From: Alphaproteobacteria bacterium
GTDB taxonomy: Bacteria > Pseudomonadota > Alphaproteobacteria > Rhizobiales > JAKIUO01
Assembly: GCA_024280895.1 (NCBI GenBank)
Contig: JAJRPI010000001.1
Coordinates: 1-35,083 of the forward strand
Direction: 5' to 3'
DNA: 35,083 nt
Part shown: positions 1 through 35,083 of the stretch, one piece after another
Numbering within the stretch: position 1 is the first letter of the stretch
Layout of the letters: each line of letters begins with the position of its first letter
Translations under genes and position numbers: made by a program
Notes under the pieces: generated by a model
Seen by the model: the letters and a program-made list of their open reading frames with translations, nothing else
Told to the model about the DNA's origin: nothing
Database searches by the model: none

Positions 1-1
1 A

Positions 2-2572
2 ATACAAAGCGGCCGTGTTCCCGTTCTTGGGAGTGACATCGCAGAGAAGCGCCATCGCAATGAGGTGTGCGCCCAGATTGCTTATATGCCTCAAGGGCTG
101 GGGCATAATCTTTATCCAACCCTCACGGTTCAGGAAAATGTCGATTTTTTTGGTCGTTTGTTCGGTCAATCTGCTTCTGAACGGGCCTGGCGCATTGATG
201 ATTTGCTGCACAGTACGGGTCTGTCCCCCTTCAGGGACCGCCCGGCAGGCAAACTGTCAGGTGGCATGAAGCAAAAATTATCCCTGTGTTGCTCGTTGAT
301 CCACGACCCGGATCTGCTGATCCTTGATGAACCGACAACTGGCGTTGATCCCTTGTCACGTCGTCAGTTTTGGGAGCTGATTGATCGTATTCGCGAACGC
401 CGCCCCGGCATGAGTGTGATAACTGCGACAGCCTATATGGAGGAGGCGGAGCGTTTCGATTATCTGATCGCCATGGATGACGGGAAGGTTCTTTCGACCG
501 GTACGCCCAATGAGTTGAAAAAACAGACCGGGCAAAAAACGCTCGAAGAGGCCTTTATTTCCTTGCTACCCAAAGAAAAACGCGCTGGGCACGAGGTTGT
601 GGTGCTGCCGCCAAGGGGCGCTCATGATGGTGAGTTGGCGATTGAAGCGAGCGATCTCACCATGAAGTTTGGCGACTTTACCGCTGTCGATAAAGTAAGT
701 GTCGAGATTGAACGGGGCGAAATATTTGGCTTTCTTGGCTCTAATGGTTGCGGTAAAACCACCACTATGAAAATGCTGACGGGCCTTTTGAACCCAAGTG
801 AGGGCACCGCCAAACTATTCGGCAAGCCTGTGGATGCCAATGATATGGAGACCCGCCGGCGAGTGGGCTACATGTCGCAATCCTTCTCACTCTATGGCGA
901 GCTTAGCGTTCGGCAAAATCTCGATCTTCATGCGCGCCTGTTTGACATTCCAACGTCTAAAATAAGCCAGCGGGTGGGCGAGATGATTGACCACTTCGAC
1001 CTTGGTGATGTGGCGGATGATTTGCCAGGCAGCTTGCCGCTTGGTGTGCGTCAAAGATTGCAGCTCTCTGTTGCCATGATCCACAAGCCCGAAATACTGA
1101 TCCTTGATGAACCCACTTCAGGGGTTGACCCCATTGCGCGGGATCAATTTTGGCGGCTGCTCATTGAGCTGTCGCGCCGGGATGGCGTCACCATTTTTAT
1201 TTCGACCCACTTTATCAATGAAGCGGAGCGTTGCGACCGGATCTCATTGATGCACGCAGGGAAAATCCTGGCGATTGATGTGCCTGATGAGTTACGGCGT
1301 TCGCGCGGAGCCAAAACGCTTGAAGACGCGTTCATTGGCTATCTGGAAGAGGCTGTGAATGCGGATACTCTTGAAGAGAGTGAGCACGTCCCAAAAGCTG
1401 AAGCTCTTCAAACCAAAACTGCACCTAAAAAGCCCTCATCTCGTTTGTTTGATCGGGGGCGCATGTGGGCCTTTACGCGCCGTGAAGCGATGGAGCTGAC
1501 CCGCGATCCCATTCGCATCATATTTGCCCTGCTTGGTCCCATTATCCTGGCCATTGCTATGGCGAACGGTATTTCGTTTGACGTGGAAAAACTGGATTAT
1601 GCGGTTTTTGATCAGGACCGCTCGCGTGAAAGTCAGTCGTTTCTCGAAAACTTTTCCAGTTCCCGCTATTTTCAATTGAAGCCACCAATCTATGCTCGCG
1701 CTGAACTTGACCGTCGTTTGCAAAGCGGAGAGCTTAAATTTGCACTTGTTGTGCCGCCAGATTTTGGTCGCGACTTGCTCTCTGGCCGGTCCCCGGATGT
1801 GGGAGCCTGGTTTGATGGAGCGGTGACTTTTCAGGCCGAGACATCCAGAGGTTATGTACAAGGCGTGCTGGCCAACTATCTAGCGGAGTTTTCCAGACGC
1901 GAAAGCAGTGGGCAGGCCGTTTCGCAACTTGCGCAGATTGAAACGCGCTTCAGGTATAACCAAGCCTTTTTGAGTATTTATGCTATCTCTCCCGGCGTGC
2001 TCATGCTGTTGATTTATATGTTCTCGACGATGCTGACGGCGCTGGGTGTGGTAAGAGAAAAAGAGCTGGGGTCCATCACCAATCTTTATGCCTCGCCTGC
2101 CAGCAAGCTGGAGTTTTTGATCGGTAAACAGCTGCCCTATATTGCCCTCGCCCTTGTTAGTTTTTCGAGCCTGGTCATTTTGAATGTGGGTTTCTTTGCT
2201 GTGCCAATGACAGGCAGTTTTATGGCCCTGATGGTGGGAGCCGTTTTGTTTGCAACAGCTGCCACATCGCTTGGTCTGGTTATTTCTTCTTTTGTCTCGA
2301 GCCAACTTGCGGCGATTTTTGGCTCAGCCATTATCGTTATGATCCCGACGCTGAATTTTTCCGGCATGCTCTATCCAGTTTCAACGCTTGAGGGGGGAGG
2401 GTGGATCATTGGCCATAGTTTCCCAGCGCTCTACTTCCAGAACGTGACAAGTGGTGTGTTCAATAAAGGACTGGGCTTCTCGTCTCTTTATCCAAGCTAT
2501 CTCTGGCTGGTGCTATTTTGCCTGATCTTTTGGACATTGGCGGCCCTCTTATTGAAAAAACAGGAAGCGTGA
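2..2572 (+). CDS. RbbA-like ABC transporter, two ATPase domains fused to ABC-2 permease (5' partial)
   Basis: The reading frame is open at the left edge, so the N-terminus and the first Walker A are missing. What remains has the first ATPase domain (Q-loop YMPQGL, signature LSGGMKQ, Walker B LLILDEPTTGVDP), a second complete ATPase domain with Walker A GSNGCGKTTT and Walker B LILDEPTSGVDP, then an ABC-2 membrane domain with one N-terminal and about five C-terminal transmembrane segments. The second signature motif reads LPLGVRQ instead of LSGGQ; from family knowledge this is usual in RbbA/YhiH proteins. The stop overlaps the start of the next permease (TGATG), so the two are translationally coupled, as in the E. 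coli yhiI-rbbA-yhhJ arrangement; an HlyD-type adaptor is expected to the left. The role is probably an efflux or export pump. RbbA was named for ribosome-associated ATPase activity, which cannot be judged here. Confidence 0.9.
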   Translation: MQSGRVPVLGSDIAEKRHRNEVCAQIAYMPQGLGHNLYPTLTVQENVDFFGRLFGQSASERAWRIDDLLHSTGLSPFRDRPAGKLSGGMKQKLSLCCSLIHDPDLLILDEPTTGVDPLSRRQFWELIDRIRERRPGMSVITATAYMEEAERFDYLIAMDDGKVLSTGTPNELKKQTGQKTLEEAFISLLPKEKRAGHEVVVLPPRGAHDGELAIEASDLTMKFGDFTAVDKVSVEIERGEIFGFLGSNGCGKTTTMKMLTGLLNPSEGTAKLFGKPVDANDMETRRRVGYMSQSFSLYGELSVRQNLDLHARLFDIPTSKISQRVGEMIDHFDLGDVADDLPGSLPLGVRQRLQLSVAMIHKPEILILDEPTSGVDPIARDQFWRLLIELSRRDGVTIFISTHFINEAERCDRISLMHAGKILAIDVPDELRRSRGAKTLEDAFIGYLEEAVNADTLEESEHVPKAEALQTKTAPKKPSSRLFDRGRMWAFTRREAMELTRDPIRIIFALLGPIILAIAMANGISFDVEKLDYAVFDQDRSRESQSFLENFSSSRYFQLKPPIYARAELDRRLQSGELKFALVVPPDFGRDLLSGRSPDVGAWFDGAVTFQAETSRGYVQGVLANYLAEFSRRESSGQAVSQLAQIETRFRYNQAFLSIYAISPGVLMLLIYMFSTMLTALGVVREKELGSITNLYASPASKLEFLIGKQLPYIALALVSFSSLVILNVGFFAVPMTGSFMALMVGAVLFATAATSLGLVISSFVSSQLAAIFGSAIIVMIPTLNFSGMLYPVSTLEGGGWIIGHSFPALYFQNVTSGVFNKGLGFSSLYPSYLWLVLFCLIFWTLAALLLKKQEA

Positions 2573-3699
2573 TGCAAAGACATCTCAAAAATATTTTTCG
2601 GCTTGGGGTTAAGGAACTCAACAGTTTACGGCGTGACCCGGTACTGGTATTTTTGATTTTCTTCACCTTCACCTTTGCGATCTATATTGTGGCCACCGGC
2701 GTACAGACCGAGCTGCGCAACGCCTCCATCGCGGTGGTTGATGAGGATCGTTCTGATCTGTCGCGCCAAATCAGGGCGGCCTTTCTTAAACCCTATTTCA
2801 AGCCTCCGGTTTTGCTTGAACTTGAAGAGATCGATCGTGTGATGGATGCCAGCCAATTTGCTTTCGTCATTGATATCCCGCCAAACTTTCAGGCCGATGT
2901 ACTGCAGGCGCGCCAGCCCCGCCTGCAAGTCAATGTCGATGCCACCGCCATGACGCTGGCGGGTAATGGCGCTGCGTATATTCAAACCATCATTAATCGG
3001 CAACTGGTTGAGTTTTTGAACAGATCCGACATGAAACTCGCGCAACCTGTCACCTTGACCATGCGCACCAAGTTCAATCCCAATCTTGATTCGAGCTGGT
3101 TCATGTCGATCATGCAGATTGTCTCGAACATCACGATGCTGTCCCTGATCCTCTCGGGAGCAGCTGTTATCCGCGAACGTGAGCGCGGCACCATCGAACA
3201 TCTGCTGGTGATGCCTGTGACACCCGGAGAGATCATGCTGGCCAAAATATGGGCCAATGGACTGGCCATTATCCTTGCCGTGGTCCTGTCGCTATATGTG
3301 GTTGTTCAGGGCGTCCTGGCGGTCAATATCACTGGCTCAATCACCTTGTTTGTCCTGGGAACCTCGCTTTTTCTTTATGCCATGACGGCGCTTGGTATTG
3401 TCCTGTCAACCTTTGCCAGATCAATGCCGCAATTCGCTTTGCTGGCCATTCCCTTCTTCGTTGTGATGAATATGCTTTCAGGTGGAACATCGCCTCTTGA
3501 GGGTATGCCGAAATTTTTGCAGATCATAATGCAGGCCGCTCCCTCCACCCACTTCACCAGTTTTGCCCAGGCGGTTTTATTTCGTGGTGCTGGTCTGTCG
3601 ATTGTCTGGCCGCAGATGGCAGCCATGTTATTCATTGGAACGATCTTGTTCTTTACGGCTCTGATGCGCTTTCGCGCCACCATGTCCTCAGCCCATTAG
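2572..3699 (+). CDS. ABC-2 type permease, YhhJ-like
   Basis: This 375-residue integral membrane protein starts MQRHLKNIFRLGVKELNSL. An ATG exists 54 bases upstream in the same frame, but the start at 2572 is preferred because it overlaps the TGA of the preceding gene and matches the usual N-terminus of the family. One membrane segment near residues 25-43 is followed by a large extracytoplasmic domain (about 45-170), then five hydrophobic segments to the C-terminus, the ABC-2 permease topology. The motif RERERGTIEHLLVMPVTP just before the last membrane block is characteristic of the family. It most likely pairs with the membrane half of the upstream RbbA-like protein to form one exporter. The stop is TAG, which helps show that TAG is a normal stop in this genome. 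No substrate can be inferred. Confidence 0.9.
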   Translation: MQRHLKNIFRLGVKELNSLRRDPVLVFLIFFTFTFAIYIVATGVQTELRNASIAVVDEDRSDLSRQIRAAFLKPYFKPPVLLELEEIDRVMDASQFAFVIDIPPNFQADVLQARQPRLQVNVDATAMTLAGNGAAYIQTIINRQLVEFLNRSDMKLAQPVTLTMRTKFNPNLDSSWFMSIMQIVSNITMLSLILSGAAVIRERERGTIEHLLVMPVTPGEIMLAKIWANGLAIILAVVLSLYVVVQGVLAVNITGSITLFVLGTSLFLYAMTALGIVLSTFARSMPQFALLAIPFFVVMNMLSGGTSPLEGMPKFLQIIMQAAPSTHFTSFAQAVLFRGAGLSIVWPQMAAMLFIGTILFFTALMRFRATMSSAH

Positions 3700-4469
3700 A
3701 TAATGGGTTTCATAAACGGCTTGCATATTGACACGTCGTCAGGCGAGCGATACCGGCAGCAAAGCTGCGCACCCCGTCAGGGGTCGATATGATATGGGCG
3801 ATTTGTCCGCGCCCGTAGGGGAGCAGCTTTGCTGATCCCTTCCTGGTAAGTTCAATGACAGATCATCGTCAGACCGGTGTTCGGGGGCTGTGGCTCACGT
3901 GGTGGGTGGGTGCTTGTTCAATGCCTTGGTGCCGCTCATACTTCCCTTGTATATGACAAACTGTCGCAATGAACAAAAACATGCGCGTATGAGATTGCTT
4001 CGTTATTATAGTTTCGAGATCGCATTACTGGCCTTTGCCGAAGTAAACAAATAGACTTTACTCTCGTATACCATTGAATAACACGCGGGGAAATATTTTA
4101 TTTGGAATCATATTCATTGCGCAGACAATAGAAATTGCATTATTGATCATTTTCAGGTTTGTAATATGCCCGTTTGTTTGCTAGGTGTACTTTTGCTTTG
4201 TGCATTCGTATTTCAGAATATATGCGCATTTGCATTTGAATTTGTATCTGGCTTGCCAGGGAGGACGGCGTTTGCATTTTTCTGGAGACATGGGAATTCT
4301 GCTGAGATGCTGACCTGGGATTGCTGACAAATCTTATAAACAAAGCTGATTTAATTGAATCTTGTATGTCCAAACCGTGGACTTGCAATAAAGTTTTTTT
4401 CATGGCACTTGAACTATCGCCAACTGGCGTAGCCATTGAAATAATCACAGAAGAAGGAACCTTGAGTTC
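3700..4469. other. 770-bp gene-poor leader upstream of the apr operon
   Basis: No convincing gene was found. A long stem-loop at 3757-3834 lies in the left third and may end the transporter transcript. From about 4060 to 4460 the DNA is AT-rich with no good ribosome binding site apart from the one for aprM (AGAAGGAA, about 4449-4456), so this part most likely carries the apr promoter and any regulatory sites. A weak CTGACC (4310-4315) and TTATAA (4335-4340) pair is the best sigma70-like match I see, but its 19-bp spacing is poor. A small inverted repeat CGCCA-AC-TGGCG lies near 4419-4430. Short open frames on both strands here lack start signals and recognisable sequence. Confidence 0.5.
3757..3834. 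repeat. Inverted repeat / long stem-loop downstream of the ABC permease
   Basis: CAGCAAAGCTGC at 3757-3768 is perfectly complementary to GCAGCTTTGCTG at 3823-3834. The stem continues inward after a small bulge as CCCC against GGGG, and a second internal hairpin of GGGCG against CGCCC lies in the loop. There is no T-tract on either side, so it is not a classical intrinsic terminator. It could protect the transporter mRNA 3' end or be a dispersed palindromic unit. Confidence 0.55.
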
Positions 4470-5312
4470 ATGTTTACGATCAACCCCTTCTCCGAGCTTT
4501 CGGAGTTAATACCTGTCTATGTCCAGCAGGGCTACGTCATCGCTATGGCGATTCTTGTTATCGGCGGTACTGTGATTGATACGCTTCACAAGAAAAGTGC
4601 CAAGTGGTTCTTTATAAATGCCAAGGACGCGCAGAAAAGAGCCACCCGGAAAATTGAGAGTTCCGAAAAACTGGTGATTGCAGCGCAGACAGGCATGAGT
4701 GAAGTTTTGACTTCCTCCGAGTTCTCGAGCAAGCGACGCAGACTTTCTCATCTGTTTAGCATGTATGGTTTTGTGCTTTTCGTAGCCACAACCGCCATCA
4801 TGATATTCCTCTTTCCGGGCGCTAAAGCTTCGACGCCAGCGATCTGGCCAATGCTTTGGCATGTGGGAGCGCTGATGCTTGCATTTGGCGGCTACTGGTT
4901 CTGGTTCTTTATCAGGGTCGACGTCGCGGCTGAAGGTCGTACATGGTACCATCTTGTTAAAGCTGATATGTTTATCCTCTCCCTTTTGGCGATGGTAACC
5001 TTCGGGCTGATCTGGTCCTACATGCAAGCAACGAATGTTGCTGGATGGGAACAGTTGTTCCTTGGCCTGTTTATCCTGGCGTCTACGATCTTGTTTGGTG
5101 GAGTGCTCTGGTCGAAATTCGCCCATATGTTCTTCAAACCTGCTGCGGCTTATCAAAAACGCATTACCAAAGCGGATGGATCCGCTGAGAATTTGCCAAC
5201 GATTACCCGTGATGAAACCAAGCAACAAGAGCGCCATTCTATGGAACTGTTGAAAGATGCCCCTATGGATATGGGTCTTGGTATCAAGCGCGAACGGCCA
5301 AATCACTACTAG
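4470..5312 (+). CDS. aprM: AprM-type membrane protein of adenylylsulfate reductase
   Basis: This 280-residue membrane protein lies directly upstream of aprB and aprA. Five hydrophobic segments are visible at about residues 22-39, 98-116, 127-149, 165-184 and 196-216, with a basic cytoplasmic stretch (about 40-95) after the first and a polar tail after the last. Histidines at 131, 161 and 219 lie in or near membrane segments and could bind heme, but this is inference. From knowledge of sulfur oxidisers, aprM occurs with aprBA where qmoABC is absent and is thought to anchor the enzyme and pass electrons between AprB and the quinone pool. A ribosome binding site AGAAGGAA lies about 13 bases before the ATG. 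The stop is TAG. The 64-bp gap to aprB holds only a ribosome binding site. Confidence 0.85.
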   Translation: MFTINPFSELSELIPVYVQQGYVIAMAILVIGGTVIDTLHKKSAKWFFINAKDAQKRATRKIESSEKLVIAAQTGMSEVLTSSEFSSKRRRLSHLFSMYGFVLFVATTAIMIFLFPGAKASTPAIWPMLWHVGALMLAFGGYWFWFFIRVDVAAEGRTWYHLVKADMFILSLLAMVTFGLIWSYMQATNVAGWEQLFLGLFILASTILFGGVLWSKFAHMFFKPAAAYQKRITKADGSAENLPTITRDETKQQERHSMELLKDAPMDMGLGIKRERPNHY

Positions 5313-5376
5313 AGAAATCAACTCGCAAGCTTCTGGATACCAGTAAGTTTCGATCAAACAATTTAAGGAAACGAAT

Positions 5377-5856
5377 ATGCCTACTTTCGTTTATATGACT
5401 AGATGTGATGGCTGCGGTCATTGCGTCGACATCTGCCCGTCGGATATTATGCATATCGACAAGACTTATCGTCGTGCATACAATATTGAACCTAACATGT
5501 GTTGGGAGTGTTACTCCTGCGTCAAGGCCTGCCCACATAACGCCATTGACGTTCGCGGATATGCCGACTTTGCCCCACTGGGTAGTAGCGTACGCGTTCT
5601 TCGCGATGAAGAAAAAGGCACAATCGCCTGGAAGATCACGTTCAGAGATGGCCGCGTGAAAGAATTCCTGTCACCCATTACAACAAAGCCTTGGGGAAAA
5701 TACATTCCTCAGCTTGCTGACGCTACTCCGCCAAGCAAGGATATGCGAGATGGCGAGTTGCTTTTTAATGAACCCAAATATATCCGCCTGGATGAAGGTG
5801 GACTACATACTTTGGAGTCAAACGGACTGACATTGAAGGAAGGCGTGTACTACTAA
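5377..5856 (+). CDS. aprB: Adenylylsulfate reductase beta subunit (2x[4Fe-4S])
   Basis: The 159-residue iron-sulfur subunit shows two ferredoxin-type clusters. Cluster one uses C10, C13, C16 and C20 (CDGCGHCVDICP); cluster two uses C42, C45, C48 and C52 (CWECYSCVKACP). The tryptophan after C42 is a conserved feature of AprB. The C-terminal 100 residues form the beta-sheet and tail that wrap AprA. Length matches the family, usually 145-165 residues. In sulfur-oxidising bacteria the complex runs in the direction sulfite + AMP to APS, releasing two electrons that pass through AprB to the membrane protein. The ribosome binding site AAGGAAA precedes the ATG by about seven bases. The stop TAA overlaps the aprA ATG (TAATG), so the two subunits are coupled. 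Cytoplasmic. Confidence 0.97.
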   Translation: MPTFVYMTRCDGCGHCVDICPSDIMHIDKTYRRAYNIEPNMCWECYSCVKACPHNAIDVRGYADFAPLGSSVRVLRDEEKGTIAWKITFRDGRVKEFLSPITTKPWGKYIPQLADATPPSKDMRDGELLFNEPKYIRLDEGGLHTLESNGLTLKEGVYY

Positions 5857-7775
5857 TGGCTTATAAAACGATTATTGAAGACGATATTGATATCCTTGTC
5901 GCCGGTGCCGGCCTTGGTGGCACAGGTGCCGCCTGGGAAGCCAGGTTCTGGGGCAAAGACAAGAAAATCGTCATTGCTGAAAAAGCAAATATGGACCGCT
6001 CTGGTGCGGTTGCTCAGGGTCTTTATGCGATCAACTGCTATATGGGCACACGCTGGGGTGAGAACAACCCGGAAGACCATGTACGCTACGCTCGTATGGA
6101 TCTCATGGGTATGGTTCGCGAAGATCTGGCCTTTGATATGGCTCGCCATGTCGATAGTGCCGTGCATCAGTTCGAAGAATGGGGCCTGCCCATCATGAAA
6201 GACCCTGATACGGGTAACTACATGCGTGAAGGTCGTTGGCAGATCATGATTCATGGTGAGTCATATAAGCCGATTGTTGCTGAAGCTGCGAAAAAATCAG
6301 CTGACAAGGTTTTCAACCGGATCTGTGTCACTCATCTTCTTATGGATGATGCCCAGGAAGACCGCGTTGCGGGTGCTGTGGGCTTTAATGTCCGCACCGG
6401 TGATTATCACGTTTTCAAATCCAAAACCGTTATTTGTGGCGCTGGTGGTGCTTCCAATATCTTTAAGCCACGTTCTGTTGGTGAGGGTGCTGGTCGCGTC
6501 TGGTATGCTCCTTGGTCTTCAGGCTCAGCTTATGGTCTTATGATTGGCGCTGGCGCCAAGATGACCCAGATGGAAAACCGTATCGTGCTTGCACGTTTTA
6601 AAGACGGTTATGGTCCTGTTGGGGCTTACTTCCTGCATCTCAAAACTTATACTCAAAACTGTAATGGTGAAGAGTATGAATCCAAATGGTTCCCTGAACT
6701 CTCTAAAATGGTCGGTAAGGCTTACCTGGATACGGAAGGGCAGCATGTATCGCATAAGCCGATTCCAACCTGCTTGCGTAACCATGCCTTTATCAATGAA
6801 GTAGCGGCTGGTCGTGGTCCTATCCACATGATCACCATGCATTCATTCCAGGATCCGCATCTGGAGGAAGTCGGCTGGGAAAACTTCCTGGGCATGACTG
6901 TTGGTCAGGCTGTATTGTGGGCCGCGACAGATGTCGATCCCAAATATGAAAACCCTGAACTGACGACATCAGAGCCTTATGTCATGGGATCCCATGCGAC
7001 AGGTTGTGGCGGTTGGGCCAGTGGACCAGAAGATCTTTCACCACCAGAATATTTCTGGGGTTATAACCGCATGATGACTGTCCATGGTCTGTTTGGTGCT
7101 GGTGATGCTGTTGGTGGTACACCGCATGCGTTTTCATCTGGATCATTTACCGAAGGTCGCCTTGCTGCCAAAGCTGCTTGCAAATATATCGACGATGGTA
7201 AAGGAGACGGTATTGTTGTCTCCGATGAGCAGATCAGAAATCGCGGCGAACAGATCTTCCATCCAATGGAACATTACAAACTCTATCGCAACGAAATCGT
7301 CGCTGGTGACGTTAACCCACACTATATTAATCCAAGGCAGGGTCTCGACCGTTTGCAAAAATGTATGGATGAATATTGTGGTGGCGTGACCGTCAACTAC
7401 ATGACCAACGAGAAGCTGCTGAACATTGGCCTCAAAAAAATGAAGATCATGGAAGAAGACTTTGAAAGTCTGGCTGCCAAGGATGTTCATGAGTTGCTGC
7501 GTGTTTGGGAATTGAAGCATCGCTTCTTGACTTCTGAATCTGTCTTCCAGCATACGCTGTTCCGTAAAGAAACACGTTGGCCTGGCTATTATTATCGTGG
7601 CGACCACATGAAGTTGGACGATGATAATTGGCATGTTCTGACTGTTTCTCGTCGTGACCCTAAAACTGGCGAATACACGATGGAAAAAGCGCCTTTGTAT
7701 CATCTCGTCGGTGAAAAAGACGAAATGGAAGATAAAGGTCTCAAAGACATCAAGGCAAAAGAAGCTAAAAAGTAG
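5856..7775 (+). CDS. aprA: Adenylylsulfate reductase alpha subunit (FAD)
   Basis: The 639-residue flavoprotein carries the FAD-binding motif GAGLGGTGAAWEA at residues 17-29, the RSGAVAQGLYAIN segment typical of AprA, and the conserved GSHATGCGGWASGPED block around residues 375-390 that holds probable active-site residues. The C-terminal helical region with the ETRWPGYYYRGDHM motif is also typical. It belongs to the fumarate reductase/succinate dehydrogenase flavoprotein superfamily and catalyses the reversible conversion of sulfite and AMP to APS. Synteny with aprM rather than qmoABC, in a proteobacterial context, favours the oxidative direction. The gene uses many GGT, CGT and GCT codons, unlike most neighbours, which suggests high expression or a different origin. 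A ribosome binding site GAAGGAAGG lies inside the end of aprB. The stop is TAG, followed by two tandem hairpins. Confidence 0.97.
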   Translation: MAYKTIIEDDIDILVAGAGLGGTGAAWEARFWGKDKKIVIAEKANMDRSGAVAQGLYAINCYMGTRWGENNPEDHVRYARMDLMGMVREDLAFDMARHVDSAVHQFEEWGLPIMKDPDTGNYMREGRWQIMIHGESYKPIVAEAAKKSADKVFNRICVTHLLMDDAQEDRVAGAVGFNVRTGDYHVFKSKTVICGAGGASNIFKPRSVGEGAGRVWYAPWSSGSAYGLMIGAGAKMTQMENRIVLARFKDGYGPVGAYFLHLKTYTQNCNGEEYESKWFPELSKMVGKAYLDTEGQHVSHKPIPTCLRNHAFINEVAAGRGPIHMITMHSFQDPHLEEVGWENFLGMTVGQAVLWAATDVDPKYENPELTTSEPYVMGSHATGCGGWASGPEDLSPPEYFWGYNRMMTVHGLFGAGDAVGGTPHAFSSGSFTEGRLAAKAACKYIDDGKGDGIVVSDEQIRNRGEQIFHPMEHYKLYRNEIVAGDVNPHYINPRQGLDRLQKCMDEYCGGVTVNYMTNEKLLNIGLKKMKIMEEDFESLAAKDVHELLRVWELKHRFLTSESVFQHTLFRKETRWPGYYYRGDHMKLDDDNWHVLTVSRRDPKTGEYTMEKAPLYHLVGEKDEMEDKGLKDIKAKEAKK

Positions 7776-7782
7776 AACATTA

Positions 7783-7812
7783 CAAACAGACGTTTTTGAA
7801 AGTGTCTGTTTG
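7783..7812 (+). repeat. Hairpin 1 after aprA
   Basis: CAAACAGAC (7783-7791) pairs perfectly with GTCTGTTTG (7804-7812) around a 12-base loop. It begins eight bases after the aprA stop codon. No T-run follows directly; an A-run and a second hairpin come next. It is probably an mRNA-stabilising or attenuating structure that separates the abundant aprBA message from the downstream genes. Confidence 0.6.
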
Positions 7813-7819
7813 AACAAAA

Positions 7820-7852
7820 AAGAAGATCAACATTTAACATGTTGATCTTCTT
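7820..7852 (+). terminator. Hairpin 2 after aprA (14-bp perfect stem), possible partial terminator
   Basis: AAGAAGATCAACAT (7820-7833) pairs perfectly with ATGTTGATCTTCTT (7839-7852) around a five-base loop. The 3' side is T-rich only within the stem (CTTCTT) and then continues GATAATG, so termination would be weak in the forward direction. On the reverse strand the stem is followed by a T-run (complement of the A-run before 7820), which would make a better terminator for antisense transcription. Partial read-through into the downstream genes is the likely outcome. Confidence 0.55.
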
Positions 7853-7934
7853 GATAATGTGACAAATCCAGTCTTTTGCACCAGGGAGCGCCAATATTGA
7901 GGCTCCTTGGTGTAACTGCAATAAAGAGTCTGAG

Positions 7935-8285
7935 ATGAATATTCTTGATAAAACCGATGATGAGATAACTGAGATCGCACATCCCTTGTGGAATGATCTT
8001 GTCAAGCAGTCAAACGCAGGTAAATACGGAGATTTCGTCAAGAATTTTTCGCGTGACCTGGCGCATGGCCTTGATCAGGTTGAGGTGGGTAAACAGTTCG
8101 CAAAAAGTGAGCTTACCAGGAGCCTGTCAGAAGAGATGGACTATATCGGCCTTATTCGTCGTGGCCAGCATGTTACGGTTCTTTACCGGCAACGCAGCAC
8201 CAAGAAAGAAGGCGAATGGCTTGGCAGACTGGTCCTGGGCTATGAAGAAGATGATATCAAGATTTTCGGGGCTTCCATTTTCTAA
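7935..8285 (+). CDS. Uncharacterised apr-linked 116-aa protein, probably NTF2-like fold
   Basis: I do not recognise a named family. The protein has 116 residues, no signal peptide, no membrane segment and no cysteine. Its pattern is an N-terminal pair of helices (LWNDLVKQSNAGKYGDFVKN) followed by alternating beta strands (YIGLIRRGQHVTVLYRQ, WLGRLVLGYEEDDIKIFGA). That order, with the phrase 'G-x-Y-x-x-F-x-x-x-F-S', resembles NTF2-like/SnoaL small alpha-beta cone proteins; this is inferred by eye. It lies 159 bp after aprA behind two hairpins, in the same direction, with a modest ribosome binding site (AAAGAG, 7922-7927). An accessory role in Apr assembly, FAD loading or regulation is possible but not shown. 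Confidence 0.8.
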   Translation: MNILDKTDDEITEIAHPLWNDLVKQSNAGKYGDFVKNFSRDLAHGLDQVEVGKQFAKSELTRSLSEEMDYIGLIRRGQHVTVLYRQRSTKKEGEWLGRLVLGYEEDDIKIFGASIF

Positions 8286-8304
8286 ACGCTCCCAAGTCGA
8301 GTAT

Positions 8305-8318
8305 TTTCGACGTCGAAA
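8305..8318. promoter_or_regulatory. 14-bp perfect palindrome, candidate operator or small hairpin
   Basis: TTTCGACGTCGAAA is perfectly self-complementary and lies in the 117-bp gap between the 116-aa and 52-aa genes, 20 bases after the first stop. A nearby GTCGA (8296-8300) can alternatively pair with TCGAC (8307-8311). No T-tract follows. It has the form of a dimeric regulator site, but no known consensus is matched. Confidence 0.35.
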
Positions 8319-8402
8319 GTCAATGAAGTTAAGATGTCGGGATTGTTTTAAGCAGCATGTAACTTGCAGCGGCTATCCTGGCTAACATGAAAGAGGTGAT
8401 TT

Positions 8403-8561
8403 ATGGCTAAAGTAGATCCTAAAGCAAAAGTTCCTGAAGGCAAGACCCGCTTCTTGACAACTCGTCAGATGAAGCCAAATGAAAAGGGTTATGTAGGGTA
8501 TGATCTTATCTGGGAACCCTTCCAGAAAGAACAAAAATACCAAACACCAAAAAAACCATAA
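8403..8561 (+). CDS. Small uncharacterised apr-linked protein (52 aa)
   Basis: An ATG with a strong ribosome binding site (AGAGGTG, 8392-8398, four bases before the ATG) opens a 52-codon frame ending TAA. The product begins MAKVDPKAKVPEGKTRFL, has a central GYVGYDLIWEPF stretch and ends in a lysine- and proline-rich tail. It is basic, soluble, without cysteines, signal peptide or membrane segment. I do not know a family for it. It is in the same direction as and between two other apr-linked genes, and the quality of the ribosome binding site argues that it is translated. It could be a small partner of AprBA, but the function is unknown. A 13-bp hairpin follows the stop. Confidence 0.7.
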   Translation: MAKVDPKAKVPEGKTRFLTTRQMKPNEKGYVGYDLIWEPFQKEQKYQTPKKP

Positions 8562-8576
8562 GTAAGCTTGATAAGA

Positions 8577-8612
8577 TGTGGCCACGCGATCTTTTTAGTT
8601 CGTGTGGCCACA
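8577..8612 (+). repeat. Hairpin after the 52-aa gene
   Basis: TGTGGCCAC (8577-8585) pairs with GTGGCCACA (8604-8612); the stem extends inward through a G-T wobble and CGA/TCG to 13 pairs with a ten-base loop containing TTTTT. Each outer arm is itself nearly palindromic (GTGGCCAC). No T-run follows, so it is more likely a processing or stability element, or a dyad binding site, than a terminator. Confidence 0.55.
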
Positions 8613-8658
8613 ATAACTCCTTCGATATCGTCCCGATGGACCTAGTTGCGAATTTGAT

Positions 8659-9171
8659 ATGAGCGAAACGATACAAGACAACAAGTTTGTCGAACTGACC
8701 TTCAAGGTGGTCGATCAAAAAACCGGCCATGTTCTCAGCGAGGTTGAATTTCCGCTGGGCTATGTGCACGGCCATAATGACGTCTTGTTGCCAGCCATCC
8801 TCACCGAGCTGGTAGGCAAGTCCGCAGGCGATATCATTGACGTGCCAATTGATTGCAATAAGATCTATGGCCCCAGAGATGAGTCATTGGTTTTTACTGA
8901 TCGCATTGAGAATGTTCCCAAGGAATTCCATGAAATCGGCGCAACGATTGTCACGCAAAACGAAAAGGGCGAGTCCAAGAATTTTATCGTCACGAGGATG
9001 GATGACAAGTCATTGACGGTGGATGGCAATAACCCGCTTTGCGGCAGAGAAGCCGTTTTCACACTGGAAATATTGACGGTGCGTGAGCCAACCGACGAAG
9101 AATTCGAAGCAGGTGGTGCCATCATTGAACCGCCAGATGTCAAAGGTGCCCACAAGGTACCTGTTCAATAA
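8659..9171 (+). CDS. SlyD-like FKBP-type peptidyl-prolyl isomerase/chaperone
   Basis: The 170-residue protein reads as a SlyD-type FKBP: an N-terminal FKBP half (residues about 9-70, with LGYVHGHNDVLLPAIL and GKSAGDIIDVPI), an inserted flap region (about 75-125), and the returning FKBP strand with DGNNPLCGREAVFTLEI (about 131-147), which matches the DGNHPLAG hallmark of SlyD. The histidine-rich metal-binding tail of E. coli SlyD is absent; the tail ends GAHKVPVQ. No signal peptide, so cytoplasmic. It closes the apr-direction gene run and is followed by an intrinsic terminator, consistent with its being the last gene of that transcript. A plausible job is folding or cofactor insertion for AprBA, by inference. 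The ribosome binding site is poor. Confidence 0.85.
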   Translation: MSETIQDNKFVELTFKVVDQKTGHVLSEVEFPLGYVHGHNDVLLPAILTELVGKSAGDIIDVPIDCNKIYGPRDESLVFTDRIENVPKEFHEIGATIVTQNEKGESKNFIVTRMDDKSLTVDGNNPLCGREAVFTLEILTVREPTDEEFEAGGAIIEPPDVKGAHKVPVQ

Positions 9172-9201
9172 GCTCCCCTTTGAAATTGTCTTAAACCTGT
9201 T

Positions 9202-9231
9202 CTGGCTCCCTTGTGGGGCCAGTTTCGTTTT
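9202..9231 (+). terminator. Intrinsic terminator after the SlyD-like gene
   Basis: CTGGCTCC (9202-9209) pairs with GGGGCCAG (9215-9222), with one G-T wobble and a five-base loop, followed by TTTCGTTTT. This is a standard rho-independent terminator and likely marks the end of the apr-region transcript. Confidence 0.8.
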
Positions 9232-9235
9232 GCCT

Positions 9236-9271
9236 AGAGCGTTTTGAGTTCGAGTGAACGCAAAGTGCTCT
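9236..9271. repeat. 36-bp near-palindrome between convergent genes
   Basis: AGAGC (9236-9240) pairs with GCTCT (9267-9271), then GTTTTG with CAAAGT through two wobble pairs, and the loop holds a further GTTC-GAGT-GAAC hairpin. It lies between the convergent FKBP and ABC exporter genes and can act from either side. The AGAGCGTTTT start resembles short intergenic palindromes common in alphaproteobacteria; copies elsewhere were not seen in this window. Confidence 0.4.
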
Positions 9272-9273
9272 GG

Positions 9274-11112
9274 TCAAACTTCAACTTCTTCGGCAAGGAA
9301 GCCACCGGACTGGCGGCTCCATAGCTGGGCGTAAAGACCTCGCGCTTTAATAAGTTCGTCATGGGTGCCCTGTTCGATAATCGCGCCCTGGTCCATGACG
9401 ACAAGCCGGTCGAGGGAAGAGATGGTCGACAGCCGGTGGGCGATGGCGATGACGGTTTTTCCTTCCATCAAAGCGTAGAGATTTTCCTGAATGGCCGCCT
9501 CGACCTCGCTATCGAGCGCGGAAGTTGCTTCATCCAGCAACAAGATCGGCGCGTCTTTCAGGAACATGCGGGCAATGGCGATGCGTTGGCGTTGACCGCC
9601 CGACAGCTTGACGCCGCGCTCGCCGACCAGCACGTCATAGTCCTTATTGCCCTTCTTGTCCTCTAGTGACGAAATAAATTCATGAGCATTGGCGCGCTTG
9701 GCCGCCGTGATGATCTGTTTGCGGGTTGCCTTGGCAAAGCCATAAGCGATATTGTCGGCGATTGATCGGTGCAGCAGGGACGTATCTTGCGAAACCACAC
9801 CGATTTGCGCTCGCAAGCGATCCTGCTTCAGATTTGCAATGTCCTGACCATCGATGAGAATACGCCCCCCTTCGAGGTCGTAAAGGCGCAGTAAAATATT
9901 CATCAGCGTTGTTTTGCCAGACCCAGAGCGCCCGACAATGCCCACTTTTTCCCCCGGCTTGATCTGCAAGGAAAGCCGTTCAATGACGCCGCTTTTTTTA
10001 CCATAGTGAAATTTGATATTGTCAAAATGGATGCCTCCACTGTGCACATCAAGTTCGCCCGCATCGGGACGATCCTGAACATCGCGTTTTTGCGCAATGG
10101 TTGACATGCTATCGCGGGCAATACCGATATTCTCGAACAGGCCCCACATCTCCCACATGATCCAGTGAGACATGCCAAAAAACTTCAACACCAGCGTGGC
10201 GCTGACGGCAACCGCGCCAACAGTGCCGGCACCTGTTAGCCAAAGCCACAGGGCAATCCAGCTCACAGAAAAAAGCAAAAGCGCATTGATGATTGAAAGG
10301 CAAAGCTCCAGCACAGTGAGATAGCGCAATATCTGATGATTGTCTTTCAGCATGACCTGCATGGCGTCGCGGGCATAAAGCTCTTCTTTGCCAGTGTGGG
10401 CAAACAGTTTGACGGTCATGATATTGGTATAGCTGTCGACGATGCGCCCGGTCAGCAGCGAGCGGCTGTCCGCAAATTTTTTGGATTCAGACGAGAGCTT
10501 TGGCAACAAAACACGCAGCATGATCACATAGCACAAAAGCCAGATGAGAAATGGCAGCACCAGCCAAAGATTGAAGGAGCCCACAAGGATGATAGCGCCA
10601 AGGAAATAGATGCTGACATAGACCAGCACATCCAGCAGTTTGAGAACAATTTCGCGAATGGCGCCAGCTGATTGCATGACCTTGGTGGCGATGCGTCCGG
10701 CAAAATCATCTTGATAAAATGTGTAGCTTTGCCCCAGCAAATAGCGATGTCCAAGCCAACGCGTGATCATTTGCGAATTGGCAAGAACGCTCTGGCGGAC
10801 AATCAGCGAGTGGATAAAACTAAAGGTGGGCACGGCGACCAGAATGATTGCCGCCATGGCGATCAGTTTTCCCTGCTCAAGGGCTAGAAAGGTCTGCTTG
10901 TCAGCATCCGAAAGCCAGTCGACGAGATTGCCGAGAAATCCATAAAGAATGACTTCAAGGATCGATATGATGGCCGACAAGGTCGAGATGACCGCAAAAA
11001 ACGGCCAGATATCCTTGGTGTAATGCCAGCAATAAGCGGCCAGCGTATCTGGCGGTTGACCAGAGGGCTCATTGGGGAAGGGGTCTATGAGTTTTTCAAA
11101 AAACGAGAACAT
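9274..11112 (-). CDS. ABC exporter, fused membrane and ATPase domains
   Basis: The 612-residue protein has an N-terminal ABC type-1 exporter membrane domain (six hydrophobic segments between about residues 35 and 320) and a C-terminal ATPase domain with Walker A GRSGSGKTT (about 392-400), a Q-loop VVSQDTSLL, signature LSGGQRQR, Walker B ILLLDEATSALDS and the switch histidine in AIAHRLST. This is the MsbA/lipid-drug exporter architecture, working as a homodimer in the inner membrane. The substrate cannot be told from sequence. The gene stands alone; a strong hairpin and the interrupted HIT gene lie upstream. It converges on the apr-linked FKBP gene, separated by a terminator. Length and motifs are intact. 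Confidence 0.93.
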   Translation of the reverse strand: MFSFFEKLIDPFPNEPSGQPPDTLAAYCWHYTKDIWPFFAVISTLSAIISILEVILYGFLGNLVDWLSDADKQTFLALEQGKLIAMAAIILVAVPTFSFIHSLIVRQSVLANSQMITRWLGHRYLLGQSYTFYQDDFAGRIATKVMQSAGAIREIVLKLLDVLVYVSIYFLGAIILVGSFNLWLVLPFLIWLLCYVIMLRVLLPKLSSESKKFADSRSLLTGRIVDSYTNIMTVKLFAHTGKEELYARDAMQVMLKDNHQILRYLTVLELCLSIINALLLFSVSWIALWLWLTGAGTVGAVAVSATLVLKFFGMSHWIMWEMWGLFENIGIARDSMSTIAQKRDVQDRPDAGELDVHSGGIHFDNIKFHYGKKSGVIERLSLQIKPGEKVGIVGRSGSGKTTLMNILLRLYDLEGGRILIDGQDIANLKQDRLRAQIGVVSQDTSLLHRSIADNIAYGFAKATRKQIITAAKRANAHEFISSLEDKKGNKDYDVLVGERGVKLSGGQRQRIAIARMFLKDAPILLLDEATSALDSEVEAAIQENLYALMEGKTVIAIAHRLSTISSLDRLVVMDQGAIIEQGTHDELIKARGLYAQLWSRQSGGFLAEEVEV

Positions 11113-11176
11113 CTGCTTTTATACATTCAGGGCGGCTATAGCACAAACATAACGACATATGCGGGGAGGCTGGAAG

Positions 11177-11200
11177 TGGATGATGGGGTGCCATCATCCA
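11177..11200. repeat. 10-bp perfect hairpin overlapping the HIT stop codon
   Basis: TGGATGATGG (11177-11186) pairs perfectly with CCATCATCCA (11191-11200) around GGTG. On the minus strand the stem contains the end of the HIT reading frame (stop at 11194-11196). No T-run follows on the minus strand; on the plus strand TCAAATTTTT follows. It could be a weak terminator or mRNA 3'-end structure between the HIT gene and the ABC exporter. Confidence 0.55.
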
Positions 11201-11607
11201 TCAAATTTTTCAAAATATGCAAGCAGCGTGTCTGACAATATCTTTCTTTTGTCCCGGTCCAGTTCCGCGGTATTCCAGGTCTCTTCGATCCCGTCATTTT
11301 CCCAGCGCGGCCTGACATGCAGATGAAAGTGAAACACTTCTTGTCCGGCGTCTTTCCCATTGGACTGAATGAGGTTGAGACCGGTACATCCGCTTGTCTA
11401 GCGGACCGCTTTGGCCATCCTCACGGCTTCCACCATGATTTGCGAGGCAATGTCAGGCGCCAATCCATAGATATTTTCAATATGTTGTTTGGGGATAATC
11501 AGCGGGTGCCCTTCCAATGACAAGATGGTGATAATATCGTTGGTCTCATTGATGATGAAATCAGCGATCTCGCCCTTGATTATCTTACAAAAAATACAAT
11601 TATCCAT
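11194..11607 (-). pseudogene. HIT-family (histidine triad) nucleotide hydrolase, interrupted by one in-frame TAG
   Basis: Reading on the minus strand from the ATG at 11607, the product starts MDNCIFCKIIKGEIADFI, with the zinc-binding CxxC and the usual N-terminus of HIT proteins, and runs 69 codons to a TAG at 11398-11400. The same frame continues without any frameshift as TSGCTGLNLIQSNGKDAGQ, then the catalytic histidine triad FHFHLHVRPRW, and ends at a TGA at 11194. Ignoring the TAG, the protein has 137 residues, the normal HIT length. CAG or another single-base neighbour of TAG was probably the ancestral codon. TAG serves as a genuine stop in aprM, aprA and the YhhJ-like gene, so recoding of TAG genome-wide is unlikely. 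Without read-through the protein would lack its active site. A recent pseudogene or an assembly error are the main explanations. Confidence 0.85.
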
Positions 11608-11921
11608 AGCTGTTCCACTCTATTGTCTTGTTCCGCAAAATCGCGCGAAGGGATCTTGTAGCGATATTTCAATCGATCTTCCAGAGATTTCCAGCTTGAT
11701 GCGTCCTCGGACGGACTTTTCTTGCCAGTGGTTGAAATGAAGTTTTGTTGATGGCCCAGATGACATGGCCTTCAATGGACTCTCAACAATGGATACCCGT
11801 GAGGCTTGATCCCGCATTGGCCTCTATTTATGACCTGAAATCCCGTAAATTTGTGTATAACAAGGTCAATGAGCGACCGATATTGCGGTTGGTGATCATT
11901 TGACGAAGGATCGTTTGGATA
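11608..11921. other. 314-bp divergent intergenic region, HIT to ETF-QO
   Basis: This region separates two divergent genes and should hold promoters for both. I see no strong promoter pair, no long inverted repeat and no RNA gene. A 50-codon plus-strand frame (11751-11903) and a 65-codon minus-strand frame (11620-11817) are open, but neither has a ribosome binding site or recognisable sequence. Confidence 0.4.
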
Positions 11922-13559
11922 ATGACAAGTCGCGAGAGCATGGCATTTGATATTGTGATCGTCGGCGCTGGGCCGGCGGGACTGTCTGGCGCTATCCAGT
12001 TGAAGCAATTGGCTTTGCAAGAGGGGCGTGACATATCGGTTTGTGTGGTGGAAAAGGGCGCGCAGGTGGGGGCGCATATCTTGTCTGGCGCTGTCCTTGA
12101 AACGCGGGCGCTCGATGAGCTTTTGCCCGATTGGCGCCAACAAAACGCACCGCTCAAGACAAAGGTCAGCAAAGACCAATTTCTTCTATTGTCCAAATCA
12201 CATGCGCTTCCCCTGCCGATTGCCGCATCGATGAAAAATACGGGCAATTATATCATCAGTCTTGGCGCGTTTTGCCGCTGGTTGGCTGTTCAGGCGCAAG
12301 CGCTGGGCGTTGAAATTTACCCAGGTTTTGCCGCAAGCTCGATTGTCTATCATGAGAATGGGGCGGTCAAAGGCATCGTCACGGGTGATATGGGGCGTTT
12401 GCGCGATGGCAGCGAAGGTCCCGGTTTTCAGCAAGGTATGGAGCTGCACGCCAGTTACACTTTTTTTTCTGAGGGCTGTCGCGGCCATCTTGGCAAGCAA
12501 TTGATGGAAAAGTTTGATCTGCGTGCCAATTGCGATCCGCAAACCTATGGCATCGGCCTCAAGGAATTATGGGAGATTAAACCGGAAAATCACAAGCTGG
12601 GGGAGGTTCTGCATACGGTTGGCTGGCCCTTGAAATCAAACACTTATGGCGGCTCCTTCCTTTATCATCAAGAAGACAATCTGCTGTCACTGGGCTTGAT
12701 CGTCGGGCTTGATTACGCCAATCCGCATTTATCACCCTATGACGAGCTGCAACGCTTCAAGACCCACCCCTTCATCAAACCGATTTTGGAAGGGGGGCGG
12801 CGCATCACATATGGCGCGCGCGCTTTGAACGAGGGCGGATTGCAGTCCATTCCCAAGCTGAGCTTTCCCGGCGGCTGCTTGATTGGCTGCGAAGCTGGTT
12901 TCTTGAATGTGGCAAAGATCAAGGGAACTCACACGGCCATGAAGTCGGGCATGCTAGCGGCAAAGGCGGCCTTTGCTGCCATCGCGTCCGATCAGCCCCC
13001 GCTTGAACTGGATCTGCAACAAAGGGTGGAGGGCTCATGGATCTGGGATGAGCTTGAAAAAGCGCGCAATATTCGCCCCGGTTTTGCCAAGGGTGGCTTA
13101 TGGGGTGGTCTCGTCCATGCGGCGCTTGATACTTATATATTGCGTGGCCGCGCGCCGTGGACGCTGCGCCACCATAGCGATCATGAAGCTTTGAAACCAG
13201 CAGTTGACATGCCGCAAATTTCCTATCCCAAAGCAGATGGGGTCATCAGCTTTGACAAGGCGACCAACCTGTCTTTTGCCGCCGTTAGCCACGAAGAGGA
13301 TCAGCCCTGCCATTTGCAGATTAAAGACGAGCAGGCACCGCTCACGGTCAATCTGGCGCGCTATGATGGTCCTGAAGTGCGCTATTGCCCGGCAGGTGTA
13401 TATGAATATGTCGGGGTCGATCAAACGGCTTCGAAAAAATTACTGATCCATGCGCAGAACTGTCTTCATTGCAAGTGCTGTGACATCAAGGATCCGGGGC
13501 AAAACATCAATTGGGTCACACCAAACGGCGGCGAGGGACCAAACTATCCCAATATGTAA
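11922..13559 (+). CDS. Electron transfer flavoprotein:ubiquinone oxidoreductase
   Basis: The 545-residue protein opens with a dinucleotide-binding motif VIVGAGPAGLSGA (about residues 12-24) for FAD, carries the long middle region of the GG-reductase/ETF-QO family with the membrane-associating and quinone-binding parts, and ends with a 4Fe-4S site: CLHCKCCDIKDPGQNINWV, then GGEGPNY at the extreme C-terminus. The family catalyses transfer of electrons from reduced ETF (fed by acyl-CoA and amine dehydrogenases) to ubiquinone on the inner membrane. Length is close to the usual 550. Two ATGs five codons apart are possible starts (11922 and 11940); neither has a strong ribosome binding site. It converges on the ManC gene with only 29 bp between. 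The etfAB genes are not in the window. Confidence 0.95.
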   Translation: MTSRESMAFDIVIVGAGPAGLSGAIQLKQLALQEGRDISVCVVEKGAQVGAHILSGAVLETRALDELLPDWRQQNAPLKTKVSKDQFLLLSKSHALPLPIAASMKNTGNYIISLGAFCRWLAVQAQALGVEIYPGFAASSIVYHENGAVKGIVTGDMGRLRDGSEGPGFQQGMELHASYTFFSEGCRGHLGKQLMEKFDLRANCDPQTYGIGLKELWEIKPENHKLGEVLHTVGWPLKSNTYGGSFLYHQEDNLLSLGLIVGLDYANPHLSPYDELQRFKTHPFIKPILEGGRRITYGARALNEGGLQSIPKLSFPGGCLIGCEAGFLNVAKIKGTHTAMKSGMLAAKAAFAAIASDQPPLELDLQQRVEGSWIWDELEKARNIRPGFAKGGLWGGLVHAALDTYILRGRAPWTLRHHSDHEALKPAVDMPQISYPKADGVISFDKATNLSFAAVSHEEDQPCHLQIKDEQAPLTVNLARYDGPEVRYCPAGVYEYVGVDQTASKKLLIHAQNCLHCKCCDIKDPGQNINWVTPNGGEGPNYPNM

Positions 13560-13588
13560 TCCCGCTCTGATGATGGGTGTTGTGCGCC

Positions 13589-15022
13589 TTAGCTGTCGCT
13601 ACGCCCAAAATCATCTTCATAGCGCTCGATATCATCTTCGCCAAGATAAGAACCGGATTGCACTTCGATCAACATGGCTGGCAGTTTGCCCGGATTGCCA
13701 AGACGGTGAAGGGTGCCAATGGGAATATAGGTGCTTTCATTTTCTGACAATAAAGAGACTTTGTCGCCGACCCGCACTTCTGCTGTGCCGGAGACCACGA
13801 CCCAGTGTTCGGCGCGATGATAATGACTTTGCAAGGAAAGCTGAGCGCCCGGATTGACCATTAGCGCCTTAACCTGAAAGCGGTTGCCTGCACTCAATTG
13901 CTCATACCAGCCCCACGGGCGATAGACGCGCCTGTGTTCCACGGCTTCGCTGCGTCCAGAGGCTTGCAGCTTGTCAACGATGGCTTTGACGTCTTGCGCA
14001 TTATCCTTGTTGGCCAGCAAAATCGCATCCTTGGTGGCGATGGCCAGCACATTGTCGAGGCCAACCAGCGACAGGCAGGTGCCGTGGGCACTTTGGATAA
14101 AACTGTTTTTTGTATTGTGAACGACCACGTCGCCTTTGATGACATTGCCATTTTCGTCTTTGTCCATGACATCCCAGATGGCCGACCAGGCACCAAGATC
14201 GCTCCAGTCGGTTTCAAGGGGTATGCACTTGATTCCACTAGCTTTTTCCATAATGGCATAGTCAAGGGAAATGCTTTCGCACGCGGCGTAGGACTGTTCA
14301 TCAAGGCGCAGAGAATCGAGATCGCTTTGGGCTTTTTCAAGAGCGGCTTGGCAATGGGTGAGGATCTTTGGGGCATGGGTGGCGAAAGCCTCGATCATTG
14401 ATCCGGCACGATACATGAAAATGCCCGCGTTCCAGTAAAAATTTCCAGCCGCCAGATATTGCTCGGCCTTGGCGCGCTCTGGTTTCTCGACAAAGCGTTC
14501 CACATTGAGGGCTGTTTTTGCATCGCCGCTGGTTTCGATATAGCCATATCCGGTTTCGGGAGCCGTTGGCTTGATGCCAAAGGTCACGAGATGCCCTTGG
14601 CTGGCATCTGTAATGCCGGACAATATGGTTTCCTGAAATTTTTCAACATCATTGATGACGTGATCGGATGGTAACAGCAAGATAAGAGCATTTTCATCGG
14701 TTTGCGCGCTTTGCAGGGCAGCGATTAGCGCGGCGGGGGCCGTGTTGCGACCAACCGGCTCAAGAATAATGTCTTTGGGGGTGGTGCCCACCAGCTGCAT
14801 CTGCTCGGCGATGATAAAACGGTGATCATTATTGGCCAGCACTGATGGATCGCTAAAATGCGGGCCGCGCAGGCGCTTGGCTGTTTGCTGCAACAAGCTG
14901 TCTTCGCCAACAAGTTTCAAAAACTGCTTGGGATAGGATTTGCGCGACAATGGCCATAGGCGCGTGCCTGAACCACCCGATAAAATATAGGGATGTATGG
15001 ATCGTTTATTATCAGAACTCAT
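13589..15022 (-). CDS. Mannose-1-phosphate guanylyltransferase / mannose-6-phosphate isomerase
   Basis: The 477-residue bifunctional enzyme has an N-terminal nucleotidyltransferase domain with the signature GGSGTRLWPLSRKSYPKQF (about residues 16-34) and a C-terminal type II phosphomannose isomerase cupin (about 350-470) with RPWGWYEQL, then QSHYHRAEHWVVVSGTAEV holding the metal-binding His/Glu residues. It belongs to the AlgA/ManC/CpsB family, which converts fructose-6-phosphate-derived mannose-6-phosphate towards GDP-mannose for exopolysaccharide or lipopolysaccharide. Phosphomannomutase, also required, is not in the window. Length matches the family. The gene stands alone here, with the GST gene upstream in the same direction about 100 bp away. 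Confidence 0.94.
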   Translation of the reverse strand: MSSDNKRSIHPYILSGGSGTRLWPLSRKSYPKQFLKLVGEDSLLQQTAKRLRGPHFSDPSVLANNDHRFIIAEQMQLVGTTPKDIILEPVGRNTAPAALIAALQSAQTDENALILLLPSDHVINDVEKFQETILSGITDASQGHLVTFGIKPTAPETGYGYIETSGDAKTALNVERFVEKPERAKAEQYLAAGNFYWNAGIFMYRAGSMIEAFATHAPKILTHCQAALEKAQSDLDSLRLDEQSYAACESISLDYAIMEKASGIKCIPLETDWSDLGAWSAIWDVMDKDENGNVIKGDVVVHNTKNSFIQSAHGTCLSLVGLDNVLAIATKDAILLANKDNAQDVKAIVDKLQASGRSEAVEHRRVYRPWGWYEQLSAGNRFQVKALMVNPGAQLSLQSHYHRAEHWVVVSGTAEVRVGDKVSLLSENESTYIPIGTLHRLGNPGKLPAMLIEVQSGSYLGEDDIERYEDDFGRSDS

Positions 15023-15120
15023 TGAATTACCACCACGTTTAGACTGCTTGAAACCATAGCGTCTAAAAACTAATGGAGCGACAATTGGGGGGAAAGATTG
15101 CCAACGGCCTTAACAAATCC

Positions 15121-15747
15121 CTAATGGGTCGCCAGTTGCGCTTTAATGGCTGTTTGCACGCTTGGTCTTTGAAACATCATTTGCCGGTGATCCCTGATAT
15201 TTGGCACCATGTCGGGATCGACGCTATCGGCCTCCAGCCATTGCGCAAAAGTAAACAGGTACGGATCACAAATTGTATATTGTTCGCCCCACACATAGGG
15301 CCCTTTAAACATGGAATTTTCGACGAGCAGGAAGCTCTCCAGCACGACTTGCGGCATTTTACGGTGCAGCTCGGCCTTGGCTTGCGGGTCATCAGCCCAG
15401 CGCTCGGCCCGTTTGCCATGGGCATGGGCGACATGCAGGGTCGAGGCCAGATAGGCGTTGAACTCTTGCACTTTGGCGAATTGAAAAGGGTCATCGAGAG
15501 GCGCAAGATTGGCTTGCGGGTGGGTCTGGGCGATGTAGGAGAGGATGGCAGGGCTTTCGGTGATCAGGCCCTTGTCGCATAAAAGTGCGGGCACCCGGCC
15601 TTTTGGATTAATCGCCAAAAACTCGTTTTTGGTCTGCTCTTGCTGGGAGAAATCCAGTTTTTGCGTTTCATAGTCGGCTCCCGCATCTATGAGCGCGATA
15701 TGAGCGGCCAGGGCACAGGTATGGGGAGCGTAATAGAGTTTCATCAT
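15121..15747 (-). CDS. Glutathione S-transferase family protein
   Basis: The 208-residue protein shows an N-terminal thioredoxin-like domain (MKLYYAPHTCALAAHIAL, about 2-19, with Cys at 11 in the place used by beta-class enzymes), the cis-proline/glutathione-binding strand NPKGRVPALL and ESPAI (about 48-69), and an all-helical C-terminal domain from about 90. This is a typical cytosolic bacterial GST of detoxification or redox type. The substrate is unknown. It is divergent from lutA with a 128-bp gap and co-directional with manC, but a functional link to either is not apparent. The start has two adjacent ATG codons (15745-15747 and 15742-15744). Confidence 0.9.
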   Translation of the reverse strand: MMKLYYAPHTCALAAHIALIDAGADYETQKLDFSQQEQTKNEFLAINPKGRVPALLCDKGLITESPAILSYIAQTHPQANLAPLDDPFQFAKVQEFNAYLASTLHVAHAHGKRAERWADDPQAKAELHRKMPQVVLESFLLVENSMFKGPYVWGEQYTICDPYLFTFAQWLEADSVDPDMVPNIRDHRQMMFQRPSVQTAIKAQLATH

Positions 15748-15875
15748 TTTAGTGTTTATCCTCTGGCTGCATTTTTCTAAAAACCTATAGGGACGTGTAA
15801 TTTTGCCTATAAATCGGTTGTTTGTGAGATGTAGCTCAACTATCGTGCTTGGTATTACAAAAGGAGTTTTATGCC

Positions 15876-16676
15876 TTGGACGAGAATATCAACTCCCACA
15901 ATGCTCCGCAAGTCGGGTTATATGTCACTTGCCTTGTGGATCTGTTTCGCCCGGTCGTCGGGTTTGCTGCAATGAAGCTGCTGCAAGAAGCGGGTTGTGA
16001 AGTTTCGGTGCCACTGGCCCAGACCTGTTGCGGTCAACCCGCCTATAATTCCGGTGATCGCGCCGCGGCTCAAACGCTGGCCATCGAGGTCATCAAGAAT
16101 TTTGAGAATTTTGATTATGTGGTGGCGCCGTCCGGGTCCTGCGCCGGTATGCTGAAAACCCATTATCCAGAACTATTAAAAGACACCGATCACGCTGAGC
16201 GGGCGCTCGCATTTTCCGACAAGGTTTTTGAGCTGACGAGTTTTCTGGTTGATAAATGCGCCTTGCAAAGCGTTGATCGGGTTTTTGCCGGCCGCATCAC
16301 CTATCATGATGCCTGCGCTGGATTACGCGAGCTGCATGTCAAACAACAGCCGCGTCAATTGCTCCGCTCCATGCGCGGTCTTGAGCTTTTGGAAATGGCC
16401 GACGGGGAGGCTTGCTGTGGGTTCGGCGGCACTTTCTGCGTCAAATATCCCGAAATTTCTGACGCTATGGTTGGTAAAAAATGCGCAAATATCCAGGCAG
16501 CCAATGCCCAGACACTGCTCGGCGGTGACATGGGTTGCTTGATGAATATGGCGGGCAAACTATCGCGTGATGGCAGCGCGATCGAGGTTCGTCATGTGGC
16601 GGAAATATTGGCAGGCATGGTGGACGAGCCGCCAATTGCAGGATCGAACGGGCCAGAGCAGGGGAAACAAAAATGA
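15876..16676 (+). CDS. lutA: L-lactate utilisation protein LutA (cysteine-rich Fe-S oxidoreductase)
   Basis: The protein carries two cysteine-rich CCG domains, TCCGQPAYNSG (about residues 50-60) and ACCGFGGTFCVKYPEIS (about 177-193), and the N-terminal VGLYVTCLVDLFRP characteristic of LutA/YkgE. I place the start at the TTG at 15876 (266 residues) because AAAGGAG sits nine bases before it; a TTG at 15849 in the same frame has no ribosome binding site, and the ATG at 15871 is out of frame and soon stops. LutA, with LutB and LutC, oxidises L-lactate to pyruvate with Fe-S centres. The stop overlaps lutB (ATGA), and lutB overlaps lutC, so the three form one operon. A regulator such as LutR is not seen. 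Confidence 0.93.
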   Translation: MDENINSHNAPQVGLYVTCLVDLFRPVVGFAAMKLLQEAGCEVSVPLAQTCCGQPAYNSGDRAAAQTLAIEVIKNFENFDYVVAPSGSCAGMLKTHYPELLKDTDHAERALAFSDKVFELTSFLVDKCALQSVDRVFAGRITYHDACAGLRELHVKQQPRQLLRSMRGLELLEMADGEACCGFGGTFCVKYPEISDAMVGKKCANIQAANAQTLLGGDMGCLMNMAGKLSRDGSAIEVRHVAEILAGMVDEPPIAGSNGPEQGKQK

Positions 16677-18100
16677 AATCCACCGCTCGCTCTTTTAAAG
16701 AAAATGCTCATGAGGCCCTCAAAAACCAGCGCTTGCAAAAATCCCTGAAAGTCATGGGGCGCGGCTTTGTTGAAAAGCGAGCCAAAGCGCGAGCCGCATT
16801 GCCGGAATTTGACGAGCTTTGCAAGCAGGGGCAAGCGATTAAAACCCATACGCTGGAGCATCTAGATCTTTATCTGGAAGTCTATGAAAAACAACTCACT
16901 GCCAGTGGTGGGCATTTGCATCTGGCCCACACAGCCGCAGATGCCTGTGAACAGATTTTGCAGATCTGCCGCGATAAAAATGCCCGCTTGATTACCAAGG
17001 GCAAGAGTATGGTGGCTGAAGAAATCGGCCTTAACGAGCGTCTTGAAGAAGCCGGTTTGCGAGTGGTTGAAACCGATCTTGGTGAATATATCATCCAGTT
17101 GCGCAAGGAACCTCCCAGCCATATTGTTGCCCCCGCCGTGCATGTCGGGGCCGATCAGGTGGAAGCTGATTTTCGCCGGGTGCACAAAGACCTGCCAGCG
17201 TCACGCGACCTTAGTGATCCAGCCGCGCTGGTTTTTGAAGCACGTAACATGTTGCGCAATGAATTTATCGATGCTGATGTCGGCATCACCGGTGCCAACT
17301 TTTTGATTGCCCAGACCGGCTCTTCTGTGATTGTCACCAATGAGGGCAATGGCGATCTGACGCAATCGCTGGCCCCCGTTCATATCGTTATCACCAGCAT
17401 CGACAAGTTGGTGCCGACCTTGAATGATGCCAGCACGCTCATACGGGTGCTGGCGCGTTCTGCGACGGGGCAATCGATTACCACTTACACCACGTTTTCG
17501 ACCGGGCCAAGGCGTGCACAAGATTTGGATGGGCCGCAAGAATATCATGTGGTGCTGCTTGATAATGGCCGCACGAAGCAGTTGGCGAGCGAGTTTGCAG
17601 AGGCTTTGCGCTGTATCCGGTGCGGTGCCTGCATGAACCATTGCCCGGTCTATCAATCTATCGGCGGGCATGCTTATGGCTGGGTCTATCCAGGGCCCAT
17701 CGGAGCTGTTTTAAACCCCTCGTTCCTGGGACTTGCCGAAGCGGCGGATTTGCCCAATGCCTCGAGCCTTTGCGGGCGCTGCGAGCAGGTTTGCCCCATG
17801 GGGATCAAGCTGCCTGATCTGATGCGCAAATGGCGCGAAAAACATCATGAGGCGGGGGGACCACCCGCGATGGTGCGGGGTTCATTGTCGATCTGGGCCT
17901 TTGTTGCCAAAAGACCAAGGCTCTATCAATTTTTGACCGGCATGATGATGCCCCTACTTGGCAAACTGGCAGGCGCCAAGCGTAAATTTGGCTGGTTACC
18001 ATTGGCCAGTGGCTGGACCAACAGCCGTGATCTGCCAGCTCCCAGTGGCAAAACCTTCATGTCCTTGTTGAAAAAACATCAAAAGGAGGGGCGCTTGTGA
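16673..18100 (+). CDS. lutB: L-lactate utilisation protein LutB (Fe-S, LUD domain)
   Basis: The 475-residue protein has an N-terminal LUD domain (about residues 65-300; ITKGKSMVAEEIGLN, TGANFLIAQTGS, TNEGNGDL) followed by two ferredoxin-like 4Fe-4S clusters, CIRCGACMNHCPVYQ (about 313-327) and CGRCEQVCPMGI (about 367-378), and the C-terminal LutB tail. The long form with both clusters is characteristic of LutB/YkgF. It is the central electron-transfer subunit of the LutABC lactate oxidation complex in the cytoplasm. The start ATG overlaps the lutA stop by four bases, and the end overlaps the lutC GTG start. The motif order, length and synteny all agree. Confidence 0.96.
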   Translation: MKSTARSFKENAHEALKNQRLQKSLKVMGRGFVEKRAKARAALPEFDELCKQGQAIKTHTLEHLDLYLEVYEKQLTASGGHLHLAHTAADACEQILQICRDKNARLITKGKSMVAEEIGLNERLEEAGLRVVETDLGEYIIQLRKEPPSHIVAPAVHVGADQVEADFRRVHKDLPASRDLSDPAALVFEARNMLRNEFIDADVGITGANFLIAQTGSSVIVTNEGNGDLTQSLAPVHIVITSIDKLVPTLNDASTLIRVLARSATGQSITTYTTFSTGPRRAQDLDGPQEYHVVLLDNGRTKQLASEFAEALRCIRCGACMNHCPVYQSIGGHAYGWVYPGPIGAVLNPSFLGLAEAADLPNASSLCGRCEQVCPMGIKLPDLMRKWREKHHEAGGPPAMVRGSLSIWAFVAKRPRLYQFLTGMMMPLLGKLAGAKRKFGWLPLASGWTNSRDLPAPSGKTFMSLLKKHQKEGRL

Positions 18101-18759
18101 CCGGCTTTGTTGAAAATATTCGCAGCGCCCTTGGCGTGAGCGCCAGCGATCCAGAACGCCTTGAGATCGTGCGTAAACATCTTGATGATCATACCCGCAA
18201 TCTGATCCCGGAAAGGGCATTGCGCTCCCATCAAGAGCTGGTTGATCTTTTTATCCAAACACTCGAAAGCGTCGAGGCAACCGTTGCCCATCTGCCAGAA
18301 TTGGCGGACGTTGCTAGCGAAGTGGCTCGCTATCAGATCGTCAATGATCTTGCCCATGAGCTTAAGTGCGGGAGCGATACATTGATCGCTGAAATTGACT
18401 GGAGCCAGCAATCTGATCTTAAAATTTTGTCGGGTCCGGCAATCGGCAAGGATGCCGTTTCCTTGACACATGCGTTTGCGGGTGCCTCTGAAACCGGCAC
18501 CTTGTTTGTCGCCTCTGGCCCGCAAAACCCGGTCACCCTGAGCTTTCTTCCAGAGACCAATATTGTGCTGATCCGCGCCCAGGATATTGTTGGTTCCTAT
18601 GAAGATGCCTGGTTGAAACTACCTTGGGGTGTGCGCGGTCCGCAAATGCCCCGTACCGTCAATCTCATTTCTGGACCGTCCCGCACCGCCGATATTGAGC
18701 AAACTCTCATCACTGGTGCCCATGGCCCACGGCGTCTGCATGTGATTGTGGTGGGGTAA
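18097..18759 (+). CDS. lutC: L-lactate utilisation protein LutC (LUD domain)
   Basis: The 220-residue protein is the third member of the operon, starting at a GTG that overlaps the lutB stop (GTGA). It consists of a single LUD domain with the conserved ETGTLFVASG stretch (about residues 130-139) and the C-terminal SGPSRTADIEQTLITGAHGP (about 190-209), which are the most recognisable LutC/YkgG motifs. It acts with LutA and LutB in oxidation of L-lactate to pyruvate. The last A of the TAA stop is also the first base of an inverted REP-like pair that separates it from the convergent ppsA, so its transcript ends within that structure. Confidence 0.95.
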   Translation: MTGFVENIRSALGVSASDPERLEIVRKHLDDHTRNLIPERALRSHQELVDLFIQTLESVEATVAHLPELADVASEVARYQIVNDLAHELKCGSDTLIAEIDWSQQSDLKILSGPAIGKDAVSLTHAFAGASETGTLFVASGPQNPVTLSFLPETNIVLIRAQDIVGSYEDAWLKLPWGVRGPQMPRTVNLISGPSRTADIEQTLITGAHGPRRLHVIVVG

Positions 18760-18893
18760 ATGTCCTGCGCGGACAGGCCGCTTGCGCAGCGGGCGGAAAA
18801 GGGCGAGCCCCTTTCAACCCCATATTGTTAAATTGGGTGCAGGGACTAGTCCCTGCTGCCAGCTGCACAAGCTGCCCGTCCGGCGAGGACATT
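18759..18893. repeat. 135-bp REP-like inverted pair filling the lutC/ppsA gap
   Basis: The left arm (18759-18790) and the reverse complement of the right arm (18862-18893) match at 26 of 32 positions; both begin AATGTCCT. Each arm contains a small GTCC-GGAC hairpin. Between the arms lie GGGCGAGCCC and an 18-bp perfect palindrome, GCAGGGACTAGTCCCTGC (18839-18856). The arms begin exactly at the last base of each gene's stop codon, TAA for lutC and TGA for ppsA. The form resembles REP doublets or a small MITE that also acts as a bidirectional transcription end. No other copy was seen in the window. Confidence 0.7.
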
Positions 18894-21271
18894 CACGCGT
18901 CGATTTTGAGATGCTTGGCGAGGTGCAGCCAGGTATCGGTCACCGTATCTGGATTGAGCGACAGGCTCGATATATCAAGGTCTGCCAGCCATTCGGCAAG
19001 GTCGGGATAGTCCGAGGGGCCTTGTCCGCAGATGCCGACATATTTCCCCTGTTTCTGGCAAGCCTCTATGGCCATTACCATCAGCGCTTTTACGGCCCCA
19101 TTGCGCTCATCAAAGCTACTTGCAACCAGCGCACTGTCGCGATCTAATCCCAGTGTTAGTTGTGTCAAGTCATTGGAACCAATGGAAAATCCATCGAAAT
19201 ATTCGAGGAACTCGTTGGCCAGCAAAGCGTTTGAGGGGATCTCGCACATCATGATGACGCGCAAGCCATTTTCACCGCGCTTCAAACCATTTTGCGCCAG
19301 CAGCTCGATGACTTTTCTGGCCTCGTCAAGCGTGCGTACAAACGGGATCATGATTTCCAGATTGGTCAGACCCATCTCGTTTCGCACCCGTCTGACGGCC
19401 CGGCATTCCAACTCGAAACAGGGGCGAAAGCTGTCAGCGATATAGCGCGAGGCACCGCGAAAACCGATCATGGGATTTTCTTCATCGGGTTCAAAATCCT
19501 TGCCGCCCAGTAGATTGGCATATTCATTTGATTTAAAATCCGACAGGCGCACAATCACCGGTTTGCCTGCAAAGGCGGCGGCCAGCGTCGAGATGCCCTC
19601 AACAAGCTTTTCGACATAGAAGGAAACCGGTCCATCATAACCGGCGATTTTTGCATCGATCTGGCGCTTCAGCTCATCGTCCTGTTGGTCATATTCCAGC
19701 AAGGCGCGTGGATGCACGCCGATTGTATTGCTCACCATGAACTCAAGGCGGGCCAAACCAATGCCTTCATTGGGCATCTGGGAGAAGGTGAAGGCGCGGC
19801 TTGGATTACCCACATTCATCATGATTTTAACGGGTAATTTGGGCATTTCTCCCGCATCAGCGTGCAAGATTTCAAAGTCGAGCTTGCCGGTGTAAACGCG
19901 CCCTTCCTCGCCTTGCGCACAAGAAACAGTTGCCTCAATGCCATCCGCAATGGTGCTGGTGGCGTCACCGCAGCCGACAATGGCGGGCACGCCAAGTTCT
20001 CTGGCGATAATCGCCGCGTGACAGGTGCGCCCGCCACGATTGGTGACAATGCCGCCGGCGCGCTTCATGATGGGCTCCCAATCAGGGTCGGTCATATCGG
20101 TGACCAGAATATCGCCCGGCTTGACCTTGTCCATCTCTTCAAGGTTTTTGAGTACACGCACGGTTCCAGCCCCGATGCGCTGTCCAATGGCGCGACCAGT
20201 TGCAAGCACATCACCACTGCCCTTGAGCTTATAGGTGACACTGACGGCGCTATCGGTGCGGCTCTCCACGGTTTCGGGCCGCGCCTGCACGATATAAAGT
20301 TTTTGATCGGTGCCATCCAGCACCCATTCGATATCCATGGGGCGGCCATAATGATCTTCAATCAGCAGCGCGTAGCGAGCCAGCTCTTCAACATGTTCAT
20401 TGCTGAGAGAAAAGCGTTGGCGCTCCTCCATTGGCACGTCAATGGTCAGCACCTTGTCGCCGCTATCCTTATCAGCATAGATCATTTTTATGGCTTTTTC
20501 GCCCAGCACCCGTTTGAGAATGGCGGGGCGGCCCGCTTGCAGGTTGGGTTTGAACACATAGAACTCGTCAGGATTGACGGCTCCTTGCACAACGGTTTCG
20601 CCCAGCCCGTAAGCCGCTGTGATAAACACGGCCTCGCGAAACCCTGATTCCGTATCAAGCGTGAACATCACGCCCGATGCCCCAAGGTCACTGCGCACCA
20701 TATGCTGTACGCCCGCCGACAGGGCAACCAGCTTGTGATCAAAACCCTTGTGAACGCGGTAAGCGATGGCCCGGTCATTATATAGCGAGGCAAAAACTTC
20801 ATGCACGGCAAGGCGGACATCCTCTAGCCCGACCACATTAAGATAGCTTTCTTGTTGCCCGGCAAACGAGGCGTCGGGCAAATCTTCTGCCGTTGCCGAG
20901 GAACGAACGGCGACTGAGCTGTCAGGGCCGCCCAGCTCATGCAGCCGCTCGTAGGCGCTGGCCAATTCTTGCTCGAATGCTTGTGGGAAGCTGGCTGCAA
21001 GGATCATTGCGCGGATTGCAGCGCCCGCTTTTTGCAGGGCTTTTATGTCGTCGACATCGAGCTCATCGAGTTCATGATCAATTTTTGCGGCCAGATCATT
21101 ATGGGTGATAAATTCGCGATAGGCGTCCGCCGTGGTGGCGAACCCAAACGGCACGCGCACCCCCTTGCTTTTGAGGCCGCCGACCATTTCTCCAAGAGAG
21201 GCGTTTTTGCCTCCCACCAGCGGAACATCGTCCATGCCCAGCTTGTCGAACCAGATTATGTGCTTGATCAT
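18893..21271 (-). CDS. ppsA: Phosphoenolpyruvate synthase
   Basis: The 792-residue protein starts [20 protein letters not shown], the usual PpsA N-terminus. Domains in order are the ATP-grasp pyruvate phosphate dikinase N-terminal domain (about 15-345), the swivelling phosphohistidine domain with [15 protein letters not shown] (catalytic His about residue 420), and the TIM-barrel PEP/pyruvate domain ending with [17 protein letters not shown] (catalytic Cys about 751). It converts pyruvate, ATP and water to PEP, AMP and phosphate for gluconeogenesis. The size separates it from the longer PpdK. A good ribosome binding site GGGAG precedes the ATG. Its position beside lutABC is metabolically sensible: lactate to pyruvate to PEP. 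It lies 136 bp downstream of the tesA-like gene in the same direction. Confidence 0.97.
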
Positions 21272-21407
21272 CCATCAGCTCCCGCGAGGTAACGTTATTT
21301 GCTGGCAAGCTAACAAATCTGGAGTGCATCGTCATTTAAAAAAAACGCGGATGTTCAATAGCAAAAACTGGGTCGAAAGAAAGGGATAGCAGATGGTGCA
21401 AAGAGGC

Positions 21408-22076
21408 CTAATGAGTGGCGGTTCGTGCGGCCTGCTTCAATAGTCGTACCACATATGGTTTGATATTTTTAACCATCACAGCGACGCCTTTTTTATTGGG
21501 ATGCAGGCCATCTGACAGTAAGTACCGTTTTTGTAGAGCGACGCCTTTTAGAAAAAACGGGTAAAGAGCGACACGGTATTTTTTGGCAAGAGCTGGATAG
21601 ATCGCACCAAACGCCTTGACATATGGAACGCCAAGATTGCGCGGTGCTTCCATACCGGCCAACAGGACTTTAATGCCGCGTTTTCGCAGTTTGCCGATCA
21701 ATTTATCGAGGTTTTTATAGGTTTGGCGCGGATTGACGCCGCGCAAGGCATCATTGGCCCCCAGTTCCACGATGACGGCATGGGTGCCTTTGGGCACAGA
21801 CCATGAGAGACGCGCCAAGCCACCGGCCGTTGTGTCCCCAGAGACCCCGGCATTGATGATCTTGACTTTAAAGCCATCCTTGTTGAGCCGCAATTGCAAC
21901 TGTTCTGGAAATCCTGATCCCTGGGGCAAATGATAGCCCGCCGACAGACTATCCCCCAGCACCACGAGCTTTACCGTGCCTGCAATGCTCATTGAAGCAA
22001 TTGATTGGAGTGTTAAACCCAACAAGGCGAGGGCAATTAATTGTGTGCTTCTGGTAATGCGGCTTAAAATGGACAT
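21408..22076 (-). CDS. TesA-like GDSL arylesterase / lysophospholipase
   Basis: The 222-residue protein has an N-terminal signal peptide (hydrophobic core about residues 12-28, cleavage probably near SIAG, about 33) and then a complete SGNH-hydrolase domain: block I GDSLSAGY with the nucleophile Ser43, block II Gly in NAGVSGDTTAGG, block III GANDALRG, and block V DGLHPN with the catalytic Asp and His. It is a periplasmic esterase/thioesterase of the TesA family. It is divergent from a YbbA/YbbP ABC transporter pair, exactly as tesA-ybbA-ybbP in E. coli, a conserved arrangement that suggests a shared role in lipid or envelope processing. The C-terminal tail is short and basic. Confidence 0.93.
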   Translation of the reverse strand: MSILSRITRSTQLIALALLGLTLQSIASMSIAGTVKLVVLGDSLSAGYHLPQGSGFPEQLQLRLNKDGFKVKIINAGVSGDTTAGGLARLSWSVPKGTHAVIVELGANDALRGVNPRQTYKNLDKLIGKLRKRGIKVLLAGMEAPRNLGVPYVKAFGAIYPALAKKYRVALYPFFLKGVALQKRYLLSDGLHPNKKGVAVMVKNIKPYVVRLLKQAARTATH

Positions 22077-22143
22077 GCTATGACCTATATAGGGGCGAGG
22101 GACTAATTGCCAAACCAGTGAACCTTATCACAGCGGCAATAAT

Positions 22144-22872
22144 ATGAGACAGGGTTTTATGACTTCAACAAACGAAACAGCGCTGATCGACATATCGGAT
22201 ACCAGTTTGACCCTTTCAAGTCGCGCCGGGGCGGTTGACATATTGCGTGACATCAATCTGACCATCCATACCGGCGAAACAGTGGGCATTGTGGGACCGT
22301 CGGGATCTGGCAAAACCTCTTTATTGATGGTGATGGCGGGACTTGAACAGGTGACGAGCGGCCGTGTGATGTTTGCCGATCATGAAATGTCGGCACTTAA
22401 CGAGGACCAGCTGGCATTGATCCGCGGCGAACATATCGGCATTGTTTTTCAGTCCTTTAATCTGGTACCCACCATGACGGCGCTGGAAAATACCGCTTTA
22501 CCGCTGGAGTTTGCGGGGGCAGCGGAGCCTTTTGAGCGGGCGCGTGCCTTGCTTGAAGATGTTGGCCTTGGGCATCGACATGACCATTTTCCAGCCCAAT
22601 TATCAGGCGGCGAGCGTCAACGAGTGGCGCTGGCACGAGCACTGGCCCCAAAGCCCAGTCTGCTGCTGGCCGATGAACCCACCGGCAATCTTGATGGCCA
22701 TACCGGCGGCGAGGTTATCGATCTGATATTTGATCTGCACAAGGTCCACAACACCACGCTGGTGCTGGTCACCCATGATGAAGCACTAGCAAGCCACTGT
22801 CAGCGGCAAATCAAGATTGAAGACGGGCGCATAAAATCAATGCACAAACCTGCCAAAGCGGAGGTTGGATGA
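22144..22872 (+). CDS. ABC transporter ATP-binding protein, YbbA-like
   Basis: The 242-residue ATPase has Walker A GPSGSGKTS (about residues 50-58), a Q-loop IVFQSFNLVPTM, signature LSGGERQR, Walker B LLLADEPTGNLD and the switch histidine in LVTHDEALA. The length and the 'EPTGNLD' sequence place it in the LolD/MacB/YbbA group that works with FtsX-like permeases. The alternative ATG at 22159 has a purine-rich stretch (AGACAGGG) before it and may be the true start. The stop overlaps the ATG of the permease (ATGA), so the pair is co-translated. Divergent from the tesA-like gene. The substrate is unknown; members usually couple ATP hydrolysis to lipid or peptide extraction rather than classical uptake. 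Confidence 0.93.
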   Translation: MRQGFMTSTNETALIDISDTSLTLSSRAGAVDILRDINLTIHTGETVGIVGPSGSGKTSLLMVMAGLEQVTSGRVMFADHEMSALNEDQLALIRGEHIGIVFQSFNLVPTMTALENTALPLEFAGAAEPFERARALLEDVGLGHRHDHFPAQLSGGERQRVALARALAPKPSLLLADEPTGNLDGHTGGEVIDLIFDLHKVHNTTLVLVTHDEALASHCQRQIKIEDGRIKSMHKPAKAEVG

Positions 22873-25418
22873 TCAGCAATCTATTTCTTGCGGGCAAACT
22901 GGCGGTGCGTGAGTTACGCGGCGGACTGTCTGGTTTTTATGTTCTGGTCGCCTGCATCATGCTGGGGGTCACAGCCATCACCACGGTGGGCGTCTTGTCG
23001 AGCGCCATGCGGACCGGGCTGGGTGATCAGGGGCGGGTCCTGCTTGGCGGCGATCTGTCTTTTGCCCTCGTGCATAATGAACCAACTGTTGCTCAGCGTG
23101 ATTTTATCGCCAGCTTTGGCGATACCAGTCAGATCGCCACCATGCGCTCAATGGCGCGCAAGAAGGCGCGCGCAAAAACGCCAGATCGCGCCGTGCTTGT
23201 TGATATTAAAGCGGTGGATGAGGCCTATCCTCTGATCGGCAGTTTTGGCGTCAATAATGGCTTGTTTAATCAAAGCCTTTTGCAAGAGAACAAAGCGCTT
23301 GTCGATAAGCTGTTGCTAGAGCGGTTGTCGATCAAGCGAGGTGGCTCCTTCATGTTGGGAGACGCCAAAATTACCGTAGCTGGCACGATTGCCCTGGAGC
23401 CTGATCGCTTGTCGGGGCGTTTGAATTTTGGCCCTCGTGTCCTGATCTCGCAAAAAACCTTGCAACGCACCGGATTGGTGCAACCAGGCAGCCTCATTCG
23501 TTATTCGGTGCGTCTGGCGCTCACAGACAAGACAAGTTCGATCAAGCAGGTGCATGCGATCAAAGATCGTGTCATCGAAAAATTCCCGCAAGCCGGGTTC
23601 ATTGTGCTTGATCGCGCCAATCCAACGCCTGGGATTTCTCGTGCCATCAACAGGTTCACGAAATTTCTGGAACTGATTTCTCTTGCCGCCTTGTTTATCG
23701 GCGGGGTGGGGGTGGCCAATGCGGTGACCTCTCACATTAATCGCAAACGAGACGTCATCGCCACGTTCAAGTCTCTTGGCGCGTCGGGGGAAGTGATTTT
23801 TTTGATCTATTTGTTGCAGATCTTGATGCTGGCCGGGCTTGGTATCAGTTTGGGTCTGTTGCTGGGGATCGCGCTGCCACCAGTGCTCAATATGTTTATT
23901 GCCTCCATGCTACCGGTTAAACTGCATTTTGGTTTGCCCATGGAAGCCTTGATGCTGTCGACACTTTACGGGTTTTTGGTAGCATTGATCTTTATGTTGT
24001 GGCCGCTTGGCGAAGCGCGCAAAATTCGCGCCGCCGAGCTGTATCGCTCGCAAATCACCTCTTCCAAAAAGGGGCCGGGCTGGATCGTCATCGCTTTGAT
24101 ATTTTCGCTGCTTGTGGGGCTTGGGGCGTTGGTGATTACGTTCTCGAATATGAAACTTGTCTCCTTGTTTGTATGTGGGGGATTTGTTGTTATCTATTTC
24201 CTCTTCAAAGCCATTGCCGCTTTGCTGAAGCGCGGCTTTGGGGCTTTGCCGCGCCCCCAAAACCCGCGCCTTGCCATGGTGCGTGCCAGTCTTGCTGGCC
24301 CCACGCCCTTGCTGACAACCACCATGCTATCGCTTGGCATTGGTCTTAGCTTGTTGTCCACGGTATCGCTTGTGCAAAACTCCATGGTGGCAGAATTGCA
24401 AAACGGTTTGCCGCAAGATGCGCCAAATTTCTTTGTGCTTGATATTGATAAATCGGATCTGGCCCGTTTCAAAAAAATCGCTAACAAGGCTGCGCCGGGG
24501 ATCAGGGTCAATGATGCTCCAATGCTGCGTGGACGTCTGACAACGCTGGCGGGCGTCCCCGCTGCAAAGATCAAGCCATCGCCTGGCACGGGCTGGGTTT
24601 TGCGCGGTGATCGCGGCCTGACATTTGCACATGAAATCCCCAAGGGTTCTGTCATCACCAAAGGAAAGTGGTGGTCAAAAACCTATCAGGGGCCACCGCT
24701 TGTGTCGTTTGAAGAAGGCACCGCCAAGGGGCTTGGTCTCAAACTTGGCGACGAGGTTATCGTCAATGTACTGGGCCGGGATATCAAAGCTGAAATCGCC
24801 AATCTGCGCAGGGTTGACTGGAAGAACCTGTCGCTTAATTTCGTGATGATTTTTTCACCCAATACGTTACAAAATGCTCCCTATAAAATCTTGGCGCCCC
24901 TGTCATTGCCAAACAAGGATGACGTCGCGCAAGAGGGGCGCTTGATCCACGACCTCATTGCCGCTTTGCCGGATATCACGCCGATTGGTGTGCGTGAAGT
25001 CTTGGCCAGTATCGATCGGGTGTTGCAGGGTATTTTGGTGGCGGTGAAGGCCGCCAATCTGGTTTTGCTATTGGTGGGGGCTGTGGCGCTCGCGGGGGCA
25101 ATGGCGGCAACCCACAATGCGAGGCTGCGCGAGACGGTCATTTTCAAGGTATTGGGAGCGACACGCTCGCGTATTTTGAGTGTGCATTTCATGGAATATC
25201 TGGTGCTGGCTCTGTTAAGCGCCTTGATCGCCCTGTTGTTTGGGGGGCTGGCGGCTTACGCTATCGTCACATATGCAATGGAGCTGCCTTTTGTCTTTTC
25301 CTGGTGGGTGCTGGTGGAAACCCTGGGCCTCGTTCTGGCGCTGATCTTACCGCTTGGCCTACTGGGCACCTGGCGCATATTGGGGCAAAAAAGCACGGCC
25401 CATCTACGAGAAGCTTGA
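22869..25418 (+). CDS. FtsX-like ABC permease, YbbP-like
   Basis: The 849-residue protein contains an N-terminal membrane segment (about 20-45) followed by a periplasmic MacB-like domain, two sets of FtsX domains (about 270-400 and 725-845) each with three to four membrane helices, and a pair of central helices near 405-455. This ten-helix arrangement with two FtsX domains is typical of YbbP and of the large permeases paired with YbbA. It is translationally coupled to the ATPase gene upstream. From family comparison it belongs to the mechanotransmitter-type ABC systems; no specific substrate is known. The gene ends 368 bp before the convergent glpK, with several inverted repeats in the gap. 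Confidence 0.93.
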   Translation: MISNLFLAGKLAVRELRGGLSGFYVLVACIMLGVTAITTVGVLSSAMRTGLGDQGRVLLGGDLSFALVHNEPTVAQRDFIASFGDTSQIATMRSMARKKARAKTPDRAVLVDIKAVDEAYPLIGSFGVNNGLFNQSLLQENKALVDKLLLERLSIKRGGSFMLGDAKITVAGTIALEPDRLSGRLNFGPRVLISQKTLQRTGLVQPGSLIRYSVRLALTDKTSSIKQVHAIKDRVIEKFPQAGFIVLDRANPTPGISRAINRFTKFLELISLAALFIGGVGVANAVTSHINRKRDVIATFKSLGASGEVIFLIYLLQILMLAGLGISLGLLLGIALPPVLNMFIASMLPVKLHFGLPMEALMLSTLYGFLVALIFMLWPLGEARKIRAAELYRSQITSSKKGPGWIVIALIFSLLVGLGALVITFSNMKLVSLFVCGGFVVIYFLFKAIAALLKRGFGALPRPQNPRLAMVRASLAGPTPLLTTTMLSLGIGLSLLSTVSLVQNSMVAELQNGLPQDAPNFFVLDIDKSDLARFKKIANKAAPGIRVNDAPMLRGRLTTLAGVPAAKIKPSPGTGWVLRGDRGLTFAHEIPKGSVITKGKWWSKTYQGPPLVSFEEGTAKGLGLKLGDEVIVNVLGRDIKAEIANLRRVDWKNLSLNFVMIFSPNTLQNAPYKILAPLSLPNKDDVAQEGRLIHDLIAALPDITPIGVREVLASIDRVLQGILVAVKAANLVLLLVGAVALAGAMAATHNARLRETVIFKVLGATRSRILSVHFMEYLVLALLSALIALLFGGLAAYAIVTYAMELPFVFSWWVLVETLGLVLALILPLGLLGTWRILGQKSTAHLREA

Positions 25419-25785
25419 GGGGCCTGAACCTGTAAAACTGGCTGTTTTTTCCGCTTCGGTGCAGGTACGGACATTGCGAGCAGTAACTCGAAAGATCGCT
25501 AAAGATGGATCCTCGACAAATATGCGGGTTGAAAACGATGCCCCGAAAAAACACATTGGCCGCATATTTTCAAGGATGACGAAGAGTGTGTACCCCATCG
25601 TCACCCCGGAAAATTTGTGGCCACGATGGTTGGGATATTGAACGGCCTTGACCCACAAATTTATCCGGGAGCCATCTTAAGCAGTCGATCGCCTTACCGC
25701 TCACACACTCTCGTACAAATGTCCGTTCTCGCAGACAAGCACAAGCCAACCAATCAAAGGAAACGGGTAGAACATACGCTGACAT
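25419..25785. other. 367-bp convergent intergenic region with inverted repeats
   Basis: No convincing gene was found. CCCGGAAAATTTGTGG (25605-25620) is complementary, apart from one extra base, to CCACAAATTTATCCGGG (25653-25669). AGAGTGTGT (about 25584-25592) is also complementary to ACACACTCT (about 25704-25712) further out, and a TGACGA/TCGTCA pair lies between. The region separates convergent genes, so it can serve as a transcription end for both; the nested repeats could also be the remains of a mobile element. Confidence 0.5.
25605..25669. repeat. Inverted repeat (about 16-bp arms) in the ybbP-like/glpK gap
   Basis: The arms 25605-25620 and 25653-25669 pair along their length with one bulged base, and GGCC on each side of the 32-base spacer extends the pairing. 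No T-run follows on either strand, so factor-independent termination would be weak. Confidence 0.55.
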
Positions 25786-27273
25786 CTAACGCGTCAGCGT
25801 TCTTTTAACGGCATCTCTCCAACCATGGATTTTGCGGGTGCGCTCCTCTTCTTCCATCAAGGGTTCGAAGCGTTGATCAAGAGACCAGCCTTGTTTGAAC
25901 TCGCTGATCGAGGGATAAAACCCCATGTGCATGCCCGCCAGATAAGCGGCGCCTAGCGCCGTTGTTTCCGTGATAGCAGCTCGATCAATGGGGGTGTCGA
26001 GAATATCGGCAAGCGCCTGCATGGTCCAGTTGGACGCGGCCATGCCACCATCGACCCGTAATATGGTTTGCGCCATTTGTGGCCAATCTGCTTGCATGGC
26101 GTCCAGCAGATCCTTTGTTTGATAGCAAACGCTTTCAAGCGCTGCTTTTGCCAGCTCTGCTGGTCCGGTATTACGCGTCAGGCCATAAAGAGCGCCGCGC
26201 GCCTCAGCATCCCAATGGGGGGCACCAAGGCCGACAAAGGCTGGCACCAGATAAACGGCTTGATAAGCGTCGGCGCTGGCAGCCAGCTCGCTTGTTTCAT
26301 CGGCATGCTCAATTATGCCCAAACCATCGCGCAGCCATTGTACAGCTGCACCGGCGATAAAGATCGATCCTTCAAGCGCGTAGGTGGGGGTGCCATTGAG
26401 CTGATAGGCGATGGTTGTGAGCAATCGATTGCTGGATCGTACCGGTGTGTCTCCCGTGTTGAGCATCGCGAAACAGCCGGTGCCATAGGTCGATTTGATC
26501 ATGCCAGGAGTAAAGCAGGCCTGACCGATAGTGGCCGCGTGTTGATCTCCAGCGACCCCGTTGATGGGGATTTGCGCACCAAACAGATCGGCATGGCAAG
26601 CGCCAAAATCAGCGGCGCAATCCTTGACTTGCGGCAGCAGGGACAAGGGGATGTTGAACAGCTCGCAAAGCTCATTGCTCCAGCCGCCTTTGTGGATATC
26701 ATAGAGCAGGGTGCGGCTGGCATTGGTGGCATCTGTTGCGTGCACCCTCCCTCCCGTCAAGCGCCAAAGCAAGAAACTGTCAATGGTGCCAAAGGCGAGG
26801 CGACCTTCCTTTGCGGCTTGTCGTGCGCCCGAAACATGGTCCAGCAACCACGCGATTTTGGTGGCCGAGAAATAGGGATCAAGCAATAGCCCGGTTTTTT
26901 GCGTGACCAGCGTTTCATAGCCCTGTGCTTTTAGTTTCGTGCATAGATCACTGGTGCGCCTGTCTTGCCAGACCAGTGCATTATGTAAGCATTTGCCGCT
27001 TTGCCTGTCCCATAGAACAACCGTTTCCCGTTGGTTGGTGATGCCGATAGATTTGATCGCGCTGGCCTGCACATCGTGCTTTTTTAAGACGTTGCGGCAT
27101 GTTGAAAGAACGCTTTGCCAGATTTCTTCCGGGTCATGTTCGACCCAGCCAGAACGGGGGAAAATCTGTTTGAATTCTTGGCTCTCTGTTTCGGCAATAC
27201 GCAAATTTTGATCAAACAGGATGGCCCGGCTTGACGTTGTTCCCTGATCGATGGCCAGCACATATTTGCTCAT
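25786..27273 (-). CDS. glpK: Glycerol kinase
   Basis: The 495-residue protein starts [20 protein letters not shown], the classical FGGY-kinase N-terminus with the phosphate-binding DQGTTSSR loop. A start 33 bases further upstream is open but lies inside glpD and does not match the family, so 27273 is preferred; this ATG overlaps the glpD stop (ATGA). Other motifs are [14 protein letters not shown], the glycerol-binding [26 protein letters not shown] and the C-terminal ADGG-like [18 protein letters not shown]. It phosphorylates glycerol to sn-glycerol-3-phosphate in the cytoplasm, for oxidation by GlpD encoded by the preceding gene. No glpF or glpR is in the window, and no operator could be defined. 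Confidence 0.97.
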
Positions 27274-28775
27274 AGCTCTCGCACCTTTTGATATTCTTGC
27301 AGCCATTGTTCCAGATGGGTTTGCTGCTGGCGCGATAGTGTTAGCCCAAGCTTGCTACGCCGCCATAAAATATCATCGGCGCTTGTGGCCCATTCATGCT
27401 CAACAAGATGTTCCACTTCGATCTGCGTCAGCCCGCCGCCAAAATTTTCACCAACCGGCAGGCATTTTTTGTCTGGTGCAAAAACCTCAAAGGCGCGAGT
27501 GCCATAGGCGCGCATCAGGCGGGTGGCTTGTGAAAGCGTCATATGCGGGCACAAAAGCATTAGTTGTTCCACCAGCATATCGAACGCGCCGATCTCGAAA
27601 TCGCCGCCGGGCAGGGGGCGTTCGCTGGTCCACGGTTTGCTGGTATGGGCGGGAAGCTGATCTTCAAGTTTGGCCAGTACCTTTTCGGCCAGCTTGCGAT
27701 AGGTGGTAATTTTGCCGCCAAAGATGCTCAGTAGCGCCGGTTCGCCCTGTTGGCCATTGCGCTCCAGCACATAGTCCCTTGTTAGTTGGCTGGCGGAAGT
27801 TTTCTCATTGCCAAACAAGGGCCGCACTCCGGCAAAGCTCCAAACGACATCGCGCGGGGCAACAGGTTTCTTGAAATATTGGCTGACCGCCTCGCACAAA
27901 TAGCTGATTTCATCGCTTGAAATTTCAACATCGCCGGGATCCCCCGTGACATCAACATCAGTGGTGCCGATCAGCGTGAACTTCCCCTCATAGGGAATGG
28001 CAAAAATGATGCGTTGGTCGGGGTTCTGAAAAATATAAGCACGATTATGGGCGAACAATTTAGGCACCACAATATGGCTGCCCTTTACCTGTCGCACCAT
28101 GCTATTGGATCTAATTTGCAGGCGATTGGCAACGACTTCATCGACCCACGGCCCCGCGGCATTAATAAGGGTGCGGGCTTTAAGCGTTTGTTGTTTTTCG
28201 GTTTTTTTATCGCGTAGTTGGAGGGACCAATACTGACCTTCGCGCCGCGCGCTCATGAGCTTTGTGCCAACAAGAATATCGGCCCCTCGCTCAAACGCAT
28301 CCATCGCATTGAGAACGACTAGTCTTGCATCATCCACCCGGCAGTCTGAATATTCAAAACCCGTTGTGAGCGAGTTTTGCAGCACTTCTCCCGCCTCATC
28401 TTTGGAAAGATCAAGCGCTTTACTGGCGGGCAGGATTTTTCGGCCACCAATATGATCATATAAAAACAATCCAAGGCGCATCAACCAAACGGGCCGCATG
28501 GCGTGGTGGTGCGGAAATATGAAGCGTAGGGGGTCGATAATATGCGGGGCTATTTTGTAGAGCACTTCTCGTTCAATCAGCGATTTGCGCACCAGTGCGA
28601 ATTCATAATGTTCAAGATAGCGCAAGCCACCATGAATGAGTTTGGTGGAACGACAAGAGGTGCCACTGGCCAGATCATTCATTTCCACCAGTAAGGTTTT
28701 GAGACCGCGACCAGCAGCATCCCTGGCGATGCCACAGCCGTTCACACCCCCACCGATGATCGCAATATCATACAT
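27270..28775 (-). CDS. glpD: Aerobic glycerol-3-phosphate dehydrogenase
   Basis: The 501-residue flavoprotein starts [20 protein letters not shown], an FAD-binding Rossmann motif (about residues 5-20). The conserved [20 protein letters not shown] (about 37-56), the INAAGPWVD and GSHIVVPK segments and the [14 protein letters not shown] motif (about 348-361), followed by the helical C-terminal domain, identify GlpD. It oxidises glycerol-3-phosphate to dihydroxyacetone phosphate and passes electrons to ubiquinone at the inner membrane. The gene precedes and overlaps glpK; both are in one operon read leftwards. It is divergent from the DUF3179 gene with about 97 bp between the starts, where the promoters must lie. 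Confidence 0.97.
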
Positions 28776-28872
28776 GGTCGCATCGTTAGGACGAAAGGTC
28801 TCAATGTCAACATCACAAGCTGTTTATGCCTTGTGATTGGCAAATATCAGTGCAAATCCCTATAGTGATTGG

Positions 28873-29883
28873 ATGATGTCAGTATTTTCAAAAATTTTAT
28901 TGCTGGTTGCGCTGGCGCCAATCGGTATGCTCGCTGGCGCTACGCAAAGTAGCGCGCAATCTCAAGTGGAATGGTGGCAAAAAGAATGGAAGCAAACCGA
29001 CTTTTCCAAAAGCTCCATTGATTTTGCTGACATCTTGTCAGGGGGGCCGCCAAAAGACGGCATCCCCTCCATCGACAAGCCCTTGTTTCATACCATTGAT
29101 GCCGAGACAAAACTGGGTCCACAAGAACCAGTGATCGGCCTGTCGATCAATGGTGAGGCGCGCGCCTATCCTCTGCGCATCCTCATGTGGCACGAGATCG
29201 TCAATGATGTGATTGGCGGCGTGCCGGTGAGCGTCACTTATTGTCCTTTGTGTAATACCTCTATCGTTTTTGAGCGTAAAATCGGTGACACGCTTTACGA
29301 TTTTGGCACGACGGGGAAATTGCGTTATTCCGATCTTGTTATGTATGATCGCCAGACTCAGAGCTGGTGGCAGCAATTTTCTGGCGAGGCCATTGTTGGC
29401 AAACTACTGGGCACCAAACTTGTGACTGTGCCCTCGCGCCTTGAATCATTTGAAAATTTCAAAAAGCGTTTTCCCGCTGGCAAAGTGTTGCGCGGTGATC
29501 CAGCAGCAAGGCGTGACTATGGCCGCAACCCCTACGCCAATTATGATCGAGCTGCGACACCGTTTTTGTATAAAGGCGATATGCCAAAAGGTATCTCGCC
29601 TATGGCGCGTGTGGTGGTGATCAAAAGCGGTGGCAAAAAACACGCCGTGGCGCTGGAACTTTTGCGCAAGCAAGGTTCGCTGAAACTGGGAGATGTAAGT
29701 CTTGGCTGGCAGGCCGGGCAAAATTCGGCGCTGGAGCATTCCGTCATTAAAAAAGGCCGGGATGTGGGCAATGTCATCGCGCAGCGCAAGGTGGATGGCG
29801 AGCTAAAAGATATCGCCTATGAAGTGACGTTTGCGTTTGCCTTCCACGCGTTTCAACCTGATCGTCCCATCAAGATAAAATAA
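28873..29883 (+). CDS. DUF3179-family exported protein
   Basis: The frame is open from 28837, but the double ATG at 28873/28876 gives a proper signal peptide: hydrophobic core about residues 7-24, followed by a likely cleavage near SSAQS (about 30). The mature protein is a DUF3179 domain: EPVIGLSINGEARAYPLR, WHEIVNDVIGGVPV, then the family hallmark TYCPLCNTSIVFER with two cysteines, and DFGTTGKLRYSDLVMYDR. From family knowledge DUF3179 proteins are secreted or periplasmic and uncharacterised; the CPLC pair suggests redox or metal chemistry, which is inference. About 336 residues, a normal length. It is divergent from glpD and convergent with the L,D-transpeptidase (gap of 9 bp). No functional link to either neighbour is evident. 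Confidence 0.88.
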   Translation: MMSVFSKILLLVALAPIGMLAGATQSSAQSQVEWWQKEWKQTDFSKSSIDFADILSGGPPKDGIPSIDKPLFHTIDAETKLGPQEPVIGLSINGEARAYPLRILMWHEIVNDVIGGVPVSVTYCPLCNTSIVFERKIGDTLYDFGTTGKLRYSDLVMYDRQTQSWWQQFSGEAIVGKLLGTKLVTVPSRLESFENFKKRFPAGKVLRGDPAARRDYGRNPYANYDRAATPFLYKGDMPKGISPMARVVVIKSGGKKHAVALELLRKQGSLKLGDVSLGWQAGQNSALEHSVIKKGRDVGNVIAQRKVDGELKDIAYEVTFAFAFHAFQPDRPIKIK

Positions 29884-29892
29884 TGATCCCAA

Positions 29893-31677
29893 TTAGGAAT
29901 TGCCGCCATTCGATTTGAACGCACGTTTTTTTTGCTTGCGGCCGATAGCTCGTGCCCGGCGAAGAGTCGCGCGGCGTTTTCTTTTGCTTGATTTGGCGCG
30001 GCGTTTGCTGGAATTTTTACGTTTAAGAGCGATGAATTTACGGCAACTGGCGAGATTGAGATTGCAGCGAGACCGCACACCTGCTCTGCGGGCCTTGCGT
30101 GCGGCGCGCCTGGCTCTCTTCCCCATTTTTTTTGTGGCATAACGGCTGGCCGGTTTCCAGCCCGGAATATAGGCCGCCAGCCCATAGCATCCTTTGCCTG
30201 ACCAACCAGCATCGGCCCGATCAACGCCATTTGCGGCGAACACATAACGCTTGTCGCAAACACGTACTCTTGGTGGCAAACCGGTTTTTTCAAACAGATC
30301 ATAGCCTTCTTTGAGATTGTTCCAGAACGGCTTCCATGGGCTGTGTTTGTGTTTGGCAAGATTGGCAGCAGTTAGTTTGAACGGATAGACATGGACGCTG
30401 AATTCTTTTTGGCCATTGTCCCGCGCCAATTGCGCCAGCTCGTGTACTTCGTTGATCACTGGGTCAGTCATGGCGAAACAACCAGATGACGTGCAGCCAC
30501 CATGTACGAGGATTAGCGAGCCGGTGCGACCGTGCAGCTTGTCATAGGCATTGGGATAGCCAAGGGAAAAACTGCCTTTCCATTTCCAGCTGGGGCGTTT
30601 GAATAATTGCCGGTTGACGGTATAGAACCCTTCGGGACTTTGCTTGTCCCCCTCATAGAGCTTGGGCCCAAACGACCCTGACCAGCGGCAAATTTTATAG
30701 GTGTGGTAAAGCGCATAGCGCTCACCTTTTTTCAACCAGACTTCAAGTTCTGAGCGGTCTTTGAAAATCCGCATGAAAATTTCTGAGCCAGCGCTAAAAC
30801 CTCCCAATTTCAAACGAGCCGCGAGCGTGAGCGAAACCTGCAAAGGTGTCGAGCTGGTTTTTTTGAGTATTTCTATATGGCGTGGCAACAGTTTTATGCC
30901 AGACCAGCCCGCAATATTGTCTGCGACGCAACGAGCAGCTTCAGTTTTTTTTATGGGGCGCTTATCATGCGCCTTAAAAGCTTTTTTGATGAAGGCTGGC
31001 GCGAGAGAATCGTAATCGGCGTTTAATGGCCCCGCAAGATTATCAGCAACCTTCTCAAGGAAGGAAGCCGCGAGAGGTGAAAGACTAGCCAGCGTTATTT
31101 TGGCAGGCAGTTGAATTTCGTTCAGTTTGACAGGTTTTTGCGAGGGTGAGGCCGTGTCGGCGCTTGACAAAAGAGCGGGTGAGGCGATGAGCTTCGGCTC
31201 TGTTTTCTTTGCCGCAAGGATTGCAAGAGCAGCTGCTTTCACATTCTCCTTGATGGGCGTCGCCGCTTGTTTCACCGCGCTTGCCGTTTTGATGGCCGCC
31301 TTGGGAACCGGTTTCGCCCTTGGAGCACTGGCCAGCTCGAAATTGGCCGTGTTCTCTTGTGTGGGCGCTGTTTGGGTGGGCGCTGTAACAGTCTTTACCG
31401 CATTGGCGCGATGATGGCGTTGCCACCACTTTTCGCGCAACAAAGCTAATTCTATATGCTGTTGCCACCACTCACCGGTGTTTATTGTCTGAACTTCTGG
31501 TAAGGGGGCAGGCACAGGCAGGTTTGAGGACTGCTGGGAAAGGTTATGCTGGTTATGGTTGGCTGATTGCGAGGGGAGCGAGGTGAACAGGGCGAACAGA
31601 CAATAAGCAGTGAGAAGTCCGGCGCAGTTAAACCGCGCCTGAATATTACTGGCTTTTCGTTTTCTGATCAGGTCCAT
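29893..31677 (-). CDS. YafK-type L,D-transpeptidase-like protein with basic C-terminal tail
   Basis: The 594-residue protein has an N-terminal membrane anchor or signal segment (about residues 19-37), an alanine-, proline- and lysine-rich linker (about 60-190, including the repeated PTQTAPTQE), and a YkuD-fold catalytic domain (about 245-440) with the motif HGGCTSSGCFAMTD (about 389-402), the histidine/cysteine active site of the YafK/LdtF branch. The C-terminal 70-80 residues are extremely rich in Arg and Lys. The family makes or removes L,D-crosslinks or lipoprotein links in peptidoglycan. The linker and the basic tail are longer than in E. coli YafK (about 246 residues); the tail could bind anionic wall, LPS or nucleic acid. 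Expected location is periplasmic. Confidence 0.87.
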   Translation of the reverse strand: MDLIRKRKASNIQARFNCAGLLTAYCLFALFTSLPSQSANHNQHNLSQQSSNLPVPAPLPEVQTINTGEWWQQHIELALLREKWWQRHHRANAVKTVTAPTQTAPTQENTANFELASAPRAKPVPKAAIKTASAVKQAATPIKENVKAAALAILAAKKTEPKLIASPALLSSADTASPSQKPVKLNEIQLPAKITLASLSPLAASFLEKVADNLAGPLNADYDSLAPAFIKKAFKAHDKRPIKKTEAARCVADNIAGWSGIKLLPRHIEILKKTSSTPLQVSLTLAARLKLGGFSAGSEIFMRIFKDRSELEVWLKKGERYALYHTYKICRWSGSFGPKLYEGDKQSPEGFYTVNRQLFKRPSWKWKGSFSLGYPNAYDKLHGRTGSLILVHGGCTSSGCFAMTDPVINEVHELAQLARDNGQKEFSVHVYPFKLTAANLAKHKHSPWKPFWNNLKEGYDLFEKTGLPPRVRVCDKRYVFAANGVDRADAGWSGKGCYGLAAYIPGWKPASRYATKKMGKRARRAARKARRAGVRSRCNLNLASCRKFIALKRKNSSKRRAKSSKRKRRATLRRARAIGRKQKKRAFKSNGGNS

Positions 31678-31874
31678 GCTGGATCAGTCCTCACATTCAT
31701 TATGAAAGGTGAGAATAATAAAAGGGGTTTGAAATAACAAGGAAATAACGGTGTTATGGTAGTTAATGCGTTAAAATAAACGTTTGTTTTATTGGGATTT
31801 TTTTATATGTTTATGCGCTCAAGCCTGCCGCAAGCTGGCATGTATCGAACGACCTGAATTCATGCGCTAGAACA

Positions 31875-32381
31875 TTAGTTGGCGCGTACAAGTAGCGTTT
31901 TGCCAACCTGATCAGGTTTTTTGCCGCCGAGATACTGAATACGCCAATTAACAAGAAGTGCCTGTTTTTGCCATGTTAACTTTAAGTATCTTTGTGAAAA
32001 GAACAGACGGAAACTTGCTGTCAGGGCGCCATTTGTGTCCATTTGGCCTTTGGCGCGACCCCACACACAATCAAGCGGTGAACAGGTGCTGGAGGGGCGA
32101 AGCCTGTATTCGCGATAGGTATATTTTTGCTCCTGACCAAGGATACCTGCCCAGAGATTATTGGTCGCCACGGGCTTGGTTGTGACCTGTTTGCAAAGGT
32201 CTGTAATGTCAAGTTTTGACAAAAAAGGCACAGTTTTATCAGTTGAAACCCATGAGCCGCTGAAGGGTGATTTCTCGCAATCACTCATGGTTGTCACTTT
32301 TGCGCTCATTGCGGGGAGCGCAGCGGGGATTAAATACACCCAGAGCAGGGTGAAAAAGGCGAGCGGTTTGCTGGGAAACAT
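31875..32381 (-). CDS. Uncharacterised secreted protein (168 aa)
   Basis: I do not recognise a family. The protein has a clear signal peptide (residues 1-27, hydrophobic core FFTLLWVYLIPAALPA, cleavage after MSA) and a mature part of about 140 residues with four cysteines (in SDCEK, DLCKQ and STCSPLDCVWG), which suggests two disulfides in the periplasm. Predicted strands and the phrase RLFFSQRYLKLTWQKQALLVNW give a beta-rich look. A good ribosome binding site (AGGAAGGA) precedes the ATG. It lies between the L,D-transpeptidase and the cyclopropane synthase, all on the minus strand, but the gaps of 197 and 109 bp mean it may be transcribed alone. Confidence 0.75.
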   Translation of the reverse strand: MFPSKPLAFFTLLWVYLIPAALPAMSAKVTTMSDCEKSPFSGSWVSTDKTVPFLSKLDITDLCKQVTTKPVATNNLWAGILGQEQKYTYREYRLRPSSTCSPLDCVWGRAKGQMDTNGALTASFRLFFSQRYLKLTWQKQALLVNWRIQYLGGKKPDQVGKTLLVRAN

Positions 32382-32490
32382 AATAAAAGTCCTTCCTGCC
32401 CCCAGTATAATCCTAAAAAATAATTAAAGTGCTAACGTGTATACGTGTGTCAGCGCACCTTTAGGGAGAGCAAAGAGGGGGCCGCGAAGG

Positions 32491-33828
32491 TTATTTGTAC
32501 AGATCGGCGCGGCTGGGTGGTAGTTTGGTTGGCCCCTTGGGGTTTTTGCTCACAAGGGTTTGATAGACCCGCGCGGAGCCACGTAAAAATGCGAGGGAGA
32601 CGCCACCAAGATAGGCGACCCAAATGCGATAGGTTTCCTCACCAACCAGCGCGATGGCCTGTTCTTTGTTCTGGGTCAGGCGATCACACCATAGCTGGGT
32701 GGTCAATTGATAATGTTCGCGCCAGCCCTCTACATCCATGATCTCGAACTTGTGCTGTTCAAGAGCTGCAATGGTATGGCCCAGATCATCTAGTTCACCG
32801 CCTGGAAAGATGTATTTTTGTAACGCGCGTTGTTCGGGACGGCTTGAAAATTTGCTGTTTTTCTTTTTGGCCTTGCGGGCAATGGCGTGATTGAGAAAAA
32901 GCCCCTTGTCGACGAGCAATCTGTTAACAGTCGAAAGATAAATATCCATGTTGGCCAAGCCAATATGCTCTGCCATGCCAATGGAGGCGATTTTGTCAAA
33001 TTGCCGATCCAATTTTGTATAGTCCTTGATTTCAAGGGTAACGCGGTCTTGGAGGCCAAGCTCGGCAATACGTTTGGTCGCATATTCATATTGCTCACTC
33101 GAAAGCGTGACGCCATGGGCCTTGACGCCATAATGTTTCGCCGCATGAATGATCAGCCCGCCCCAGCCGCAGCCAATATCGAGAAAACGCTCATCCGGCG
33201 CGAGGCGTAGCTTGCGGCAGATCATATCCAGCTTGTCGAGCTGCGCCTTGTCCAGGGAGTTTTCCCAATCGGTAAAATAGGCGCAGGTATAAACCATGTG
33301 CTCGCCCAGAAACAGCTCATAGAACTCATTGGAAAGATCGTAGTGAAACTCAATAAAAGCCTTGTCGTCCTGCTTGGTACGGGTTTGCGGTTTGCCCGTT
33401 TCATCGCCACCAAAGCCACGGGTTTCACCTGGTTTGAGAGTTGGCGCAAACACGAATGCCCGCGCGAAATTAAAGATGCTACTCCGAGGGATTTTCTTAA
33501 GTCGTCCTCTGGTGTGCTTAAAGGCCAGACGCACACCCACATCCAGTAGGGTGCCGCCCTCAATATCGATCATACCTTTGATATAATGTTGAATTATGCC
33601 ATCCAGCTTGGGGCGTCGCAAGAGTGATGTGATGACGCCTGGATGCTTGACGATGATCATGAGATCGCTGGTCACGTCTTCGCCAAGCGGTACAATCGAG
33701 CCATCCCACAGTTTTACACAAAGGTCGACATTGAGCTGCTCGCCAATTTCAGAAAACAGTTTACGCGCCACTTGTAACTGGCGCTCATTGCGTTTTTTAT
33801 TTGGGTAGATTTGCTTGTCGCGTGCCAT
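32491..33828 (-). CDS. cfa: Cyclopropane-fatty-acyl-phospholipid synthase
   Basis: The 445-residue protein has an N-terminal helical/lipid-binding region (about 1-150) and a SAM-dependent methyltransferase domain with motif I FLDIGCGWGGLIIHAA (about residues 215-230), the family hallmark FYELFLGEHMVYTCAYF (about 170-186), and the C-terminal GGELDDLGHTIAALEQH and YRIWVAYLGG motifs. It adds a methylene group from S-adenosylmethionine across the double bond of unsaturated phospholipid acyl chains in the inner membrane, usually in stationary phase or acid stress. It is about 60 residues longer than E. coli Cfa, mainly at the N-terminus; similar long forms are common in alphaproteobacteria. It stands alone, with 188 bp upstream that should hold its promoter. 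Confidence 0.93.
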   Translation of the reverse strand: MARDKQIYPNKKRNERQLQVARKLFSEIGEQLNVDLCVKLWDGSIVPLGEDVTSDLMIIVKHPGVITSLLRRPKLDGIIQHYIKGMIDIEGGTLLDVGVRLAFKHTRGRLKKIPRSSIFNFARAFVFAPTLKPGETRGFGGDETGKPQTRTKQDDKAFIEFHYDLSNEFYELFLGEHMVYTCAYFTDWENSLDKAQLDKLDMICRKLRLAPDERFLDIGCGWGGLIIHAAKHYGVKAHGVTLSSEQYEYATKRIAELGLQDRVTLEIKDYTKLDRQFDKIASIGMAEHIGLANMDIYLSTVNRLLVDKGLFLNHAIARKAKKKNSKFSSRPEQRALQKYIFPGGELDDLGHTIAALEQHKFEIMDVEGWREHYQLTTQLWCDRLTQNKEQAIALVGEETYRIWVAYLGGVSLAFLRGSARVYQTLVSKNPKGPTKLPPSRADLYK

Positions 33829-34016
33829 GCCTTGGACCCCGAGAACTTATTAAGAGGGCATCTATGCAAGGTTCATTCACGAAGGTCAATGAACGCAAAC
33901 ATGTTTGCTCGAATAGAGCGCCACCCATGTGGATAGATTTTAGTGAGTTCAGGGAAGTCGGCGGTTATAAATGATCTGATTATCATCATAATTTGTATTT
34001 CAATTTCAAGGGCGAA

Positions 34017-34583
34017 CTACTCTTCGAGTTCGGTATCCCAATAAAGATAGTCGATCCAGCTTTGGTGCAGGAAATTGGGGGGAAACGCGCGGCCATTGCG
34101 GTGCAATTCATAGACGGTTGGACGATATGGTGCCTGCATGGGCAGCATGCCTATGGTTTTGGCATCACGCGCGCCTTTTTTGAGATTGCACGGCGAGCAT
34201 GCAGTGACCACATTATCCCAACGGGTGCGGCCGCCCTTTGAGCGCGGGATCAGATGATCAAAGGTCAGATCATCGAGATCGCCACAATATTGGCAAGAGA
34301 AACGATCACGCAAAAAGACGTTGAAGCGGGTAAAGGCTGGATAAAGAGCCGGGCGCACATATGTTTTAAGGGCCACAACACTTGGCAGCTGGATTTCAAA
34401 GCTTGGGCTGTGGACTTTGTGATCATAGCTGTCGACAATGTCGACACGGTCAAGAAACACCGCTTTCACGGTTGCCTGCCAGTTCCACAAGGACAAGGGA
34501 TAGTAGCTCAGCGGCCGATAATCGGCGTTCAGTACCAATGCCGGCCAGTTTTCCGGCGGAGTGCCCTTGGCGATCATTTTCAC
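34017..34583 (-). CDS. HNH endonuclease family protein
   Basis: The 188-residue protein starts at a GTG (34581-34583) with AAAGGAG (34590-34596) six bases before it. The N-terminal half (LVLNADYRPLSYYPLSLWNW) is typical of a widespread alphaproteobacterial family. The HNH nuclease domain (about 92-140) has zinc-binding CQYCG and CSPCN pairs and the ββα-metal residues in DHLIPRSKGGRTRWDNVV. There is no associated methylase or mobile-element gene, so a housekeeping or DNA-repair role is more likely than restriction; the function of the family is not established. Its upstream side abuts a cluster of inverted repeats, so its promoter must lie in or beyond that element. Confidence 0.9.
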   Translation of the reverse strand: MKMIAKGTPPENWPALVLNADYRPLSYYPLSLWNWQATVKAVFLDRVDIVDSYDHKVHSPSFEIQLPSVVALKTYVRPALYPAFTRFNVFLRDRFSCQYCGDLDDLTFDHLIPRSKGGRTRWDNVVTACSPCNLKKGARDAKTIGMLPMQAPYRPTVYELHRNGRAFPPNFLHQSWIDYLYWDTELEE

Positions 34584-34732
34584 ATCAAGCTCCTTTAGGT
34601 CATAATCTCATAAACGGCTTTGGACTGTGTTGACCTGTTTTTTGTCAGTTTGAGTGGGAAATTTGTGCATTGGGCTTTCCCAATAATCAAATTTCTCGCT
34701 TGAACTGGCGACAATCAGGTCAATCTTCCAGA

Positions 34733-34827
34733 TTTGTCTTGAAAGGAGCATTATCGGCGCAAAAAAACAGGAGTGATACCAGTATCACTCAGGATTTTTT
34801 ACTTGATTCTGCTCCTTTCAAGACAAA
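34733..34827. repeat. 18-bp perfect inverted repeat enclosing a terminator-like hairpin
   Basis: TTTGTCTTGAAAGGAGCA (34733-34750) is perfectly complementary to TGCTCCTTTCAAGACAAA (34810-34827). The 59-base interior carries the hairpin described at 34771-34800 flanked by an A-run and a T-run, so the whole can fold as a single long cruciform. Confidence 0.75.
34761..34800. terminator. Bidirectional intrinsic terminator-like hairpin
   Basis: GAGTGATAC (34771-34779) pairs with GTATCACTC (34782-34790) and is followed on the plus strand by AGGATTTTTT. On the minus strand the same stem is followed by CTG and seven T residues. Either direction gives a rho-independent terminator, placed unexpectedly between two divergent genes. 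Confidence 0.65.
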
Positions 34828-34851
34828 CACAGCCGAAATCCGTTTATGAGT

Positions 34852-34896
34852 CTATGACCTCGAGTCTGTCCAGGCAGACTCTAAACGAGGTCATAG
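34852..34896. repeat. Hairpin with 11-bp outer and 6-bp inner stem
   Basis: CTATGACCTCG (34852-34862) pairs perfectly with CGAGGTCATAG (34886-34896); inside, AGTCTG (34863-34868) pairs with CAGACT (34875-34880), with a five-base bulge CTAAA on one side. It overlaps the right end of the candidate MITE by nine bases, so the two structures are alternative pairings. Confidence 0.65.
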
Positions 34897-35007
34897 CACA
34901 CCTCGTGTGATCAGCAAAGTATAGTTGGCCAAGACCAGGAGGTGGTAGTGTCTCAGTTTGAAATGTTCTTTTTTGTTCTCCCTATCGCTTCCCGCCAGCA
35001 ATTCCTA

Positions 35008-35029
35008 TATAATGCTTATCGGTAAGCAT
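35008..35029 (+). promoter_or_regulatory. -10 box TATAAT and adjoining palindrome before the right-edge gene
   Basis: A perfect -10 hexamer TATAAT (35008-35013) is joined to the palindrome ATGCTTA-TCGG-TAAGCAT (35012-35029). The -35 region is weak (best TCGCTT at 34985 with 17-bp spacing). The palindrome covers the expected transcription start, so it could be an operator or a 5' mRNA hairpin just before the ribosome binding site AAGGAG (35030-35035). Confidence 0.5.
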
Positions 35030-35040
35030 AAGGAGAAATC

Positions 35041-35083
35041 ATGCCCAAAGGACCGAAAGGCGAAAAACGACCCGGCGATGTAA
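35041..35083 (+). CDS. Start of a small conserved alphaproteobacterial protein (3' truncated by window)
   Basis: Only 14 codons are visible, MPKGPKGEKRPGDV. A strong ribosome binding site AAGGAG lies five bases before the ATG. This N-terminus is one I recognise as common in alphaproteobacteria, in small proteins of about 60-70 residues starting MPKGPxGxKRPAD, of unknown function and sometimes annotated as RNA-binding. The basic, proline- and glycine-rich start fits that. The rest is outside the window, so the assignment is provisional. Confidence 0.7.
   Translation, partial: MPKGPKGEKRPGDV

Follow-up and report, generated by a model that had tools for sequence, protein, structure and literature searches.

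Introduction

APS reductase converts sulfite to APS in many sulfur oxidisers. The AprM-type enzyme, described as 'SOB Apr lineage I' (PMC2211403; PMC3779200), is the form with which this study is concerned; its redox partner is given as unknown, or AprM is merely proposed as the entry point for electrons (PMC3779200; PMC2211403). The sat gene of Allochromatium vinosum is Alvin_1118, with aprMBA at Alvin_1119-1121 (PMC3779200; PMC3368242). This species also possesses a further route for oxidising sulfite. The available sections of PMC3779200, PMC6504805 and PMC2211403 do not describe the genes downstream of aprMBA, and the words 'FKBP', 'isomerase' and 'downstream' are absent from the main texts of PMC3779200 and PMC2211403.

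One measurement may bear on these downstream genes. In a comparison of growth on pyrite versus sulfide, Alvin_1122, annotated as a 'conserved hypothetical protein', has a log2 fold change of -2.73, alongside -4.72 for dsrA and -4.45 for dsrB (PMC11267869, Table 1); Alvin_1118 and Alvin_1121 do not appear in the main text of that paper. From its position, Alvin_1122 may be the A. vinosum counterpart of the first of three genes discussed below, p116. We found no description of this gene trio in those parts of the open-access apr literature in PMC that were available to us (including PMC2211403, PMC3368242, PMC8269255, PMC10504309 and PMC6397845), and apr is never relevantly joined there with FKBP, SlyD or peptidylprolyl isomerase.

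Results and discussion

Three conserved genes follow aprMBA

The window, by which we mean the whole 35,083-nucleotide stretch analysed, belongs to a draft genome of 3.36 Mb in 96 contigs (98% complete). Its apr region contains the following features:

4470-5312, + strand: aprM, membrane partner of APS reductase (membrane-type ORF)
5377-5856, + strand: aprB, Fe-S beta subunit (TIGR02060)
5856-7775, + strand: aprA, FAD alpha subunit (TIGR02061)
7783-7812, + strand: hairpin 1 of a tandem element 3' of aprA (RNA folding, cross-locus comparison)
7820-7852, + strand: hairpin 2 of the tandem element, 14-bp stem, terminator/attenuator-like (RNA folding, cross-locus comparison)
7935-8285, + strand: p116, 116 aa, NTF2-like (ORF, alignment, predicted fold)
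8392-8399, + strand: Shine-Dalgarno sequence of p52 (read directly)
8403-8561, + strand: p52, 52 aa, conserved, no family match
8577-8612, + strand: 13-bp hairpin between p52 and FKBP (RNA folding)
8659-9171, + strand: FKBP, apr-linked, SlyD-like, degenerate prolyl-isomerase site
9202-9222, + strand: terminator-like hairpin 3' of FKBP, with a T-rich tail

AprB and AprA both exceed the NCBIfam equivalog cut-offs (201.1 against 135.65 bits for TIGR02060; 1052.6 against 641.75 bits for TIGR02061), and AprA additionally matches PF00890 and PF02910 in Pfam. The name aprM is assigned from position, conservation and the published place of this gene before aprBA rather than from a family model: the ORF lies 65 nt upstream of the aprB start and is conserved in relatives, and its best library matches, TcuB and QmoC, both fall below their cut-offs. 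With aprM directly before equivalogs of aprB and aprA, the locus belongs to SOB Apr lineage I.

A sequence-only reading of this DNA had reported the order aprM-aprB-aprA followed by p116, p52 and FKBP, all on one strand, with a ribosome binding site for the 52-aa gene. Both observations were borne out: the ORFs lie in that order on the + strand, and a strong Shine-Dalgarno sequence, AGAGGTGA, ends 3 nt before the p52 ATG. Alignments of relatives identify all three ORFs as conserved proteins, beyond chance, and the genome gave a single match for each of p116, p52 and the FKBP profile.

The trio is linked to apr in several classes

A scan for p116 relatives across one genome per species (84,980 species) returned 424, of which the best 80 by similarity were examined. 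These 80 come from alpha-, beta- and gammaproteobacteria and from Magnetococcales, and include Thioalkalivibrio, Thiobacillus, Halochromatium, Achromatium, Thiosymbion, Rubrivivax and Polaromonas. Within this set, aprA is found upstream in 79/80 loci, FKBP in 79/80 and p52 in 73/80. The single locus without aprA (L057) has only 274 bases before p116, while FKBP is incomplete in L037 and L039 ends before it. The gap between p116 and FKBP is tight among the best 80 of the 424 (60 nt or less in 68/78, median 20 nt), and that between aprA and p116 has a median of 128 nt and reaches 1452 nt (74 of these loci). Linkage to aprA at this frequency rules out a chance neighbourhood. Together with the genome draws described below, it confirms the earlier suggestion that the trio forms a real apr-linked set; the 80 loci and the draws are not independent of one another, because some genomes are common to both (e.g. 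L048, G025).

Across 63 complete sets, mean pairwise identity is 88.1% for AprA, 82.9% for AprB, 72.7% for p116, 64.7% for FKBP, 64.1% for p52 and 60.2% for AprM, which makes p116 more conserved than AprM itself. Divergence is correlated among members of the set (r from 0.39 to 0.76), a signal that is unspecific because aprA and aprB alone give 0.69. Two genomes of 1.1 Mb, G757 and G855, whose AprA is 70% identical, retain p116 right behind aprA; the p116 start codon abuts the aprA stop in G757, and 34 nt separate the genes in G855. Each also has a SlyD-like protein no more than about 4 kb from the cluster (on the other strand in G757), and p52 was found in neither genome. This retention singles out p116 as the most constant member of the trio.

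One explanation for such linkage is that horizontal transfer carries the genes along with the apr cassette although they have no functional tie to it. Lateral movement of apr genes is known (PMC2211403), and the trio sits at the end of the cassette. Passive carriage is nonetheless hard to reconcile with the strong conservation seen from alpha-, beta- and gammaproteobacteria to Magnetococcales, with retention in the 1.1-Mb genomes, and with a linkage that outlasts rearrangements of order and strand. We regard it as very improbable. Since they are kept behind APS reductase in several classes, the genes probably help to build or run this enzyme.

One AprM-type sub-lineage carries the genes

AprA was found above the cut-off in 30 of 199 genomes drawn from the window's order; among plasmids, a search with aprA gave one short, distant match. 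We divided the 30 genomes into lineages by identity to the window AprA, using the labels Ia and Ib, which are coined in this analysis: Ia (about 80-98% identity, with aprM, 15 genomes), Ib (about 65-68%, with aprM, 7 genomes) and an AprM-less lineage (about 45-49%, no aprM in the locus, 8 genomes). The draw holds 17 genomes with p116 and 16 with p52. p116 occurs in all 15 Ia genomes and in two others with AprA fragments beside it (G128, G036), and in 0/182 of the remainder. Absences in this draw include p52 in one Ia genome that is 84% complete (G048), and p116 in G057 and G144, which contain AprA fragments only and could not be assigned to a lineage.

Wider draws returned the same association. 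Across the phylum, p116 is found in 13/398 genomes, 11 of them in Ia apr loci; in G295, the contig begins inside p116 and continues to FKBP and p52. Distant p116 relatives in G338 and G249 (66.4 and 40.0 bits) have no apr gene within 1.5 kb on either side. In a gammaproteobacterial draw, AprA is present at E 1e-60 or better in 71/239 genomes, and p116 accompanies it in 24/24 genomes where AprA scores at least 1041 bits. p116 is also present in G757, G855, G751, G802 and G947; a borderline 18-bit match in G921 was left out of the counts, and p116 was found in 0/5 alphaproteobacterial genomes added to this search. In 23 of the 24 gammaproteobacterial Ia genomes the gene immediately after p116 is FKBP. 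The exception is G906, where p116 is present but the 20 kb examined of its 26-kb apr contig contains no FKBP. p52 occurs in 20 of the same 24, and on a different contig from aprA in G831, G906 and G809.

By contrast, Ib genomes have aprM but lack p116 and, where tested, the apr-linked FKBP branch; this branch is also absent from the AprM-less genomes tested. The difference can be followed within single neighbourhoods: L053, L080 and L108 have an AprM-less apr set within 10 kb, yet the trio genes stand behind the Ia set. The lack of the genes in Ib rules out a general tie to AprM, and since Ib has AprM and AprBA, AprMBA in itself can do without them. The expectation that the trio would stand beside aprBA in other genomes with aprM therefore survives in narrowed form, holding in Ia and failing in Ib, where p116 and FKBP are missing. 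In every well-covered Ia locus examined, companion genes follow the AprM-type APS reductase. Because the association comes from one or two clades, it reflects few independent evolutionary events.

The genomic surroundings also raise the idea that the genes act beside the enzyme, through hand-over of APS to ATP sulfurylase, removal of a side product, sensing or regulation. Flanks of up to 10 kb a side in the best 80 of the 424 loci contain a sat homologue in 28/80 and a calcineurin-like phosphoesterase in 21/80, and NTF2-like folds often bind small ligands. Both neighbours vary far more in position and strand than p116 and FKBP do, however, and the Ib and AprM-less apr systems, whose reaction is to current knowledge the same, lack the genes. 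A role of this kind is accordingly improbable, if less so than passive carriage.

p116 has a predicted NTF2-like fold and p52 matches no family

The label NTF2-like for the 116-aa protein is upheld by its predicted fold and by structural matches. The p116 model (pLDDT 86.1, pTM 0.80) combines helices with a predicted four-stranded sheet. The best 50 matches to it in VIA-align have Z scores of 9.6-11.2, and include NTF2, other NTF2-like/cystatin-like proteins, designed binders and PBP2a. Similar folds are found in DUF3887, NTF2, ketosteroid isomerase and SnoaL-like proteins, with the DUF3887 structure 4hyz_A as the best natural match (Z 10.6, 2.3 A over 102 residues); sequence identity to the listed structural matches is 16% or lower. 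Foldseek with the same model gave a best E of 3.4e-3, to an NTF2-containing bi-domain.

Sequence searches are less informative. p116 reaches no Pfam or NCBIfam family at its cut-off, and a PDB sequence search gave two matches only, both at E 1 or above. Our first p116 alignment covered 14 loci, and a larger one (A4) comprises the window and 76/80 loci, 77 rows in all, the remainder mostly being near-duplicates that were dropped. A Pfam search with these 77 members returned 12 families at E up to 1, none of them NTF2-like (best E 0.011). We conclude that p116 has a predicted alpha+beta fold of the NTF2/cystatin-like type.

p52 has no match in Pfam or NCBIfam, nor in a PDB sequence search, and its model is weak (pLDDT 74.8, pTM 0.35). 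Its sequence is nonetheless well defined: in the loci from the best 80 of the 424 p116 relatives, the family is 52-54 aa long, with the C-terminal end Y-x-T-P-K-x-P in 69/71 (alignment A5: the window and 65/71 p52 ORFs, mostly near-duplicates having been dropped). Its position is fluid. Among the same 71, p52 comes after FKBP in the same orientation in 61 and lies on the opposite strand in 7, and the order seen in the window, between p116 and FKBP, is a minority arrangement (3/71). It can also be kilobases from the rest of the set, and is the least constant member of the trio.

The FKBP is a SlyD-like protein with a degenerate isomerase site

The best NCBIfam match of the window FKBP is PRK10737 (SlyD), at 59.7 bits against a cut-off of 174, with PRK15095 also below cut-off. 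Compared with SlyD itself, an E. coli FKBP-type chaperone and prolyl isomerase, the protein aligns over SlyD residues 4-154 (2.3e-22) and keeps the insert-domain region. The name SlyD-like is therefore appropriate, with similarity running across both the FKBP domain and the insert domain. In Pfam, FKBP_C gives no match to the window protein at E 10 and matches one of 66 members at E 0.12.

These 66 members form alignment A6 (the window and 65/78 FKBP ORFs; mostly near-duplicates were dropped), in which we followed SlyD residues Asp24, I42, G44, E46, Y68 and F132, which we take to be part of the prolyl-isomerase site. The Asp24 column is a gap in 66/66 rows, although exact gap placement depends on the alignment, and I42, G44 and E46 are kept in none of the 66. 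The Y68 position contains Y in 51 rows and F in 15, and F132 is kept in all. SlyD also has a His-rich, metal-binding C-terminal tail; no such stretch was found in the window FKBP or in 12 aligned relatives. Given the loss of Asp24, I42, G44 and E46 in every row, we reject an ordinary SlyD isomerase, and the foldase of the sequence-only reading is unlikely to be one in the usual isomerase sense.

The apr-linked FKBPs thus appear, by sequence, to be a SlyD branch of their own with a degenerate prolyl-isomerase site. A profile of this branch scores at least 226.2 bits in 25/25 trio genomes, and the next-highest FKBP in the genomes tested reaches 81.5 bits; no genome with only other apr lineages exceeds 52.0 bits (0/17). 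In a tree, the SlyD-like proteins of G757 and G855 group with the apr-linked FKBPs and separately from the SlyD paralogues included (support 100/96), a placement that is unsure because of long branches.

Structured RNA separates the trio from aprA

Neither set of intergenic hairpins in the window was included in the sequence-only reading. The tandem hairpins between aprA and p116 fold with a z score of -7.1, and the hairpin at 8577-8612, between p52 and FKBP, with -5.0. The hairpin 2 stem, GA[TC]CAACA...TGTTG[AG]TC, recurs closely in several classes, often with a T tract after it. Taking all aprA-p116 stretches of 60 nt or more, z is below -2 in 57/70 (median -4.26), versus 4/79 stretches after FKBP and 8/72 coding controls.

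An RNA alignment (A7) was made from 48/72 intergenic stretches, the 24 left out being short, truncated or unalignable by eye, and this selection therefore tilts it toward structure. In A7, both partners vary in 22/24 pairs. Covariation scores 0.391, versus 0.230 for shuffles and 0.176 or lower for slid partners; defining the structure from the window itself favours it over slid versions. Further pair types are less striking (57 versus 51.1, with 16/500 shuffles as high). Rfam gave no family at its gathering score over 7600-9300. The tandem element may be a terminator or attenuator preceded by a second, possibly mRNA-stabilising hairpin.

The terminator that had been proposed to end the set stands on weaker ground: a hairpin with a T-rich tail is present at 9202-9222, but the surrounding 69-nt stretch is just a little more stable than its shuffled versions (z -1.0), and the region contains 7 terminator-like sites where 5.4 are expected. 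With hairpins after both aprA and p52, a single continuous aprMBA-p116-p52-FKBP transcript is not evident from the sequence, and transcription of p116 to FKBP may be uncoupled from that of apr. Median codon-usage rank among background ORFs is 0.88 for aprB, 0.80 for aprM, 0.79 for FKBP, 0.71 for p52 and 0.63 for p116, a weak proxy for expression calculated against a crude ORF call.

AprM tails and the accessory-subunit alternative

The C-terminal ~34 residues of the window AprM (about 5208-5309) form the Ia tail, ...RHSMELLKDAPMDMGLGIKRERPNHY. This tail is longer in Ia than in Ib, with at least 52 residues from the MFFKP motif in 68/68 Ia sequences and MGLGI near the end in 57/68; the AprB C-terminus likewise differs between Ia and Ib. 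The difference in AprM tails is one between clades. G572, whose AprM ends in FGLGIKRELPRHY (a GLGIKRE-type end), lacks p116, and G757 and G855 combine a short tail with p116. The distribution of the genes is consequently matched not by the end motif alone but by the longer insert, within one clade. The tail end was considered as a proven docking site and rejected, given that G572 has the same end motif without p116.

These tails are central to the main alternative to the reading we favour, namely that the three proteins are permanent accessory subunits of membrane-bound AprMBA, which would anchor AprBA to the long tail of AprM and influence electron transfer to the membrane. Strict co-occurrence with the Ia sub-lineage, the longer AprM tail and different AprB C-terminus, and an FKBP that has lost isomerase residues, as a structural part might, would all suit such a role. 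The hairpins between aprA and p116, however, argue against production in equal amounts, the tail difference separates clades only, G572 has a GLGIKRE-type end without p116, and p52 is encoded on the opposite strand in 7/71 loci (from the best 80 of the 424) and can lie kilobases away. We consider this alternative unlikely overall, while ranking it second.

Conclusions

The trio is a real, widely conserved and apparently undescribed companion set of one APS-reductase sub-lineage. We propose, with a probability of roughly 0.5, that it forms a dedicated, lineage-specific assembly and quality-control module for AprMBA. Here the FKBP would use its SlyD-type insert domain to bind unfolded or partly folded segments of AprM, AprB or AprA, acting as a holding chaperone and not as a prolyl isomerase. 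p116, as an NTF2-like pocket protein, could be a client-specific factor, keeping hold of AprB/AprA or offering them to AprM, at a step coinciding with the placing of flavin, Fe-S clusters and lineage-specific tails. p52 might serve as a short, mostly extended partner, a frequent third part of the module, and the hairpins after aprA could allow higher expression of the enzyme genes than of the helpers.

We favour assembly on account of the linkage, the Ia profile, retention in small genomes, the conservation of p116 and an FKBP insert domain kept without isomerase residues; the structured RNA between aprA and p116 is also in keeping with helpers produced at lower levels than the enzyme. Ib without the genes, G906 without FKBP, the missing p52 in several Ia genomes and the weak codon-usage proxy count against it. 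More speculatively, the NTF2-like, isomerase-dead FKBP-fold and 52-aa proteins could assemble into a complex, as yet undescribed, that belongs to Ia AprMBA or gates it, perhaps via the long AprM tail, its level set apart by a conserved tandem-hairpin RNA without an Rfam family; this is a doubtful proposition at present. Should the genes be needed, AprMBA studies that leave them out may address an incomplete system, and the trio would provide named targets for how AprMBA is built and attached.

Two known systems offer instructive comparisons. QmoD is encoded by a small gene after qmoABC in Desulfovibrio. Like the genes described here, it is a small gene of obscure role that ends an operon, in that case one for the electron partner of APS reductase; it belongs to the Qmo system and not to AprM, and the likeness drawn here is one of description. 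SdhE/SdhAF2 is the flavin assembly factor of succinate dehydrogenase, and the flavin in AprA is non-covalently held. As a small soluble helper for a flavoprotein of AprA's superfamily, SdhE/SdhAF2 resembles the proposed module in description.

RNA hairpins behind aprA

The DNA 3' of aprA contains a tandem-hairpin RNA element that is also found in the gaps between aprA and the gene for the 116-aa NTF2-like protein (p116) at loci from other genomes (L032-L109), and a further hairpin stands between the genes for the 52-aa protein (p52) and the SlyD-like FKBP in the window sequence.

7783-7852, tandem-hairpin RNA element, 3' of aprA
8577-8612, strong hairpin of 13 bp, p52-FKBP gap

Across the window and these aprA-p116 gaps the tandem-hairpin element is conserved, with numerous paired changes, and its second-stem sequence is found again in different proteobacterial classes. 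No Rfam family matched it above gathering score.

Recurrent neighbours and distant relatives

Further genes recur around the cluster. Among the best 80 of 424 p116 relatives, with flanks of up to 10 kb per side, a calcineurin-like phosphoesterase gene lies nearby in 21 loci, at differing positions (e.g. L086, L093, L058, L078, L095, L107 and L083), and a MazG-like nucleotide pyrophosphohydrolase gene is near apr in ten (L035, L040, L042, L036, L041, L051 and others). Ten loci (L047, L059, L060, L062, L075, L079, L097, L101, L102 and L110), all with titles naming Gammaproteobacteria or lower gammaproteobacterial groups, have behind FKBP a same-strand gene of ~370 aa whose TPR matches are weak and below cut-off. 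In two 1.1-Mb genomes a Metallophos_2 phosphoesterase is encoded directly 3' of p116.

L242:10146-10667, Metallophos_2 phosphoesterase
L243:11350-11856, Metallophos_2 phosphoesterase

Two distant p116 relatives, each on its own in a genome that gave no strong AprA match, hint at a wider NTF2-like family.

L123:1492-1830, solitary p116 relative
L124:1489-1854, solitary p116 relative

Possible ancestry of AprM

At three loci (L053, L080 and L108), AprM-type and AprM-less apr sets lie less than 10 kb apart in the same genome. According to PMC3779200, AprM bears no resemblance to any known conserved domain. Against NCBIfam, the window's AprM (4470-5309) weakly matched TcuB (residues 23-236; 32.9 bits, cut-off 524) and QmoC (residues 24-226; 25.0 bits, cut-off 300). 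AprM and the membrane portion of QmoC may have a common ancestor.
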